64,000 nucleotides of DNA, taken from positions 241,708 through 305,707 of the forward strand of contig NZ_HE578907.1 in assembly GCF_000321005.1 (NCBI RefSeq), in the 5' to 3' direction. Source of the stretch: Anaerococcus senegalensis JC48 (GTDB lineage: Bacteria; Bacillota; Clostridia; Tissierellales; Peptoniphilaceae). Numbering within the stretch: position 1 is the stretch's first letter; each line of letters starts with the position of its first letter. The notes beneath the pieces were generated by a model. That model did not search any database, was not told the DNA's origin, and worked only from the letters and a program-made list of their open reading frames with translations. A program made the translations under genes and the position numbers. Of this stretch, positions 1-64,000 are shown in pieces.

Positions 1-130
1 GTTTTTTTTGTAACAATTAAAATAAATTAATAAAAAAAGTAACGATAAACTAAAAAGAAATTGAAATTTTTTTATAAAAATTGGTTTTATTTAGAAAATA
101 AAAAAATAAAAATAAAAAAATAAAAAAAAG

Positions 131-147
131 TGTAATTTTTTTGTAAC
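131..147 (+). promoter_or_regulatory. Candidate WalR (YycF) binding box
   Basis: TGTAAT and TGTAAC form a direct repeat with a 5-nt spacer, which fits the published WalR consensus TGTWAH-N5-TGTWAH exactly. It lies 6 nt upstream of the predicted -35 element of the wall hydrolase gene, the usual place for activation by this cell-wall two-component regulator. The walRK genes are not in this window. In such AT-rich DNA a chance match is possible. Confidence 0.55.
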
Positions 148-153
148 TAATTA

Positions 154-182
154 TTGACTTTTTTGTCAAAAAGATATATTAT
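154..182 (+). promoter_or_regulatory. Promoter of the NlpC/P60 hydrolase gene
   Basis: TTGACT (154-159) and TATTAT (177-182) are separated by 17 nt, with the start codon at 236 after a GGAGGAAAC ribosome site. An inverted repeat TTGAC-N6-GTCAA (154-169) covers the -35 element and could be a second operator. Confidence 0.6.
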
Positions 183-235
183 TATTCTAGATTTCATAAC
201 AGATGTAATAATTAATTATAAAGACGGAGGAAACA

Positions 236-2041
236 ATGAGTAAGAAAAATATAGGATCGACAATAGGAGTGTTAGCTGCAGTAACAATCGGAGCAACAGC
301 TTACGCTTCTACAATCAACAATTTAGATAAAGAAGACCAATCAAAGAAAGTTTTAGATAGTAGCGTATCTTATATAGATAAAGAATACGCATCAACTGCA
401 AAAAAAGTTAAAAAAGATTATGCTAATGAAGTTAGTAATACTAAATTTGCAGAAAAATCTAAAAATAAAAAAGGTGAAAAAATATCTAAATCTAGAAATT
501 TGGCAGATCCTACACTTTTTGAATCATCAAGTGAACAAGCTATAGTTGAAGCTGTAGATAAAAAAATAGAATCTAATAAAGAAGAAGATAATAAACTGGA
601 ATCTAATAAAGAAGAAGATAATAATGTAGTAGAAGAAGAAAAAACTGTAAATGAAGTTTTGGAAGAAAGTCCAATAATTGAAAAATTTGTTGCGGTAGAT
701 TCTTTAAATGTTAGATCATCAAAAACAGATCAAGAAAATAATGTAGTTGAAACAATAGCTAAAAATACTAAAGTTGTTGGAAGAGTTGAAGATGGTTGGT
801 TGAAAACTGATAATGGTTACATAAAACTAGATTTCCTATCTGACATTGCTATTGTAGATGAAAAAGAAAATACAGAAGATGTTTTAGCTAAAGAAACAAA
901 AGAAGACGAAGAAGCTAAAAAAATTGAACAAGCTAAAGCTGATGAAGAAGCTAAAAAAATTGAACAAGCTAAAGTTGATGAAGAAGCTAAAAAGGCTGAA
1001 CAAGCTAAATTAGATGCAGAAGCAAAAAAAGCTGAAGAAGCTAAGGCTCAAGAAAACCAAGCTACAAGTTTTACTGGTTGGGTTAATACCGATGCATTAA
1101 ATATTAGAAGTGGAGCAGATATGAATTCTAATGTAGTTGGAGCTCTTACTAAAGGAGATAAAGTATCTGGAACTCTTCAAAATGGATGGTTGAAAATAAA
1201 TAATAATGGACAAGTTTCATTTGTATCAGCACAATTTATTTCTAACACAGAAGTTAAAAAACCTGTTGTAGAAAAGAAACAAGAAATAAAAGTTCAAAAT
1301 AATGAAAAATCACAAACACCTGCTCCAGCAAAACAACAAAATACAGTTCAATCTCAAGCTTACACTGGTTGGGTTAATACAGCTGCATTAAATGTTAGAA
1401 GTGGAGCATCAACATCAAATAATATTATTGGTAACTACACTATGGGTGATAAAGTTAGTGGACAATTAGCTAACGGATGGTTAAAAGTAAATTACAATGG
1501 TCAAACTGGTTACATTAGTGCTAATTTACTTTCAAATTCTAAGGTTCAAAAACCACAAGAAGTAGTACAAAATAATACTAATAATAGAAATAACAACCAA
1601 CAAAATAATAATCTACAAGCTGAACAAACAGTTACACAAACTAAACAACAAACTCCAGCACCACAAGCATCTGGAAGTGGACAATCAGTAGCAAATATAG
1701 CTGCATCTATGATTGGTAATCCATATGTATGGGGTGGAACAGCACCTGGTGGATTTGACTGTTCTGGATTAGTTCAATATGCTTATAGACAAGTTGGAGT
1801 TAACATAGCTAGAACTACTTATGGTCAAGCTGGTAATGGATATTCTGTTGGTCTTGGAAATTTACAAGCAGGAGATATATTATTATTCTCATATAACGGA
1901 TCAATAGACCACGTAGGAATTGTAACAGATTCAAGCGGAAACTTTGTTCATGCATCTACACCAAGTACAGGTGTTACTACAGGAAATGTATATGATCCAT
2001 GGTATAAAGCTGTATGCGTAGGAGCAAGAAGAATATTTTAA
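236..2041 (+). CDS. Secreted SH3b/NlpC-P60 peptidoglycan endopeptidase
   Basis: A 601-residue exported wall hydrolase that should cleave peptide bonds in peptidoglycan stem peptides. Residues 1-24 are a signal peptide ending AYA. Three bacterial SH3 domains lie near 150-203, 279-338 and 376-435, each with an ALN(I/V)RSG- or SLNVRSS-type core. The C-terminal NlpC/P60 domain starts near 482; the catalytic Cys is C509 in FDCSGL, with His H559 in DHVGI and H572 in FVHAS. The first SH3 domain is the most divergent. Linkers are charged (four 12-residue repeats at 224-271) or Gln/Asn-rich, as in wall-spanning proteins. It is monocistronic, with its own promoter and terminator. Endopeptidase class is well supported; the exact bond cut is unknown. 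Confidence 0.93.
   Translation: MSKKNIGSTIGVLAAVTIGATAYASTINNLDKEDQSKKVLDSSVSYIDKEYASTAKKVKKDYANEVSNTKFAEKSKNKKGEKISKSRNLADPTLFESSSEQAIVEAVDKKIESNKEEDNKLESNKEEDNNVVEEEKTVNEVLEESPIIEKFVAVDSLNVRSSKTDQENNVVETIAKNTKVVGRVEDGWLKTDNGYIKLDFLSDIAIVDEKENTEDVLAKETKEDEEAKKIEQAKADEEAKKIEQAKVDEEAKKAEQAKLDAEAKKAEEAKAQENQATSFTGWVNTDALNIRSGADMNSNVVGALTKGDKVSGTLQNGWLKINNNGQVSFVSAQFISNTEVKKPVVEKKQEIKVQNNEKSQTPAPAKQQNTVQSQAYTGWVNTAALNVRSGASTSNNIIGNYTMGDKVSGQLANGWLKVNYNGQTGYISANLLSNSKVQKPQEVVQNNTNNRNNNQQNNNLQAEQTVTQTKQQTPAPQASGSGQSVANIAASMIGNPYVWGGTAPGGFDCSGLVQYAYRQVGVNIARTTYGQAGNGYSVGLGNLQAGDILLFSYNGSIDHVGIVTDSSGNFVHASTPSTGVTTGNVYDPWYKAVCVGARRIF
905..1048 (+). repeat. Four 36-bp in-frame repeats in the hydrolase linker
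   Basis: Four tandem 36-bp units encode the 12-residue repeat DEEAKK(I/A)E(Q/E)AK(A/V/L), residues 224-271. The first two are nearly identical in DNA, which suggests recent expansion. The coded segment is a charged helix that spaces the first SH3 domain from the second. Confidence 0.85.
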
Positions 2042-2054
2042 GAAAAATAAATTA

Positions 2055-2080
2055 AAAACACCCCTAGGGGTGTTTTTTTA
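2055..2080 (+). terminator. Rho-independent terminator
   Basis: A perfect stem AACACCCC/GGGGTGTT is followed by a T run just after the wall hydrolase stop codon. The next gene starts within 15 nt of it. Confidence 0.85.
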
Positions 2081-2089
2081 GGTAAAAAA

Positions 2090-2890
2090 ATGAATATAAT
2101 AAATTCGTATGAAATTAAAAATAAATTAATTAAGAAAATAAGAGACAATAGAAAGAATAAAAAAATATTAATAATTAGTCAAGGGAAAAATTTATCAGTT
2201 TCACAATATAAAAATGCAATAATTAAAAGATGTAAAGAATTTGATATCCAATATTTAGATAAAAATTTTAGTGAAAGAGAAAATCACTTTGATATTATTA
2301 ACTATTGTAGAAATCTAAAAAGTATAGATGGTTTTATAATACTTCAACCATTAGCAAAAAACACAAACTTAGATTTTTTACGAAATAATATGCCATTCTA
2401 TGACTTAGATGGTTTTAAGTATGATTCTTTGGGTAAAATAATGGATAAAAATTTTGGAAATTTACCACAAACTGTAAGGTCAATTATTAAATTCATTGAT
2501 TATATAGATGTAGATTTAGAAGGAAAAGATATTATTATTGCAAACTCTACAAATGTTATTGGTAAGCCTTTGGCTATGTATTTAAATTATAAAAAAGCTA
2601 CTGTAACTTTGTTTAATTCCAAAACTATAAATCAAAAAGATAAAATTAAAAATTCAGATATTTTCATATCAGCAATTGGAAAGGCAAATTTTTATAACTC
2701 AGATTATTTTAAAGATGGACAAATAATAATTGACGCAGGTACAAGTTTTGTTGATGGAAAAATGTATGGAGATATAGATTATGACAGTATAAAAAAATTA
2801 GATATTAAAGTAGTTACTTGTAGAAATGGAGTAGGTTCTATTACTACTTTATCTTTAATTGAAAGATTACTATATAGCACTAATATTTAA
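2090..2890 (+). CDS. folD: Degenerate FolD-type methylenetetrahydrofolate dehydrogenase/cyclohydrolase
   Basis: A 266-residue FolD homologue (family usually about 280-290). FolD interconverts 5,10-methylene-, methenyl- and 10-formyl-tetrahydrofolate in the cytoplasm. Recognisable parts are QPLAK (86-90), the DLDGF segment (105-109, keeping the conserved Asp), and a Rossmann core with NVIGKPLA and ATVTLFNSKT. Several signatures are eroded: the YxxxK motif reads YKNAI (40-44), so the catalytic lysine is Ile; the PCTPxG loop reads LPQTVRSI; and PGGVGP reads RNGVGS. It probably folds as FolD, but cyclohydrolase activity is doubtful. In Bacillus folD sits between nusB and xseA; here that slot is empty and this copy stands alone. 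Confidence 0.8.
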   Translation: MNIINSYEIKNKLIKKIRDNRKNKKILIISQGKNLSVSQYKNAIIKRCKEFDIQYLDKNFSERENHFDIINYCRNLKSIDGFIILQPLAKNTNLDFLRNNMPFYDLDGFKYDSLGKIMDKNFGNLPQTVRSIIKFIDYIDVDLEGKDIIIANSTNVIGKPLAMYLNYKKATVTLFNSKTINQKDKIKNSDIFISAIGKANFYNSDYFKDGQIIIDAGTSFVDGKMYGDIDYDSIKKLDIKVVTCRNGVGSITTLSLIERLLYSTNI

Positions 2891-2958
2891 AAAATCTGAT
2901 TTTCAAGTATAGTAGTAAATACAATGATTTTTAATATTAATATATTTAAGGAGAAACA

Positions 2959-3954
2959 ATGCCAATAGTAAATTCAGAAAAAGACTATAAAAGATATATA
3001 GATTATTTAAACAAATCTCCATACACTAAATTTTATCAAGATCCTTCATGGGCAAAGGTAAAAAATAACTGGACATGTGATTTTGTTTATGTTGAAGAAC
3101 AAAATAAACAAATAGTAGCTGCAATGACAATAATAGGAATAAAAAATAGTAATGGGAAACATTTTTTGTATGCACCACGAGGACCTGTGTGTGATTTTAC
3201 TGATTATAAACTTGTGGATAGATTAATTAAGGAAGCTGAACCTTTGAAAGAGAAATATGATGCATTTCTTTTAAGAATCGACCCAGAGTTTAAATTTGAT
3301 GAAAGGTCGGTTTATGAATATAAGAAAATGGGTTATGATTTTAGATCTGTTTGTGATCCTATACATAGTTTTACTCAACCAAGATATAATATGATTATTG
3401 ATTTATCTCTTGGTGATGAAGATAAAATTTTTAATGGATTTTCTAGTAATGGTAGATATGGTATAAGGAAATCAATAAGATCAAATATTATTACAAAGAT
3501 GGAAACTAATGAAAAAACATTGGATATATTCTATGAGCTAACTAAAATAATGGCTGAAAGACAAGGTATAACCTTTAGACCAAAAGAATATTTTGAAAGA
3601 CTAATTAAGTATATGAATGCTGAAATATTTACTGCTTATTTCGAAGATCAAGCTCTTTCATCTTCTATAGTTGTGCCTTATAAGGATAAATTAATTTATT
3701 TATATGCTGCTAGTTCAAATGAAAAGAGAAACTTTATGCCAAATTACAATATGTTATGGGAAGAGATAAAATTTGGTATTAAAAATAATTATAAAGAACT
3801 TGATTTAGGAGGAGTATTTAAACTAAATAAAGAAGATGGTTTATACTCTTTCAAGGAAAATTTCTGTCATCCAAATAAATACACAGCCTATATTGGTGAA
3901 CTTGATGTTGTTTATGATAGGGATGCTTATAATGAATTTTTGAAAACTAAATAA
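2959..3954 (+). CDS. FemABX-family peptidyltransferase
   Basis: A 331-residue protein of the FemA/FemB/FemX family, a double GNAT fold. These enzymes move amino acids from aminoacyl-tRNA onto the lipid-linked peptidoglycan precursor to build interpeptide bridges. Supporting segments are the N-terminal FYQDPSWAKVK (a common FemX opening), YAPRGPVCD (74-82), the FSSNGRYGIRKSI region and the C-terminal LDLGGVF and FKENFC motifs. It is shorter than staphylococcal FemA (about 420) and lacks the long coiled-coil arm, as in single-residue adders of other Firmicutes. An AAGGAG site precedes the ATG. Substrate residue cannot be told from sequence. Confidence 0.85.
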   Translation: MPIVNSEKDYKRYIDYLNKSPYTKFYQDPSWAKVKNNWTCDFVYVEEQNKQIVAAMTIIGIKNSNGKHFLYAPRGPVCDFTDYKLVDRLIKEAEPLKEKYDAFLLRIDPEFKFDERSVYEYKKMGYDFRSVCDPIHSFTQPRYNMIIDLSLGDEDKIFNGFSSNGRYGIRKSIRSNIITKMETNEKTLDIFYELTKIMAERQGITFRPKEYFERLIKYMNAEIFTAYFEDQALSSSIVVPYKDKLIYLYAASSNEKRNFMPNYNMLWEEIKFGIKNNYKELDLGGVFKLNKEDGLYSFKENFCHPNKYTAYIGELDVVYDRDAYNEFLKTK

Positions 3955-3986
3955 TTTTCTAGTAATTTTAAATATAATTATTTATC

Positions 3987-4016
3987 AAAGCAAGCTCATC
4001 TGAGTTTGCTTTTTTT
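3987..4016 (+). terminator. Terminator after the FemABX gene
   Basis: The stem AAAGCAAGCTC/GAGTTTGCTTT has one G-U pair and a 4-nt loop, followed by a run of seven T. Confidence 0.85.
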
Positions 4017-4021
4017 GTATG

Positions 4022-4050
4022 AAAAAAATAGCTAGATTTCTCTAGCTATT
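4022..4050 (-). terminator. Terminator of the thiol peroxidase gene
   Basis: A perfect 10-bp stem (AATAGCTAGA/TCTAGCTATT) is followed on the minus strand by a U run (A run at 4022-4028). Confidence 0.85.
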
Positions 4051-4073
4051 CGTGATTTTAAAGATTTTATTTT

Positions 4074-4586
4074 TTATACTAATTTTTTTGCAGCTTCAAG
4101 TGCAGCTTTATAATCAGGTAATTCTGTATTTTGTTCTAGATATTCAACATGAGCTAATTTATTTTCTTTATCTACAACAAAAACTGCTCTGTTTTGTAAT
4201 TTTAATTCTTTGATTAAAGTTGCATATTTTTCAGCAAAATCTAAGAAATTATAATCAGATACTGTTTTTACTTGATCTATTCCCTTTGCTGAACAAAATC
4301 TTGATTGAGCAAAAGGTAAATCATTTGATATTGTTATTATTGATACATCTGGGCTGATATCTGCTGCAGCCTTATTAAATTTTGTAGTTTGAATTTCGCA
4401 TACTGATGTGTCAAGTGAAGGAACCACTGATAATATTTTTATTTTTCCTTCTTCTTCTTTGTAAAAATCATATTCTGATAGGTCATTATTTATTGCTTTA
4501 AAATCAGGAGCTATATCTCCAACTTTAAGTTCTTCGCCAATTACTGTGATTTCTTCTTCACCAAATTTTTTCTTTCTTTCTGTCAT
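4074..4586 (-). CDS. tpx: Thiol peroxidase Tpx (atypical 2-Cys peroxiredoxin)
   Basis: A 170-residue cytoplasmic peroxidase that reduces H2O2 and alkyl peroxides with thioredoxin as electron donor. The peroxidatic Cys is C63 in the Tpx signature PSLDTSVC and the resolving Cys is C98 in RFCSAKG; VGDIAPDF near residue 22 is the usual peroxiredoxin N-terminal motif. Length is close to the family norm (165-168). It is a single gene with a TAGGAGG ribosome site and its own terminator, converging on the FemABX gene. In an anaerobe it serves oxygen defence. Confidence 0.95.
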   Translation of the reverse strand: MTERKKKFGEEEITVIGEELKVGDIAPDFKAINNDLSEYDFYKEEEGKIKILSVVPSLDTSVCEIQTTKFNKAAADISPDVSIITISNDLPFAQSRFCSAKGIDQVKTVSDYNFLDFAEKYATLIKELKLQNRAVFVVDKENKLAHVEYLEQNTELPDYKAALEAAKKLV

Positions 4587-4672
4587 TTATACCTCCTAAA
4601 TGAAAATTCTTTCTATATTTATATACCCAATTTTTATATTTTATTTATTTTTTTCAAATTACAATATTAACA

Positions 4673-4701
4673 TTGTCAAATCATTTGAAATAAGGTATAA
4701 T
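4673..4701 (+). promoter_or_regulatory. Promoter of the L25 gene
   Basis: TTGTCA (4673-4678) and a perfect TATAAT (4696-4701) are 17 nt apart, followed by an AAGGAGGAG ribosome site before the ATG at 4741. Confidence 0.8.
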
Positions 4702-4740
4702 TAATCAGTATGAAATGTTAGATTATATAAGGAGGAGACA

Positions 4741-5385
4741 ATGGCAGATATAGTTTTAAAATCAGAAAAAAGAGAAGCTGTCGGAAAAAATAAAGTTAAT
4801 AAACTTAGACAACAAGCTATTGTACCAGGTGTTGTATATGGTAAAGATAAAGAAAATATAAATGTACAATTTACTTCAAGAGATTTTGAAAAAGTATTAT
4901 CTCAAGCAGGTACAACTACAATTATTAATTTAGATTTAGATGGTGAAAAATTACCAGTACTTATTAAAGATTATCAAATGCATCCATTTAAATCACAATT
5001 TTTCCATGTAGATTTCCAAGCAATCAATGCAAAAGAAGCTATTAGAGTTACAGTTCCAGTTTACTTAAATGGAAGAGATGACATTAGGGTTGAACCTTCA
5101 GTATTAGTTCAAAATATTGATTCAGTAGATGTTGAATGTTTACCAATGTATATACCTCAATATGCTGAAGTTGTAGTAAATGATATGCAAATAGGAGATT
5201 CTTTCACAGTAACAGATTTAGATATTGCTAAAGATGACAATATTACAATCTTACTTGAAGATGATGAAGTTGTATGTTCACTTCAAGAACCTCAAGAAGA
5301 AGTTATTGCTGATGATGAAGAATCTGAAGATGCTTCTGAAGTTCCTACAGTTGATGAAACTGAAGAAAAATCAGACGAAGAATAA
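4741..5385 (+). CDS. rplY: Large ribosomal subunit protein bL25, long Ctc form
   Basis: A 214-residue bL25/Ctc protein that binds 5S rRNA in the large ribosomal subunit. Residues 1-90 form the L25 domain (KSEKREAVGKN, the PGVVYGK turn, and MHPFKSQFFHVDFQ); about 95-185 is the TL5/Ctc C-terminal domain (VPVYLNGRD, LPMYIPQYAEVVV). The last 30 residues are an acidic tail rich in Glu and Asp, common in the Ctc form. In Bacillus Ctc is a general stress protein; no sigma-B-type promoter is evident and the promoter here looks housekeeping. Confidence 0.95.
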   Translation: MADIVLKSEKREAVGKNKVNKLRQQAIVPGVVYGKDKENINVQFTSRDFEKVLSQAGTTTIINLDLDGEKLPVLIKDYQMHPFKSQFFHVDFQAINAKEAIRVTVPVYLNGRDDIRVEPSVLVQNIDSVDVECLPMYIPQYAEVVVNDMQIGDSFTVTDLDIAKDDNITILLEDDEVVCSLQEPQEEVIADDEESEDASEVPTVDETEEKSDEE

Positions 5386-5396
5386 GTCTAAGAAAC

Positions 5397-5422
5397 AAAG
5401 GCCGTTATGGTCTTTTTTTTTA
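5397..5422 (+). terminator. Terminator after L25
   Basis: A short stem AAAGGCC/GGTCTTT with one G-U pair is followed by eight T. Confidence 0.65.
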
Positions 5423-5467
5423 TAAATTTTTAATTTTATGAAATTTTTATCTTTTTACAATTTATTG

Positions 5468-5473
5468 TATAAT
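5468..5473 (+). promoter_or_regulatory. -10 element next to the tmk start codon
   Basis: A perfect TATAAT ends 6 nt before the ATG at 5480, so transcription would begin at or beside the start codon. No good -35 or ribosome site is visible. It lies downstream of the L25 terminator, where a new promoter is needed. Confidence 0.45.
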
Positions 5474-5479
5474 AAAGAC

Positions 5480-6109
5480 ATGAATGGATTATTAATTGTA
5501 TTTGAAGGTCCTGATGGTTCTGGAAAAACTACCGTATTGGAAAAGGTATATAATAAACTTTCAAATGAAGGTTATGATATTTATAAGTTTAGAGAGCCAG
5601 GTGGAACCGAAATTTCAGAAAAAATTAGAGAAATTATTTTAGATAATGACAATATAAAAATGTCTGATAGGTGTGAAGCCTTACTTTATGCTGCAAGCAG
5701 AGCTCAACTAATTGAAGAAAAATTAAGGCCTCTTTTGGAAAAGGGATCTATTATTTTATGTGATAGGTTTGTTTTAAGCTCTATGCTTTATCAAGGTATT
5801 GGAAGAGGGCTTGGTGTTGATGAAGTTAAAAAAATAAATGATTTTGCAATTAGTGAAATCAATGCAGATTTAACTTTATTTTTAAATATTGACTATAAAA
5901 CTGGTATAGATAGAAAAAGGAAAAATTTTGTTTCTGACCGATTGGAAAATGAAGATGATTCTTTTCACAAAAAAACTTATGAGGGCTATATAGAATTATC
6001 TAAAAGATTTAAAGATGAAATTATTTCGATTGATGCTAATAAAAGCTTAGATGAAGTCGTGGATAATTGTTTAGATACAATAAAAAGATATTTAAAGGAG
6101 AAAAAATGA
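5480..6109 (+). CDS. tmk: Thymidylate kinase
   Basis: A 209-residue dTMP kinase that makes dTDP for DNA synthesis. The P-loop GPDGSGKTT follows IVFE directly; the dTMP-binding FREPGGTE motif and the DR(F/Y) motif in CDRFVLSSMLYQG are present. The ATG at 5480 is preferred because the family begins just before the FEGPDGSGK strand; an upstream in-frame ATG at 5438 would add 14 residues that no family member needs. Neither start has a clear ribosome site, and a TATAAT sits just upstream of 5480, so a leaderless message is possible. The stop overlaps the next ATG. It opens the tmk-darA-holB-ricT operon, an order shared with Bacillus. Confidence 0.93.
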   Translation: MNGLLIVFEGPDGSGKTTVLEKVYNKLSNEGYDIYKFREPGGTEISEKIREIILDNDNIKMSDRCEALLYAASRAQLIEEKLRPLLEKGSIILCDRFVLSSMLYQGIGRGLGVDEVKKINDFAISEINADLTLFLNIDYKTGIDRKRKNFVSDRLENEDDSFHKKTYEGYIELSKRFKDEIISIDANKSLDEVVDNCLDTIKRYLKEKK

Positions 6110-6435
6110 AACTTTTAATTGCTATAGTTCAAGATGCAGATGCAAATTTTTTGATGGATTCACTAACTGAAAAAAGATATAGAGTTACAAAGCTTGCTAC
6201 AACAGGTGGATTTTTAAGGGAAGGAAATACAACCTTATTAATTGGTATAGAAGAAGAAAATCTTGAAGAAGTCAAAAAAATTATCGAAGATAATTGTAAA
6301 AAAAGGACAACTCAATCATCTGTTATAAATCCAACAGCAGATTCACCACTTCTTGCTACAAGTGCACCTGTTGATGTAAATGTAGGAGGAGCTACTGTAT
6401 TTATTTTGGATGTTGACCAATATATAAGAATTTAA
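6106..6435 (+). CDS. darA: Cyclic-di-AMP receptor DarA (PII-like, YaaQ)
   Basis: A 109-residue PII-like signal protein, the exact length of Bacillus DarA/PstA. The family binds cyclic di-AMP as a trimer at subunit interfaces; its downstream target is not settled. Supporting sequence includes the N-terminal MKLLIAIVQDAD, the TKLATTGGFLREGNTT loop (the TTGGFL motif is highly conserved in the family) and the C-terminal GGATVFILDV strand. The start overlaps the tmk stop (ATGA) behind an AAAGGAG site, so the two genes are translationally coupled. A second likely c-di-AMP receptor, a CbpB-type CBS protein, is encoded at 17501. Confidence 0.93.
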   Translation: MKLLIAIVQDADANFLMDSLTEKRYRVTKLATTGGFLREGNTTLLIGIEEENLEEVKKIIEDNCKKRTTQSSVINPTADSPLLATSAPVDVNVGGATVFILDVDQYIRI

Positions 6436-6436
6436 T

Positions 6437-7264
6437 ATGGAGATTTTAGAAAATCAAATAAAAAATAAAAGATTATCCAATGCCTATATCTTTGAGTCAA
6501 AAAACTCAACTTACAATATGGATATGGCATTGGAATTTTCTAAAAAAGTATTTGAATCTTATGGATTAGATACAATACTATCAGAAAGTTCTGATTTTGA
6601 AATTATTAAAAAAGATGATAAGGAAAAGAATATTAGTATAAAATCAGTTAGACTTATGATAAATGATATGTATCTAAGACCTAGTAATGGGATAATTAAG
6701 ATTTATGTAATTGATCAAAGTGAAAATCTAAGCATAGAAGCATCAAATGCCCTTTTAAAAAGCATAGAAGAGGCTAAAGATTATATTATAATAATTTTCA
6801 CAACTACAAATTATTATAATCTATTAAAAACAATTAGGTCTAGATGTCAAATTATAAGTTTTAATAGTAAAAAAGATAATGAACTTGTAGATAAAGAAAA
6901 ACTATCTTATATTTTAAGTGAGATAATTTCTGGAAATCTGTCTTTTTATTATAAAAATAAAGATTTTTTTATTAAATCCAAAGATTATAAAGAAGATCTT
7001 TTTACGGAGATTTCAAATTGTTTTAATTATTTGATAAAATTAAAATATTATAGGGAAACTAATTTAGAAAATAAGAAAATTTTATTTTACTTAAAAAAAA
7101 TAGAAAAATTACCTTTTGATTCTATTGATAGGATAATTAGAAAAACAGAAGAAATAACAAAAGGATTTAAAAATAACGTAAATTATGATATGGTAATCGA
7201 CAATTTCGTTTTTTTTATATATAGAGAGGGGAAGAATATTGAAAGTAGTAGGAGTAAGCTTTAA
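6437..7264 (+). CDS. holB: DNA polymerase III delta' subunit
   Basis: A 275-residue delta' subunit of the clamp loader that places the beta clamp on primed DNA. The N-terminal SNAYIFES segment matches the delta' HAYLF(x)G opening, but the P-loop is absent, as expected for a subunit that does not hydrolyse ATP. SIEASNALLKSIEEAKDY (about 97-114) is the family sensor/box region, followed by FTTTNYYNLLKTIRSRCQ with the SRC motif. The protein is shorter than Bacillus HolB (329), mostly in the C-terminal domain. It starts one base after the darA stop. Operon position between darA and ricT supports the call. Confidence 0.9.
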   Translation: MEILENQIKNKRLSNAYIFESKNSTYNMDMALEFSKKVFESYGLDTILSESSDFEIIKKDDKEKNISIKSVRLMINDMYLRPSNGIIKIYVIDQSENLSIEASNALLKSIEEAKDYIIIIFTTTNYYNLLKTIRSRCQIISFNSKKDNELVDKEKLSYILSEIISGNLSFYYKNKDFFIKSKDYKEDLFTEISNCFNYLIKLKYYRETNLENKKILFYLKKIEKLPFDSIDRIIRKTEEITKGFKNNVNYDMVIDNFVFFIYREGKNIESSRSKL

Positions 7265-8055
7265 AAAAGCAGGAAAAATATATTATTTTGATCCTTTAGA
7301 TTTTGAATTAAATATGGATGATAAGGTGATAGTAAATTCTAATTCATGTCTTGAAATAGGTAATGTTAAAACACCTATAAAAGAAATAAGTGAAGATGAA
7401 TTTGACCATGAACTTAGTCCAATAATTAGAAAAGCTGATCAAAATGATTTAATTGAAGATGAAAAAAATAAAATAGATGCTAAAGAGGCTGTAATAATAT
7501 GTCAAGAAAAAGCAGATAAATTAGGACTTAATCTTCATGCAATAGAAGCTGAATTTACTTTCGATAGAAAAAAATTAATGATATATTTTTCTTCAAATAA
7601 TAGAGTTGATTTTAGAAAACTTGTAAAAGAGTTAGCTTCTATATATAGAAATAGAATCGAACTTAGACAAATTGGAGTGAGAGATCATGCAAAATTGGTT
7701 TCAAGTGTAGGTTTGTGCGGTCAAAAATGTTGTTGTGCTAGATTTTTGAATGACTTTAAACCTTTATCTATAAAAAATGGCAAAAGAACAAGATATTACA
7801 CTCGATCCAAATAAAATTTCTGGATTATGTGGCAGATTAATGTGCTGTTTATCATATGAAAATGATAATTACAAAATTGCCAAAAAAGCTATGCCCAAAG
7901 TCGGTGAAAAAGTTGAAACTAATGATGGTATTGGCGTAGTTGTTGAAAATAATTATGTAAAAGAAAAATGTAAAATAAGAGTAAAAATTGAAGAGGATGA
8001 TACAGAAATAGAAAAGTCCTATTGTCCAAAAGAAATTAGGCAAATAAATAGATAA
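7239..8055 (+). pseudogene. ricT: RicT (YaaT/PSP1) with a +1-type frameshift
   Basis: Homologue of RicT, a PSP1-domain iron-sulfur protein that in Bacillus works with RicA and RicF in RNase Y-dependent mRNA maturation and competence/biofilm control. The first frame runs 7239-7814, from a TTG start behind GAGGGG, and carries VSSVGLCGQKCCCARF. The second frame (7777-8055) carries MAKEQDITLDPNKISGLCGRLMCC, here split by me as MAKEQD and GLCGRLMCC. In intact homologues these are one chain reading SIKMAKEQD. The break is in an A6 tract (7772-7777); removing one A restores one protein of about 271 residues. No ribosome site precedes 7777. It may be a sequencing error, a true mutation or slippage. 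Confidence 0.88.
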
Positions 8056-8095
8056 AAAGAATTTATTGAAATAGAAAATTGATATTTAATATCAT

Positions 8096-8124
8096 TTGAC
8101 ATTAACTAATTTAACTACTATAAT
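8096..8124 (+). promoter_or_regulatory. Consensus promoter of the ferredoxin gene
   Basis: A perfect TTGACA (8096-8101), a 17-nt spacer and a perfect TATAAT (8119-8124), followed by an AGGAGGT ribosome site (8141-8147). It is the best sigma-A promoter in the window, consistent with very high expression. Confidence 0.9.
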
Positions 8125-8153
8125 AATAATATAACAAATTAGGAGGTAATATT

Positions 8154-8330
8154 ATGGCTTATAGAATAGATGAAAATACATGTATATCATGTGGATCATG
8201 TGAAGGTGAATGTCCAGTTCAAGCAATTGAACAAGGAGACGCATCATATGTAATCGACGAAGATGCTTGCATCGATTGTGGATCATGTGCAGCTGTTTGC
8301 CCAGTAGAAGCAATCTCACCAGCAGAATAA
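8154..8330 (+). CDS. 2[4Fe-4S] clostridial-type ferredoxin
   Basis: A 58-residue electron carrier. It has two CxxCxxCxxxCP cluster motifs, CISCGSCEGECP (residues 10-21) and CIDCGSCAAVCP (39-50), the hallmark of the small clostridial ferredoxins. The chain is acidic and the two halves are near copies of each other. It should accept electrons from pyruvate:ferredoxin oxidoreductase (nifJ, 37111) and pass them to hydrogenase and other ferredoxin-dependent enzymes. It has a consensus promoter, a full ribosome site and its own terminator. Confidence 0.96.
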   Translation: MAYRIDENTCISCGSCEGECPVQAIEQGDASYVIDEDACIDCGSCAAVCPVEAISPAE

Positions 8331-8352
8331 AAAATATACATATAAAAACAAG

Positions 8353-8380
8353 GACCCAAGATTTTGGGTCTTTTATTTTT
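8353..8380 (+). terminator. Ferredoxin terminator
   Basis: A perfect 7-bp stem GACCCAA/TTGGGTC with a 4-nt loop is followed by TTTTATTTTT. Confidence 0.85.
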
Positions 8381-8423
8381 CTTAAATTTATATTAAATAT
8401 AGAAAATTTTTTATAAATTTTAA

Positions 8424-8456
8424 TTGACAAGATATATTTTTTTTGCTAATATATCT
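8424..8456 (+). promoter_or_regulatory. Promoter of uraA with flanking inverted repeat
   Basis: TTGACA (8424-8429) and TAATAT (8447-8452) are 17 nt apart, with TGC before the -10 (extended -10). A perfect 8-bp inverted repeat AGATATAT/ATATATCT (8430-8437 and 8449-8456) brackets the spacer and overlaps the -10, a possible operator. No PyrR-type attenuator hairpin is seen between promoter and gene. Confidence 0.6.
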
Positions 8457-8479
8457 CTTGATGTATAGGAGGAGGCATT

Positions 8480-9745
8480 ATGAAAAATTCTAAAAAAATA
8501 TATCATGTAGAAGATAAGTTACCATTTAAATTGTTGTTACCACTTTCAATCCAACATACATTTGCAATGTTTGGAGCAAGCGTATTAGTTCCTATTTTAT
8601 TTAAAATAAATCCAGGAATTGTACTTTTTATGAACGGTATAGGAACATTATTATTTATATTAATTACTAAAAAGAAAGCACCTGCTTATTTGGGATCATC
8701 ATTTGCATTTTTAGCACCAGGAACAGCTATTATTGCAAGTCAAGGATTTCAATATGCTCAAGGTGCTTTTATTGTGGTCGGACTTATAGGATGCTTACTG
8801 GCATTAATAATATATAAATTTGGCATAGAATGGATTGATGTGGTCTTACCACCTGCTGCAATGGGAGCAGTAGTAGCTTTGATAGGTTTTGAACTTGCTG
8901 GAAATACGGTTACAGGCGGATCAATCGGAGCAAATTTGATGACAGATTCTGCAAATTACAAAGATTTTATTGTATTTGCCATAACACTTTTTACTGCAAT
9001 TATTGGTTCAGTAGCATTTAAAGGATTCTTTTCAACAATACCAATTCTTATAGCTATAGTTGTTGGTTATATCAGTGCAATATTTTTTGACATGGTTAAT
9101 TTTACTCCAGTACTAGAAGCAAAATTATTTACCTTGCCAAATTTTTCGGTACCAAAATTTTCAGCAGAAGCTATACTTTCAATGCTTCCAGTAATACTAG
9201 TGATAACAAGTGAACATATTTCTCACCAAGTAGTAACAAGTAACATTATAGGAAGAAATTTATTAGAAGAACCAGGACTTCACAGATCAATATTTGCAGA
9301 TAATTTCTCATCTGCGCTATCAGGACTTATTGGAGGAGTTCCAACAACAACATATGGAGAAAATATAGGGGTAATGGCTATAACTGGAGTTTATTCAGTA
9401 CAAGTTATAGGAATGGCAGCAGTAATTTCAATAATCATGGCATTTTTTGGACCACTTGCAGCATTGATTCAAACAATTCCTGGAAATGTAATAGGCGGAG
9501 TTACATTTTTATTATATGGAATGATTGGAACAAGTGGAATAAGATTATTAGTTGATCAAAAAGTAGATTACTCAAAATCAATAAACCTAATCTTAACATC
9601 AGTAATATTTATAGCAGGCCTTTCAGGATTATCAGTAAAATTTGGATCAATCCAACTACAAGGAATGGTATTGGCATCAGTAGTAGCAGTATTACTATCA
9701 GCCTTTATGACCCTACTAAAAAAATTAAATTTAATAAATCAATAA
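8480..9745 (+). CDS. uraA: Uracil permease, NCS2 family
   Basis: A 421-residue nucleobase/cation symporter with about 12-14 membrane segments. PLSIQHTFAMFGASVLVP (about 22-39) and NPGIVLFMNGIGTLLF closely match the UraA/PyrP opening. The GGVPTTTYGENIGV segment carries the conserved Glu of the substrate motif and is typical of uracil rather than xanthine/urate members. It should import uracil for salvage. It is monocistronic between two terminators with a good promoter and AGGAGG site. Family is certain; uracil specificity rests on overall similarity. Confidence 0.92.
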   Translation: MKNSKKIYHVEDKLPFKLLLPLSIQHTFAMFGASVLVPILFKINPGIVLFMNGIGTLLFILITKKKAPAYLGSSFAFLAPGTAIIASQGFQYAQGAFIVVGLIGCLLALIIYKFGIEWIDVVLPPAAMGAVVALIGFELAGNTVTGGSIGANLMTDSANYKDFIVFAITLFTAIIGSVAFKGFFSTIPILIAIVVGYISAIFFDMVNFTPVLEAKLFTLPNFSVPKFSAEAILSMLPVILVITSEHISHQVVTSNIIGRNLLEEPGLHRSIFADNFSSALSGLIGGVPTTTYGENIGVMAITGVYSVQVIGMAAVISIIMAFFGPLAALIQTIPGNVIGGVTFLLYGMIGTSGIRLLVDQKVDYSKSINLILTSVIFIAGLSGLSVKFGSIQLQGMVLASVVAVLLSAFMTLLKKLNLINQ

Positions 9746-9776
9746 TTAAAACTACCAGCTTAGCTGGTAGTTTTAA
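9744..9776. terminator. Bidirectional terminator after uraA
   Basis: A long perfect stem AATTAAAACTACCAGC/GCTGGTAGTTTTAATT around a TTA-length loop, with A and T runs on either side. Confidence 0.85.
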
Positions 9777-9802
9777 TTCTATAAATGTTAATAAAGAACT
9801 GA

Positions 9803-9982
9803 AAAAAAGCTTTTGCTGACGAAGTAAGAGAATATTTATTGGATATAAAAATACCAAAAGGAAGTAAGGTTTTATATATAGGTGAGAATACTGATTATGG
9901 CGTTAATGAATATGAATTATTATTATCAAATAAAACTAAATATAGGATTTTAAAAATCAAGAATGATAAAATAATTTTGTAG
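9803..9982 (+). pseudogene. C-terminal remnant of a phage-type ADP-ribosyltransferase
   Basis: An open stretch without a start codon encodes about 59 residues, including KIPKGSKVLYIGENTDY and then NEYELLLSNKTKYRIL. This is the end of an ADP-ribosyltransferase exoenzyme fold: the beta strand after PKGS and the ExE motif (E-Y-E) before a conserved Leu-Leu. In Firmicutes phages and integrative elements such a domain commonly ends the minor capsid protein. Everything upstream is lost; the fragment begins about 30 nt after the uraA terminator. It has no promoter or start and is judged dead. Confidence 0.65.
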
Positions 9983-9990
9983 ATTATTTT

Positions 9991-10218
9991 ATGAGAAGAA
10001 AAATAAATGATATCATAAATAGTGCCTATAATGGTGATAAAATAACAAAAGAAGAGAAGAGTGAAATGTTTACTTACTTTAGACATATCCCTAATGCAAG
10101 AAAAACAGATGAAGAATTTGAGCTATATTGTAAAATGGCTGAAGATAAAGGTATTCCAAAGTCAGATAGAAAATCTGTTATAAGACCACTACAAGAAGGT
10201 AGAAAAACATTTAAATAA
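9991..10218 (+). CDS. Small phage-like protein of unknown function
   Basis: A 75-residue hydrophilic protein, rich in Lys, Glu and Arg, without membrane segments or a motif I recognise. It follows the ADP-ribosyltransferase remnant by 8 nt and overlaps the next ATG by one base (TAATG), so it belongs to the same remnant operon. There is no strong ribosome site before its ATG. Small genes in this position after a phage minor head protein are common, which suggests phage or integrative-element origin. It may no longer be expressed. Confidence 0.55.
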   Translation: MRRKINDIINSAYNGDKITKEEKSEMFTYFRHIPNARKTDEEFELYCKMAEDKGIPKSDRKSVIRPLQEGRKTFK

Positions 10219-10421
10219 TGAAACTTAAAAAATATTTTAATAAAAATGTAGAAATTACATTTAATGATAATGAGGTTTTAAAAGGTTACGTAGAAACTTA
10301 TACTCCTAGCTATGATTCTGACGGTAAGGAAGAAGAGATTGCAATATTAACTATTGAGAAAAAATTTCCATTAGTTGGGATAAGTGAGAGCGAAATTAAA
10401 AAAATAGAAATAATAGATTAA
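10218..10421 (+). CDS. Small Sm-like phage-associated protein
   Basis: A 67-residue protein. The pattern NVEITFNDNEVLKGYVETY followed by an EEEIAILTIE strand and a final IKKIEII strand looks like the five-strand LSm/Sm-like fold found in small proteins of phages and integrative elements (a segment that wraps an exposed turn around DxEVLxGxV). It starts on the stop codon of the 75-residue gene upstream. I infer RNA-binding-like fold only; no function is known. Confidence 0.5.
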   Translation: MKLKKYFNKNVEITFNDNEVLKGYVETYTPSYDSDGKEEEIAILTIEKKFPLVGISESEIKKIEIID

Positions 10422-10498
10422 GACCACTATCACTTGTTAGATATGCTTTTAAGTACAAAAATATGAAATAGCTATGAAGCAAATGTTAACAAAGGTAT

Positions 10499-10516
10499 AG
10501 GGCTTTTATAAGCCCT
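10499..10516 (+). other. Short GC-rich hairpin upstream of hicB
   Basis: A perfect 7-bp stem AGGGCTT/AAGCCCT with a TTAT loop lies 31 nt before the hicB start. It lacks a clear T run, so it is either a weak terminator of the genes upstream or an mRNA leader structure. Confidence 0.5.
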
Positions 10517-10546
10517 AAGTTCTCTATTTAAAGAAAGGGTGATAGA

Positions 10547-10939
10547 ATGGATAAAAATTATGTTACTTATGGTGCTATCCTCACAAAAGAAGAAGATGGT
10601 GGATATTCAATAGATATACCAGATATAGAAAATTGCTTTACATGTTCAGATACATTTGAGGAAGGTATAAGCATGGCACTAGAAGTTATAGGATTAGTTC
10701 TTTATGATTATAAAGATTATCCGAAAATGAATATTATTGACAAATCTAAATTAAAAGACAATCAAAAAGTAGTATATATAAATGTTTTTCTACCATATCA
10801 ATTTTCTTTAACAAAAGAAGTGTATAAAAATAAGATGTTAACTTTACCAACTTGGCTTGAAATATTAGCAAAACAAAAAAACATCAATTTTTTAAGAGTT
10901 TTACAAGAAGGGTTAAAGGAAGAATTAAATATAAAATAA
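10547..10939 (+). CDS. hicB: Orphan HicB-family antitoxin
   Basis: A 130-residue HicB-like protein. The N-terminal half has the partly degraded RNase-H-like HicB fold: YGAILTKEEDGGYSIDIPDI followed by NCFTCSDTFEEGISMALE (the D-x-xx-E-A helix). The C-terminal part (LTLPTWLEILAKQKNINFLRVLQEGLKEEL) is a DNA-binding tail typical of these antitoxins; I give it in shortened form as LTLPTWLEILA...VLQEGLKEEL. HicB normally neutralises and autoregulates the mRNA interferase HicA. No HicA, intact or broken, can be read within 500 bases on either side, so the partner is lost or lies elsewhere. AAAGGGTGAT precedes the ATG. It has its own terminator. Confidence 0.8.
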   Translation: MDKNYVTYGAILTKEEDGGYSIDIPDIENCFTCSDTFEEGISMALEVIGLVLYDYKDYPKMNIIDKSKLKDNQKVVYINVFLPYQFSLTKEVYKNKMLTLPTWLEILAKQKNINFLRVLQEGLKEELNIK

Positions 10940-10943
10940 TATT

Positions 10944-10970
10944 AGCGATTACATAAGTAGTCGCTTTTTT
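10944..10970 (+). terminator. Terminator after hicB
   Basis: Stem AGCGATT/AGTCGCT with one G-U pair, followed by six T. Confidence 0.7.
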
Positions 10971-10991
10971 AGTGGATAAAAAAGAGATATA

Positions 10992-11277
10992 ATGATAAAA
11001 CACGAAGAATTTTTAAGATTATGTAAAATAAGTTTTAGAATATGAAAATAAAAGAGTAGATATGATAGAAGAAATAGATACAGATGATATATTTGCTGTT
11101 TATACTAGTAAAACTTTGCAAAATAGCAAATATTTAATGAGTACGCCAATAAAAGGTGCTTATTACTATGAATTTACCTACAACAAATATAGGGGAGAAA
11201 TATATATGGTAATTATAAAAAGGTCGAAAATACATTTAGATGAGAGTGAAAAAAGAATAGTAGAATGCGTTAAATAA
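10992..11277 (+). pseudogene. Frameshifted DUF6275-like phage/ICE protein
   Basis: ATG at 10992 opens MIKHEEFLRLCK, then the frame closes. A second frame (conceptually VLEYENKRVDMIEE onward; it has an ATG at 11062) continues with DDIFAVYTSKTLQNSKYLM and GAYYYEFTYNKYRGEIYM. Together they resemble the DUF6275 proteins of streptococcal and clostridial phages and integrative elements, which share the (S/T)CKTLQN and YYE(V/I)T(Y/F)N motifs. A single-base indel near 11026-11031 (AAAATAAG) explains the break. Family assignment is from memory of the motif and is moderately sure; the frameshift follows directly from the two frames. Confidence 0.55.
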
Positions 11278-11383
11278 TTCAATTGAATTTAAGAGATGGG
11301 GGAATTAAGAATAAATAATTTATACATTTTTATAGAATTTAATTCATTTCAAACGTTGAAAATCCAATAAATGGGCAAAAAAA

Positions 11384-11459
11384 TGGAGCCACTTCCCAGG
11401 ATCGAACTGAGGACCTCATCCTTACCATGGATGCGCTCTACCTACTGAGCTAAAGTGGC
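11384..11459 (-). tRNA. tRNA-Thr (anticodon GGT)
   Basis: The minus strand folds as a 76-nt cloverleaf: acceptor GCCACTT/AAGTGGC, D arm GCTC/GAGC, anticodon stem CATCC/GGATG with loop ATGGTAA (anticodon GGT, reads ACC/ACU), T loop TTCGATC and an encoded CCA. The phage-like remnant lies on its 3' side, the side where tyrosine integrases insert. Confidence 0.95.
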
Positions 11460-11521
11460 ATATTCTTTAATATACTTCATTATAATATTTTTGCAAATTA
11501 TTTTTAATTATTCATAATAGA

Positions 11522-11581
11522 CGGTATAATACTAGTAATTGTAGTAAATTTATAAAATTTATGGTATAGTAATCTTATAAT
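11522..11581 (+). promoter_or_regulatory. Tandem promoters of tuf
   Basis: Three -10 candidates lie in tandem: CGG-TATAAT (11525-11530), TGG-TATAGT (11565-11570, extended -10) and TATAAT (11576-11581). The last is 10 nt before the AGGAGGA ribosome site. Multiple promoters fit the high demand for EF-Tu. Confidence 0.5.
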
Positions 11582-11596
11582 ATTTAGGAGGAAATA

Positions 11597-12793
11597 ATGA
11601 GTAAAGAAACATTTGAAAGAAGTAAACCACATATTAATATTGGTACAATCGGACACGTTGACCACGGTAAAACAACAACAACAGCAGCAATCACCCAAGC
11701 ATTAAACAAAAAATATGGAACAGGTGAATTCATAGACTACGATAAAATTGATAAGGCTCCAGAAGAAAGAGAAAGAGGAATCACAATCAATACATCAGTA
11801 GTAGAATATGAAACAGAAAACAGACACTACGCACACATCGATGCTCCAGGCCACGCTGACTACGTTAAAAACATGATCACAGGAGCAGCACAAATGGACG
11901 GAGCAATCTTAGTAGTATCAGCTGCAGACGGTCCAATGCCACAAACAAGAGAACACATCCTACTAGCAAGACAAGTAGGAGTACCAAAAATAGCAGTATT
12001 CCTAAACAAAGAAGACCAAGTAGACGATCCAGAACTAATCGAATTAGTAGAAATGGAAGTAAGAGATTTACTATCAGAATATGAATTTGATGGAGACAAT
12101 GCACCAGTAGTAGTAGGATCTGCATTAAAATCATTACAAGAAGGTGGAGAAGGCGAATGGTCAGACAAAATATTAGACCTAATGGAACAAGTAGACGAAT
12201 ACTTTGATATACCAGAAAGAGACAATGACCAACCATTCCTAATGCCAGTAGAAGACGTAATGACAATCTCAGGAAGAGGAACAGTAGCAACAGGAAGAGT
12301 AGAAAGAGGAACACTAAAACTTGGATCTACAGTTGAAATAGTTGGACTAACAGAAAAAACAAGAGAAGTAGTAGTAACAGGAATCGAAATGTTCCACAAA
12401 TCACTAGAAGTAACAGAATCAGGAGATAACTGTGCATTACTACTAAGAGGAGTACAAAGAAACGAAATCCAAAGAGGGCAAGTAATAGCAGAACCAGGTT
12501 CAGTACATCCACACACAGAATTTGAAGGACAAGTATACGTACTAACAAAAGAAGAAGGTGGACGTCATACACCATTCTTCTCAGGCTATAGACCACAATT
12601 CTTCTTCAGAACAACAGATGTAACAGGAGACATCCAATTAGAAGAAGGAACAGAAATGGTAATGCCAGGAGACAACGCAACATTCAAAATCAAATTACAA
12701 AAACCAATCGCTCTTGAAGAAGGATTAAGATTCGCAGTAAGAGAAGGTGGAAGAACAGTTGCTTCAGGAGTTGTTTCTAAAGTAATTCAATAA
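11597..12793 (+). CDS. tuf: Elongation factor Tu
   Basis: A 398-residue translational GTPase that delivers aminoacyl-tRNA to the ribosome. G1 is GHVDHGKT (19-26), G3 is DAPGHADY, and G4 is NKED, where most EF-Tu have NKCD; domains 2 and 3 follow ([23 protein letters not shown]). Codon use differs sharply from neighbours: more ATC, CTA, AAC and TAC, as expected for a top-expressed gene; this bias also opens long meaningless frames on the other strand. It stands alone, not in a str operon, with its own promoters and terminator. Confidence 0.98.
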
Positions 12794-12801
12794 TAAAATA
12801 T

Positions 12802-12833
12802 AGAGCGGGTCTTTTAGGCTTGCTCTTTTTTTT
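12802..12833 (+). terminator. tuf terminator
   Basis: Stem AGAGCGGGTC/GGCTTGCTCT, including G-U pairs, followed by a run of T. Confidence 0.75.
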
Positions 12834-12856
12834 ATTTAATTGAGCTAGGAGTTTAC

Positions 12857-14128
12857 ATGAAAAATAAAAAGTTATGTATTTTGTTTATTATAATATATGC
12901 AATTACATTTACTTCTTGTTCTTTAAATAATAAGAAAGATACAAGCGAAAAGAGTTATTCTTCAAATGAAAATATCATAGGTGAAAAAAATAATAAAAAA
13001 GAAAAAAAACCTCTAGGTGAACCTTACACTGTTGGAGTTACTCCTGATGATTATAATATGGATTATGATACGTCTAGACTTAAATCTTTAAATGAAAAAA
13101 AATCTAAGTATTACCCAGAAGAAGGAGTAAAGGGAGTTTATCTTAATACTTATACAGCAGCTAATCCCAAAGCTTTTAAAAAGATTATGGATTTATTAGA
13201 TAATACCAAATTAAATACAGTTGTATTGGACGTCAAAGATGATTGGGGAAATATTACTTGCAAATTTGATACTGATAATAAAGACATTAAGTATGCAACA
13301 AGTGAAGTAATAGATGCTGAAGATTTTATAAATAAAATGCATGAAAAAGGGATTTATGTAATTGGTAGAATTACAACATTTAAAGATTCTGTAATCACTG
13401 AAAAACATCCAGACTGGGGATTTAAATTAGCTGATGGATCATTGTGGACTAATGGTCATGGTGAAGCTTTTATGAATCCATTTATGGATGAGGTTAGAAA
13501 TTATGATCTGCAAATTGCAGAACTTGCAGCCAATGCTGGTTTCGATGAAATTCAATTTGATTATATAAGGTTTGCTGAAGGTTTTGAAACATTTCATGAC
13601 AAATTAGATTATCCAAAAGGTAAATGGGAGAAAATAAAAATGAATGAAGGTGAAAAAAGGATTGATGCAATTACAAGTTTCGTGAAAGAGGCTAGGGAAA
13701 TGCTTCAAGCATATGATACACCTTGCGGAATTGATGTTTTTGGATATTCTATGCAAGTTGGAAGAGCTGAAGGAATTGGACAAGATTTTAAAGAAATGTC
13801 AAATCAAGCTGATGTTATGAGTTCAATGATTTACCCTTCTCACTGGGGTTTATATTCTTTTGATATAGAAAAACCAGATTTAGAACCTTATGAATTAGTA
13901 AAAAGATATTTAAAAGAAGAACAAGAAGTTTTTTCTGAAATTGAACACAAACCTCAATCTAGACCGTGGATTCAAGATTTTACAGCTTCTTGGATTGGGG
14001 AAGGTAATTATATGGAATATGATGCAAAAGCTGTAGAAGATCAAGTTAAAGCCATTTATGATTCTGGTCAAAAAGAATTTTTGTTATGGAATGCAAGTGG
14101 TGATTATACAACAGGTGTAGAATACTAA
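12857..14128 (+). CDS. Lipoprotein with a DUF4015 glycoside-hydrolase-like domain
   Basis: A 423-residue exported lipoprotein: a hydrophobic signal segment ends in the lipobox FTSC with lipidated C21, then a Lys/Asn/Ser-rich linker to about residue 90. Residues about 95-423 match the DUF4015 putative glycoside hydrolase family (TIM-barrel): GVYLNTYTAANPK, TVVLDVKDDWG, GIYVIGRITTFKD, and the FDEIQFDYIRFAEG strand, whose Asp and neighbours line the predicted active site. It is anchored outside the membrane and may act on wall or capsular polysaccharide; the substrate is unknown. It starts a two-gene unit with the membrane gene at 14142. Confidence 0.85.
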   Translation: MKNKKLCILFIIIYAITFTSCSLNNKKDTSEKSYSSNENIIGEKNNKKEKKPLGEPYTVGVTPDDYNMDYDTSRLKSLNEKKSKYYPEEGVKGVYLNTYTAANPKAFKKIMDLLDNTKLNTVVLDVKDDWGNITCKFDTDNKDIKYATSEVIDAEDFINKMHEKGIYVIGRITTFKDSVITEKHPDWGFKLADGSLWTNGHGEAFMNPFMDEVRNYDLQIAELAANAGFDEIQFDYIRFAEGFETFHDKLDYPKGKWEKIKMNEGEKRIDAITSFVKEAREMLQAYDTPCGIDVFGYSMQVGRAEGIGQDFKEMSNQADVMSSMIYPSHWGLYSFDIEKPDLEPYELVKRYLKEEQEVFSEIEHKPQSRPWIQDFTASWIGEGNYMEYDAKAVEDQVKAIYDSGQKEFLLWNASGDYTTGVEY

Positions 14129-14141
14129 TTAAGTAGGTTTT

Positions 14142-14771
14142 ATGGAAAAAAAATTAAAAGAAAAAATTGATGTAGGTATAAAAATAATAGAAATTATAAT
14201 TTGTATTAGTATTTTATTTTCTTTGATTTTATCTGTTCCAAATTTAGTGCGTTATGCATTGGCTATAATTAAAACAGCTGATTTAAAGCAAAATTATGAA
14301 TTATTAAATGAGTTTTTGAAACATGCTCTTTTAATTGTCGTTGGAATTGAGCTTATAGAAATGATACTTACAAAATCACATGAAGCTATACTTACATTGA
14401 TTTTGTTTGTAATTGCTAGGAAAATGCTTTTATACTCTGTAGATTTAATTGATATTCTTATAGGGTCAATATCAATAGGATTAATTTTTGCAATAATTAA
14501 ATTTGTTGTAAAAGATGATAAGTTGATGGCTAAAATTGACAACACTTATCCAGCCTCAGTACCAGTAAAAAAAATTAAAAATGAATATAAATTAGATATA
14601 CCTCAAGATATGTCAAATACTTTGGGTGGATTAGTTTATGATATTGCAAAAATTGAAGGGATTGAAGAAATAAAAGAAAATACAAGGCTTATTTATGGAC
14701 CTTATAAATTTAAAGTGATAAGTATGAAAGATGGTGTTATTCAAAGGATTAGAATTGAAGAAATGAAATAA
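14142..14771 (+). CDS. PsiE-like membrane protein with CorC/HlyC-type C-terminal domain
   Basis: A 209-residue protein. Residues about 9-127 contain four predicted membrane helices (for example IIEIIICISILFSLIL and ALLIVVGIELIEMIL) in a PsiE-like arrangement. Residues about 148-209 resemble the CorC/HlyC transporter-associated domain: MSNTLGGLVYDIAKIEG, then GPYKFKVISMKDGVIQRIRI. That domain is usually at the end of CNNM/CorC cation transporters after CBS domains, which are absent here. It lies 13 nt after the lipoprotein gene. Function unknown; possibly ion- or envelope-related. Confidence 0.65.
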   Translation: MEKKLKEKIDVGIKIIEIIICISILFSLILSVPNLVRYALAIIKTADLKQNYELLNEFLKHALLIVVGIELIEMILTKSHEAILTLILFVIARKMLLYSVDLIDILIGSISIGLIFAIIKFVVKDDKLMAKIDNTYPASVPVKKIKNEYKLDIPQDMSNTLGGLVYDIAKIEGIEEIKENTRLIYGPYKFKVISMKDGVIQRIRIEEMK

Positions 14772-14790
14772 GAATAATAAAGTAAAAAAA

Positions 14791-14827
14791 ATCATTAGCA
14801 GCGAAAGGCTTGCTAATGATTTTTTTA
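14791..14827. terminator. Bidirectional terminator
   Basis: A 10-bp stem ATCATTAGCA/TGCTAATGAT with A run on the left and T run on the right. It serves the membrane gene and the convergent AraC-family gene. Confidence 0.85.
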
Positions 14828-15670
14828 AATTCTGTGATTTTTTCTAAATTGTGAAGGAGTTATTCCAACTTTCTTTCTAAAAACTTGATTGAAATAGGAT
14901 TGTGAATTAAATCCTACAATTGAAGATATTTCTTCCATTGAATGATTTGTACTAATTAATAAATTTTTAGTGATTTCTATTCTTTTTAAAATCAAATATT
15001 CAATAGGAGTAACTCTATATGACTGTTTAAATTCTGAGATGAGGTGAAATTTATTCATATAAGCCATCTTGGATAGACTTTCTAGTTTAATATCTTCAGA
15101 ATAATTATTATCAATGAAATTTTTTATATAATCAATTTGTTTGTTTATTTTAATATCATTAGTTATCAAAAATTCATCTTTGTATTTTCTTAGTAATTTT
15201 ATAATAAATTCACTTGCCTTAGCATTTGCCATAGATTTGGCATAAATATCATTTGAATTAAATTCTTGATTAATCTCATTAAAACAATCAATAAAATATT
15301 TGTTGCTATTCTTAATCTTTTTATATATGTATTTATCTTCTTCAAGTTTTTCTTTATCATTAATATTTTTTATAAAAATACTATCAATTCTGAAAGAAAT
15401 ATAAAGTAAATTTTCATTTTCATTTGAATATATGCTATGACCTACATTTGAATTTATTATAAAGAAATCATTTTTGCTAGTATCTATAACCTTATCTTCA
15501 ATAGAAAATATCCCTTTTCCATCTAATATATAGTAAAATTCAGTGAAAGGATGGAAATGAATTCTAGAGTTGATTTTACTAGATGATGAATTTTTTTTCG
15601 AGTAAAGTACTTTAAGGTAGATACTTTGTATACTTGTGTTATCGTTTTCGTTTTTATCTAAAATATCCAT
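14825..15670 (-). CDS. AraC-family regulator with cupin sensor domain
   Basis: A 281-residue transcription factor. The N-terminal cupin (about 28-105) has the HFHPFTEFYYILDGKG pattern, here seen as IHFHPFTEFYYILDGKGIF, with metal/ligand-type histidines. Two C-terminal helix-turn-helix motifs (about 183-281) include LESLSKMAYMNKFHLISEFK and EEISSIVGFNSQSYFNQVFR with the PSQFRK ending typical of the family. It is divergent from the GlgB-like gene at 15838; a perfect palindrome lies in its own promoter. Such cupin-AraC proteins usually respond to sugars, so the neighbour is the obvious target. Confidence 0.92.
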   Translation of the reverse strand: MDILDKNENDNTSIQSIYLKVLYSKKNSSSSKINSRIHFHPFTEFYYILDGKGIFSIEDKVIDTSKNDFFIINSNVGHSIYSNENENLLYISFRIDSIFIKNINDKEKLEEDKYIYKKIKNSNKYFIDCFNEINQEFNSNDIYAKSMANAKASEFIIKLLRKYKDEFLITNDIKINKQIDYIKNFIDNNYSEDIKLESLSKMAYMNKFHLISEFKQSYRVTPIEYLILKRIEITKNLLISTNHSMEEISSIVGFNSQSYFNQVFRKKVGITPSQFRKNHRI

Positions 15671-15696
15671 AAATTATGTTCCTTTTTCTTTTTACA

Positions 15697-15713
15697 TGTA
15701 TAATCATTATACA
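15697..15713. promoter_or_regulatory. Palindromic operator candidate over the araC-type promoter
   Basis: TGTATAAT-C-ATTATACA is a perfect 8+1+8 palindrome. On the minus strand it contains the -10 of the AraC-family gene, so a bound regulator would block it. It may be an autoregulatory site. Confidence 0.45.
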
Positions 15714-15734
15714 GAAAAAAGCACTTTACTACAA
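15706..15734 (-). promoter_or_regulatory. Promoter of the AraC-family gene
   Basis: On the minus strand TTGTAG (15734-15729) and TATAAT (15711-15706) are 17 nt apart, and the -10 lies within the palindrome at 15697-15713. The start codon is at 15670. Confidence 0.65.
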
Positions 15735-15765
15735 GATAAATTTTTATTTTTGAATTCTTTTAATG

Positions 15766-15774
15766 TGTTATAAT
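15766..15774 (+). promoter_or_regulatory. Extended -10 promoter of the GlgB-like gene
   Basis: TGT-TATAAT is an extended -10 with no clear -35, as expected for a promoter helped by an activator such as the divergent AraC-family protein. The leader is about 57 nt. Confidence 0.5.
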
Positions 15775-15837
15775 GGTTTTAAGAAATAAATATTATCAAT
15801 AATTATTTAGAATTATTCAAAAATATAGAAAGGAAAT

Positions 15838-17481
15838 ATGATGAATACTAGATCATATATAGAAGGAAAATCAAATGATTCATATACATTTTTCGGAAAT
15901 CATAAAAAGACAAAAGACTCTTACATTTTTAGAAATTTTGCTCCGAATGCTAAAAATGTTTATCTTATGGGTGATTTTAATGATTGGAATGAAGAAAAAC
16001 TAAGAAAATATTCTACTGGTGTTTTTTCAAAAACTATCAAAAATGTAAAAGAATTTGATAAATATCTATATGTTATAGAAGAATATAATGGAAATAAATT
16101 TTATAAACTAGACCCTTTCGCAAAACTTTGTGATTTGGAAAAAGAAGCTTCTATAGTATATGATAAAAAATATAAATTTTCTTATAAATTTAAAGAAAAA
16201 GAAAATCTTAATATATACCAAGTAAATTTTGAAAATTTAGATGAGAAGATTTTTGAGAATAGGGATAAAATGGTGAAATTTATCAAATATTTAAAAGAAA
16301 ATAATTTTACATATATTAATTTTATGCCAATTTTTTCCAATAGATTTAAATATAATATAGGGTTTTCTACAAGCTCTTTCTTTACTCTAAATGAAAATTT
16401 TACATCAATTGAAAAATTCAAATTATTTATTGACTTTTGTCATAAAAATGATATAGGTATTATCTTGGATTTTGATATTGGTGAGTTTGATTCTTATAAT
16501 AAATCATTAATAAAATATGATGGGACAAATCTATATAATTATGATTACGATGATATTTTATACAATTATCATGGTTCAATAAATTTAGATCCTAGTAAAA
16601 AAATTACTAAATCTTTTATTTTTTCTCTAATTACCTATTGGATAAATGAATTTAATATAGATGGTATAAAATTTGTTAATTTAGAAAATATGATATTTTG
16701 GCAAGGTGATAAATCTAGAGGATATAATGAGAATTGGATAAAATTTTTAAAAGATATTAATAATCATATTAATAGTTTAGGAAAAATTTCTATAGGATCT
16801 TTCTGTAATTTATGGAAAGATGAGTTTGATGAAAATCTAGGATTTTCATATATTTATGATAGAACTTTTTCAAAAATTATAAAAATAATGCAAAAAAATC
16901 CCTATGAAAGAAACAATTATTCAAAATTTGTGGAGAATTTAATTTGTGGAAATTATGATAATTATATCTTAGGTTTTGATTTTACAGATAGCTTAAGTGA
17001 AGGTGCAAGTCTTTGTATGAAGATTAATTCTAATGACAAGAAATACCAACAATTAAAGACTGTTTTTTTGTTATTATATAGCTTAAATTCTAAAAAAATT
17101 ATCTTTTTAGAAGATGAGATAGGCTCACTACAAACTTTTGATATTAATAGAAAAGTAGATTTATATAATTTAAATGATAAAGAACTAGATTTTAATCAAT
17201 TTTACAAGAAAATATCTAAATTTTATCTAGAAAATAGAAATTTATGTAAAAAAGATTCTAAGACAATAATTCTTGAAATTGAAGGATATTCCCTTTACGC
17301 ATTTATAAGAAAATACAAAAAAGAAAAATATTTAGTTTTAATAAATCTTACAGATTTAGATTATAAAATAGATTTGAATTATAAAGTAGAAAAAATACTA
17401 ACAAGTTTTGATAGAAAATATAAAGAAGATAATAAAATAAAAATTCCAGCTTTTGGATCTGGAATTTTTAGAATAAAATAA
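15838..17481 (+). CDS. GH13/GlgB-like protein lacking catalytic residues
   Basis: A 547-residue protein with the layout of a glycogen branching enzyme: an N-terminal CBM48 (FRNFAPNAKNVYLMGDFNDW, 31-50), a GH13 barrel (about 125-440) and a C-terminal beta domain. DGTNLYNYDY (228-237) and EFNIDGIKF (271-279) align with GlgB DGTxLYEH and EFHIDGLRV. The active site is gone: the nucleophile Asp aligns with V280, the acid/base Glu with S321 (SIGSFCN for TIAEES), the third Asp with T383 and its His with F382 (GFDFTDS for LPLSHDE), and the region I His with E216. The frame is intact and the gene has promoter and ribosome site, so it is probably a non-catalytic glucan-binding protein. The start may be either of two adjacent ATGs. 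Confidence 0.85.
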   Translation: MMNTRSYIEGKSNDSYTFFGNHKKTKDSYIFRNFAPNAKNVYLMGDFNDWNEEKLRKYSTGVFSKTIKNVKEFDKYLYVIEEYNGNKFYKLDPFAKLCDLEKEASIVYDKKYKFSYKFKEKENLNIYQVNFENLDEKIFENRDKMVKFIKYLKENNFTYINFMPIFSNRFKYNIGFSTSSFFTLNENFTSIEKFKLFIDFCHKNDIGIILDFDIGEFDSYNKSLIKYDGTNLYNYDYDDILYNYHGSINLDPSKKITKSFIFSLITYWINEFNIDGIKFVNLENMIFWQGDKSRGYNENWIKFLKDINNHINSLGKISIGSFCNLWKDEFDENLGFSYIYDRTFSKIIKIMQKNPYERNNYSKFVENLICGNYDNYILGFDFTDSLSEGASLCMKINSNDKKYQQLKTVFLLLYSLNSKKIIFLEDEIGSLQTFDINRKVDLYNLNDKELDFNQFYKKISKFYLENRNLCKKDSKTIILEIEGYSLYAFIRKYKKEKYLVLINLTDLDYKIDLNYKVEKILTSFDRKYKEDNKIKIPAFGSGIFRIK

Positions 17482-17512
17482 GCTATAAAAGATAAGTCTT
17501 TTATAGCTTTTT
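17481..17512. terminator. Bidirectional terminator
   Basis: A 12-bp perfect stem AGCTATAAAAGA/TCTTTTATAGCT with a TAAG loop, shared by the GlgB-like gene and the convergent CBS gene, whose last codons lie inside it. Confidence 0.85.
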
Positions 17513-17968
17513 AATTAGCTTATATTCATTTTCAATATTATGGGCAATATTTGTAAATCTTTCTAAAATTGTTTTTCTTGTAATAATTCCTACAAAATAA
17601 CCATTTCTGTGAGTGATACAAATAAAATTATTATTTACTATAAGTCTTAAAATATCTTCAAGATCAGAATCATCAAATAAAATTGGAACTACTTGATCCA
17701 TTACTTCCTTTACCTTTGTTTGGGTAAGAATTTCTTCATTAAAAAAGGTAACATCTTCAGAAGAAATTACAATTTTTGAAATAGAAATTAAACCACGAAC
17801 CCTATCATTATCATCTAACACTGGTATAGTTTGATATCCTCTATTTGATAAAACAAGAATTGCGTGGAGAAGGGTATCATTTTCTCTTAAAACAGCAACA
17901 TCACTTGCTGGAGTAATAATATTTGCAGTAGGTTGATTAAATAATTTTTTTAAATTTTCTCCAATCAT
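17501..17968 (-). CDS. cbpB: CBS-domain cyclic-di-AMP-binding protein, CbpB/DarB type
   Basis: A 155-residue protein made of two CBS domains (about 16-75 and 84-147) and short tails, the same layout as CbpB of Listeria and DarB (YkuL) of Bacillus. There the apo form stimulates the (p)ppGpp synthetase Rel and pyruvate carboxylase, and c-di-AMP binding stops this. Matching segments are NRGYQTIPVLDDNDRVRGLI and the final NGYFVGIITRKTILE. It is monocistronic and convergent with the GlgB-like gene. Family is well supported; c-di-AMP binding is inferred from homology. Confidence 0.85.
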   Translation of the reverse strand: MIGENLKKLFNQPTANIITPASDVAVLRENDTLLHAILVLSNRGYQTIPVLDDNDRVRGLISISKIVISSEDVTFFNEEILTQTKVKEVMDQVVPILFDDSDLEDILRLIVNNNFICITHRNGYFVGIITRKTILERFTNIAHNIENEYKLIKKL

Positions 17969-17989
17969 AATTTATCCTTAATTATTTTT

Positions 17990-18020
17990 AAAAAAATAGC
18001 CTTTTGTAAAAACAAAAGGC
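17990..18020 (-). terminator. Terminator of the SRP RNA transcript
   Basis: On the minus strand a perfect 9-bp stem GCCTTTTGT/ACAAAAGGC is followed by a U run. Confidence 0.85.
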
Positions 18021-18029
18021 AATATAGAG

Positions 18030-18305
18030 TATATTATGTAAGCACACCCAAGCTCGTATAATAAAATTTATACGTTACTCAAACAGCCAGCTCATGATAG
18101 GTGACCTTACGGCACATAAAAAGATCTACTTAATGCTGCTACGTTCCCGTCCTGACATGGTTCATAGTTTTTTATTGCGTAAGACCCATCAATCAACACC
18201 GCTTATTTGAGGCAGACTATAATTTTTAAAATCCTAACTTGGGAATTCAATCCTGCTATAGCGGATTGCAGGTTACAGGGCACCGCTAACTCCCCATCTA
18301 GTGCA
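18030..18305 (-). ncRNA. ffs: Signal recognition particle RNA, large (Alu-containing) type
   Basis: The minus strand reads like Bacillus scRNA from end to end: GGTGCCCTGTAACC near the 5' end and CAATCCGCTATAGCAGG in the Alu part, TAAGCGGTGTTGAT, GGGTCTTACGCAA, then the S-domain tip GTCAGGACGGGAACGTAGCA, which holds the conserved GGAA tetraloop (TTCC at 18144-18147) and AGCAGC internal loop for Ffh binding, and ATGTGCCGTAAGG. The length near 270 nt is that of the large Firmicutes form. The tRNA-Ser lies directly 5' of it, so the two are probably one precursor. Ends are approximate. Confidence 0.93.
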
Positions 18306-18396
18306 TGGCGGAGAGCAAGGGATTTGAACCCTTGATACACTATCAATGTATACACGATTTCCAATCGTGCTCCTTAAGCCGCTCGGACAGCTCTCC
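18306..18396 (-). tRNA. tRNA-Ser (anticodon GGA)
   Basis: A 91-nt class II tRNA: acceptor GGAGAGC/GCTCTCC, anticodon stem CACGA/TCGTG with loop TTGGAAA (anticodon GGA), a long variable arm (TACATTGATAGTGTA) and an encoded CCA. The CCA directly adjoins the SRP RNA. Confidence 0.96.
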
Positions 18397-18473
18397 ATGC
18401 TTACAGATAAGAACTATACTTTAAATTTAAAAGATTTCAAATTATTTTTTAAATTATAAAATTTTTTTCACTA

Positions 18474-18482
18474 TGGTATAAT
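18474..18482 (+). promoter_or_regulatory. Extended -10 promoter of dnaX
   Basis: TGG-TATAAT, 20 nt before the dnaX ATG, gives a leader of only about 14 nt holding the AAGGAAAGG ribosome site. Confidence 0.65.
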
Positions 18483-18502
18483 CTTTAAGGAAAGGAATAA
18501 TT

Positions 18503-20239
18503 ATGGCAAAAGCTTTATATAGAGAATATCGACCACAAAAATTTTCTGACGTTTTAGGTCAAGATAGAGTTGTAAATGTTTTAAAAAATCAAGTGAAATC
18601 TGGGCAAATTTCTCACGCATATTTATTTGCTGGAGAAAGAGGATGCGGTAAAACTACTTGTGCTAAAATTTTTGCTAAGGCAATTAATTGTCTTGATCCT
18701 ATTGACTCATCACCATGTGGAAAGTGTGAAAATTGTAAATCAATTGAAGAAGAATCCACTATGGATATAGTTGAAATGGATGCTGCAAGCAATAGAAGAA
18801 TAGATGATATTAGAAATTTAAAAGAAACAGTTGTTTATCCACCAAATAATTTAAAATACAAAGTTTATATAATTGATGAAGCTCACATGATAACAAGAGA
18901 AGCATTTAATGCTTTGTTAAAAATTATGGAAGAACCACCAAGTCATTTGGTTTTTATATTAGCAACAACAGAAATTGAGAAAATTCCAAAAACTATTTTA
19001 TCAAGAGTTCAAAAGTTTGAATTTAATAAAATCTCTAGAGACGATATTATAAAACAGATTGATATTATTTTAAATGATAGAAAAGTATCTATGAGAGATG
19101 AGGCGAAAGATTTAATTGTTAAAAAAGCAAAAGGCGCAATGAGAGATGCTTTATCAATTTTAGATCAAGTATTATCTATAGAAAAAGATGAATTTTTACT
19201 TAAAGATGTAGAAAATATTTTAGGTGTAGTTAATTTTGAATCTTTGGATAAATTAGTAGATAATATATTTTCTTATAATCAAAAAGATTCATTAGAAATT
19301 CTTTTTAAAATGAAAGAAAATAATAAGGATGATCGAGACATTTTAGATGGTTTAATTGGCTATTTAAGAGATTTAATGGTTTATAAAACAAGCTTAAATA
19401 AAAAATACGTAGAAAATCTTGATTATATAGATCTTATAGAGAAAAAAATGGATAAAATTTCATCAGAAAAAATTGTATCATCTTTAGAAATCTTAAATGA
19501 TTATTCAAATAGGATGAAAATATCAGATAATTCATCATTACTTATGGAGATGGCAATATTAAGATTAATAAACTTAAAAGATGAAGAAAATATATTGTCA
19601 AGAATTGAAAAATTAGAAAAAAATCAATCAACTGATAATATAGATATTATAAATAAATTGGTAGACAATAAATTAGAAAATCTAAATTCTTTAAATGTAT
19701 TACAAAATAGAAAAGTAGAAAATGAAAAAAAAGATGAAAATATAAAACATCTTTCAAAAGAAAAAAATGATAATAATAGTAATACTGAAAATTTAGAAAA
19801 TGAAATTGTCGAAAATTTACCTTCTGAAAATATAAGTAAAAATGATAAAAAAATGGTAGAAAAAGACATAGTAGCTTCTACTTATACTTTAGATAAAGAT
19901 GAGGAAGAAATATTTTTAAGTGAATTTTTAAATTCATCTTCACCAATTTTAAAAGCCTTAATAAAAGCAGAAGGTTTTAATTATGATATTATAGATGATA
20001 TTTTTACAATTTATTATTCTAATAATTTATATTACCAATTTTTGGATGAATCTAAACCAAAAATAAAAGATATTTTAAAATCAATGACTAATAAAGATTT
20101 TGAGGTTAGAGTTTCAACTATTGACAAAAAAAAGTCTAACACTAATAATAGTATAAGAGGATCAAAAAATGATCCAAATGATGATGTTATAGAAAAACTA
20201 AAAAAAGTCTTTAAAGAAGACTTAATGATTGAACAATAA
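18503..20239 (+). CDS. dnaX: DNA polymerase III subunits tau (and possibly gamma)
   Basis: A 578-residue clamp-loader ATPase. The P-loop is GERGCGKTT (46-54 region), the zinc motif is C-x8-CGKCENC, the DEAH box reads IIDEAHM, and SRC is replaced by LSRVQ. Domain III ends near 370; a long Asn/Lys/Glu-rich linker (about 385-455) leads to a tau C-terminal domain that binds polymerase. In the linker an A8 tract (19725-19732) forms an in-phase A AAA AAA heptamer; a -1 shift would add Arg and stop, giving a 411-residue gamma-like product, as in E. coli dnaX. It heads dnaX-ybaB-recR as in Bacillus, divergent from tRNA-Ser/SRP RNA. Confidence 0.95.
   Translation: MAKALYREYRPQKFSDVLGQDRVVNVLKNQVKSGQISHAYLFAGERGCGKTTCAKIFAKAINCLDPIDSSPCGKCENCKSIEEESTMDIVEMDAASNRRIDDIRNLKETVVYPPNNLKYKVYIIDEAHMITREAFNALLKIMEEPPSHLVFILATTEIEKIPKTILSRVQKFEFNKISRDDIIKQIDIILNDRKVSMRDEAKDLIVKKAKGAMRDALSILDQVLSIEKDEFLLKDVENILGVVNFESLDKLVDNIFSYNQKDSLEILFKMKENNKDDRDILDGLIGYLRDLMVYKTSLNKKYVENLDYIDLIEKKMDKISSEKIVSSLEILNDYSNRMKISDNSSLLMEMAILRLINLKDEENILSRIEKLEKNQSTDNIDIINKLVDNKLENLNSLNVLQNRKVENEKKDENIKHLSKEKNDNNSNTENLENEIVENLPSENISKNDKKMVEKDIVASTYTLDKDEEEIFLSEFLNSSSPILKALIKAEGFNYDIIDDIFTIYYSNNLYYQFLDESKPKIKDILKSMTNKDFEVRVSTIDKKKSNTNNSIRGSKNDPNDDVIEKLKKVFKEDLMIEQ
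19725..19754 (+). promoter_or_regulatory. Candidate frameshift site in dnaX
   Basis: Frame-zero codons GAA AAA AAA GAT contain the slippery heptamer A AAA AAA (19726-19732). After a -1 shift the next codons are AGA and TGA. A 7-bp stem AAAGATG/CATCTTT (19730-19736 with 19748-19754) overlaps its end. An added A by polymerase slippage would give the same product. It is a prediction only. Confidence 0.4.
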
Positions 20240-20251
20240 AGGAGAAAAATA

Positions 20252-20587
20252 ATGGCAAGAGGCGGATTTCCAGGCGGCGGAAATATGAATAATATGATGA
20301 AAAAAGTACAAAAGATGCAACAAGAAATGGCTAAGGCTCAACAAGAAATTGAAGAAAAAGAATTCTCTTCAACAGCAGGTGGTGGAGTAATAGAAGCTGT
20401 AGTAAATGGAAAAAAGGAAGTTCTTAAGATAAAAATAGACGAAGATGTAGTTGATCCAGAAGATACAGAAATGTTAGAAGACCTTGTAGTTGCAGCTGTA
20501 AATGATGCTTTGAAAAAAGCTGACCAATATACACAAAAAGAAATGGGAAAATTAACAGGAAATATTAATATTCCTGGATTAATGTAA
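20252..20587 (+). CDS. YbaB/EbfC nucleoid-associated protein
   Basis: A 111-residue dimeric DNA-binding protein of the YbaB/EbfC family. [19 protein letters not shown] (about 8-26) is the typical N-terminal helix after a Gly-rich start, and [19 protein letters not shown] is the conserved central beta region. It lies between dnaX and recR, the usual place, and its stop overlaps the recR start (TAATG). The precise role is unsettled in the family; nucleoid binding linked to replication repair is assumed. Confidence 0.95.
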
Positions 20588-21186
20588 TGGCTTTGTATCC
20601 TGAAAGTTTAATTAAACTAATAGAACAATTTCAAAAATTGCCAACTATAGGAAAAAAAAGTGCTGAAAGACTTGCTATGAGTATAGTTGGTAAAGATATT
20701 GAAAGTGTTGAGGAATTTTCCAAGTCTTTAATGGAAGTTAAATCCAAAATTCATCCTTGTAAAATTTGTGGAAATTTAACAGAAGATGAAATTTGTGGAA
20801 TCTGCAAGGATGTTTCTAGGGAAGAAAATATAATTTGTGTAATAGAAGATGTAAGAAACTTATATGCTATTGAAAAATCTTCAGTTTTTCATGGTAAATA
20901 CCATATATTAGGTGGACTTATTTCTCCATCAGATAATGTCAAGGCAGAGGACTTGTCGATTGATAAATTGTTGGATAGAATTGATAAAGAAAATATTAAA
21001 GAAGTAATTTTGGCGATTTCATCGACAATTGAAGGAGAAACAACATCCTTATTTTTGGCACATTTATTAGAAAATAAAAATGTTAGGGTTTCTAAGATTG
21101 CATCAGGAATTCCAGTTGGTTCAAATTTGGAATATTTTGATCAGCTTACTCTAGAAAAAGCTTTGGAAGATAGAAGAGAAATTTAA
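20587..21186 (+). CDS. recR: Recombination mediator RecR
   Basis: A 199-residue protein that, with RecF and RecO, loads RecA at gapped DNA. The N-terminal helix-hairpin-helix is FQKLPTIGKKSAERLA (15-30), the zinc motif is CKICGNLTEDEICGIC (58-73), the Toprim domain follows (CVIEDVRNLYAIE) and the Walker-B-like ITLEKALEDR type ending reads LTLEKALEDRREI. Length equals the norm (198-200). It is translationally coupled to ybaB. Confidence 0.97.
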   Translation: MALYPESLIKLIEQFQKLPTIGKKSAERLAMSIVGKDIESVEEFSKSLMEVKSKIHPCKICGNLTEDEICGICKDVSREENIICVIEDVRNLYAIEKSSVFHGKYHILGGLISPSDNVKAEDLSIDKLLDRIDKENIKEVILAISSTIEGETTSLFLAHLLENKNVRVSKIASGIPVGSNLEYFDQLTLEKALEDRREI

Positions 21187-21213
21187 TTATATTAGAAATT
21201 CCTAGACGATTTG

Positions 21214-21222
21214 TGATATAAT
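21214..21222 (+). promoter_or_regulatory. Extended -10 promoter of hydG
   Basis: TGA-TATAAT lies 28 nt after the recR stop. It gives hydG an untranslated leader of about 147 nt that contains the hairpin at 21330-21353. Confidence 0.55.
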
Positions 21223-21329
21223 ATAAAAGAATTAAAGGTAAGTTTTTAAATAAAATTTATCTAATAATTTTTTTGAAAAAACTTTTAAAATTTAGTGGAA
21301 AAATTTAAAGCTGAATATAAAACTTAACA

Positions 21330-21355
21330 AAACCATCCTTAATAGGGTGGTTTTT
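21330..21355 (+). terminator. Terminator or attenuator in the hydG leader
   Basis: A 9-bp stem AAACCATCC/GGGTGGTTT (one G-U pair) with a TTAATA loop and a short T run sits 21 nt before the hydG ATG, between the hydG promoter and gene. It may simply end recR transcription, or attenuate hydG. Confidence 0.55.
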
Positions 21356-21375
21356 AAATCTTAAAGGAGAAAAAA

Positions 21376-22800
21376 ATGGCAAAATATGATGTGAAATCAA
21401 AAAATGCGGAAGAATTTATTAATCATGAAGAAATTCTTGAGTCATTAGATTACGGAAGAAATCACAAAAATGATAGGAAATTAATTAAGGAAATTTTAGA
21501 AAAAGCAAAAAAAGCTCATGGACTTAGCCATAGAGACGCTTTTGTTTTGTTATCTTGCCAAGAAGAAGACTTAAATGAAGAAATTTTTTCATTGGCAAAA
21601 AAATTAAAGGAAAAATTTTATGGAAATAGGATAGTTTTGTTTGCACCTTTATACTTATCAAATTATTGTGTAAACGGATGCTTGTATTGCCCATATCATG
21701 CAAAAAATAAAACAATTCCAAGAAGAAAATTAAGTCAAGATGAAATAAGAAAAGAAGTGATTGCCCTACAAGATTTAGGACACAAAAGACTTGCTCTTGA
21801 AACTGGTGAAGACCCTGTAAATAATCCTATTGAATATGTACTAGAATCAATCAAAACAATTTATTCAATAAAACACAAAAATGGATCTATAAGAAGAGTT
21901 AATGTAAATATAGCAGCAACTACCGAAGAAAATTATAAAAAATTATTAGATGCAGAAATAGGTACATATATTTTATTTCAAGAAACTTATAATAAGAAAA
22001 ATTATGAATTACTTCACCCAACAGGTCCAAAACATGATTATAATTATCATACAGAATCTATGGATAGGGCGATGAGTGCTGGAATTAATGATGTTGGTTG
22101 TGGAGTTTTATTTGGACTTCAATCTTATGAATACGAATTTGTTGGTCTATTAATGCATGCAGAACATTTAGAAGCTCGATTTAATTGTGGTCCACATACA
22201 ATTTCTGTTCCAAGAGTTCAACCGGCAGATGATATAGATCCTGACGAATTTGACAATTCATTGAGTGATGAAATGTTTGAAAAAATTGTAGCTTGTCTTA
22301 GACTTGCTGTTCCTTATACAGGAATGATAATTTCTACAAGAGAATCTAAAAAAGTTAGAGAAAAAGTATTAGATCTTGGAATAAGTCAAATTTCTGGAGG
22401 ATCAAAAACAACAGTTGGTGGTTATTCAGAAGATATTGGAGATGTTAAAGGCTCAAATCAATTTGAACTTGCTGATAATAGGACCTTAGATGAAGTTGTT
22501 GATTGGCTATTAAATATGGATTATCTACCATCATTTTGTACAGCTTGCTACAGAGAAGGTAGGGTTGGAAAAGACTTTATGAAAATAGTAAAAGATCATG
22601 GAATAGGAAATATGTGCCAACCAAATGCTATTTTAACTTTAGATGAATATTTGACAGATTATGCAAGCGAAAAAACAAGAAAAGATGGCAGAGCTTTAAT
22701 AAATAGAGAAATTGAAAAAATTCAAAACCCAGATCTTCGTGCTAATACAAAAAAATGGATCGATGAAATTAGGGATGGAAAAAGAGATATACACGTATGA
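21376..22800 (+). CDS. hydG: [FeFe]-hydrogenase maturase HydG (tyrosine lyase)
   Basis: A 474-residue radical SAM enzyme that splits tyrosine into p-cresol, CO and cyanide for the H-cluster. The SAM cluster motif is CxxxCxxC at C98, C102 and C105 (CVNGCLYC). The C-terminal CxxC-x22-C motif (C388, C391, C414) binds the auxiliary cluster and separates HydG from the related thiamine enzyme ThiH. Its last codons overlap hydF by 4 nt (ATGA). HydE and the hydrogenase are not in the window. AAAGGAG precedes the ATG. Confidence 0.96.
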   Translation: MAKYDVKSKNAEEFINHEEILESLDYGRNHKNDRKLIKEILEKAKKAHGLSHRDAFVLLSCQEEDLNEEIFSLAKKLKEKFYGNRIVLFAPLYLSNYCVNGCLYCPYHAKNKTIPRRKLSQDEIRKEVIALQDLGHKRLALETGEDPVNNPIEYVLESIKTIYSIKHKNGSIRRVNVNIAATTEENYKKLLDAEIGTYILFQETYNKKNYELLHPTGPKHDYNYHTESMDRAMSAGINDVGCGVLFGLQSYEYEFVGLLMHAEHLEARFNCGPHTISVPRVQPADDIDPDEFDNSLSDEMFEKIVACLRLAVPYTGMIISTRESKKVREKVLDLGISQISGGSKTTVGGYSEDIGDVKGSNQFELADNRTLDEVVDWLLNMDYLPSFCTACYREGRVGKDFMKIVKDHGIGNMCQPNAILTLDEYLTDYASEKTRKDGRALINREIEKIQNPDLRANTKKWIDEIRDGKRDIHV

Positions 22801-23939
22801 TAGCATATAATTCAGAAAGAGTTAGCCTTGCCTTATTGGGTAAGACTAATTCTGGAAAATCATCATTTTTAAATTTTATAAGTGATCAAGATGTTTCTAT
22901 TGTTTCAAATCAAAAGGGAACTACGACAGATCCTATAAAAAAATCTATGGAAATTCATGATTTTGGTCCGGTTTTATTTTTTGATACAGCAGGATTTGAT
23001 GATGATACAAATTTATATGAAAAAAGAATAAAGAAAACAAAAAAAGCCATAGAAAAAGCTGATATTTTGCTTTATTTTCTATCAATAGACGATAAAGTTG
23101 AAGAAATTTCTGCCTTAAAGGAAAAATATGATAAGATAATTTTTATAGCGACTAAACAGGATTTAGAAATTGGAAATGACTTGGTGGAAAAATTTAAAGC
23201 TTTTTCTCCACTAGCTATAAATATAAAAAATAATGACGAGAGGGAGAAATTTTTTGATAAAATCAAATCAATTTATAAAATTGAAGATAATACTATAACA
23301 AAATCTCTTGTAAAAGAAAATGACTTGGTTTTATTGGTTATTCCTCAAGATGCCGAAGCACCAAAATATAGACTTATCAAACCACAAGTTATGACAATAA
23401 GAGAAATTATAGATAAAAATGCAAGTGCAGTTTCTACAAATCTTAAAAATTTAGAAAACACCCTAAATTCTTTTAATAAAAAACCAGACCTTGTTATAAC
23501 AGACTCTCAATATTTTAAAGAAGTTTATAATATTTTGGATAAAGATATAAAACTAACTTCATTTTCTGTATTATTTTCAGCTTTTAAGGCTGATATAAAT
23601 TATTATATAGAATCAGTAAAAAAACTTGATCAAGGGGCAAAAAAAATACTCATTGCAGAAGCTTGTTCACATCCACCAATCTCAGAAGACATTGGAACTA
23701 TAAAAATTCCAAAACTTTTGAAAAAAAGGTATAAGGATATTGAAATCGACTTTCAAAGGGGAGAAGATTTTGAAAATATTGAAAAATATGACCTAATAAT
23801 CCAATGCGGAGCCTGTATGTTTAATAAAAAATATGTGTTGGAAAGAATCAAACAAGCTAAAGAAAAAAATATTCCTATGACAAATTATGGGATAGTTATA
23901 GCTTATTTAAATGGAATTTTAGATAAGGTTTCAATATAA
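22797..23939 (+). CDS. hydF: [FeFe]-hydrogenase maturation GTPase HydF
   Basis: A 380-residue scaffold GTPase that carries the 2Fe precursor of the H-cluster and delivers it to the hydrogenase. The P-loop is GKTNSGKS (15-22); G3 is DTAGFDD and G4 is TKQD. The C-terminal iron-sulfur motif is present: ACSHPP followed about 50 residues later by QCGACMF, the HydF CxH...CxxC signature. It overlaps the end of hydG. Shorter than some HydF (about 400-420) but complete. Confidence 0.96.
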   Translation: MIAYNSERVSLALLGKTNSGKSSFLNFISDQDVSIVSNQKGTTTDPIKKSMEIHDFGPVLFFDTAGFDDDTNLYEKRIKKTKKAIEKADILLYFLSIDDKVEEISALKEKYDKIIFIATKQDLEIGNDLVEKFKAFSPLAINIKNNDEREKFFDKIKSIYKIEDNTITKSLVKENDLVLLVIPQDAEAPKYRLIKPQVMTIREIIDKNASAVSTNLKNLENTLNSFNKKPDLVITDSQYFKEVYNILDKDIKLTSFSVLFSAFKADINYYIESVKKLDQGAKKILIAEACSHPPISEDIGTIKIPKLLKKRYKDIEIDFQRGEDFENIEKYDLIIQCGACMFNKKYVLERIKQAKEKNIPMTNYGIVIAYLNGILDKVSI

Positions 23940-23940
23940 A

Positions 23941-23971
23941 AAGCCTTGAGCAAATGCTCAGGGCTTATTTT
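23941..23971. terminator. Terminator between hydF and the helicase gene
   Basis: A 12-bp stem AAGCCTTGAGCA/TGCTCAGGGCTT with one G-U pair and a T run to the right; an A-rich stretch to the left lets it work for the minus strand too. Confidence 0.8.
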
Positions 23972-25761
23972 TTTATAATATCCAAACTTGTGGTGTAAAA
24001 TTTGGAAGGATAAACTTTTTTATTATTTCTATTTTTTAAGGTTAAAATATATAGTCTATCTCTTGCTCTTGTAAGGCCTACATAAAAAATTCTTCTTTCT
24101 TCTTCTAGTCTTTCAAAATAATTTTCTTCATCCATGATTAGTGGAAATTCATTTTTTATCAAATCAATTATAAAGACCTTATCATATTCTAATCCCTTAG
24201 AAGAATGGATGGTAGATAAAGATAAATTTGTCTTTATTAAAGATTTAGATTTTTTTTCTAAAATTTTTATCTTTTCATAAACTTCATCTAAAGATTTACA
24301 TGATTTAGTAAAGTATCTTAGACTTTCTATATAAATATCTTTATTTACGGTTTCTTCCATATATTTTCTGCTTTTCATATTTATATATGAATTATAAGAT
24401 AGACTTTTATATATAAAAGAAATTTTCTTTTCTATATCTAGTTTTCTAATATGTCTTAATTTTTTTTCTATATTAAAAAGTGCATCCTTTTTGTAATCTT
24501 CAATGTTACTATTTTCAAAAAAATCAAAAATATTTTCATTTATTGCCTTGTGATTTATAGTGTCAATATCTTCTTTTGAAAGATAGGTTGAAATCTTATA
24601 ATAAATATCCGAAAAAATTTCTATATTATTAAAATCTTCAGAAAAGTTGATTATATTAACCATATCTGTAAAAATCTTCGATTCAAAAAAATCTAAAATA
24701 TTTGAATTTATAGAAAAATCAATATTTTTATCTAATAGATAAGAGCTTAAAGATATAGCTGAAATATTATTTCTAAATAAAATACCTGTACTCATATCTT
24801 CTAAATTTTTAATTATATAATCATATTCCTTGCTAAAATTTTTGAATTCCTTAAACTTTATTTGATCATTAAAATCTCTACTTATCTTATAATTTTTCTT
24901 GTACCTATTTTTATTTTGTGCAATAAAAGAACTTGCCAAAGAAATAATTTTTTTACCAGATCTATGATTTGTATCAAGACTAATTATTTTTGCTTCCTTA
25001 TAAATTTTTTTGAAATTTAGAAGATATTTTGGATCTGCTGCCCTAAAAGAATAAATAGATTGGTCATCATCAGCTACTACTAGAAGATTATTTTCTGGAT
25101 ATACAATTTTTTCTAAAATTTTAAATTGTAAAAGAGAAGTATCTTGACCTTCATCAAGTTGAAAATATTTATATTTATTTTTTATTGACCTTAATAAAGA
25201 CTCATCATCTAATAATTCTAAGGCATAAACTTGCATATCATCAAAATCAAGTAGGTGTTTTTGCTTTTTTATTCTTTCATAGGTTTGATAAATTTCTTTT
25301 ATTTTTGAAATTTCTACTTTATTTAGGTAGGAAGTATCCAAAAGAGAATTTTTCATAAAAGAAATTTTTTGAAAAAATAAATTTAAATCTTCCTTAGAAA
25401 TTTTCTTTTTATTTAAATCCTTATAAATTTCACCGACCAAAGTATATTTATTATAAATTTTTTCATCTTCTATTAGATTTAATTGTCTATTATATCTTTT
25501 TAAGTAGTTTCTTATAATTAAATAACAAAAAGCATGGATAGTCATAAAATTAGTCTTATCACTATCAAATCTTTTTTTCATATCATTTGCTTGAATTCTA
25601 GAAAATGTTAAATTTAAAATTTTAGATTGGTCAATTTCTTTTGATAAGATTTTTATCCTTTCCAAAAGAACTGTTGTTTTCCCGCTTCCAGGAATTGCCA
25701 AAACCAACATTGGACCGTTCTTGTGATTTTCTGCTTGTAATTGTTTGCTTGTAAATTTCAT
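23965..25761 (-). CDS. UvrD/Rep-family superfamily 1 DNA helicase
   Basis: A 598-residue 3'-5' SF1A helicase. Motif I is AIPGSGKTT (22-30), motif Ia NLTFSRIQAND, motif II LDEGQDTS (a DExQ box with Gly for Ala/Ser), motif III VVADDDQSIYSFRAA, motif IV TNHRSGKKI, motif V STIHSSKGLEYDKV and motif VI IFYVGLTRARDRL. It is shorter than PcrA or UvrD (about 720-740): the 1B/2B subdomains are reduced and the PcrA C-terminal tail is absent. It may be an additional repair helicase rather than PcrA itself. Single gene, convergent with hydF. Confidence 0.9.
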   Translation of the reverse strand: MKFTSKQLQAENHKNGPMLVLAIPGSGKTTVLLERIKILSKEIDQSKILNLTFSRIQANDMKKRFDSDKTNFMTIHAFCYLIIRNYLKRYNRQLNLIEDEKIYNKYTLVGEIYKDLNKKKISKEDLNLFFQKISFMKNSLLDTSYLNKVEISKIKEIYQTYERIKKQKHLLDFDDMQVYALELLDDESLLRSIKNKYKYFQLDEGQDTSLLQFKILEKIVYPENNLLVVADDDQSIYSFRAADPKYLLNFKKIYKEAKIISLDTNHRSGKKIISLASSFIAQNKNRYKKNYKISRDFNDQIKFKEFKNFSKEYDYIIKNLEDMSTGILFRNNISAISLSSYLLDKNIDFSINSNILDFFESKIFTDMVNIINFSEDFNNIEIFSDIYYKISTYLSKEDIDTINHKAINENIFDFFENSNIEDYKKDALFNIEKKLRHIRKLDIEKKISFIYKSLSYNSYINMKSRKYMEETVNKDIYIESLRYFTKSCKSLDEVYEKIKILEKKSKSLIKTNLSLSTIHSSKGLEYDKVFIIDLIKNEFPLIMDEENYFERLEEERRIFYVGLTRARDRLYILTLKNRNNKKVYPSKFYTTSLDIIKK

Positions 25762-25844
25762 ATTTATATTTTATCATATAAGTATGAGCCTAGTTAACTA
25801 CATAGATTATTAATAAAATATATTTATTAACTTTCTAGTTAAGG

Positions 25845-25850
25845 TATAAT
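25845..25850 (+). promoter_or_regulatory. -10 of the nitroreductase gene
   Basis: AGG-TATAAT 20 nt before the ATG, with a GGGAGG ribosome site between them. The -35 is not clear. Confidence 0.5.
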
Positions 25851-25869
25851 ATTAAAAACGGGAGGAATT

Positions 25870-26667
25870 ATGTTAACTACAAATTTTTTAAAAACAAGAA
25901 CTTCTACTAGAGATTTTAAAGATCATAATGTAGACGATGAAAAAATCAAAAATATTTACCAAATAATAAGTGAACTTGAAAATAAATTTGGTGAAACAGA
26001 TTTACATTATCAAGTAAATAAAAAAGGTGAAGAAGTATATTTCAAATTGAAAGGTAATGCTGGTTATAAGGGGGTTATGATAAAAGCTCCTTTATATGTT
26101 GGACTTGATATTACAAATAATAATGAGACAGCTTTAGTTAAAGGATCATATGGTCTTGAAGAATTAATTACAAAATTAAATGAATTAGGTCTTGGATCTT
26201 GTTATGTAACTGTAAGTGGAGTTAGTGATGATATTTTAAATTCAGCTTTTCCTAATTCTCAAGGAAAAATCATGTCAATTCTTGCAATTGGTGAAGCAGT
26301 AAACGAAGAATCTAGAGAACATAGATTTGATGATAGAAAAGGAATAAATGAATTTGTATTTATAGATAGTCTTGACCATAAAGCAAGTGTTGATGAACTT
26401 TCTCAAAGAGGACTTGACGATTTGTTCTCATATTTAAGATTTGCACCATCATCTTATAACTCACAACCTTGGAGATTTGTATTAAAAGATAATTTAGTAA
26501 ATTTATATTTAGAAGATTACAAAGATGAAGCGAATTTGGTTGATGCTGGAATAGTTATGTATTATTTCGATCAACTAACAAAAGAATTATCTATTAATTC
26601 ATTATGGGAAGTTGAACCAAAATTAGATGGTTCAAAATTCCAATTTATTGCTCAAAAAGAATTATAA
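25870..26667 (+). CDS. Nitroreductase-family flavoprotein (TM1586 type)
   Basis: A 265-residue protein of the putative TM1586-like nitroreductase family, in which two half-domains form an FMN-binding fold in one chain. KTRTSTRDFKDHNV (8-21) is the N-terminal FMN motif (R-S/T-x-R); FAPSSYNSQPWRF (about 194-206) is the second FMN-contact motif, and EANLVDAGIVMYY the helix that follows. Substrate is unknown; such proteins reduce quinones or nitro compounds with NAD(P)H. It is followed by map after 15 nt, so the two are probably cotranscribed. Confidence 0.85.
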   Translation: MLTTNFLKTRTSTRDFKDHNVDDEKIKNIYQIISELENKFGETDLHYQVNKKGEEVYFKLKGNAGYKGVMIKAPLYVGLDITNNNETALVKGSYGLEELITKLNELGLGSCYVTVSGVSDDILNSAFPNSQGKIMSILAIGEAVNEESREHRFDDRKGINEFVFIDSLDHKASVDELSQRGLDDLFSYLRFAPSSYNSQPWRFVLKDNLVNLYLEDYKDEANLVDAGIVMYYFDQLTKELSINSLWEVEPKLDGSKFQFIAQKEL

Positions 26668-26682
26668 GTTGAAGGAATTTTA

Positions 26683-27483
26683 ATGATAAGACTTTACACA
26701 CAAAAAGATATAGAAAAGATGTATGGAGCTTCAGAAATACTTTGCCAAACTCATCTTGCAATAAGAGAAATAATTAGACCAGGAATAACAACAAAATTCC
26801 TTGATGAATTTGCAAATAAATTTATAAAATATAAAAATGCAAGGCCTGCTCAATTAGGTTATCAAGGATTTCCTTACACACTTTGTATTTCTGTAAATGA
26901 TGAAATATGCCATGGTTTTCCTTCAGATTATGTCCTAAAAGAAGGAGATGTTGTTTCTATTGACAATGTTATAGATTATAAGGGAGGACTTGCAGATTCT
27001 TGTTGGACATATAAAATTGGAAAACTAAATGAAGAGAATGAAAAATTAGTTGATGTTAATTTGAAAGCTCTTTACAAAGGAATAGAAGCTGCAAAACCAG
27101 GAAATAGAATTGGCGATATAGGTCATGCGATTCAAGAATTTGTTGAAGGCGAAAATGGTTTTTCTGTTATTAGAGATTTTATTGGTCATGGAATTGGCAA
27201 AGAAATGCACGAAGATCCTCAAGTTCCACACTATGGAAAAAAAGGATTTGGTCCAAGAATAGAAGAAAATATGGTATTTACAATTGAGCCAATGATTGCA
27301 CTTGGGGATTGGAAATCAAAAATGGATTCTAATGGTTGGACTGCAAGAACAAAAGATGGATCTGTTTGTTCACAATTTGAACATCAATTAGTAATAAGAA
27401 AAGATGGGGCAGAAATAATAACTGATCAGGATAAATTTTCTTTAACAGAAGAAGATAAAAATTTTATAGAAGAGTATAAATAG
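26683..27483 (+). CDS. map: Methionine aminopeptidase, type I
   Basis: A 266-residue metalloprotease that removes N-terminal methionine from new proteins. The five metal ligands are visible: Asp in VSIDNVIDY, Asp in LADSCWTY, His in GHGIGKEMHE, Glu in FTIEPM and Glu in QFEHQLVI. The substrate His lies in EICHGFPSDY. It lacks the zinc-finger extension of eukaryotic forms. The C-terminal 15 residues are an acidic/lysine tail beyond the usual length (about 250). A terminator follows immediately. Confidence 0.95.
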   Translation: MIRLYTQKDIEKMYGASEILCQTHLAIREIIRPGITTKFLDEFANKFIKYKNARPAQLGYQGFPYTLCISVNDEICHGFPSDYVLKEGDVVSIDNVIDYKGGLADSCWTYKIGKLNEENEKLVDVNLKALYKGIEAAKPGNRIGDIGHAIQEFVEGENGFSVIRDFIGHGIGKEMHEDPQVPHYGKKGFGPRIEENMVFTIEPMIALGDWKSKMDSNGWTARTKDGSVCSQFEHQLVIRKDGAEIITDQDKFSLTEEDKNFIEEYK

Positions 27484-27505
27484 GAGAGAAATCTCCTATT
27501 TTTAT
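27478..27505 (+). terminator. map terminator
   Basis: A 10-bp perfect stem AAATAGGAGA/TCTCCTATTT that includes the stop codon, followed by T. Confidence 0.85.
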
Positions 27506-27707
27506 ATATTTAGAATTATAAAGAATAAATGGCTGTTTTATCATAATTTTATAAAAATATACTGTAATATTCGATAAATATACTAAAAAATAATCCTTAA
27601 ATATTCAAAATATTTTATATAATTAGCAAAAATATCATATCTGATAATAAAAAATATAAAAAAAATTGAAAAAAATTAAAAAAAGACTTAATAAGTAACC
27701 AAAAAAA

Positions 27708-27716
27708 TGGTAGAAT
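27708..27716 (+). promoter_or_regulatory. Extended -10 promoter of brnQ
   Basis: TGG-TAGAAT, about 29 nt before the ATG, with TAGGAGG ribosome site. The 200 nt further upstream are AT-rich and hold nothing I can recognise; no leucine-responsive leader or T-box is seen. Confidence 0.45.
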
Positions 27717-27744
27717 ATAAAATATAGTTTAAGTAGGAGGAATT

Positions 27745-29055
27745 ATGGATATTATAGTAATTGGATTTGCATTATTTGCAATGTTTTTTGGTGCAGGAAA
27801 TTTAATCTTTCCACCAATGTTAGGATACATATATGGAGATAATTGGTTATTAGCTTCAATAGCTTTTACAATAGTTGGGGTTGGTTTAACATTAATAGCT
27901 GTAATAAGTATGGCCAAAAGAAAAGGAAATATTTTCACCTTCACATCTTTAGCTGGTGATAAACTTTCTAAAACTATTATTTTAATTATAGCTTTATGTA
28001 TAGGACCACTTGGGGCTATACCAAGAACAGCTGCAACAAGCTTTGAAATGGTAGAATCAGCTGGATTTAATATTAATATTTTAGTATTTACTTTAATATT
28101 TTTTGCTTTATCATTATTTTTATCTTTATCTAAAAATTCAGTGGTAGATTTAATCGGGAAATTTTTAACTCCACTATTGTTAATATCATTATTAATTATG
28201 ATAATTGTTGGTATGCTAAATCCTATAGGAGATACAAAAAATGTAGATATGGCTTTAAAAACTATATTTTCAAATTCAATGCTCGAAGGTTATAACACGA
28301 TGGATACATTGGCAGCCTTAGCATTTACACCAATAATTGTAGAAAGTATTATAAAAAAAGGATATAAAAATGATTTGCTAAAAAAGACAATAGAAGCTTC
28401 ACTAATAGCTGTAATAGGCCTTGCCTTTGTTTATATCTCTCTAACTTTTTTAGGATCAAGTGCATCAAAAAGTATTGACACTGATTCAAGAGTTAGCTTG
28501 TTAAATTTTATTTCTGCAAGTATTTTAGGAAATAAGGGGAAATTTGTCTTGTTAATTGCAATTATTATGGCATGTTTTACAACTTCCATAGGACTAATTT
28601 CATCTATTTCAAATATTTTTGTAGAATTTTCTAAAAATAAATTGAAATATAAACCGGTTGCTTGGATAATTGCTATAGTTTCCTTATTGTTGTCAGTTTT
28701 AGGAGTAGAATCTATAGTTAGACTTACAGGACCTTTCCTACAATTTGTTTATCCATTAGCAATTTTATTAGTTTTCTTTAATCTAATAGGTAAAAATTCT
28801 ATAGATAAACTTGTAATTAGAAATTCTTTTATTGTTGTAACTATAGTTTCTTTGATTGATGCTTTAATTAGCTTGATAGATATATTAATTGATATGTTTA
28901 AAATAGATTTTTCAATTTTGTCAACAATTGAAATGTTATTAAAAAATATTATTAGTATAATATCTTTAAATATAGTAGATTTTCCTTGGATTTTTCCTTT
29001 TATAGTAACAATAATAATTACAATATTTTATATTAAGATAGTAAAAAATAAATAA
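27745..29055 (+). CDS. brnQ: Branched-chain amino acid transporter BrnQ (LIVCS family)
   Basis: A 436-residue permease with about 12 membrane segments that imports leucine, isoleucine and valine with Na+ or H+. The start IGFALFAMFFGAGNLIFPP (6-24) is the family signature, followed by the GPLGAIPRTAATSFE motif (about 88-102). It is monocistronic, with a RBS TAGGAGGAA. Substrate choice within the three amino acids cannot be read from sequence. Confidence 0.95.
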   Translation: MDIIVIGFALFAMFFGAGNLIFPPMLGYIYGDNWLLASIAFTIVGVGLTLIAVISMAKRKGNIFTFTSLAGDKLSKTIILIIALCIGPLGAIPRTAATSFEMVESAGFNINILVFTLIFFALSLFLSLSKNSVVDLIGKFLTPLLLISLLIMIIVGMLNPIGDTKNVDMALKTIFSNSMLEGYNTMDTLAALAFTPIIVESIIKKGYKNDLLKKTIEASLIAVIGLAFVYISLTFLGSSASKSIDTDSRVSLLNFISASILGNKGKFVLLIAIIMACFTTSIGLISSISNIFVEFSKNKLKYKPVAWIIAIVSLLLSVLGVESIVRLTGPFLQFVYPLAILLVFFNLIGKNSIDKLVIRNSFIVVTIVSLIDALISLIDILIDMFKIDFSILSTIEMLLKNIISIISLNIVDFPWIFPFIVTIIITIFYIKIVKNK

Positions 29056-29060
29056 TTAAA

Positions 29061-29136
29061 GGCGCTGTTGTTAAATAATGAATATATATTTACTAGACTT
29101 AGAAAAGTAAGTTCATTAATATGCAACAGCTTTTTT
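29061..29136 (+). terminator. Long-looped inverted repeat after brnQ
   Basis: GCTGTTG (29064-29070) pairs with CAACAGC (29124-29130), followed by TTTTTTATT. Inside, TAATGAA pairs with TTCATTA and TTTACT with AGTAAG, giving one extended imperfect hairpin of about 70 nt. It should terminate brnQ. Its size is unusual, and a tiny non-autonomous element is an alternative. Confidence 0.6.
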
Positions 29137-29251
29137 ATTAAATTTTTGCATTTATAATTTTATCCTGTATATTCTTATTGAAGATATATATATTTTAGTA
29201 AAAGGATTTCAAAAAAAATCTGGAAAAATGTTTGATAATTTTTTAACTACA

Positions 29252-29260
29252 TGTTATAAT
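29252..29260 (+). promoter_or_regulatory. Extended -10 promoter of the thiolase gene
   Basis: TGT-TATAAT, 54 nt before the ATG at 29314. The leader start has an imperfect inverted repeat TTGTAA-N7-TAACAA (29265-29283). Confidence 0.6.
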
Positions 29261-29313
29261 CTTATTGTAAGTTAAGATAACAAATTATCAGATATAAATT
29301 GAAAGGGGAAATT

Positions 29314-30495
29314 ATGACAAGAAAAGTAGTAATTGCAAGTGCAGCTAGAACTCCAGTTGGTAGTTTTGGTGGTGCTTTAAAATCACAAAGTGCAGTAGAT
29401 TTAGGAGTAGTTGCAGCTAAAGCAGCTATTGAAAGAGCAGGAATCAAACCTGAAGATGTTGAAGAAACTGTTTTAGGTTGTGTTTTACAAGCAGGACTTG
29501 GACAAAATGTAGCTAGACAAATTTCATTAGGAGCAGGAATTCCTATAACTACTCCAGCAATGACAATAAATAAAGTTTGTGGATCAGGACTTAGAACTGT
29601 TTCACTTGCTGCTCAAATGATTTTAGCAGGAGATGTTGACGTTGTTCTTGCAGGTGGTTCAGAAAGTATGTCAAACGCTCCATTCATATCAAATGAAGCT
29701 AGATGGGGAGCTAGAATGGGCAACAAAAAATTTGTTGATGAAATGATTACTGATGGTCTTTGGGATGTTTACAATGATTATCACATGGGTGTTACAGCTG
29801 AAAATGTAGCTGAAAAATATGGGATAACAAGAGAAATGCAAGATGATCTTGCAGCTGTAAGCCAACAAAGAGCAAGCAAGGCTCGTGCTGAAGGAAGATT
29901 TAAAGATGAAATCGCTCCAGTAGAAATTAAAGATAGAAAAGGAAATGTTACAGTTGTTGAAGATGATGAATACATTAGAGATGGTGTAACACAAGAAGGA
30001 ATTTCAAAATTAAGACCAGCATTTATAAAAGATGGTACAGTTACAGCAGCTAACGCATCTGGAATTAATGATGGAGCAGCTTGTCTTGTAGTTATGAGTG
30101 AAGAAAAAGCAAAAGAATTAGGCGTTAAACCACTTGCTACAATTGTAAGCTACGCTTCTGCAGGAGTTGATCCAAAAGTTATGGGAACAGGCCCAATCCC
30201 ATCAAGTAAAAAAGCTCTTGAAAAAGCTGGATTGAAAGTTGAAGATCTTGACTTAGTTGAATCAAATGAAGCTTTCGCCGCTCAATCATATGCTGTAAGA
30301 AATGAAATGGGATTTGACCCAGAAAAAACAAATGTAAACGGTGGAGCAATAGCTATAGGTCACCCAATCGGAGGATCTGGAGCAAGAATTCTTACTACAC
30401 TTTTATTCGAAATGCAAAAAAGAGATTCTAAAAAAGGTCTTGCAACACTTTGTATAGGTGGAGGAATGGGAACAGCTCTAGTAGTTGAAAGATAA
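29314..30495 (+). CDS. thlA: Acetyl-CoA C-acetyltransferase (thiolase)
   Basis: A 393-residue biosynthetic thiolase that joins two acetyl-CoA into acetoacetyl-CoA, the first step to butyrate-type fermentation products. The acyl-carrying Cys is C89 in [33 protein letters not shown] and the base-Cys motif CIGGGMG are all present. The ATG at 29314 is chosen because AAAGGGG lies 5-12 nt upstream; a TTG at 29299 would add five residues and bury that site. The codon use is cleaner than average, which fits high expression. No other butyrate-pathway gene is adjacent. Confidence 0.96.
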
Positions 30496-30515
30496 TAATT
30501 TTATATATAAAAAAT

Positions 30516-30549
30516 AAGGTTGCTATAAATCAATAGCAGCCTTTTTTGT
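30516..30549 (+). terminator. Thiolase terminator
   Basis: Stem AAGGTTGCT/AGCAGCCTT with one G-U pair, followed by six T. Confidence 0.8.
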
Positions 30550-30576
30550 TTGTAATTATAAAACTTAAAAAAATAA

Positions 30577-30597
30577 AACTACTCAAAATGAGTAGTT
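30577..30597 (-). terminator. tdk terminator
   Basis: A perfect 9-bp stem AACTACTCA/TGAGTAGTT overlapping the tdk stop, with a U-rich run on the minus strand. Confidence 0.8.
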
Positions 30598-31201
30598 AAA
30601 TTTGATCTATTGATATTTGATTTTTTGTTTTTTCTCTTTCCTTCATTTTTCTATTGTAACATGACCTACAAAGTGGTTCGTACGAATCTTGAGCTCCTAT
30701 TTCTATCCTATCTTCATTATAAGATTTTCTAAATGATACCCAGGCATCCTCGCCGCAAGAGGCGCAAATTGCGTGGTGTTTTATTAACTCATCAGCAATT
30801 GGCATAAGTTCTTTTACTATTTCAAATGGTCTTGCCTTATAATCCATGTCAAGTCCTGAAACTACAATGGTTATGTGAGATTTCATAAGCTTAACAAAAT
30901 AATCTACAATTTCTGATGGATCGTCAGGGAAAAATTGTATCTCATCTATTCCTATTGCATCAATTTGGTTGTTTTTTGAGTATTCAAAAATGTCCTTAAT
31001 TGAATTTATTTTTATAGCGTCAAGCTCTAGGTTGTCATGGCTAACTATTTTTTCATCCTTATGTCTTGAGTCAACAGATGGTTTGAATGCAACAGTCTTG
31101 TAACCTGCGATTTTCATCCTATATAATTCACGCCAAAGAGAAGTTGTTTTTCCAGAAAACATAGAACCTGTGTGAACAATAAGTTTAGCTTGTTTTTTCA
31201 T
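30596..31201 (-). CDS. tdk: Thymidine kinase
   Basis: A 201-residue type II thymidine kinase that salvages thymidine to dTMP. The P-loop is TGSMFSGKTT (11-20), where most have GPMFSGKS; the Mg-binding box is GIDEIQFF; zinc ligands are C-x2-C in CASCGEDAW and C-x2-C in PLCRSC. The lasso-loop region PFEIVKELMPIADE matches the family. It follows ychF on the same strand with 7 nt between, so they form an operon. Confidence 0.95.
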   Translation of the reverse strand: MKKQAKLIVHTGSMFSGKTTSLWRELYRMKIAGYKTVAFKPSVDSRHKDEKIVSHDNLELDAIKINSIKDIFEYSKNNQIDAIGIDEIQFFPDDPSEIVDYFVKLMKSHITIVVSGLDMDYKARPFEIVKELMPIADELIKHHAICASCGEDAWVSFRKSYNEDRIEIGAQDSYEPLCRSCYNRKMKEREKTKNQISIDQI

Positions 31202-31208
31202 ATTTCAC

Positions 31209-32306
31209 CTAAACATTAAATTTGAAATTAGTAATATCACCATCTTTCATAACATAATCTTTTCCTTCCATACGAAGTTGACCATGTTCTTTTACTTTTG
31301 TCATATTACCATATTCTTTAAGTGTTTCAAAACTTACTATCTCAGCTTTTATAAATCCTCTTTGAATATCTGTATGGATCTTTCCAGCAGCATCTACAGC
31401 TTTTGTACCATTTGTAATTGTCCAAGCTCTAGTTTCATCTTCACCTGTAGTTAAGAATGAAATTAAATTTAAGGTCTTATATGAATCTCTAATTACTTGA
31501 TCACAGCCTGACTCTTCTAGACCAATCATTTCCAAAAATTCTTTCTTTTCTTCATCACTTTCAAGTTCAGATATTTCTTGTTCAATCTTTGCACTTACCA
31601 CAGAAACTTGAGCATTTTCTTCCTTTGCAAATTCTCTAACTTTTTGAACAAATTCATTATCATCCCCATTGTTTGCTACATCACTTTCATCAACATTGCA
31701 AACATAAATTATTGGTTTTGCAGAAAGAAGTTGGTAAGTTTTAAGAAGAGCTTTTTCTTCATCGTGTAAATTTAATACTCTTGCAGATTTTCCTTCTTCC
31801 AAAACTTCTTTTATTCTTTTTAATAACTCAACTTCGCTTCTTGCAGATTTATCTGATTTTGCTACTTTTTCCCTTTTTGCTAAAACTTTTTCTACAAGTT
31901 CTAAATCAGATAAAATAAGTTCGAAATTTATTGTTTCAATATCTCTTAGAGGGTCAATTTTTCCATCAACATGGGTTACATTTGGATCATTAAAACAACG
32001 TAAAACTTCAACTATTGCATCTGTTTCTCTAATGTTTGATAAAAATTTATTTCCTAAACCTTCACCCTTGCTTGCTCCTTTTACAAGTCCTGCTATATCG
32101 TAAAATTCAATAGCAGCAGGAACTATTTTTTTTGAATTATGCATTTTTGCAAGATAATCAACTCTAGAATCTGGTACATTTACAAGTCCTACGTTTGGAT
32201 CGATTGTGCAGAAAGGATAATTTGCGATTTCTGCACCAGCTTTTGTAATTGCATTAAATAAAGTTGATTTACCTACATTTGGTAGGCCAACTATTCCTAA
32301 TTTCAT
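31209..32306 (-). CDS. ychF: YchF/OLA1 ribosome-associated ATPase
   Basis: A 365-residue P-loop NTPase of the Obg-related YchF family. G1 is GLPNVGKST (6-14), G3 DIAGLVKGAS, and the G4 position NKxD is replaced by NVDE (in VCNVDESD), which explains the family preference for ATP. The coiled coil (about 130-200) and C-terminal TGS domain (about 280-365, WTITNGTKAVDAAGKIHTD) are complete. It is involved in ribosome and stress functions. First gene of ychF-tdk. Confidence 0.97.
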   Translation of the reverse strand: MKLGIVGLPNVGKSTLFNAITKAGAEIANYPFCTIDPNVGLVNVPDSRVDYLAKMHNSKKIVPAAIEFYDIAGLVKGASKGEGLGNKFLSNIRETDAIVEVLRCFNDPNVTHVDGKIDPLRDIETINFELILSDLELVEKVLAKREKVAKSDKSARSEVELLKRIKEVLEEGKSARVLNLHDEEKALLKTYQLLSAKPIIYVCNVDESDVANNGDDNEFVQKVREFAKEENAQVSVVSAKIEQEISELESDEEKKEFLEMIGLEESGCDQVIRDSYKTLNLISFLTTGEDETRAWTITNGTKAVDAAGKIHTDIQRGFIKAEIVSFETLKEYGNMTKVKEHGQLRMEGKDYVMKDGDITNFKFNV

Positions 32307-32404
32307 TTAATCACTCTTTCTTTAAATTATTTTTATTCTTTAATATAGCATTAATTATTATATAGAAATAGCTTAAAAAAATCAATTTTTAAATTTTCCA
32401 ACAA

Positions 32405-32413
32405 TGGTATAAT
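32405..32413 (+). promoter_or_regulatory. Extended -10 promoter of pepP
   Basis: TGG-TATAAT, 33 nt before the pepP ATG; AAAGGAG ribosome site follows. Confidence 0.6.
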
Positions 32414-32446
32414 ATTTTATAAGATTAGAAAAATAAAGGAGAAAAT

Positions 32447-34216
32447 ATGAATATTGATAAAAAACTAGAAAAGCTTAGGGAGTTAATGGCTAGTAGAAAA
32501 ATAGATGCTTACATTATTAATACTGCTGATCCTCATCAATCTGAGTGTATTAGCGATTATTATAAAACTCGTGAATTTATTTCTGGTTTTACAGGCTCAG
32601 CTGGAGTTTGTGTAGTTACAAAAGATAAGGCAAGACTTTGGACAGATTCTAGATATTTTTTACAAGCTGAAAATGAATTAAGGTTTTCAGAGTTTGAAAT
32701 GTATAAAGAAGGTTTTGATGAAGATCCAACTATGGAAGAATTTTTATTAGAAGAAGTTGGTGAATTTGGAAAAATTGGTTTTGATGGAAATTGTTATTCT
32801 GTAAAGGAATATAAATCTTTAAGTGAAAATATGGCATCTCGTGCATTAGTGTATGATATAGATTATATTTCACAAATTTGGGAAGATAGACCAAGCCTTC
32901 CTAAAGAAAAAGTATGGGTTTATGATCAAAAATATGTAGGTGAAAGTCTAGAATCAAAGATAAATAGGCTTAGAAATGAGCTAAAGAAGAAAGATTGTGA
33001 CTATAATTTTATTGGATCTCCAGAAGATATTTGCTATATATTAAATATTAGAGGAAATGATATAGGATATACTCCTGTAGTCTTATCTTATTTATTAATT
33101 TCAATGGAAGAAATTCATTTGTGTATTGACCAAGATAAACTGGATGAGGATGTTAAGAATTATTTAAAAGAAAATAAAGTTAAAGTCCATTCATATGATT
33201 ATATCTATACCTTATTAAAAAATATAAAAGGTAAAAATAGGATTTATATTGATCCTGAAAGAACTAATGTAGGAATTTTTGATGCTATTAATTCAAATGT
33301 TAGGATTACTAATGGAATTAATATATCTACACAAATGAAAGCTATAAAAAATGATATTGAATTAGAAAATGAGAAAAAAGCATATATTATAGATGGAGTT
33401 AGTTTAGTTAAATTTTTTAATTGGGTTGAAGTTGGAACAAGTACAGGATCTTTGACAGAGCTTATAGCTAGCAAAAAATTGCAAGATTTAAGAAAAGAAA
33501 ATGAATCATATATAGAAGACTCCTTTGAAACAATTGCAGGTTATAAAGAAAATGGGGCTATAGTTCACTATGAACCAACATCACTTTCATCAAAAACTTT
33601 AGAAGAAAAATCTTTTTTATTAGTAGATTCTGGTGCACATTATAAGGAAGGAACTACTGATATTACAAGAACAATAGCTCTTGGAGAATTAACTGACGAA
33701 GAGAAAGAAGATTACACCTTGGTTTTAAAATCTCATATTGCCTTGATGAGTGCAAGATTTAAAGAAAAAACAAAAGGTCAAAGACTTGATGCTATAGCTA
33801 AATATCCGTTGTGGAAAGCTGGTAAAGACTTTTTCCATGGAACAGGTCATGGGGTAGGTTTTTGTTTAACAGTCCATGAAGGACCAAATAATATTTCCCA
33901 ATTTAACGATATTGAACTTTTAGAAAATATGACGACATCAATAGAGCCGGGTTTATATATAGCTAATAAACATGGGGTAAGATTAGAAAACGAAGTTTAT
34001 GTAAAAAAAGATTTGGAAAATGAATTTGGTAAATTTATGAAATTTGAATGTCTAACTTATGTGCCATTAGATACTAGACCAATAAATATTGAAATGCTAG
34101 ACAAATGGGAAATAGAATGGATAAATGAATATAATAAAAAATGTCAAGAAATTTTATCACCATATTTAGAAGGAACAGATTTAGAATATTTAATAGAAAG
34201 ATGTAAAGAGATTTGA
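32447..34216 (+). CDS. pepP: Xaa-Pro aminopeptidase, long M24 form
   Basis: A 589-residue aminopeptidase P that removes N-terminal residues before proline. It has two creatinase-like N-terminal domains (about 1-130 and 160-300) and an M24 catalytic domain. Metal ligands are Asp in LVDSGAHY, Asp in TTDITRT, His in GTGHGVGF, Glu in SIEPGLY and Glu in RLENEVYV. This three-domain long form is usual in anaerobic Firmicutes and eukaryotes. Its stop overlaps the uvrC start (TGATG). Confidence 0.95.
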   Translation: MNIDKKLEKLRELMASRKIDAYIINTADPHQSECISDYYKTREFISGFTGSAGVCVVTKDKARLWTDSRYFLQAENELRFSEFEMYKEGFDEDPTMEEFLLEEVGEFGKIGFDGNCYSVKEYKSLSENMASRALVYDIDYISQIWEDRPSLPKEKVWVYDQKYVGESLESKINRLRNELKKKDCDYNFIGSPEDICYILNIRGNDIGYTPVVLSYLLISMEEIHLCIDQDKLDEDVKNYLKENKVKVHSYDYIYTLLKNIKGKNRIYIDPERTNVGIFDAINSNVRITNGINISTQMKAIKNDIELENEKKAYIIDGVSLVKFFNWVEVGTSTGSLTELIASKKLQDLRKENESYIEDSFETIAGYKENGAIVHYEPTSLSSKTLEEKSFLLVDSGAHYKEGTTDITRTIALGELTDEEKEDYTLVLKSHIALMSARFKEKTKGQRLDAIAKYPLWKAGKDFFHGTGHGVGFCLTVHEGPNNISQFNDIELLENMTTSIEPGLYIANKHGVRLENEVYVKKDLENEFGKFMKFECLTYVPLDTRPINIEMLDKWEIEWINEYNKKCQEILSPYLEGTDLEYLIERCKEI

Positions 34217-36063
34217 TGAATAATCAAATAAAAGACAAACTAAAAGAATTACCAGATTTACCAGGCGTTTATATAATGAGAAATAGCAGTGACGAAATAA
34301 TATACGTCGGAAAGGCTATTAATCTTAAAAAACGTGTAAGTCAGTACTTTGATAATAACCAAAACAAGGGTAGAAAAGTGCTGGCTATGGTTAGTCATAT
34401 AAATTATTTTGAATATATAATTGTAGAAAATGAGGTAGAGGCACTAGTATTAGAATCAAATCTAATAAAAAAGAATAGGCCTAAATACAATATTGTTCTA
34501 AGAGATGACAAGCAATATCCCTATATAAAAATTACAAAAGAAAAATTTCCGAGAATTCAAAAGATAAGGAATGTAAAAAAAGACGATGGATATTATTTTG
34601 GCCCATATCCAGATGCTTATGCAGTAAACGACGCGATAGAATTATTTCACAGTTTATATCCATTTAGAACTTGTAATTTAAACTTTGATAAGGGGCAGCA
34701 ATTAGACAGGCCATGCCTAAATTATTACATTAATAGATGCAATGGTCCATGTATAGGAAAAGAAAATGAGAAAAAATACATGGAGAATATTGAAAAAATC
34801 AAACATTTCTTAGAAAATAAATCAAATGAAATACCAAATTTAGTTATCGAAAAAATGAATAAAGCAAGTCAAATGCTAGATTTTGAAAATGCAGCAAAAT
34901 ATAGAGATTATCATATGGCTTTATCAACAATTTCTCAAAAACAAAAAGTTACAACAACAAATGGAGAAGATATAGATATAATTGCTATGTCAAAAGGTCT
35001 ATTTTATGTAACAATGCAGGTATTTTTTATGAGAGATGGAAAAATAGTTGACAGACAACATTTTATAATAAAAGACGATTACAGAGAAAAAGATTCAAAT
35101 ATAATGGCATCATTTATGAAACAGTTTTATCTTAATCTTATGTATATTCCAAAGGAAATATTAGTTCATAAATTACCATCTGAACTTAAAACATTAAACT
35201 CATTCATAGAAAATAAAAAAGGCAGCAAAGTTTCTATAAATTGTCCCAAATTAGGAAAGAAAAAAGAACTTGTGAATATGGCTTATAGAAATGCTAGCGA
35301 TATGATGAGAAAATATGAAAAAAGAATTGAAGAAAAAGAAAGAAAAAAACACAGTGGCCTAAATGGTTTAAAAGAAATCTTAAATTTAAAATCAATTGGA
35401 AGAATAGAAGCTTATGATATATCTAATACATCGGGAGTACAATCAGTTGGATCCATGGTAGTATTTCAAAATGGAATTGCTGAAAGAAAAGAATATAGAA
35501 AATTTAAAATCAAAACAATAGAAGGACCTGATGATTATCATTCTTTAGAAGAAGTATTAACAAGAAGATTCAAAAGAGCAAAAAAGGAAATAAAAAATAA
35601 TAATACCTATACAGGATTTGGAAAATTACCAGACCTAATCTTAATGGATGGAGGTAAGGGTCAGGTAAAATCAGCAAAAAAAGTACTAGATGACCTAAAC
35701 TTTCCTATAGAAGTTGCAGGACTTGTAAAAGACGATAAGCATACAACTAGAGCAATTATCTACGAAAATGAAGAAATTCCAATAAAAAAACGAGATCCAG
35801 TTTATAAACTGATCTATGAAATTCAAGAAGAAGCTCATAGATTTGCTATAAATTATCACAGGAAACTAATGGGTCAAACAATGAAAAAATCAGAATTAGA
35901 TAATATAGATGGAATAGGAAAAAGAAAAAAAGAAAATCTTCTTAAGCATTTTAAAACCATAAAAAACATCAAAAAAGCAAGCGTGGAAGAGCTTATGGAA
36001 GTTGAATTAATAGGAAAAAACCAAGCTTTAGAGATAATAAAATATTTCAAATTAAATAATTAA
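34216..36063 (+). CDS. uvrC: Excinuclease ABC subunit C
   Basis: A 615-residue nuclease that makes both cuts in nucleotide excision repair. The N-terminal GIY-YIG domain has GVYIMRN and IIYVGKAINLKKRV; the UvrB-binding UVR motif is near 205-240; the RNase-H-like domain has EAYDISNTSG and LILMDGGKGQ with the catalytic Asp residues; two C-terminal helix-hairpin-helix motifs (IDGIGKRKKENLLKHF, VELIGKNQALEI) close the chain. ATG at 34216 is preferred to the TTG codon before it. It is coupled to pepP; HprK follows after 10 nt. Confidence 0.97.
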   Translation: MNNQIKDKLKELPDLPGVYIMRNSSDEIIYVGKAINLKKRVSQYFDNNQNKGRKVLAMVSHINYFEYIIVENEVEALVLESNLIKKNRPKYNIVLRDDKQYPYIKITKEKFPRIQKIRNVKKDDGYYFGPYPDAYAVNDAIELFHSLYPFRTCNLNFDKGQQLDRPCLNYYINRCNGPCIGKENEKKYMENIEKIKHFLENKSNEIPNLVIEKMNKASQMLDFENAAKYRDYHMALSTISQKQKVTTTNGEDIDIIAMSKGLFYVTMQVFFMRDGKIVDRQHFIIKDDYREKDSNIMASFMKQFYLNLMYIPKEILVHKLPSELKTLNSFIENKKGSKVSINCPKLGKKKELVNMAYRNASDMMRKYEKRIEEKERKKHSGLNGLKEILNLKSIGRIEAYDISNTSGVQSVGSMVVFQNGIAERKEYRKFKIKTIEGPDDYHSLEEVLTRRFKRAKKEIKNNNTYTGFGKLPDLILMDGGKGQVKSAKKVLDDLNFPIEVAGLVKDDKHTTRAIIYENEEIPIKKRDPVYKLIYEIQEEAHRFAINYHRKLMGQTMKKSELDNIDGIGKRKKENLLKHFKTIKNIKKASVEELMEVELIGKNQALEIIKYFKLNN

Positions 36064-36073
36064 AGAGGAAAAA

Positions 36074-37006
36074 ATGGGAAAAAAAACAAGCGTGAAATTA
36101 AAAAGTGTAGTCGAGGAACTTGGTTTAGAAATAGTTCATAAATCAACAGATTATGAAGATGTGATTTTGCACAGTCCTGATATAAATAGACCAGGTCTTC
36201 AATTGACGGGATATTTAGAAGAATTTCCTTATAAAAGATTACAAATTATAGGAAGTGTTGAATATACTTACTTGACAAGTTTAGACAATAGAATGCAATA
36301 TGAGAGATTTAGAGGTATTTTGTCATATAAAATGCCAGCAATACTTTTTTCATATAATGCAGGTTTGCCAAAAGATATCTTAGATCTTGCAGATTATTAT
36401 GATATAACAATTCTTCGATCAAAATTACCTACAACCAAATTAACATCTATTATTTCTCAAGAATTAGAATACATTTTTGCAGATAGAACTCAAGTTCACG
36501 GTGAATTACTAGAAGTATTTGGTGTTGGAGTTTTAATTAAAGGACAAAGTTCTGTTGGAAAAAGTGAAACTGCACTTGATCTTGTAAATAGAGGCCATAG
36601 ACTTGTAGCTGATGATGTTGTTGAACTTGCATCATATGATAATAAAGTAGTTGGACAGGCTCCAGAAAATATAAGACATTATACAGAAATTAGAGGTCTT
36701 GGAATAGTAGATGTTAGAAGGCTTTACGGAACAGGATCTGTAAAAGTCTCAACAGAAGTCGATCTAGTAATTGAACTTGAACATTGGAGAGAAGACTATG
36801 AATATGATAGGCTTGGACTTGATGATCATTATACAGAAATATTAAACGTAGAAATTCCAAAAATACTAATCCCAGTAAGAGCAGGAAGAAATTTAGCTAT
36901 GATTATAGAAGTAGCTGCAATGAACCAAAGAGAAAAATCAATGGGCTACAATGCGGCAAAAGTTATGACGGAAAATTTATTTAAGGAAAGTGGCAATGAT
37001 AATTAA
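36074..37006 (+). CDS. hprK: HPr kinase/phosphorylase
   Basis: A 310-residue enzyme that phosphorylates Ser46 of HPr and reverses this, setting carbon catabolite control. The P-loop is GQSSVGKS (157-164; the usual form is GxSGVGKS, so the second Gly is Ser, outside the strictly required positions). VHGELLEVFG precedes it; ADDVVEL and the signature IRGLGIVDVR (about 212-221) follow. Length is normal. It closes the pepP-uvrC-hprK unit. Confidence 0.96.
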   Translation: MGKKTSVKLKSVVEELGLEIVHKSTDYEDVILHSPDINRPGLQLTGYLEEFPYKRLQIIGSVEYTYLTSLDNRMQYERFRGILSYKMPAILFSYNAGLPKDILDLADYYDITILRSKLPTTKLTSIISQELEYIFADRTQVHGELLEVFGVGVLIKGQSSVGKSETALDLVNRGHRLVADDVVELASYDNKVVGQAPENIRHYTEIRGLGIVDVRRLYGTGSVKVSTEVDLVIELEHWREDYEYDRLGLDDHYTEILNVEIPKILIPVRAGRNLAMIIEVAAMNQREKSMGYNAAKVMTENLFKESGNDN

Positions 37007-37030
37007 TTTGTGAAAACATTTGATATTTAC

Positions 37031-37059
37031 TTGACTAATTGCGATAATATGATTATAAT
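37031..37059 (+). promoter_or_regulatory. nifJ promoter
   Basis: TTGACT (37031-37036) and a perfect TATAAT (37054-37059) with a 17-nt spacer. The leader is about 45 nt and ends in TAGGAGGTC. Confidence 0.8.
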
Positions 37060-37110
37060 TTTATATAGTGTTAACGATAATTGATTCATATAATTTTTAG
37101 GAGGTCTTAA

Positions 37111-40100
37111 ATGACAATTAAAAGAGCTATGAAGACTATGGATGGTAATACAGCAGCAGCTCACGTATCATATGCGTTTACAGATGTTGCAACAATCTAT
37201 CCAATAACACCTTCATCACCAATGCCAGAAGCAGTAGATGTTTGGGCAGCAAACGGTAGAAAAAATATTTTCGGTAGACCAGTTGAAGTAAAAGAAATGC
37301 AATCTGAAGCTGGTGCAGCAGGAGCAGTTCACGGAGCACTTGCAGCGGGAGCACTTACTACTACATACACAGCAAGTCAAGGATTATTATTAATGATCCC
37401 AAATATGTACAAAATTGCTGGAGAAAGATTACCAGGTGTTTTTCATGTTGCAGCAAGAACTTTAGCAACTCACGCACTTTCAATTTATGGTGACCATTCT
37501 GATGTAATGTCAGCAAGACAAACAGGTTTTGCTATGCTTTGCTCAGGATCAGTTCAAGAAGTAATGGACTTATCACCAGTAGCTCACTTAGCAGCAATTG
37601 AAGGAAGAATACCTTTCTGTAATTTCTTTGATGGTTTCAGAACAAGCCATGAAATTCAAAAAATTCAAGTTTGGGATTATGATGATTTAGCTCCATTAGT
37701 AGATATGGAAGCTGTAGATAGATTCAAAAATGAATCATTAAATCCAGAAAGACCAAAAACAATAGGTACTTCTGAAAAGAATATCTTCTTCCAAAGAATG
37801 GAAGCTTCTAACCCAGCTTATACAGATATTATTGGAATAACAGAAAACTACATGAACAAAATTAACGAATTAATTGGTACAAATTACGGATTATTCAATT
37901 ATTATGGTGCTGATGATGCTGAAGAAATCATTATAGCTATGGGTTCTGTTTGTCAAGCAGCTGAAGAAGCAATTGATAAATTAGTAGAAGATGGTAAAAA
38001 AGTTGGTATGGTAGAAGTTCACCTTTATAGACCATTCTCAAAAGAACATTTATTAAAAGCTATACCAAAAACAGTTAAGAAAATCGCTGTACTTGATAGA
38101 ACAAAAGAAAAAGGTTCAATTGGAGAACCATTATTATTAGATGTTAAATCAGCTTACTATGATGTAGAAGACAAACCACAAATCATAGGTGGTAGATATG
38201 GATTATCATCAAAAGATACAATTCCTGCAGATATTGAAGCAGCATTCAATAATTTAGCTGGTGAAATGAAAGATGATTTCACATTATCAATCAATGATGA
38301 TGTTACAAATAAATCACTTGAAAGAACTGACTTAAGAATCAGACAAGAAGGAACAAGTAGATGTAAATTCTGGGGATTCGGATCAGACGGAACAGTTGGA
38401 GCTAATAAACAAGCAATCAAAATAATTGGTGATAATACTGACATGTATGCACAAGGATATTTTGATTACGATTCTAAAAAATCTGGTGGACTTACAGTTT
38501 CACACTTAAGATTTGGTAAAAACCCAATTAAATCAACATATTTATTAGATGAAGCTGACTTTATATCATGTTCAAAACCAGCATATGTTAATCAATATGA
38601 CCTATTAGAAGGATTAAAAGATGGCGGAAGATTCTTATTAAACTGCCCATGGTCTGAAGATGAACTTGATAAACATTTACCAGCACACATGAAAAGATAT
38701 ATTGCAGAACATAATATTGAATTTAATATTATCGATGCATCTCATATAGCTGCAAATATTGGACTTGGTTCAAGAACAAATATGATCATGCAATCAGCAT
38801 TTTTCAATCTTGCAAATGTAATTCCTATAGATGAAGCTGTTAAATACTTAAAAGATTCTATTGTTAAATCTTATGGTCATAAGGGTGACGATATTGTAAA
38901 CATGAACTACAAGGCTGTAGATCAAGGAATTGACGCTGTAGTTAAAGTAAATGTTCCAGAATCTTGGAAAGATGCAAAAGATGAAGTTAAAGAAGAAAAA
39001 GAACTTCCAGATTTCATTAAAAACATTGTTAAACCAATGATTGAACAAAAAGAAGACGAACTTCCAGTTTCAGCTTTCAAAGATAGTACAAACGGAGACT
39101 TTGAACCAGGTACAACAAAATACGAAAAGAGAGGAATTGCTCTTAATGTACCAGAATGGCAAATAGATAATTGTATCCAATGTAACCAATGTTCTTATGT
39201 TTGTCCACATGCTGTAATTAGACCATTCTTAGTAACTGAAGATGAAAAAGCTAATGCACCAGAAGGATTTGAAACTAAAAAAGCAATTGGTAAGGGTATG
39301 GATGGATATGACTTTAGAATCCAAGTTTCTCCACTTGATTGTACAGGTTGTGGAAACTGTGCTGACGTATGTCCAGCTCCAAAGAAAGCTCTTCTAATGA
39401 AACCTTTTGAAGAAGAAGTTGAAAAAGAAAAAGATAATTGGGAATATGCTCATGAAGAAGTTGGATACAAAGAAGATGTTATGGATCCAACAACTCTAAA
39501 AGGATCTCAATTTAAACAACCATTACTTGAGTTCTCAGGTGCTTGTGCAGGTTGTGGTGAAACACCATACGCTAAACTTGTTACTCAATTATTTGGTGAT
39601 AGAATGTATATAGCAAATGCAACAGGATGTTCATCAATCTGGGGAGCATCATCACCAGCTACACCATATACAACAAATTCTTGTGGACAAGGTCCAGCTT
39701 GGGGTAACTCATTGTTTGAAGATGCTGCAGAATATGGTTATGGTATGAAACTTGCTGCTGATTCAAATAAATTACTTCTTGAAACATATATGAATGAATT
39801 CAATGAATTAGGAAGTGACTCTGAATTAAGTGAAGCATTCAAAGCTTGGTTAGATGGAAAAGAAGATGTCAAAGCATCTAAAGAAGCAACAGCAAAAATC
39901 CTTAACCTTGAGGATAAAGCAAAATCAGTTAGTGATGAAAAAGCAAAAGACTTACTTCACAAAATTTATGCACTAAAAGATTATATGATCAAAAAATCTG
40001 TTTGGATCTTTGGTGGTGACGGATGGAGCTATGATATTGGATTTGGTGGAGTAGACCATGTACTTGCAAGTGGAGAAAACATTAATATCTTAATTTTCGA

Positions 40101-40641
40101 TACAGAAGTTTACTCTAATACAGGTGGACAATCATCTAAAGCGACACCATTATCAGCAGTAGCACAATTCGCTGCATCTGGTAAAAAGGTTAGAAAGAAA
40201 GACCTTGGTCTAATGATGACTTCATACGGCTATGTTTATGTAGCACAAGTTGCTATGGGTGCAAACCAAAATCAAACAATCAAAGCTATGAAAGAAGCTG
40301 AAAGCTATGATGGACCATCTCTAATCATCTGCTATGCACCATGTATCAACCACGGTATAAGAATTGGTATGGGTAAATCTCAATTTAGAGAAAAACAAGC
40401 AGTTGATGCTGGTTACTGGCACTTATGGAGATTTGATCCAAGACTTGCTGAAGATGGAAAGAATCCATTCCAATTAGATTCTAGAGAACCTAAGGAATCA
40501 TTCCAAGAATTTATCCAAGGAGAAGTTAGATACTCTTCACTTAAGAGATCATTCCCAGAAACAGCTGACCAACTTTATCAAGAAGCAGAAAAAGCTGCAA
40601 AAGATAGATACGAAACATATAAGAGATTAGCTGGAAAATAA
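37111..40641 (+). CDS. nifJ: Pyruvate:ferredoxin (flavodoxin) oxidoreductase
   Basis: A 1176-residue single-chain PFOR: pyruvate + CoA + oxidised ferredoxin to acetyl-CoA + CO2 + reduced ferredoxin. Domain I (TPP pyrimidine, YPITPSSPMPE) is at the N-terminus, CoA-binding domain III in the middle, then a ferredoxin-like domain with CIQCNQCSYVCP and CTGCGNCADVCP (about 684-755), a third cluster of Cys (ACAGCGETP), and the TPP motif GGDGWSYDIG. Length is typical (about 1170-1200). It is monocistronic with a strong promoter, ribosome site and terminator. It is the central catabolic step and probable partner of the ferredoxin at 8154. Confidence 0.98.
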   Translation: MTIKRAMKTMDGNTAAAHVSYAFTDVATIYPITPSSPMPEAVDVWAANGRKNIFGRPVEVKEMQSEAGAAGAVHGALAAGALTTTYTASQGLLLMIPNMYKIAGERLPGVFHVAARTLATHALSIYGDHSDVMSARQTGFAMLCSGSVQEVMDLSPVAHLAAIEGRIPFCNFFDGFRTSHEIQKIQVWDYDDLAPLVDMEAVDRFKNESLNPERPKTIGTSEKNIFFQRMEASNPAYTDIIGITENYMNKINELIGTNYGLFNYYGADDAEEIIIAMGSVCQAAEEAIDKLVEDGKKVGMVEVHLYRPFSKEHLLKAIPKTVKKIAVLDRTKEKGSIGEPLLLDVKSAYYDVEDKPQIIGGRYGLSSKDTIPADIEAAFNNLAGEMKDDFTLSINDDVTNKSLERTDLRIRQEGTSRCKFWGFGSDGTVGANKQAIKIIGDNTDMYAQGYFDYDSKKSGGLTVSHLRFGKNPIKSTYLLDEADFISCSKPAYVNQYDLLEGLKDGGRFLLNCPWSEDELDKHLPAHMKRYIAEHNIEFNIIDASHIAANIGLGSRTNMIMQSAFFNLANVIPIDEAVKYLKDSIVKSYGHKGDDIVNMNYKAVDQGIDAVVKVNVPESWKDAKDEVKEEKELPDFIKNIVKPMIEQKEDELPVSAFKDSTNGDFEPGTTKYEKRGIALNVPEWQIDNCIQCNQCSYVCPHAVIRPFLVTEDEKANAPEGFETKKAIGKGMDGYDFRIQVSPLDCTGCGNCADVCPAPKKALLMKPFEEEVEKEKDNWEYAHEEVGYKEDVMDPTTLKGSQFKQPLLEFSGACAGCGETPYAKLVTQLFGDRMYIANATGCSSIWGASSPATPYTTNSCGQGPAWGNSLFEDAAEYGYGMKLAADSNKLLLETYMNEFNELGSDSELSEAFKAWLDGKEDVKASKEATAKILNLEDKAKSVSDEKAKDLLHKIYALKDYMIKKSVWIFGGDGWSYDIGFGGVDHVLASGENINILIFDTEVYSNTGGQSSKATPLSAVAQFAASGKKVRKKDLGLMMTSYGYVYVAQVAMGANQNQTIKAMKEAESYDGPSLIICYAPCINHGIRIGMGKSQFREKQAVDAGYWHLWRFDPRLAEDGKNPFQLDSREPKESFQEFIQGEVRYSSLKRSFPETADQLYQEAEKAAKDRYETYKRLAGK

Positions 40642-40660
40642 GATAAATTAAATAAATATT

Positions 40661-40690
40661 AAAAAGGATGAGTCTTCTCATCCTTTTTTT
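40661..40690 (+). terminator. nifJ terminator
   Basis: A 12-bp perfect stem AAAAAGGATGAG/CTCATCCTTTTT with a TCTT loop and T run. Confidence 0.9.
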
Positions 40691-40760
40691 GTGTAAAATT
40701 TTATAATAAAAAAGAATATAATATTTAAATCTCAACAAAATTATAATAATTAACTATTTA

Positions 40761-40769
40761 TGGTATAAT
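40761..40769 (+). promoter_or_regulatory. Extended -10 promoter of the asp23-yloV operon
   Basis: TGG-TATAAT, 34 nt before the ATG at 40803. Confidence 0.6.
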
Positions 40770-40802
40770 ATTTTATATATTTAAAATAAAATGGAGGAGT
40801 TT

Positions 40803-41156
40803 ATGGCAATTAAGTACAAAAACAATTACGGTAAAATTAGTATTTCAGAAAAAGTAATTGCAGATATTGCAGCATCTTCTGTTATGGAATCTTATGGTGT
40901 AGTAGGTTTAGCTAGCAGAAGTACAAAAGATGGATTATATAAACTTTTAGGTATAGAAAACATGAATAGAGGCGTAAAAGTTCTTAGAAATATAGATGGA
41001 TCTGTAACTATAGACATATCATTATTTTTAAATTATGGTGTAAGAATTGCAGTTGTATGTCAAAACATCATTGAAAATGTAAAATATAATATTGAACATT
41101 CTTTAAATGTTGGTGTATCAAGTGTTAATATTTTAGTTCAAGGGATTAGAAGTTAG
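40803..41156 (+). CDS. Asp23/Gls24-family envelope stress protein (YloU type)
   Basis: A 117-residue Asp23 (DUF322) protein. YGKISISEKVIADIAASSV at the start and GVKVLRNIDGSVTIDISLFL in the middle are the family strands and helices. In staphylococci Asp23 coats the membrane and affects wall stress; YloU of Bacillus sits, as here, just before yloV. The ATG at 40803 is chosen because a GGAGG site (40793-40797) lies between it and an upstream ATG at 40791. A second paralogue is at 48139. Confidence 0.92.
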   Translation: MAIKYKNNYGKISISEKVIADIAASSVMESYGVVGLASRSTKDGLYKLLGIENMNRGVKVLRNIDGSVTIDISLFLNYGVRIAVVCQNIIENVKYNIEHSLNVGVSSVNILVQGIRS

Positions 41157-41163
41157 GTGAAAA

Positions 41164-42735
41164 ATGAAAAAAATCGATAGTAAAAAGTTTAAAAGTATTA
41201 TTATTAAGTCTTTTGAACTTCTTAATGAAAAAAGAGATGTTGTTGATAGTTTAAATGTATTTCCTGTACCTGATGGGGATACTGGTACAAATATGACTAT
41301 GACAATGAAATCCGGAGTAGAGAAAGTAAATCAAATAGAATCTCAGTCTTGTTATGATATCGCAAAGGCTTTAAGTCAAGGTACTTTGATGGGAGCTAGA
41401 GGAAATTCAGGTGTTATATTGTCACAACTTTGTAGGGGTATGTCTAAATCTCTAAAAGGTAAAGATATTATAGATGGACAAAGCATAAAAGAAGTCTTTG
41501 CAACTGCTAATAAAACTGCTTATAAAGCAGTTATGAAACCAACAGAAGGTACAATTTTGACAGTTTCTAGACTTATGGCAGAAGAAGCTGAAAACTCTTT
41601 TGAAAATAATATTGATATTGATAAATATTTATATAAAATTATAGCAGCTGGTCATAAGGCATTATTGGATACACCAAATTTACTTCCTGTTCTAAAAGAA
41701 GCCAAGGTAGTTGATTCTGGTGGTCAAGGATTAATGTTTTTATTAGAGGGTGCTTTAAAAGCTATTAATGGAGAAATAAATATAGAGACAGATTTATCTG
41801 AAATCGAAATTGAAGATTTGCCTTCTAAAGAATTTAATGTAGACTTGTCCATTAGCATAGATGAAGATGATAAAGATAATTTGATTAAAAAAATTGAAGA
41901 TGTTTCAACATCTTTAACTAATGACTTTGATAATGGCATTTTAAATTTATCTTTTGATTGTGATAGTATAAAAAATCTTATAGAAATTGTAAGTGATTTT
42001 GGACAAATATTATCTATGAATGTTGAAAATACAGACCCTGAAGTTATTAATAATGTTAAATTAAATAAAAAACCTTCTAAAAAGTATGGTTTTATTGCAG
42101 TTTCTAGAGGTGAAGGTTATGATAAGGTGTTTGAAAGTTTGAATATTGATAGAATTATTTCAGGTGGACAAACTATGAATCCTTCTACAGAAGATATTTA
42201 TAAAGCAATTGAAAAAGTTGATAGTGAAAATGTAATAATTTTACCAAATAATAAAAATATCATTATGAGTGCTAAACAAGCATGTGAATTATCAGATAAA
42301 ACTTGTAGAGTAGTTGAAACTAGATCTATACCTGAATCTTTTTCTGCACTTTTATCTTTTGATGAAGATGAGTCATTAGAAGATAATATGGAAAATTTCA
42401 ATGATGCTATTGAAGATGTTAGGGTTTTGGAAGTTACTATTGCGGTTAGAGATACAAATGTCAATAATGTCGCAATTAAAAAGGATGAATATATAGGTAT
42501 CGTAGATAATAATATTGTTACAAGTAAGAGTTCTATTGAAAAAACTGCTAAAGAAACATTATTAAAAGCAGTTGATGATGATACTTCATTGATTACAATA
42601 TATTATGGTGAAGATATTAGTGATAGAGAAGCTAAAAAACTTCAAAAATTTGCTCAAAAGAAATTTAAAGACAGCGATGTTGAATTGATTTATGGTGGAC
42701 AACCTCTTTATTATTACACAATTACTTTGGAGTAA
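41164..42735 (+). CDS. DAK2-domain fatty acid kinase FakA-like (YloV)
   Basis: A 523-residue protein of the YloV/FakA family, which phosphorylates fatty acids held by FakB (DegV) proteins. The N-terminal DAK2/DhaL domain (1-200) has the Mg-ATP motif NVFPVPDGDTGTNM (29-42) and SQGTLMGARGNSGVILSQ; a middle domain and a C-terminal DegV-like domain (about 300-523, FIAVSRGEGYDKVFESL, SGGQTMNPSTEDI) complete it. It follows the Asp23 gene by 7 nt and precedes recG by 5 nt, as in Bacillus. No FakB gene is in the window. Confidence 0.92.
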   Translation: MKKIDSKKFKSIIIKSFELLNEKRDVVDSLNVFPVPDGDTGTNMTMTMKSGVEKVNQIESQSCYDIAKALSQGTLMGARGNSGVILSQLCRGMSKSLKGKDIIDGQSIKEVFATANKTAYKAVMKPTEGTILTVSRLMAEEAENSFENNIDIDKYLYKIIAAGHKALLDTPNLLPVLKEAKVVDSGGQGLMFLLEGALKAINGEINIETDLSEIEIEDLPSKEFNVDLSISIDEDDKDNLIKKIEDVSTSLTNDFDNGILNLSFDCDSIKNLIEIVSDFGQILSMNVENTDPEVINNVKLNKKPSKKYGFIAVSRGEGYDKVFESLNIDRIISGGQTMNPSTEDIYKAIEKVDSENVIILPNNKNIIMSAKQACELSDKTCRVVETRSIPESFSALLSFDEDESLEDNMENFNDAIEDVRVLEVTIAVRDTNVNNVAIKKDEYIGIVDNNIVTSKSSIEKTAKETLLKAVDDDTSLITIYYGEDISDREAKKLQKFAQKKFKDSDVELIYGGQPLYYYTITLE

Positions 42736-42740
42736 ATTAA

Positions 42741-44720
42741 ATGGATCTTTTAGATCTTAAGGGTTTAGGAAAAAAGAAAAAAGAATATCTAGAAAAGCTA
42801 TCAATTTATAAGGTAGAAGACTTATATAATTATTACCCTAGAGAATATGAGGATAGGTCAAAAAAATTTGATTTATCCCAAACTCTTGATGGGAATAAAC
42901 ATTATTTTGAGTGGAAAATTGAATCGAAAGTCTACACAAATTATAGTAATAAGTTTTCGATTTCATATCTTTATGCTAGTGAAAATGATAAAAGAATAAA
43001 GATAGTTTTTTTTAATGACAAATTTTCACCAAGAAAACTTAAATTAGGTAATACTTATAAGTTTTTTACAAAAGTTATTAGGAGTGGTTATGAGTATGAA
43101 TGTCATAATCCAGAATTTGGTGATATTAACAATGATAGAATTGGTAACATTGTTCCAATATATCCACTTACAAAATCTATTACTAATAAGAATTTATCAG
43201 AATTTATTGAACAAGCCTTGAATTTTTTTGATAAAGATGAAATATTACTTGATTATGATATAAGTAAAAAATTTAATTTTTCTGATAAACTTTCTAATTT
43301 AAGAGAAATTCATTTTCCAACTAGTCTTGAGAGTTTGAAAAAAGCAAAGTCAGAGATTAAGATTGTTGATTTTTTAAAAGAGCTGATTTTTATCTATGCT
43401 ATGCAAAAGGAAAATTCATATCAAGACTTAAAACTAAAATATGATTTGGATAAAATTTTAGATAGTTTAGATTTTGAGCTTACCAAAAGTCAATACAATT
43501 CTCTTACTGAAATTTTAAATGATTGTACTAGTTCAAGTATTATGAACAGACTTTTGTGTGGAGACGTAGGTAGTGGAAAAACAATTGTAGCTATTACTTC
43601 TATGATTATTTTCTCTCTTAATTCCTACCAAACTTGTATGATGGTTCCAACTGAAGTTTTAGCAATTCAACAATATGAAAAAAATAAAAACTTAATTGAA
43701 AGTTTTGGTTTGAAGGTTGAATTATTAACTTCTTCTACAAAAAATAAAGATCTTGTTAAAGAAAAGATTAAAAATGGTCAAATTGATATTGTAATGGGAA
43801 CACATGCATTGATAGTTGAAGATGTAGAATTTAAAAATTTGAAATTGATAGTTGCTGATGAACAACATAGGTTTGGTGTTAGACAAAGACAAGCTTTATA
43901 TGAAAAAGGTAATAAGGCAAATTATCTTACAATGACAGCAACTCCTATCCCTAGAACATTATTTTTGAAAATGAAAAATTTATTAAGTTTATCACAAATT
44001 ACAGAATTACCAAAAGGTAGGGGTCAAGTTATTACTGAACTTGTACTTTTATCAATGGAAGATACTCTAATTTCTAAGATAAAAAAATTTATAGATGATG
44101 GAAGACAGGTTTATGTTGTAAGTGACTCCATAGACAGCGATGACGATAATTCTGTTGAAAACTTGTTTAAACGATATAAAAAGAAGTTTAAAAATATAAG
44201 AATAGAAAAGCTTCATGGAAAACTCAAACCAGAAGAAAAAGAAAAAATTTTAAAAGAATTTTCTGAAGGAATAATTCATATTTTAATCTCTACAACTGTA
44301 ATTGAAGTAGGTATAGATGTTTCTAATGCGAATTGCATGGTGATTTATAATGCTAGTAATTTTGGTCTATCCTCTCTTCATCAATTAAGGGGTAGAATTG
44401 GAAGAGGAGCCCATAAATCTTTTTGCTATTTAGTAAGTAAAAAGGTTGATGAAAGAAGCAAATTAAATATTATAAAAAATTCTAATGACGGATTTGAAAT
44501 TGCTAAAAAAGATTTGAAATTAAGAGGTGGGGGTAAGATTTTATCTACGATTCAACATGGAAGAAATCTAGATGAAATTAATTATTTTAATTTGAAAGAA
44601 GAAGAAATTAATCTTTGTTTTAAAATTTTTGCCTACCTTAAAGAAACAAATTTTGAAGGTGTTAATTTTTCCTATTTGGAAAGATATTTTAATATAGATA
44701 AAAGGATAGTGCTTAACTAA
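42741..44720 (+). CDS. recG: ATP-dependent DNA helicase RecG
   Basis: A 659-residue branch-migration helicase that rescues stalled forks. The N-terminal wedge/OB domain begins GLGKKKKEYLEKL; helicase motifs are GDVGSGKT (I), VADEQHRFGVRQR (II, DEQH), TATPIPRT (III), and RGRIGRG (VI), followed by the TRG-like C-terminal region. It is about 30 residues shorter than the norm. The stop overlaps the rsmD start (TAATG). Confidence 0.96.
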   Translation: MDLLDLKGLGKKKKEYLEKLSIYKVEDLYNYYPREYEDRSKKFDLSQTLDGNKHYFEWKIESKVYTNYSNKFSISYLYASENDKRIKIVFFNDKFSPRKLKLGNTYKFFTKVIRSGYEYECHNPEFGDINNDRIGNIVPIYPLTKSITNKNLSEFIEQALNFFDKDEILLDYDISKKFNFSDKLSNLREIHFPTSLESLKKAKSEIKIVDFLKELIFIYAMQKENSYQDLKLKYDLDKILDSLDFELTKSQYNSLTEILNDCTSSSIMNRLLCGDVGSGKTIVAITSMIIFSLNSYQTCMMVPTEVLAIQQYEKNKNLIESFGLKVELLTSSTKNKDLVKEKIKNGQIDIVMGTHALIVEDVEFKNLKLIVADEQHRFGVRQRQALYEKGNKANYLTMTATPIPRTLFLKMKNLLSLSQITELPKGRGQVITELVLLSMEDTLISKIKKFIDDGRQVYVVSDSIDSDDDNSVENLFKRYKKKFKNIRIEKLHGKLKPEEKEKILKEFSEGIIHILISTTVIEVGIDVSNANCMVIYNASNFGLSSLHQLRGRIGRGAHKSFCYLVSKKVDERSKLNIIKNSNDGFEIAKKDLKLRGGGKILSTIQHGRNLDEINYFNLKEEEINLCFKIFAYLKETNFEGVNFSYLERYFNIDKRIVLN

Positions 44721-45244
44721 TGAGAGTAGTTGCAGGAAAGTATAAAGGATTTAATTTAAAATCTCCAAAAGCAAATAATTCAAGACCTACTGATAATAAG
44801 GTAAAAGAGGCAGTTTTAGCGATGCTATATCCTTACAAAAGTAATTTTACTGCCCTAGATTTGTTTGCCTGTACAGGACAAATGGGGATAGAATTTTTAT
44901 CTCATGGTGCCAAAGAAGTTGTTTTTGGAGAACTTAATAATTCTAATTATAAGATATTAAAAGAAAATTTAAGAAAAATTGATTGTAAAAATGCATATGC
45001 TATAAGGGGAGATTTTAGAAAAGTTTTAGAAGTACTACATAATCAAAATAAAAGTTTTGATTACATATATTTAGATCCTCCTTATAAAGAAGATTATTTA
45101 AAAATTAGTATGGAGACTTTATTAGACTATCATTTATTAAATAATAATGGTATAATAATAAGCGAATCAGATAGGAATATCGATTTTTCTCATATGGAAA
45201 ATTTACAATTGATAAAAGAAAAAAATATGGAAGGAAAATCGTAA
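44720..45244 (+). CDS. rsmD: 16S rRNA (guanine966-N2)-methyltransferase RsmD
   Basis: A 174-residue SAM-dependent methyltransferase. It opens MRVVAGKYKG with RPTDNKVKEAVL, the SAM motif LDLFACTGQMGIEFLSHGA, and the catalytic DPPY in YLDPPYKEDYL. These are the RsmD signatures. It is coupled to recG and followed by coaD after 12 nt, an order common in Firmicutes. Confidence 0.95.
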   Translation: MRVVAGKYKGFNLKSPKANNSRPTDNKVKEAVLAMLYPYKSNFTALDLFACTGQMGIEFLSHGAKEVVFGELNNSNYKILKENLRKIDCKNAYAIRGDFRKVLEVLHNQNKSFDYIYLDPPYKEDYLKISMETLLDYHLLNNNGIIISESDRNIDFSHMENLQLIKEKNMEGKS

Positions 45245-45256
45245 AAGTTTATTGCT

Positions 45257-45763
45257 ATGAAAGTGATATATCCAGGTAGTTTCGATCCTATTACAATCGG
45301 ACATTTAGATATTATAAAAAGACTCGATCAAATGTTTGATGAGGTGGTCGTTGCTATATTAATAAATGAAACCAAGCACTCTCTTTTTTCAATTAAAGAG
45401 AGAAAACAATTAATAGAAGAAGAAATTGAAGAAAATAAACTGGAAAACGTAAAAGTAAAAACATTTGAAGGTTTATTAGTTGACTTTGCAAAAAAAGAAA
45501 ATTCTAAAACGATAGTTAGGGGAATAAGGGCAGTTACAGACTATGAGTATGAAATTAATATTGCTCAATTTAATAACAAGCTTTACCCTGGATTAGAAAC
45601 GATATTTTTGCTTTCTGACCCTAAATTTTCGTTTATAAGTTCAAGCGGAATAAGGGAGCTAGCTAGTTTTGGTGGAGATGTATCTAAATTTGTATCAAAA
45701 AATGTAAAGAAAGCTATATATGAAAAAAATAAACTAGGAGGAAAAAATAATGGCAGATATTAA
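45257..45763 (+). CDS. coaD: Phosphopantetheine adenylyltransferase
   Basis: A 168-residue enzyme of CoA synthesis that adds AMP to 4'-phosphopantetheine. PGSFDPITIGH (6-16) is the nucleotidyltransferase motif with the TxGH signature; RGIRAVTDYEYE and the ISSSGIRE motif complete the active site. It overlaps the following gene by 14 nt, whose ribosome site lies in the coaD end. No strong ribosome site precedes it, so it relies on upstream translation. Confidence 0.96.
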   Translation: MKVIYPGSFDPITIGHLDIIKRLDQMFDEVVVAILINETKHSLFSIKERKQLIEEEIEENKLENVKVKTFEGLLVDFAKKENSKTIVRGIRAVTDYEYEINIAQFNNKLYPGLETIFLLSDPKFSFISSSGIRELASFGGDVSKFVSKNVKKAIYEKNKLGGKNNGRY

Positions 45764-46232
45764 TGAACTTATTGATGAAATTGAAGATATAATGGACAAT
45801 GCTAGTTCAGTTCCATTTTCAAGAAAGGTTTCTGTTGATCCGGATGAAATTTTTGAAATTGTTAGGGATATGAGAGACTCATTGCCAACAGAAATTAAAA
45901 ATGCTCAATGGATTAATGAAGAAAAAGATAGAATTTTACAAGAGGCTGAAAATGAAGCTAGATCAAAAGTTGATAATGCAAATAATGAAATAAAAAATTT
46001 CAAAGAACAAGCTAAAAGTCAATATCAAAGAATGATTTCAGAACATCAAATAACAGCAGAAGCAAGACAAGAAGCTCAAAGAATTCTTGAAGACGCTAAT
46101 ATACAAGCAAATAAAATAAAACAACAATCATATCAATATGTCGATCAATTGTTCTCTAAATCTTGTGATAATTTCAATCAATTAGCTCAATCACTAGAAA
46201 AAAATAGAAAACATATTTTAAATCAAAAATAA
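45750..46232 (+). CDS. Coiled-coil protein, ATP-synthase-b-like
   Basis: A 160-residue acidic protein. Residues about 58-155 are a long uninterrupted helix (INEEKDRILQEAENEARSKV, IKNFKEQAKSQ, EARQEAQRILEDANIQ) that resembles the b subunit of ATP synthase or DivIVA-type coils without a membrane anchor. The N-terminal 50 residues are predicted folded (INELIDEIEDIM, DPDEIFEIVRDMRDSLP). Similar genes follow coaD in many Clostridia. Function unknown; a scaffold role in cell division or envelope is a guess. It starts within coaD behind AGGAGG. Confidence 0.75.
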   Translation: MADINELIDEIEDIMDNASSVPFSRKVSVDPDEIFEIVRDMRDSLPTEIKNAQWINEEKDRILQEAENEARSKVDNANNEIKNFKEQAKSQYQRMISEHQITAEARQEAQRILEDANIQANKIKQQSYQYVDQLFSKSCDNFNQLAQSLEKNRKHILNQK

Positions 46233-46243
46233 GATATAAAGTA

Positions 46244-46273
46244 AAAAATCCTCTTATAAATCAGAGGATTTTT
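46244..46273. terminator. Bidirectional terminator
   Basis: A perfect 11-bp stem AAAAATCCTCT/AGAGGATTTTT between convergent genes. Confidence 0.9.
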
Positions 46274-47432
46274 TTAGTACTATTTTTTGTGTGAAATCAC
46301 TATTTAGATTTCTATTAATCAATAAAGAATAGAGATTTGATGATCTAATCATTTGATCATATATGATTTTTTCATCATTTTTAATTTTGTCTTCATCTTT
46401 TTTTTGAATTATTACTGAAAGCTTTGTATTTTTTAAAAGTTTTGTAGACTTTTCATTAAAAGCAAGAACCTTAATGAAATTTATATCTATATCATTAAAA
46501 TCTATAGTGTTTTCTAATAAATAATTAATTATGAGTCTCTTTATTCTAGATTCAGTAAATCTATAACTACTTGCATTTTTAATAAAATTATTATAAGTAG
46601 AATTATTTATAGCAAGTTTTTTTAAATAATTGTCTAAACCTTCTTCATAGCATAATATTTTATTCATGTCTTTATTATCAATTAAGATTTTGTATCTAAA
46701 TAATTCATATATTTTTTCCATAGTTGGAAAAGATTTATATTCATTTTGAAATTTCATTATATTTTCATATGAACAAGGTGGAAGGTAAGATCTTAAATTT
46801 GTTTTACTTATATTATTTCTAATTGCAGTCGATGATGCGTAAGTATTATTATTTAAGCTTATATCCCTATTTAAAGATTTAATTCTTTTTATTGGAATGG
46901 CCTTAATATTGGAATTTATATTTTTCATTGCTCTAATATATTCCAAAGCTAGAATATTATTAGCTGAGAAAAAATTATCATTAATAGCGTAGGATTTGGA
47001 AGCCTCATAGGAAGCTTTTGAATAAGACATTCCTTTATTTAAAAGTTTTTTTATTTTTTCATTTATTAATTTATCATTATTCAAAATATTGTTAACAGAA
47101 TTTAAAAAATCATTCTTGCTAATATTTTCTATACCAAATGCCAGATAGTCTACCTCTAGTTTATCTAAAATTTCAATATTTTTTCTAGCAAATAAATTCG
47201 CAGCTTGTAATGTGACAAAAGAAGGCATTTCTATTATTAAATCTGCAGAAATAAGCGCAGAATTGGCCCTTTTATATTTATCTATTAAACTTGGCTCACC
47301 TCTTTGAACGAAATCACCACTCATTATAGAAATTATAATATCAGCATTTGAAATTTTTTTAGCTTTTTTTTGTATATAGTTGTGACCATTATGAAATGGA
47401 TTGTATTCCGATATAATTGCTAATTTTTTCAT
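46254..47432 (-). CDS. tmcAL: tRNA(Met) cytidine acetate ligase TmcAL (YlbM)
   Basis: A 392-residue enzyme that uses ATP and acetate to acetylate C34 of elongator tRNA-Met. The N-terminal nucleotidyltransferase-like domain has IISEYNPFHNGH (6-17, the HxGH motif) and IISIMSGDFVQRGEPSLIDKYKRA, here quoted only as SGDFVQRGEPSL; LIIEMPSFVTLQAANLFA follows. In Bacillus ylbM is near coaD (ylbI), as here, but this copy is on the opposite strand. It is monocistronic. Confidence 0.93.
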   Translation of the reverse strand: MKKLAIISEYNPFHNGHNYIQKKAKKISNADIIISIMSGDFVQRGEPSLIDKYKRANSALISADLIIEMPSFVTLQAANLFARKNIEILDKLEVDYLAFGIENISKNDFLNSVNNILNNDKLINEKIKKLLNKGMSYSKASYEASKSYAINDNFFSANNILALEYIRAMKNINSNIKAIPIKRIKSLNRDISLNNNTYASSTAIRNNISKTNLRSYLPPCSYENIMKFQNEYKSFPTMEKIYELFRYKILIDNKDMNKILCYEEGLDNYLKKLAINNSTYNNFIKNASSYRFTESRIKRLIINYLLENTIDFNDIDINFIKVLAFNEKSTKLLKNTKLSVIIQKKDEDKIKNDEKIIYDQMIRSSNLYSLLINRNLNSDFTQKIVLKKSSDL

Positions 47433-47533
47433 AATTACTCCTTAATATATTATAACAAATAAGATAATTGAGTGAAAAAATATTTTTGGTTTTTACATAT
47501 TTTTACATAATAATTTAAAAAATTATTTAATAG

Positions 47534-47542
47534 TGGTATAAT
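47534..47542 (+). promoter_or_regulatory. Extended -10 promoter of the efp operon
   Basis: TGG-TATAAT, 28 nt before the efp ATG; TAGGAGGA follows. This may drive the long gene block to 60 kb. Confidence 0.6.
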
Positions 47543-47570
47543 ATTAGAAAAAGACCGATTAGGAGGATGT

Positions 47571-48128
47571 ATGATATCAGCAAATGATTTAAGAAAAGGA
47601 ATTACTTTTGAATATGATGGAGATGTTTATCAAGTAATAGATTTCCAACATGTTAAACCAGGAAAGGGTGCAGCTTTTGTAAGGGCAAAAATTAAGTCTG
47701 TAATGCAAGGCGGAAATAAAGATGTAACTTTTAATCCAAATGAAAAATTTGAACAAGCAATTATTTCAACAAAAGAAATGCAATACTTATACAATGACGG
47801 ACAATTATATTATTTTATGGATCCAGAAACTTTTGAACAAATTCCTGTAGATAAGGATGCAGTTTCAGAAGCTATTCCTTATATTAAGGAAAATGATACT
47901 GCAACAATGAGATTTTATAAAGATAATCCTTTTTCAATTGAGGCGCCTAATTTTGTAGAGCTTGAAGTTGTAAAAACTGAACCCGCAATTAAAGGTGATA
48001 CAGCTACTAACGTAACAAAGCCTGCAGAAGTTGAAACAGGAGCAGTTATAAATGTACCAGTTTTTGTAAATGAAGGAGATGTTATAAAAATTGATACAAG
48101 AAAAGGGGAATATTTATCCAGAGTGTAA
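47571..48128 (+). CDS. efp: Elongation factor P
   Basis: A 185-residue translation factor that rescues ribosomes stalled at polyproline. Domain I has [20 protein letters not shown] and the tip loop PGKGAAFVR with Lys32 at the position modified in many bacteria; domains II and III follow ([39 protein letters not shown]). The Lys and its flanks resemble the Bacillus type (5-aminopentanolylated) more than the E. coli type; no EpmA is nearby. It is first in a long operon. Confidence 0.97.
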
Positions 48129-48138
48129 AGGAGAAATA

Positions 48139-48453
48139 ATGGCAAGAGCATTTAAATATGGAAGTGTAAAAATTGCTAATGAAACCATAGAAGTTATAGC
48201 TAAACAAGCTTGTAATGAAATAAATGGTGTAATAGAATCAAAAACAAAATCAAGTAAAGAAGCTAAAAAGGATACTAAAGTTTCTATAGTTAATGGTTTT
48301 GTAATTATTGATTTGAATTTAGTTATTAGTGCTGACGTCAATGTTAGAAAAACAATAAAAAATGTACAAGAAAATGTTAAAAGACAAGTAGAAACTATGA
48401 CAGGCTTATCTGTAAAGAGAGTAAATGTCGAAGTAAATAGTTTAGTAATATAA
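48139..48453 (+). CDS. Asp23-family protein (YqhY type)
   Basis: A 104-residue Asp23 paralogue beginning MARAFKYGSVKIANETIEVI, with VSIVNGFVIIDLNLVIS and the C-terminal MTGLSVKRVNVEV. In Bacillus the paralogue YqhY lies in the same place before nusB and affects acetyl-CoA carboxylase regulation. The ATG at 48139 has an AAAGGAG site 7 nt upstream; an upstream in-frame ATG inside efp would add 16 residues not shared by the family. Confidence 0.9.
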   Translation: MARAFKYGSVKIANETIEVIAKQACNEINGVIESKTKSSKEAKKDTKVSIVNGFVIIDLNLVISADVNVRKTIKNVQENVKRQVETMTGLSVKRVNVEVNSLVI

Positions 48454-48842
48454 TGAACAGAGCAAATCAAAGAGACTGGGTCTTTAAATTAATATTTGAA
48501 AATCAAATAGAAAGTCCTAATGATATAAATCAAGCTATTATAGACCATGAATTGAATTTGAATAAAGACTCTTTTTTATACCAATCATTAAAATCTTATT
48601 TAGAAAATTATGAAAATATTGAAAAAACTATTGTAGATCAAATTGGTTCATCATCATTGAATAGACTTGCAAAAGTAGATAGATCAATATTGTTTTTGAG
48701 TGTTAATGAGATAAAATATTTAGATGTACCAGTAAGTGTTTCTATTAACGAAGCTGTAAATATATCAAAACAATATTCTACAAGCGATGGCTATAAGTTT
48801 ATTAATAGCGTTTTAGGAAAAATTGCAGAAAAGAGTAACTAA
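48453..48842 (+). CDS. nusB: Transcription antitermination factor NusB
   Basis: A 129-residue all-helical factor that, with NusE, binds boxA in rRNA leaders. The family ending is clear: LAKVDRSILFLSVNEIKYL, VPVSVSINEAVNISKQYS and KFINSVLGKIA. The start overlaps the Asp23 gene stop (TAATG). In Bacillus folD comes next; here xseA follows directly. Confidence 0.93.
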   Translation: MNRANQRDWVFKLIFENQIESPNDINQAIIDHELNLNKDSFLYQSLKSYLENYENIEKTIVDQIGSSSLNRLAKVDRSILFLSVNEIKYLDVPVSVSINEAVNISKQYSTSDGYKFINSVLGKIAEKSN

Positions 48843-50021
48843 TTGAAATCTTTGAGTGTTAAACAATTTAACCAATATATAAAGACTTCTTTTAAACTTG
48901 ATCCCTTATTTCAAAGTATAAGTATAAAAGGTGAAATAGCTAATTATAAAATTTCTCACAATCATATATATTTTTCATTAAAGGAAGAAGATGAAATTAT
49001 TGATTGTGTAATTTATTATTATGAAGATAAGGATTTGGGAGATTATAATAATGGAGACGAAGTTATTGTTGAAGGTAATTTAATATACAATAGCTTTATC
49101 TCCAAAATTTCTATTTCAGTAAATGAGATAAAAAGCAAAGGATTGTCTGAAGATTTTTTGAATTTTTTAAGATTAAAAGAAGATTTTTATAAAAGAGGTT
49201 ATTTTGATGACGAAAATAAAAAATCTATAGTAGCATATCCTAAAAATATTGGATTAATCACATCAGATAAGTCAGCTGCAATTGTTGATTTTATTTCAGT
49301 AATAAATAAGGAAATGTCTGATATAAATATTTATTTGTATCCAGTTAAGGTTCAAGGACAAAGTGCAAAAAATGAAATTATTAATGCAATAGAAATTTTA
49401 GATAAAAAATCTTTAGATGCCATAGTTATAACTAGAGGCGGAGGAAGTAAAGAAGATCTTAAAGTTTTTAATGATAAAGATATTGTAGAAAAAATATTTT
49501 CATCAAAATCTCCAATTATTTCAGCAATAGGACATAAAATTGATTTATCATTAGCAGATTTAGTAAGTGATTTGTCATTACAAACACCAACAGAAGCTGG
49601 AACTTATTTAGTAAGAAATTATAAGAAATTAAGGGATGATATAGATTTACTATATATAAATATTAAAAAGACTTTAGATAGAAATATTGAATTAAAAGAA
49701 ATAAAGCTTAATAATTTAAGAGAAAAGTTAGAATTTTATAATATTGAAAATTTGATAGAAAAAAAATCAAATGATTTAAATGCATTATTTGATAAGTTAA
49801 AAGAAGTTATGAATTATAATTTAAAGCAAAAAGAAAATGACATTTCTAATTTAAAATATAGGCTAGATTCAATAAATTCAATTTTAGAGATAAAAAAGAA
49901 AAGTATTTATATAAAAGATTTGGATGATAATTTTATTTTTTCAAAAAATACTCTAAAAAATAAGGATAAGGTAAAAATTGTATTTGGTGATGGAGAAGTG
50001 AAAGCTGAAATTTATGATTAA
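48843..50021 (+). CDS. xseA: Exodeoxyribonuclease VII large subunit
   Basis: A 392-residue nuclease subunit. The N-terminal OB fold has FKLDPLFQSISIKGEIAN; the catalytic domain has NIGLITSDKSAAIVDFI, ITRGGGSKEDL and SAIGHKIDLSLADLVSD; a coiled coil (about 255-345) follows. It starts with TTG immediately after the nusB stop; a weak GAAAAGAG site lies upstream. It is somewhat shorter than the norm (about 400-450). Partner XseB follows with an 8-nt overlap. Confidence 0.94.
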   Translation: MKSLSVKQFNQYIKTSFKLDPLFQSISIKGEIANYKISHNHIYFSLKEEDEIIDCVIYYYEDKDLGDYNNGDEVIVEGNLIYNSFISKISISVNEIKSKGLSEDFLNFLRLKEDFYKRGYFDDENKKSIVAYPKNIGLITSDKSAAIVDFISVINKEMSDINIYLYPVKVQGQSAKNEIINAIEILDKKSLDAIVITRGGGSKEDLKVFNDKDIVEKIFSSKSPIISAIGHKIDLSLADLVSDLSLQTPTEAGTYLVRNYKKLRDDIDLLYINIKKTLDRNIELKEIKLNNLREKLEFYNIENLIEKKSNDLNALFDKLKEVMNYNLKQKENDISNLKYRLDSINSILEIKKKSIYIKDLDDNFIFSKNTLKNKDKVKIVFGDGEVKAEIYD

Positions 50022-50199
50022 TGATACATTTGAAGAAAATTATAAAAAAATGGAATCTTTGTTGCATGATTTAGAAAATAACAAAGACAATATTGATAAA
50101 AGCCTTGAAATTTATAAAGAGGCAAAAGATATTTATGAAAAACTTAATAAAAAAATGAATGACTACAAAGCAAAGGTTGAAGTAATTAATAATGACTGA
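50014..50199 (+). CDS. xseB: Exodeoxyribonuclease VII small subunit
   Basis: A 61-residue helical partner of XseA. FEENYKKMESLLHDLEN and SLEIYKEAKDIYEKLNKKM are the two family helices. It begins inside the xseA end and overlaps ispA, so all three are translationally coupled. Confidence 0.93.
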   Translation: MINDTFEENYKKMESLLHDLENNKDNIDKSLEIYKEAKDIYEKLNKKMNDYKAKVEVINND

Positions 50200-51031
50200 G
50201 ATGAATAAAGAAGAATTTGAGAAAATTTTAAAAAACGACAAACTTATTATAGATAAAGCTTTTAAAGAAAAATTTATAGATGATAATCCTTTAAATGAAG
50301 CTTTATATTATGCTACGGATTCAGGAAAAAGAATTAGGCCAGTTATTTTTATAGAAACTTGTAAAATGCTTTTGAATGAAGACATTAATGAAGATATTAT
50401 TCAGGCTGCTTTGTCTTTAGAAATGATTCATGCTTATTCCTTAGTACATGATGATATGCCTTGTATGGACAATGATGATTATAGAAGAAATAAATTTACT
50501 GTCCACAAAAAATTTGGCGAAGATATTGCTATTTTAGTAGGGGATAGTCTTCTATCATATGCTTTTGAAAATCTTTTAGACTTGAGTATTAAAGACCAAC
50601 GTTTTCTTAAGCCTGCAAGATACTTAGCAAATGCATGTGGAAAAGATGGAATGATCAAAGGACAAGTTTTTGATATAAAAGCAAGTAAAAATGAAGATCT
50701 TCCATATATATTAGATGTTTATAAAAATAAAACATCTAGATTATTTATGTCAGCAATTATGATGGCGGGTTTGTATTCACAATTAGATGAAAAAAGTCTT
50801 AGAAAACTTGAAGACTATGCTTATTATTTAGGAATGGCATTTCAATTACAAGATGATATTTTGGACAAATATGATGAGAAAGAATTAAATATTTTATCTT
50901 GTCTTTCTATGGAAGATTCAAAAAAATTATTACTGGACTTTAATAAAAAAGCTAAAGAAAATATTAAAGATTTTAACAACAATGATTTTCATATATATTT
51001 AATTGATTATTTAACAGAGAGGATCAAATGA
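50192..51031 (+). CDS. ispA: Polyprenyl (farnesyl) diphosphate synthase
   Basis: A 279-residue trans-prenyltransferase that makes farnesyl or geranyl diphosphate for cell-wall lipid carriers. GKRIRPV, the first Asp-rich motif DDMPCMDND, GDSLLSYAFE, and the second motif FQLQDDILDKYDE (DDILD) are present. ATG at 50192 overlaps xseB; ATG at 50201 is also possible. In Bacillus dxs and tlyA-like yqxC follow; both are missing here and argR comes next. Confidence 0.94.
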   Translation: MTEMNKEEFEKILKNDKLIIDKAFKEKFIDDNPLNEALYYATDSGKRIRPVIFIETCKMLLNEDINEDIIQAALSLEMIHAYSLVHDDMPCMDNDDYRRNKFTVHKKFGEDIAILVGDSLLSYAFENLLDLSIKDQRFLKPARYLANACGKDGMIKGQVFDIKASKNEDLPYILDVYKNKTSRLFMSAIMMAGLYSQLDEKSLRKLEDYAYYLGMAFQLQDDILDKYDEKELNILSCLSMEDSKKLLLDFNKKAKENIKDFNNNDFHIYLIDYLTERIK

Positions 51032-51480
51032 AAAAGTATACTAGACAAAGACTTATTTTAGATATAATTCAAAATAATGAGGTTAAAACTCAAAGTCAAC
51101 TTTCAAGATTATTAAGAGATCAAGGAGTTGATGCAACTCAAGCTACAATTTCTAGAGATATAAAAGAACTTAGAATTTCAAAAGTTCAAACTGATGATTA
51201 TGAATATAAATATACTGTAATAGATACTGTATACGATTCATTAAATGAAAGAATGGAAAAAATATTTAAAGAATCGGTACTTTCAGTAGAAAGATCATAT
51301 CAATTAGTTGTAATAAAAACTATATCATATACAGCTACTGTTTGTGGACTATTTATAACAAATGCAAAACTTGAAAATATAGGTGGAATAGTTACAGGTC
51401 TTGATACTATATTTATTACACCTAAAAATATTGATGATATAGATGACTTAATTGAAACTTTAAGAAGTATGGTGAAGTAA
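51028..51480 (+). CDS. argR: Arginine repressor ArgR/AhrC
   Basis: A 150-residue regulator. The N-terminal winged helix has RQRLILDIIQNNEVKTQSQL and ATQATISRDIKELRI; the C-terminal oligomerisation domain has the arginine-binding region FITNAKLENIGGIVTGLDTIFI with GxxxGxDTI-like motif. It overlaps ispA by 4 nt (ATGA) and abuts recN. This position before recN is typical of Firmicutes; no arginine genes are in the window. Confidence 0.95.
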   Translation: MKKYTRQRLILDIIQNNEVKTQSQLSRLLRDQGVDATQATISRDIKELRISKVQTDDYEYKYTVIDTVYDSLNERMEKIFKESVLSVERSYQLVVIKTISYTATVCGLFITNAKLENIGGIVTGLDTIFITPKNIDDIDDLIETLRSMVK

Positions 51481-53172
51481 GTGTTAGCTGAGTTATTTAT
51501 TAATAACTTTGTAATCATCAAAAGAGATCATTTATTTTTTGATAAAGGATTTAATGTTTTTACTGGAGAAACGGGTTCAGGTAAAAGTTTAATTCTAGAT
51601 GCTATTAATATTGTTCTAGGAAAAAGAGCAAATAAAGATGTCATAGGAAAATTTGACGATAAAACAATAATAGAAGCTGTTTTTGTTGTAGATAAAAATA
51701 CACTTAAAAAATTAGAAAGTAAAGATATAACTTTTGACGATAATAAGCTTATAATTACTAGAACTATATCACAACAATCATCATCAATTAGACTAAATAA
51801 TAGAGCTACAAATTTATCTTTAGTAAAAGAGATATCACCCTTATTAATTGATATTTATAAACAAGGTGATTCTAATGTTTTTATGGATAAGGATAATTAC
51901 TTAAATATAATAGATTCCTATAAAAAGAATGATGAATCAATTTTATTAATAAAAGAAATAAAATATTTATATAATGAAAAATATAAATTAATTAAAAAAT
52001 TTGAAAATTTTGATCTTTCACAAGAAGAAGTTTCAAGAGAAAAAGAACTTATTAATTATCAAATTGATGACATTGAACAAATAGATTTAGAAAATATAGA
52101 TGAAGAATCAATATATCAAGAATTTAAAAAATTAAATTCAATAACAGAGCTTAGAGAAAATATTGAAAAAAGTGAAGAGCTAATATCATCATTTGATTAT
52201 GATCAGGGTACAATCAGCTCTCTTTTAGCGAGCCTATCTTCAAATTTATCAGAATTTTCATCAATTGATGAGAGAATTGATGAAGTAAATGAAAAAATAG
52301 AAACAGTAATAGATTTAATAAATGAAGTTTATTCAGATCTTGAAAGTTATAAAGATACTTTGGATCAAAACCCAGAAAGATTATATGAACTTGAAATGAT
52401 AAATCAAAAACTTTTTGATTTAAAAAGAAAATATGGTAATAATATAGAAGATATTCTAAAGTATTATCAAAAAATAACATTAAGATTGAAAGAGCTTGAA
52501 AAGGTATCAGAATTAAAGAAAAATATAAAAAATGATATTCAAAAAATAGACTCTAAATTATATGAAAAGTCAAAAAAATTATCTGAAATTAGAAAAAATA
52601 AGTCAAAAAGTCTTGAGATAGAAATAAAAAAAGAAATTCAATCATTAAATATTAAAAATGGTGATTTTAATGTTTTATTTAAAGAAAAAGAAAAAATAGA
52701 TTCAAATGGTATTGATAATGTAGATTTTTTGATAAAGACAAACAAGGGAGAGGATTTAAAATCATTATCTACAACTGCATCTGGGGGAGAAATTTCTAGG
52801 ATTGTTTTATCATTTAAAAAAATATTTGCAGATTATGATAAAATTGATACTATGATATTTGATGAGATTGATCAAGGTATAAGCGGTAGAACAGCACAAA
52901 TAGTTGGTGAAAAAATTCTTGATCTTTCGAAAAAAAGACAAATAATTGCAATTAGCCATTTACCTCAAATTGCATCCTTATCAACAAATCATATCTTAAT
53001 TGAAAAAAATGATGAAGAAAATTTGACAATTTCAAAATCAAAAAATATAAAGGATATAGAAAGAACTAAAGAAATAGCTAGATTATTAGCAGGTGTTGAT
53101 ATTACTGACAAAACAATGGAATCAGCAAAAGAGATGCTAGAAATGGCTGAAAATTTAAGAAAAGGAAATTAG
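51481..53172 (+). CDS. recN: DNA repair protein RecN
   Basis: A 563-residue SMC-like ATPase that acts early at double-strand breaks. Walker A is TGETGSGKS (29-37), a long coiled coil spans about 150-370, then the ABC signature ASGGEISRIVLSFK and Walker B TMIFDEIDQGISG. It starts with GTG directly after the argR stop. Full length. Confidence 0.97.
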   Translation: MLAELFINNFVIIKRDHLFFDKGFNVFTGETGSGKSLILDAINIVLGKRANKDVIGKFDDKTIIEAVFVVDKNTLKKLESKDITFDDNKLIITRTISQQSSSIRLNNRATNLSLVKEISPLLIDIYKQGDSNVFMDKDNYLNIIDSYKKNDESILLIKEIKYLYNEKYKLIKKFENFDLSQEEVSREKELINYQIDDIEQIDLENIDEESIYQEFKKLNSITELRENIEKSEELISSFDYDQGTISSLLASLSSNLSEFSSIDERIDEVNEKIETVIDLINEVYSDLESYKDTLDQNPERLYELEMINQKLFDLKRKYGNNIEDILKYYQKITLRLKELEKVSELKKNIKNDIQKIDSKLYEKSKKLSEIRKNKSKSLEIEIKKEIQSLNIKNGDFNVLFKEKEKIDSNGIDNVDFLIKTNKGEDLKSLSTTASGGEISRIVLSFKKIFADYDKIDTMIFDEIDQGISGRTAQIVGEKILDLSKKRQIIAISHLPQIASLSTNHILIEKNDEENLTISKSKNIKDIERTKEIARLLAGVDITDKTMESAKEMLEMAENLRKGN

Positions 53173-53173
53173 T

Positions 53174-53713
53174 ATGGATAATTATGAGAAAACAATAAAA
53201 GTTGATAATATTTATGAAGGCAAAATTCTTTCGCTCAGAGTTGAAACTGTTGAAATGCCTGATAAAAAATATTCCAAAAGAGAAATAGTTGACCATATGA
53301 AGGGAGTAGGAATTATAGCTTTTGATGGTGAAGATTCAATTTATTTAGTTCGACAATACAGAAAGGCTGTTGATGAATTTACCCTAGAAATTCCTGCAGG
53401 TTTGGTTGAATCTAACGAAAAACCAATAGAAACTGCAAGAAGAGAATTACAAGAAGAAATTGGATTTATGCCTTTAGATATTGAATATTTGTTTGATATG
53501 CATGCATCACCAGGATTTACAAATGACAAATTATCATTCTTTTTGGCAAAAAATTTAGAAGAGTCAAAACTAGAAGAAGATGAAGATGAATTTTTGGAAA
53601 GAAAATCATACAAAATTGATGATGTCTATAATATGGTAATAAACGGTGAAATTACTGATGCAAAAACCATAATAGCAGTTTTATATGCAAAAAGATTGAT
53701 TGATGAAAAATAA
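53174..53713 (+). CDS. nudF: ADP-ribose pyrophosphatase (Nudix)
   Basis: A 179-residue Nudix hydrolase that splits ADP-ribose to AMP and ribose 5-phosphate. The Nudix box GxxxxxEx7REUxEExGU is seen from GLVESNEKPIETARRELQEE to IGF, with LEIPAG just before it, as in the ADP-ribose subfamily, and ASPGFTNDKLSFFLA after it. It begins one base after the recN stop and overlaps scpA. Confidence 0.93.
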   Translation: MDNYEKTIKVDNIYEGKILSLRVETVEMPDKKYSKREIVDHMKGVGIIAFDGEDSIYLVRQYRKAVDEFTLEIPAGLVESNEKPIETARRELQEEIGFMPLDIEYLFDMHASPGFTNDKLSFFLAKNLEESKLEEDEDEFLERKSYKIDDVYNMVINGEITDAKTIIAVLYAKRLIDEK

Positions 53714-54416
53714 TAGTTTAAATATAGATTTAGAAGTTTATACAGGACCATTTGATGTCTTATTAAAACTTATTGAAAAGCAAAAAGTAGATATTTATGA
53801 TATAAAAATAGAAGATATAACAAGCCCTTATATGGAGGCAATCAATGAAATGGATATTCCTATTGACCAATTAAGTGAGTTTATTTATATATCTTCTATT
53901 TTGTTGTATATAAAATCTAGAAAACTTATGCCCAAAGAAGAAGACGATACTATTGAAGAAGATTTTATTTCATATTTAATTGAATATAAAAAAATTAAGA
54001 GTGTTGAGAATGATTTTAAAATATTAGAAGAAGAATCGAGAAAATATTATAGCAAATACCAAGAAGACTTTTCTAAGTACAAAAATGAAGATGAAATAAT
54101 TAGTAAAGATGTAAATATTTTAAAAAATGAGTTTGTAAAATTGTTAAAGGCTTATAATAATGAGAAAACCGAAAAACCTGACCTAATAAAGACAATAAAA
54201 AGACTTGATGTAAATGATTATATTTTAAAAATTAGAAATACTCTTAAATTTTCTACATCTATTAGGTTAAATTCAATTATTAATGAAATAAAATCTAAAG
54301 CATCCTGTATAGGGACATTTTTGGCACTTCTTGAGCTAGTTAGGTTAAAAGAAATTTATTTGAAAGAAGAAAAAATAAATGAATTTTTAATTATAAAAAG
54401 GGAAAAAGATGAATAA
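53703..54416 (+). CDS. scpA: Segregation and condensation protein A
   Basis: A 237-residue kleisin of the SMC-ScpAB condensin. [22 protein letters not shown] (about 13-34; quoted parts [15 protein letters not shown]) is the conserved N-terminal domain that binds the SMC neck; [14 protein letters not shown] follows; the C-terminal winged helix ends [16 protein letters not shown] at 53703 lies inside nudF; the TTG codon just before is a less likely start. Confidence 0.95.
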
Positions 54417-54948
54417 TTATTATTTAAAGGGAATTATTGAAGAAATTTTATATATTTGGGGAGATCCTATAGATATAGATGATTTGTCAAGGATAATTTT
54501 TGATGCTGAAAAATCTGAAATAAGAAGTGCTATTGAAGAAATTATGGCAGAAAGAAATGAAAAATCTAGTGGACTACTATTAAAAAAATATGAAAATAAA
54601 TATCAATTTTCTACAAGAGCTGAGCATGAGAAATATATTTCAAATATAGTAAAAAAATCAGACAAAAAGTTATCTAATTCTTCATTGGAAACTCTATCAA
54701 TCATAGCTTACAAGCAACCTATAACACGAGCTGAAATTGATAAAATTAGGGGAGTTAAATCTCAATCGACAATTGATAATCTTATAGAGAAAAAATTGAT
54801 AAAAGAAAGTGGAAGACTAGATAAGATAGGAAAGCCAATTATTTATGCTACAACCGATTTATTTTTAAAATATTTTAATATTTCAACTCTCGATGATTTG
54901 CCAAAAATAGATGAAGAACTTTTGGGAGAGATAGATGAGAATCAATAA
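54409..54948 (+). CDS. scpB: Segregation and condensation protein B
   Basis: A 179-residue partner of ScpA with two winged helices. [21 protein letters not shown] and [28 protein letters not shown] (motif [11 protein letters not shown]) are diagnostic. It overlaps scpA by 8 nt and rluB by 14 nt. Confidence 0.96.
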
Positions 54949-55630
54949 ATATATAGCAAAATCAGGTCTTGCATCAAGAAGAAAAAGTGAAGATTTTATA
55001 AAAAAAGGTCTAGTTTATATAAATGGAAAAAAATTGGAAGATTTATCTTACCAAGTTAAGAAAAATGATCTAGTAAAAGTTAATGGAAAAGTTATAGAAA
55101 TAAAAGAAAAATTTTATTATAAACTTAACAAACCTACTGGATTTATTTCTTCAAACTATGATCCTCACAATAAAAAAGACTTAAATAATTTGATAAAAAT
55201 TGATCAGAGGTTTTTTTGTGCAGGTAGACTTGATAAAGATTCCCATGGTTTAATGTTAATTACAAATGATGGAAAAGTTACAAATAAAATAATTCATCCA
55301 AGTAAGGAAATAGAAAAGACCTATATAGTTAAAGTTGATAAATTACTTAATAAAAATGAAGAATATATTTTTAAAAATGGTATAAAATTATCCAAAAAAG
55401 AGATAACTTCTGGTGCAAATTTAAATTTACTAGATAAAAATAGAAAAATATATGAGGTTATAATTCATCAAGGATTTAATAGGCAAGTAAGAAGAATGTT
55501 CTTATACTTTGGATCAATTGTAACTGATTTAAAAAGAATAAAAATTGGAGAAATCGAACTTGGAAATTTAGAAAATGGAGAATACGAAAAACTTGATAAA
55601 AGAGAAGTTGAGTATTTAGAAAGTTTATAG
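54935..55630 (+). CDS. rluB: 23S rRNA pseudouridine synthase RluB-type
   Basis: A 231-residue RsuA/RluB-family enzyme. An S4 domain ([19 protein letters not shown]) is followed by the catalytic domain with [13 protein letters not shown] and the active Asp in [28 protein letters not shown] is the family end motif. Short relative to E. coli RluB. Place after scpB is conserved in Firmicutes. The precise uridine is assumed from context. Confidence 0.93.
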
Positions 55631-55634
55631 GAAT

Positions 55635-56857
55635 ATGGATATAGCAATCATAGGGGCAGGAGCTGCAGGTGTTTTCACTGCAATAAATGCCAAAAATAAA
55701 GAAAATAATGTATGTATAATTGAAAAAAATAACAAAATAGGAAAAAAATTATTTATAACAGGTAAGGGCAGATGTAACATTACAAATGCCAAATTTTTTG
55801 ATGAATTTCTTGAAAATATTGTAGTTAATAAAAAATTCATGTATTCATCGTTCACGAACTTTGATAATTATGCCCTAATGGATTATATGGAAAATAAGGG
55901 TTTAAAACTTGTTGTTCAAAGAGGGGATAGAGTATTCCCAAAAAGTGAAAAATCAAATGACGTAATAAAATTTTTTGAAAAATTAATTATAAAAAAACAT
56001 ATAGACTTAAAATTAAATGAAAATGTAGAAAAAGTAAAAAAAATGAAAAAGAAAAATTTATAATAAAAACAAATAAAGATTCTTATGTCTTTGATAAAGT
56101 TGTTATAGCAACTGGGGGTCTTTCTTATCCCTTAACAGGATCAACTGGAGATGGATATAAATTTGCAAAAGAATTTTCCCATAATATCATTGAGACAAAG
56201 CCAGCTTTGTGTCCAATAAAATTTAAGGATGTAGATTTAGATTCATTAAATGGAATATCTTTAAAAAATGTTTCATTAAATGTTGAAACTGATAAGAAAA
56301 AATTAAGTGAATTTGGAGATATGTTAATTGGAAAAAAATTTATAACAGGACCAATAGTGCTTACCATGTCATCTTTAATAAATAGAAGTAAAATTAAGGA
56401 AATTTATATTGACTTAAAACCTGCCTTGGATTTTGAAAAATTAGATAATAGATTATTAAGAGATTTTGAAAATGATCCAAATAAAGATATAGTAAACATA
56501 TTGAAAAAACTCCTATTAAATGCTTTTGTTGAGATTGTTTTAAAAAGAGGAGAAGTTGATTTTCACAAAAAAGCAAATCAAATTACAAAAGAAGAAAGGT
56601 TTAAATTAATAGAAGAAATAAAAAAGTTTAAATTAGAATATGATGGCCTAAGCGATGTTAAAAATGGAATAATAACATCAGGTGGAGTTGATTGTAAAGA
56701 AATAAATCCTAAAACAATGGAATCAAAAAAAGTTTCAGGCTTATATTTTGTAGGAGAAGTTACTGATGTAGATACTTTAACTGGAGGATATAATTTGCAA
56801 ATTGCCTTTTCTGAGGCTTATGCTTGTGCTGAAAATTTAAGGAGTATTGATGAGTAA
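55635..56857 (+). pseudogene. HI0933/BaiN-type FAD oxidoreductase with a frameshift
   Basis: An FAD-binding NAD(P)-type flavoprotein of the HI0933 (YhiN/BaiN) family in two frames. The first (55635-56063) has the dinucleotide motif IIGAGAAG and GKKLFITGKGRCNITN; the second continues with IKTNKDSYVFDKVVIATGG, LSYPLTGSTGDGY, and the C-terminal TSGGVDCKEINPKTMESK and GGYNLQIAFSEAY. The frames join at an A8 tract (56036-56043); one more A, or a -1 shift at the in-phase heptamer A AAA AAA, gives a continuous chain of about 407 residues (VKKNEKEKF across the join). The second frame has no ribosome site at its first ATG (56207). Sequencing error or slippage are as likely as decay. Confidence 0.88.
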
Positions 56858-57500
56858 TTATATAATAGCATTGGATGGTCCAAGTGGATCAGGAAAAAGT
56901 ACAATAGCAAATTTATTAGCAAATAAATTAAAAATTTCATATTTAAATACTGGATCGATGTACAGGGCATTGACCCTTTATTTTTTAGAAAATAATATAA
57001 AAAAATCGGATACTATAGACATAAAAATTCTTAAAAAAATAAATATAGATATTAATGAAGATAAAGTTTTTTTAAATGGAAAAGATGTTAGTCAAGAAAT
57101 CAGATATAAAGAAGTCACAGAAAATGTATCTTGGGTCTCATCAATTCCAGTTGTAAGAGAATATTTAGTAGAACTGCAAAGAAATATTTCAAAGAATAAA
57201 TCGATAATTTTAGATGGGCGTGATATTGGAACTGTTGTCTTTCCAGATGCAAAATATAAATTTTATCTTGATGCATCATCTTTCGTTAGAGCAAAAAGAC
57301 GTTTTGAACAAAATGAAATAGATAAAAGTTTTGTAGAAATAAAAAAAGATATTGAAAAAAGAGATTATTTGGATTCGCATAGAGAAGTTTCTCCACTAAA
57401 AAAAGCAGAAGATGCGATAGAAATAGATTCTTCTGATTTAACAATTGATCAAACAATTGAAAAAATTTTGGAAAAAATGGATAAAGAAGATGTTTTATAG
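56850..57500 (+). CDS. cmk: Cytidylate kinase
   Basis: A 216-residue CMP/dCMP kinase. The P-loop is DGPSGSGKST (8-17), followed by YLNTGSMYRALTLYFLE, the LDGRDIGTVVFPDA motif and RDYLDSHREVSPLKKAEDA (conserved D-x-x-R-x-x-SPL). ATG at 56850 follows GGAG at 56841; a TTG at 56847 is unlikely. Start overlaps the FAD protein end and plsC begins inside its end. Confidence 0.95.
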   Translation: MSNYIIALDGPSGSGKSTIANLLANKLKISYLNTGSMYRALTLYFLENNIKKSDTIDIKILKKINIDINEDKVFLNGKDVSQEIRYKEVTENVSWVSSIPVVREYLVELQRNISKNKSIILDGRDIGTVVFPDAKYKFYLDASSFVRAKRRFEQNEIDKSFVEIKKDIEKRDYLDSHREVSPLKKAEDAIEIDSSDLTIDQTIEKILEKMDKEDVL

Positions 57501-58080
57501 GTTTATTTATTTTTTGATTAGGATAATAGCAACACCACTATTTAGGATTAGAGTTCATGGTATTGAAAATATACCAAAAGATGAAAAATATATAATATGT
57601 GCAAATCATAAATCTTTTTTTGATCCTATTTTTGTTGCTCTTGCTATTAATAGGCAGGTTCATTTTATTGCAAAAAAGGAATTATTTGAAATACCAATAT
57701 TGAAAAATATATTAAAAAAATTAAATGTAATTCCTGCCCAAAGAGATGGAAAAGATTTAAGTGTGTTAAGAGATTCCATAAAATTAATAAAAAAAGGAAA
57801 AATTTTGGGAATATTTCCAGAAGGAACAAGAGTAAAAGAAATAAAGAGAGAAAATATAAAAGATGGTGCAGGTTATATTGCACTAAAATCAAAAACAGAT
57901 ATATTAACAATAGAAATTATTTCTTCTTATAAACCATTTTTTAAAACTAATTTATATATAAAAAATCTTGTTAAAATTGAAAATTTTAAAGAATATAAAT
58001 CAAAAGATGCAATGGAAAAAATAATGGATGAAACATATGAGAAGATGTATGAAAATCATAAATTTCTAAGAAAGGTTTAA
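57490..58080 (+). CDS. plsC: 1-acyl-sn-glycerol-3-phosphate acyltransferase
   Basis: A 196-residue membrane-associated acyltransferase of phospholipid synthesis. The HxxxxD catalytic motif is NHKSFFD, FPEGTR is the substrate motif, and an N-terminal hydrophobic segment (FIYFLIRIIATPLF) anchors it. ATG at 57490, inside the cmk end, fits the family start; the frame is open further upstream (57445) but that part lies in cmk. It is followed by ispH-rpsA after 1 nt, the usual cmk-plsC-ispH order. Confidence 0.93.
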   Translation: MFYRFIYFLIRIIATPLFRIRVHGIENIPKDEKYIICANHKSFFDPIFVALAINRQVHFIAKKELFEIPILKNILKKLNVIPAQRDGKDLSVLRDSIKLIKKGKILGIFPEGTRVKEIKRENIKDGAGYIALKSKTDILTIEIISSYKPFFKTNLYIKNLVKIENFKEYKSKDAMEKIMDETYEKMYENHKFLRKV

Positions 58081-58081
58081 G

Positions 58082-60157
58082 ATGAAAGTAATTGTAGCGA
58101 AAAATTCTGGCTTTTGTAATGGAGTTAGAAGAAGTGTTGACCTTGCAAATAAAGCAAGTGAAAATAATAAAAATACTTATACCCTAGGACCCTTAGTTCA
58201 TAACCCTACTCAAGTTCAAATGCTTGAAGAAAAAGGTGTTGGCGTTATAGATGAAGATGAAGTATTAAATCAAAATAATTCACAAATCGTAATTAGAAGT
58301 CATGGTATTAGGGAAGAATTAAAAGATACTATAAGAAAAAATTTAAATGACGTAATAGATGCAACTTGTCCTGTTCTTTTAAATATTTATAAAAAAATAA
58401 AAGAAAAAGAAAATGAAGGATATAAAGTAGTAATTATTGGGGATAAAAATCATCCTGAAATAAAAGCTATGGCATCTTATGTAAATGATGGTATAATAAT
58501 AAAAGATGAGACTGAAGCAAAAAATATTACAAATATGTCAAAACTTTATGTTGTAAGTCAAACAACAAACAGAATTGATTTTTTTGAGAATATTGCTCAT
58601 GAGTTAGAGAAGACGAATGATGATGTAATAGTAGAAAATACAATCTGCAATGCAACTAGATTAAGACAAGAATCATGTAAAAGTCTTTCTAAAGAAGTTG
58701 ATTGTATGGTTGTTGTTGGTGGTTTTAATAGTTCAAATACAAATAAGCTTTATCAAATAGCACAAAAGTATTGTAAAAATGTTAAAAGAATAGAAACTGT
58801 TAAAGATCTACCTTTGCAAAAGCTCTCAAATTTTAATATAATAGGGGTAATCGCTGGTGCATCCACACCAGATAAGGTTATCGAGGAGGTAGTTAATAGG
58901 ATGGATGATTTAACAAATGAAGAATTAATGAACAGCATTGAAGATAGTATGAAAAAAATATATCCTAGAGATGTTGTAAATGGAACAATTATTGATGTGA
59001 AAGATGATGAGGTTTTTGTAGACATTCAATATCGTGCTGACGGAATTGTAAAACTTGATGAAATGTCTGAAGAACAAAAAGAAAATCCAAAAGAACATTT
59101 TGAAGTAGGTCAAGAAATTGAAGTATATGTAATTAAACTTGACGATGGAGAAGGAAATGTTTCATTATCTACAAGAAGAGTAGAAGGAATGAAAAATTGG
59201 AAAAACCTTAAAGAAGCTTATGAAAACGAACAAACTGTTGAAGGTGATATTACTGGATCAAATAAAGGTGGTTTAACAGCTAGAGTTATGGGAATAAATG
59301 GTTTTGTTCCAGCAAGTCAAATTGCACCATACTTTGTTAAAAACTTCAAAAAATTTGTTGGTGAACATTGGGATCTTAAAATAATTTCTATAGACGAAAG
59401 AAAAAATCGTCTTGTTTTATCAAGAAAAGATATAGTTGAAGAAAAACTTGATGAACAATGGGATGAACTAGAAGAAGGTCAAATAATTACTGGAAAAGTT
59501 GCAAGACTTACTGATTTTGGTGCATTCATAGAAATAGGTAGTTTAGATGGTTTACTTCACGTTTCTGATATAGCTTGGACTAGAGTAGAACATCCAAAGG
59601 ATGTATTAAATATTGGAGATGATATTGAAGTTAAAATATTAAAACTTAACAAAGAAAAGAACAGAATTTCTTTAGGAAGAAAACAACTTTTAGAAAAACC
59701 ATTTGCTGAATTTGTTGGTAGTCATGAGGTTGGAGATGTGATAACAGGAAAAGTTGTTAATTTATTAGACTTTGGTGCTTTCGTTGAAGTAAGCGAAGGA
59801 GTTGAAGGATTAATCCATGTTTCTGAAATTTCTTGGGATCATGTTGAAAAACCATCAGATGAATTAAACATTGGTGATGAAGTAGAAGTTAAGATTTTAA
59901 GTATTGACCCAGAAGAAGAAAAAATCGGTCTTTCAATAAAAGCTTTAAAAGAAGCACCAGAAAGAACTGAAAGAAAACCAAGAAGAAATAACGAAGAAAA
60001 CAAAAACAGATCTAATGCAAAAGCTAAAAGAAGAGCAGAAAAGAAAGAATCAAATAATGAATTTGGTGACAATGATTTAAATAATAACATTGGATTTGCT
60101 ATAGAAGAAGTATTATCAGGTATTGAAATAGAAGACGAAGATTCTACTGAAGAATAA
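58082..60157 (+). CDS. ispH-rpsA: Fusion of IspH (HMBPP reductase) and ribosomal protein S1
   Basis: A 691-residue two-part protein. Residues 1-282 are IspH, the [4Fe-4S] enzyme that makes IPP and DMAPP at the end of the MEP pathway; cluster ligands are C12 (SGFCNGV), C96 (ATCPVL) and C189 (TICNAT). Residues about 297-630 hold four S1 RNA-binding domains (for example ITGKVARLTDFGAFIEIGSL region, LLHVSDIAW; LIHVSEISW), the last two most canonical. A Lys/Arg- then acidic tail ends it. This fusion is known from Clostridia, where it supplies S1. No break is seen between the parts. Confidence 0.95.
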   Translation: MKVIVAKNSGFCNGVRRSVDLANKASENNKNTYTLGPLVHNPTQVQMLEEKGVGVIDEDEVLNQNNSQIVIRSHGIREELKDTIRKNLNDVIDATCPVLLNIYKKIKEKENEGYKVVIIGDKNHPEIKAMASYVNDGIIIKDETEAKNITNMSKLYVVSQTTNRIDFFENIAHELEKTNDDVIVENTICNATRLRQESCKSLSKEVDCMVVVGGFNSSNTNKLYQIAQKYCKNVKRIETVKDLPLQKLSNFNIIGVIAGASTPDKVIEEVVNRMDDLTNEELMNSIEDSMKKIYPRDVVNGTIIDVKDDEVFVDIQYRADGIVKLDEMSEEQKENPKEHFEVGQEIEVYVIKLDDGEGNVSLSTRRVEGMKNWKNLKEAYENEQTVEGDITGSNKGGLTARVMGINGFVPASQIAPYFVKNFKKFVGEHWDLKIISIDERKNRLVLSRKDIVEEKLDEQWDELEEGQIITGKVARLTDFGAFIEIGSLDGLLHVSDIAWTRVEHPKDVLNIGDDIEVKILKLNKEKNRISLGRKQLLEKPFAEFVGSHEVGDVITGKVVNLLDFGAFVEVSEGVEGLIHVSEISWDHVEKPSDELNIGDEVEVKILSIDPEEEKIGLSIKALKEAPERTERKPRRNNEENKNRSNAKAKRRAEKKESNNEFGDNDLNNNIGFAIEEVLSGIEIEDEDSTEE

Positions 60158-60180
60158 TATTTGATAAATTACAATTTTAC

Positions 60181-60212
60181 AAAAAGAGATGATTAAAATC
60201 ATCTCTTTTTGG
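60181..60212 (+). terminator. Terminator of the efp-rpsA block
   Basis: A perfect 13-bp stem AAAAAGAGATGAT/ATCATCTCTTTTT with a TAAA loop. It ends just before the miaB ribosome site. Confidence 0.85.
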
Positions 60213-60226
60213 TTTTAAGGAGATAT

Positions 60227-61579
60227 ATGCAATTAAAAAATAATACAATATATAAGGATTATTTTAAAGGTAAAAAATATAATATAACAACTTTTGGTTG
60301 CCAGATGAACGAACATGATTCTGAAAGAATATCCTATATTTTAGAAGATTTAGGTTATACACTGACAGACGATAGAAACGAAGCTGATTTTATTTTATTT
60401 AATACTTGCTTGGTAAGAGAAAATGCAGAATTAAAATTATATGGGCAAGTTAGCAGTTTAAAAAAATTAAAAGAAGAAAATCCCGAAAAAATAATTGCTG
60501 TGTCAGGTTGCATGATGCAAACAAGTGTAGCTAGAGAAGTTATTGAAAAAAAACATAGAGAAGTTGATATAATTTTTGGAACAAAAAATATAAATTCTTT
60601 ACCTGATCTTTTATTTAAATATCTAGAAACTGGAGAAAGGGTTATAGATGTTTCTGAAGATAATGTCAAAGATGATTATGTAAATTATAATAGCAAAAAT
60701 AATTTCCAAGCATATGTAAATATAATGACAGGATGTGATAATTTCTGCTCTTACTGTATAGTGCCTCAATCAAGAGGAAGAGAAGAAAGTAGAAGACCAT
60801 CTCATATAATTGAAGAGATTGAGAATTTAGTAAAAAATGGCTATAAAGAGATTACTCTTCTAGGGCAAAATGTAAATTCTTATGGAAATAAGTCTGATTT
60901 TAATGTAACTTTTCCAGAACTTTTAGAAAAATGTGCACAAATTAAAGGTCTAAAAAGACTTAGATTTACAACAAGCCATCCAAAGGACTTATCTGATGAT
61001 TTAATCAGGGTGATTAAAGAAAATGATAATATTTGCAATTATTTCCACCTACCAATGCAGTCAGGTTCCGATAAGGTTCTTAAAGATATGAATAGAAAAT
61101 ACAACAAAGAGCAATATCTAGAAAAGGCTAGAAAATTAAGGGAAGAAATTCCAAATATAGCAATTTCTACTGATATTATTGTGGGCTATCCTACAGAAAC
61201 AGAAGAAGATTTCCAAGAAACTTTGGATGTTTGTAGAAAAGTTGGTTTTGATACAGCATTTACATTTAAATATTCACCAAGACCAAAAACAAAAGCAGCA
61301 AAACTTGAACCGATTGATGAAAAAATAGTTCAAGATAGGTTTGATAGATTACTAGATACCTTATATCCTGTATTTAATGAAAAAAATAGAGAATATGTTG
61401 GAAAAATTGTTGAGGTTTTATTAGAATCTGAAAGTAAAAATAACAAGAATGTTCTTACTGGAAGAACAGATACCTTTAAGCTAGTTCATGTTGAAGCTGA
61501 TAAGAAATTAATAGGACAGATTGTAAAAGTAAAAATAACTGATAATACATCATTTACTATATCAGGCCATCTCGTTTAA
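60227..61579 (+). CDS. miaB: tRNA-2-methylthio-N6-isopentenyladenosine synthase MiaB
   Basis: A 450-residue radical SAM methylthiotransferase acting on A37 of tRNA. The N-terminal UPF0004 domain carries TFGCQMNEHDSE and NTCLVRENAE with SGCMMQ (three cluster cysteines); the SAM cluster motif is CDNFCSYCIVPQSRGRE; the C-terminal TRAM domain begins near 385. ATG at 60227 lies 5 nt after AAGGAGAT; a TTG at 60209 would start inside the terminator. It precedes the V-ATPase genes. Confidence 0.96.
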   Translation: MQLKNNTIYKDYFKGKKYNITTFGCQMNEHDSERISYILEDLGYTLTDDRNEADFILFNTCLVRENAELKLYGQVSSLKKLKEENPEKIIAVSGCMMQTSVAREVIEKKHREVDIIFGTKNINSLPDLLFKYLETGERVIDVSEDNVKDDYVNYNSKNNFQAYVNIMTGCDNFCSYCIVPQSRGREESRRPSHIIEEIENLVKNGYKEITLLGQNVNSYGNKSDFNVTFPELLEKCAQIKGLKRLRFTTSHPKDLSDDLIRVIKENDNICNYFHLPMQSGSDKVLKDMNRKYNKEQYLEKARKLREEIPNIAISTDIIVGYPTETEEDFQETLDVCRKVGFDTAFTFKYSPRPKTKAAKLEPIDEKIVQDRFDRLLDTLYPVFNEKNREYVGKIVEVLLESESKNNKNVLTGRTDTFKLVHVEADKKLIGQIVKVKITDNTSFTISGHLV

Positions 61580-61598
61580 TATAAAGAAAGAAGGCATT

Positions 61599-62576
61599 AT
61601 GAAAGCTTATGTAGTAAAAGCAAAAGCTAAACTTGGTAAGTTGCCTACAAAAGAAATATGTAGAGATTTATTGTATGAAGATAATTTTGAAAGAAAATTA
61701 GATATAATTAGAAATAATAATAGTGAAATACCAAATGTTAGTTCTAAAAAAGATTTAGAAATTTTTCTTTCAAATAAATTATATGATGATCTAAATTCAT
61801 TTTTGAAATTTTTAAAAGGTGAAGAAAAGGAATTTTTCATAAAATATATTTCAAAATTTGAATTACAACTTATGCAATTAATAGTTCAAGCTATTATTAA
61901 CAATCATTTAGATGACAGTTTAGATATTATAAAAAGAGAAAAATTTTCACATGATATAAATGTCTCAAAAGATGATGATTTTGAAAGTTTTGTAAGAAAA
62001 TCTAAATCAAGTAAGTATTATAGGACTCTTTATCCATTTTTAAATGAAAACATAGAAAAGAAGTCTATTATATTTTTAATTTCAAATTCTTTAAATAAAT
62101 TATATTATAGACAATTACTTGAAGAGACAAAGAAGTTACCAAAGAATATTGGCTTTGAATTAAAAGATTTTGTAGGTAAGCAAATAGATATTTTTAATAT
62201 AGAAATGTTATATAGGTTAAAGAAAAACTTCTCTCTAAATAACTATGAAATATTTAATTATTTAATTGAGGGGGGTAAATATTTAAGAACAAAAGACTTG
62301 AAAAAATTATCAAGTTTAGATTTTAATAAATTTAAAGATGAGATTTTAAAAACAAATTATAAAGACTTATTTCTTTCTACCTATAACTTTTACAAGGCTA
62401 AAGAAGATTTGTTAAGTGAAAATTCAAAGAAATTATCAAGTTCTAAACATGACTTGTTAAATTTAATATATATAGTAGATATGATGACAATTTCAAATAA
62501 AAATATTATAAGTATATTAGAATTTGATGAAACATTTGATAAGGATGAAAAGAAACATTATATAATAAAGAGGTGA
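61599..62576 (+). CDS. atpC: V/A-type ATPase subunit C (AC39 family)
   Basis: A 325-residue subunit of the central stalk socket (subunit d of eukaryotes) that links the rotor ring to the catalytic head. It matches the AC39 family in three repeats: YVVKAKAKLGKLP at the start, DIFNIEMLYRLKKNFSLNNYEIF (motif DxxNIxxLxRxK) near 195-215 and the LIEGGKYLRTKDLKKLSSL segment. A short chain lacking membrane helices, as usual. It begins 19 nt after miaB with an AAAGAAAGAAGG site and opens the V/A-ATPase operon. Confidence 0.88.
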   Translation: MKAYVVKAKAKLGKLPTKEICRDLLYEDNFERKLDIIRNNNSEIPNVSSKKDLEIFLSNKLYDDLNSFLKFLKGEEKEFFIKYISKFELQLMQLIVQAIINNHLDDSLDIIKREKFSHDINVSKDDDFESFVRKSKSSKYYRTLYPFLNENIEKKSIIFLISNSLNKLYYRQLLEETKKLPKNIGFELKDFVGKQIDIFNIEMLYRLKKNFSLNNYEIFNYLIEGGKYLRTKDLKKLSSLDFNKFKDEILKTNYKDLFLSTYNFYKAKEDLLSENSKKLSSSKHDLLNLIYIVDMMTISNKNIISILEFDETFDKDEKKHYIIKR

Positions 62577-62580
62577 TAAT

Positions 62581-63453
62581 ATGGCTGTCGAAAAAATGCA
62601 CTTGGTTAATATTATGGCAAGGCTAGATAATCTTGATGATTTTTTAGAAGATTTAATAGATATTGATGAATTTGACCAAGTTGATGCTTTTAGACAAATA
62701 CAAAACAGAGAATTTTCAATTAGAGCCAGTGAAGAAAATATTGAAAAAACTGAGGACTTTAATGATCTTGAAAGTTTTGATAAAGTAGATCCTTCATTTA
62801 TAAATAAACTTGAAGATATAAAAGATTTTCTAAATTTAGATGATTCTAAGGGCGGTAGAAGAATTAATGATGAAAAACTTAAAAATTTGCTAGAAATATT
62901 TGAAGAGAATATTGAAAAGAAAAAAGCCTTAGAAGAAAGAAATGACAAACTTGAAGAGTATTTAAACAATTTGCAAGCTCTTGAAAATGAAGAAATTGAT
63001 ATAAACAAAATAACAAGTTTAAATTATTTCAATTATAGGCTAGGGGAAGTTAGTAAAGATGGAAGATTTATCTTAAAAAATAACTATGAATCTATTCCAT
63101 CACTAATTATTCATTTACAAAAAAATGATCCTGATATAGAAAAAAATAAAGAGGCCTTAAAAAGTATTTATAGCATAGATGATGAAACATCTAAGCTAAG
63201 AAAAGATACAGATAATATCATTAAAAATGAAAAGGATAATATAAATAAAGTAAGCTTAGAATTGTCAAAAGATTACGATAAAAAAACAAAAGAAGATGCT
63301 AATAAATTATATGATGATATATTAAAAGAGGCAGATTATAAGAATAAAGAAATTGAAAGCTTCTATGAAAAGCAAAAAGTAGAAAGTGAAAAAGTATTTA
63401 AGGCTAAGAAAGAAAACTTAATTAAGGAATTTTTCAAAAAAATTATTGAATAA
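62581..63453 (+). CDS. V/A-type ATPase subunit I N-terminal half fused to a peripheral-stalk-like coiled coil
   Basis: A 290-residue protein. Residues 1-183 look like the cytosolic arm of V/A-ATPase subunit I: the MAVEKMHLVNIMARLDN opening, a helical span, then SLNYFNYRLGEVSKDG and YESIPSLIIHLQKN, which is the strand-helix segment of the distal lobe. Residues about 188-290 are a different, highly charged continuous helix (LKSIYSIDDETSKLRKDTDN ... AKKENLIKEFFKKIIE) that resembles the G/H (NtpF/AhaH) stalk subunit, which often precedes subunit I. No in-frame start codon lies at the junction (near 63130). Transmembrane helices are absent. The rest of subunit I restarts at 63471. Confidence 0.65.
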   Translation: MAVEKMHLVNIMARLDNLDDFLEDLIDIDEFDQVDAFRQIQNREFSIRASEENIEKTEDFNDLESFDKVDPSFINKLEDIKDFLNLDDSKGGRRINDEKLKNLLEIFEENIEKKKALEERNDKLEEYLNNLQALENEEIDINKITSLNYFNYRLGEVSKDGRFILKNNYESIPSLIIHLQKNDPDIEKNKEALKSIYSIDDETSKLRKDTDNIIKNEKDNINKVSLELSKDYDKKTKEDANKLYDDILKEADYKNKEIESFYEKQKVESEKVFKAKKENLIKEFFKKIIE

Positions 63454-63470
63454 TAAAGAAAGGAGGTTTT

Positions 63471-64000
63471 ATGAATATATTAGAAAAATTTGGCTTTAAA
63501 GATAGGTCAAGAAATAACCGTGACCAATCTATAGAAAGTGGAAATGAAGATTATCTATTAGTTTATCCAAAAAGTGTAGAAGATGAAGTAAATAGGACTA
63601 TATCTTCGCTTGGCTTTATTGACGAGGATATACCAGATGGAAAAAGTATTGATGAAATAAAAAAAGAATATGAAAATAATAAGGCTAAACTAAAAGAAAT
63701 AGACAATAAACTTAAAAAAATAAAAGATGATAATATCGATGATCTTAAAAATTTACCTAAAACTATAGATTTTTATAAAAAATCATCAAAGCTTAAGGAT
63801 AAAATGTTAAAGGGTCGAAAATATTTTTATTTATCAGGGTGGGTCCCAGAGTCTAAAATACAATTAGTTAGAGATACAGTCGACAAGTATGAAGATAGCT
63901 TAGTCGACCAAAAAAAAATAGCCAAACAATAGCTAATCCACCTACAAAGTTAAAAAATAATAAAATAACTAGGCCTTTTGAATTCTTGGTAAATATGTAT
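63471..64000 (+). CDS. V/A-type ATPase subunit I, second part, with a frameshift, cut by the window end
   Basis: Own ribosome site AAAGGAGG and ATG. Residues 24-50 (NEDYLLVYPKSVEDEV and NRTISSLGF) and 116-130 (KYFYLSGWVPESKI) are the standard continuation of subunit I after the point where the previous gene stops resembling it. The frame closes at 63932 after 153 residues, before the membrane part. A -1 shift at an A9 tract (63910-63918) gives KKNSQTIANPPTKLKNNK and TRPFEFLVNMY, the normal lead-in to the membrane domain, which stays open to 64000. So the gene either needs a shift at this site or has an assembly error there. Confidence 0.7.
63910..63918 (+). promoter_or_regulatory. Candidate -1 frameshift site (A9 tract) in subunit I
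   Basis: Codons CAA AAA AAA ATA hold the in-phase slippery heptamer A AAA AAA (63911-63917). A -1 shift or one added A joins the 153-residue frame to the membrane-domain frame. Only a weak TAGC/GCTA hairpin follows. Confidence 0.4.

Follow-up and report, generated by a model that had tools for sequence, protein, structure and literature searches.

A subunit I gene split around a putative G/H-like stalk helix in one of the two V/A-type ATPase operons of Anaerococcus

The stator of a rotary ATPase must withstand the torque of the motor, and eukaryotic V-ATPases disassemble reversibly at the contacts of the arm with the stalks. Fusions of the b subunit are known from F-type ATP synthases, where a stalk helix is covalently joined to its neighbour in another enzyme type and with other subunits; to our knowledge, none of them joins half of an a/I arm to a stalk. 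In V/A-type ATPases, arm and membrane domain both belong to subunit I (subunit a; PF01496; Thermus 6qum_N, arm 3rrk), and the stalk subunit G/H (AhaH, TIGR02926) is a small, all-helical protein encoded in the company of the other subunits. The excerpted text of PMC7367684 positions the N-terminal region of the EG stalk on the distal lobe of the arm and gives two stalks per enzyme (a1E2G2), i.e., two G for each I. In the open-access literature, we did not find a split subunit I, an I-G fusion or an Anaerococcus operon of the kind reported here described.

The window, i.e., the entire stretch of 64,000 nt analyzed, covers positions 241708-305707 of contig 1 of Anaerococcus senegalensis JC48 (genome G000, 1.8 Mb). 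Among the genome contigs, the named relative closest to it is Anaerococcus hydrogenalis DSM 7454 (98% in the best protein segment, 94.9% in DNA across 10,167 columns). A V/A-type ATPase operon begins in the last 2.4 kb of the window with the gene for subunit C, a frame of 290 aa (62581-63453, ATG start) and a frame of 153 aa (63471-63932, ATG start). In the contig beyond the window (L006), another part of subunit I (299 aa) comes next, and then the genes for K, F, E (split over two frames), A, B and D. The features of the locus are as follows, I-N and I-C denoting the N-terminal and the remaining part of subunit I:

60209..61579, + strand: putative MiaB-like gene, directly 5' of subunit C
61599..62576, + strand: subunit C gene, 325 aa, first ATPase gene of the operon (phmmer to sister C genes)
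62581..63132, + strand: I-N, N-terminal half of subunit I, residues 1-184 (alignment of relatives, model of L075)
63142..63450, + strand: putative G/H-like stalk helix continuing the frame of I-N (residues 188-290; free-G profile, hhalign, model of L075)
63451..63470, + strand: stop of the fused frame (63451-63453) and ribosome-binding site AAAGGAGG (63459-63466), read from the sequence
63471..63932, + strand: start of I-C, with the second half of the distal lobe, the return coil and a proximal strand (NCBIfam subunit I model, 3.2e-6)
63905..64000, + strand: A-rich run at which the frame changes, then the opening codons of the remaining I-C, which continues as L006:5694-6593 outside the window (299 aa, including the membrane domain)

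The first-pass annotation, made from the window alone, had proposed that the 290-residue frame starts as subunit I and turns into a helix of about 100 residues, and that a second frame with a strong ribosome-binding site restarts where subunit I should continue. Both proposals agree with the relatives. Residues 1 to ~183 of the fused frame align with the N-terminal half of the intact subunit I of sister genera (best E 4.3e-23 in a sequence search, profile E 5.0e-35), and the remaining tail is absent from all 8 aligned intact subunit I proteins and aligns instead with a free stalk gene. I-N contains a proximal-lobe strand, the outward coil and the first half of the distal lobe. In the AlphaFold model of a relative (L075), its strands are predicted at residues 6-14, 150-157 and 175-178, and a helix of 104 residues (186-289) follows straight after the distal-lobe strand. 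The alignment with intact I proteins resumes at the second frame, directly behind AAAGGAGG. The N-terminal cytosolic arm of subunit I (proximal lobe, coil, distal lobe) is present. The I-C of a relative (L010) matches PF01496 at 1.4e-29 and has the membrane domain, and the SFTRVGAFAINHVG block, presumably the conserved arginine helix of that domain, is invariant in 14 of 14 aligned I-C. With the halves joined, the locus encodes the same arm and membrane domain as other subunits I; it differs in having two chains, cut in the distal-lobe hairpin, and a helix of ~100 residues on the first of them. The second frame matches the NCBIfam subunit I model. For the 290-aa frame, neither Pfam nor NCBIfam has a matching model, so its identity rests on relatives rather than on a named HMM. 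A PDB sequence search with this frame gave nothing usable, and in a phmmer search with an intact I the hairpin stayed outside the alignments to solved chains.

The origin of the tail is suggested by nine operons of sister genera (L038-L044, L056, L057), which consist of a small ORF, C, an intact I, K, F, E, A and B. Their order of C, K, F, E, A and B is that of Anaerococcus, and the window's C gene is linked by phmmer to C in all nine (E 1e-13 to 1e-17). The sister operons differ in that they open with a G gene of its own and encode I as one chain of 641-663 aa; the place directly before C, held by the free G gene there, is taken by the MiaB-like gene in the window. Since the other subunits of the sister operons are accounted for, the small ORF is assigned to G/H by elimination. 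It is linked to the fused frame by phmmer in 7 of the 9 operons (E 1e-5 to 6e-10) and was assigned by position in the remaining two. A profile built from the nine small ORFs (free-G profile) finds the fused tail as its top match in 31/31 genomes of the genus, with 9.0e-16 for the window. At E <= 0.01, it gives only two weak matches elsewhere, to frames of 457 aa (G021) and 437 aa (G009), and this search detected no convincing free G copy in the 31 genomes. More specifically, the free G is gone from its former place before C, and the separate G/H that the first-pass annotation had wanted sought in the window's operon is absent from this operon across the genus. Compared by hhalign, tail and free gene match end to end (99.2%, E 1.7e-19, 103 columns).

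We read the tail as a G/H-like stalk gene by its place and by elimination, and in these alignments this putative G gene is now seated in the distal-lobe hairpin of subunit I. It resembles AhaH (TIGR02926) in size, all-helical make-up and operon company; it differs in being covalent to the arm at its N-terminal end and is too diverged for a clear profile match. The AhaH and V-ATPase G profiles of Pfam and NCBIfam do not match the tail, and the NCBIfam subunit H model matches two of the nine free homologues weakly (best 1.5e-4). With so weak a match to AhaH-type G, the name G/H rests on place and elimination; the coiled coil matches the stalk family of its own operon type, but AhaH-type G/H only weakly. 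A PDB search with the free-G profile returned coiled-coil noise only (apolipoprotein A-I at 0.017, chloroplast b' at 0.84). We also scanned residues 166-216 for an internal start that could release a free G. The window has none, and none is conserved across the 32 loci; candidates with a Shine-Dalgarno score of 4/6, a score common to many true starts, occur at differing places in seven loci (L054, L055, L068, L069, L070, L072, L077).

The same genome has another V-ATPase operon, an ordinary one, near 1.30 Mb (L007), with the order G/H (108 aa), I (646 aa), K, E, C, F, A, B, D. Its single-chain I is matched in 31/31 genomes of the genus, with a broken frame in G037. A separate G/H and an intact subunit I, which the first-pass annotation had regarded as speaking against a fusion if present elsewhere in the operon, both exist in this genome, but in the second, paralogous operon. 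The AhaH-type G of operon 2 is likewise matched in all 31 genus genomes searched (frame broken in G010), and some intact I proteins align past residue 183 of the fused frame, coil to coil; the tail could accordingly be an extension of the arm's own coil, with G supplied by operon 2. We regard this as unlikely, however: the free gene of the sister operons aligns with the tail from end to end, that gene is missing from its former place before C, and the G of operon 2 is barely related to the tail (29% by hhalign) or to the free-G family (7%).

The fused frame was found throughout the genus. A match over at least residues 1-281 occurs in 33 of 130 family genomes, namely 31/31 of the window's genus and two relatives in a second genus (G068, G069); G065, with residues 1-118 only at a contig edge, was left out of the counts. 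Among the 249 genomes of the order, the same 33 rank top (E 1.9e-98 or better) in a listing ordered by E-value, in which full-length fusions would come first; the other matches listed fall on frames of intact I, on the small free gene, on pieces at contig edges and on arm-only frames. In a class sample of 391 genomes, the fusion occurs only in the 3 drawn from the genus. A scan of named contigs gave 27 loci, 24 from Anaerococcus and 3 from Peptoniphilaceae or Tissierellia MAGs, and a scan of viral contigs found no relative of the fused frame. The operon was read in 32 of the 33 genomes (all but G010), with the gene order C, fused frame, I-C, K, F, E, A, B, D, and the MiaB-like gene lies upstream in all 31 operons whose contig extends that far. 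Pairwise dN/dS is 0.01-0.13 for I-N (12 pairs), 0.05-0.21 for the fused tail (10 of the 12 pairs computable) and 0.06-0.08 for the membrane part of I-C (3 pairs). Given the matches in 33/130 family genomes and the low dN/dS in both parts of the fused frame in the pairs tested, the split and fusion are, to judge from the genomes, not a product of chance, and the fused frame appears to be in use. At the level of gene structure, the rewiring is genuine and genus-wide in one of the two V/A-type ATPases of Anaerococcus, and the earlier reading of an arm half covalently joined to its stalk partner appears largely right.

A fragmentation of an ordinary subunit I gene by errors, either as a pseudogene or as an assembly artefact, has to be weighed here. 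The window's frames for I-C, for subunit E and at 55635-56857 are broken, and the same genes show different breaks in the DSM 7454 record, which indicates that these assemblies carry frame errors or indels; G010, by its sequence apparently the A. hydrogenalis type strain, also has broken frames, at other places than the window's. As an account of the split and fusion, the artefact is nevertheless refuted by the fused frame being open in 32 of the 33 genomes that carry it (the exception is G010), by the low dN/dS in the pairs tested and by a tail that the 8 aligned intact subunits I lack, and as an explanation of the locus we consider it highly improbable. It is the likeliest account of the stop at 63932, beyond which, judging from the other loci, the second frame would naturally extend. 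I-C is open in 30 of the 32 loci read: in 20 it forms one frame of 453-477 aa, and in 10 a frame of 585-687 aa that contains a duplicated part. The two exceptions are the window and G036, where the frame shifts at an A-rich run and I-C falls into 153 + 299 aa. The second half of subunit I is a separate frame, as first annotated, but its length of 153 aa is here corrected.

The break between the halves was observed at every locus read: a stop and a new start separate them in 32/32, so that subunit I is not encoded as one polypeptide. The AGGAGG-like site of the restart is plain in the window and in some relatives, not in all, and at other loci I-C restarts directly after the stop or overlaps it. 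Readthrough of the stop would yield one long subunit I carrying G as an inserted loop. The start of I-C is in frame with the fused frame in 22/32 loci, and in 8 of these a TTG directly follows the stop, which makes a separate start less plain there. However, the junction is out of frame in the other 10/32 loci, the window among them, and the stops vary, with TAA, TAG and TGA all present. Together, these argue that readthrough is not the rule, and we give it hardly any weight.

The account we consider probable is that the stator has been rewired: subunit I is encoded as two chains with G in the distal-lobe loop, the halves would rebuild the arm, and G would be covalent to it. The sequences show that the G/H-like gene, free at the front of the sister operons, sits here within the I gene, between two distal-lobe strands, with a stop and a new start behind it. 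The operon thus encodes I-N-G (~290 aa) and I-C (453-477 aa in most loci; return arm and membrane domain), which would find each other and restore the arm. The G helix would emerge straight from the distal lobe, in one chain with it, and its N-terminal end would lie where the G of a stalk normally just contacts the arm. This helix, predicted to be long, would pair with subunit E and extend to A3B3. The joint between arm and peripheral stalk would in this way become covalent at one stalk, and the break would be shifted to the interface of I-N and I-C within the arm. We infer the covalent joint in the assembled enzyme, the pairing of the halves and the stoichiometry from the gene structure. In species with a single arm, the G of the second stalk may come from a second I-N-G with an unpaired half or from operon 2, or the enzyme may have one stalk.

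Such a rewired stator would belong to a natural enzyme that has a peptide bond in place of one arm-stalk contact and its break within the arm, making the purpose of the contact directly testable. A gene would be lodged in a loop of the neighbouring subunit, at the place where the two products touch. The rewiring raises the questions of whether covalent anchoring abolishes V1-Vo separation and auto-inhibition, and whether one arm per stalk is mechanically better.

The last question bears on an arrangement in which two I-N-G assemble on one I-C, each peripheral stalk having its own arm half and covalent G; we hold it tentatively, as a reading with somewhat better than a one-in-three chance. The arm half of I-C is present in tandem in 10/32 loci (L051, L054, L058-L065; the 585-687 aa frames), nine of them from a single Anaerococcus clade and the tenth from G068, which belongs to another genus, and in these species the tandem copy would complete a second arm. 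In three close species, both copies have low dN/dS, 0.11-0.39 and 0.04-0.07, but the first is less constrained than the second. Against two arms, the arm half is single in 20/32 loci and in the window's close kin, the two-arm state needs 2 changes, gains or losses, on the fused-frame tree (32 rows), and the chain with the duplicated arm gave a poor structure model. In tree tests, with long branches in play, the constraint that unites all first copies is marginally rejected (p 0.041); p is 0.2 for the nine first copies without G068, and a union of all copies is not rejected (p 0.217).

Soluble arms outside the genus fit two arms as well. Arm-only paralogues of subunit I (344-355 aa; L105, L106, L107, L112, L113) lie directly 5' of the full I in G232, G233, G234, G179 and G185, from two other families of the order (presumably Tissierellales), and end before the membrane domain. 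G220 encodes a soluble arm of 468 aa (L111:2278-3684), the C-terminal part of which matches the free G of the same genome (35%, E 8e-16). This arm-G protein resembles the Anaerococcus fusion in being an I arm with a G copy at its C-terminal end; it differs in being an added paralogue, beside which the operon retains free G and full I, and in carrying G after a whole arm rather than half of one. The operon of its relative G219 has no arm-G gene. The paralogues, at least those named, were spotted by odd frame lengths among the matches listed, and the I frames of L108 and L114 (371 aa), which reach contig ends, were excluded from the arm-only count. Taken together, the tandem arms and soluble arm paralogues suggest a second arm, one per stalk, as a serious reading, and they could, with the same reserve as the two-arm stator itself, be separate routes to a one-arm-per-stalk design.

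Further frames of this contig were noted in passing. Subunit E of the window's operon (L006:7283-7904) is in two frames, and in one frame of 192-206 aa in the other 31 operons. The putative flavoprotein-like gene at 55635-56857 of the window is also in two frames, which suggests frame errors or indels in the window's assembly. A 691-aa frame at 58082-60157 looks like IspH joined with ribosomal protein S1 repeats, a combination known in Clostridia.
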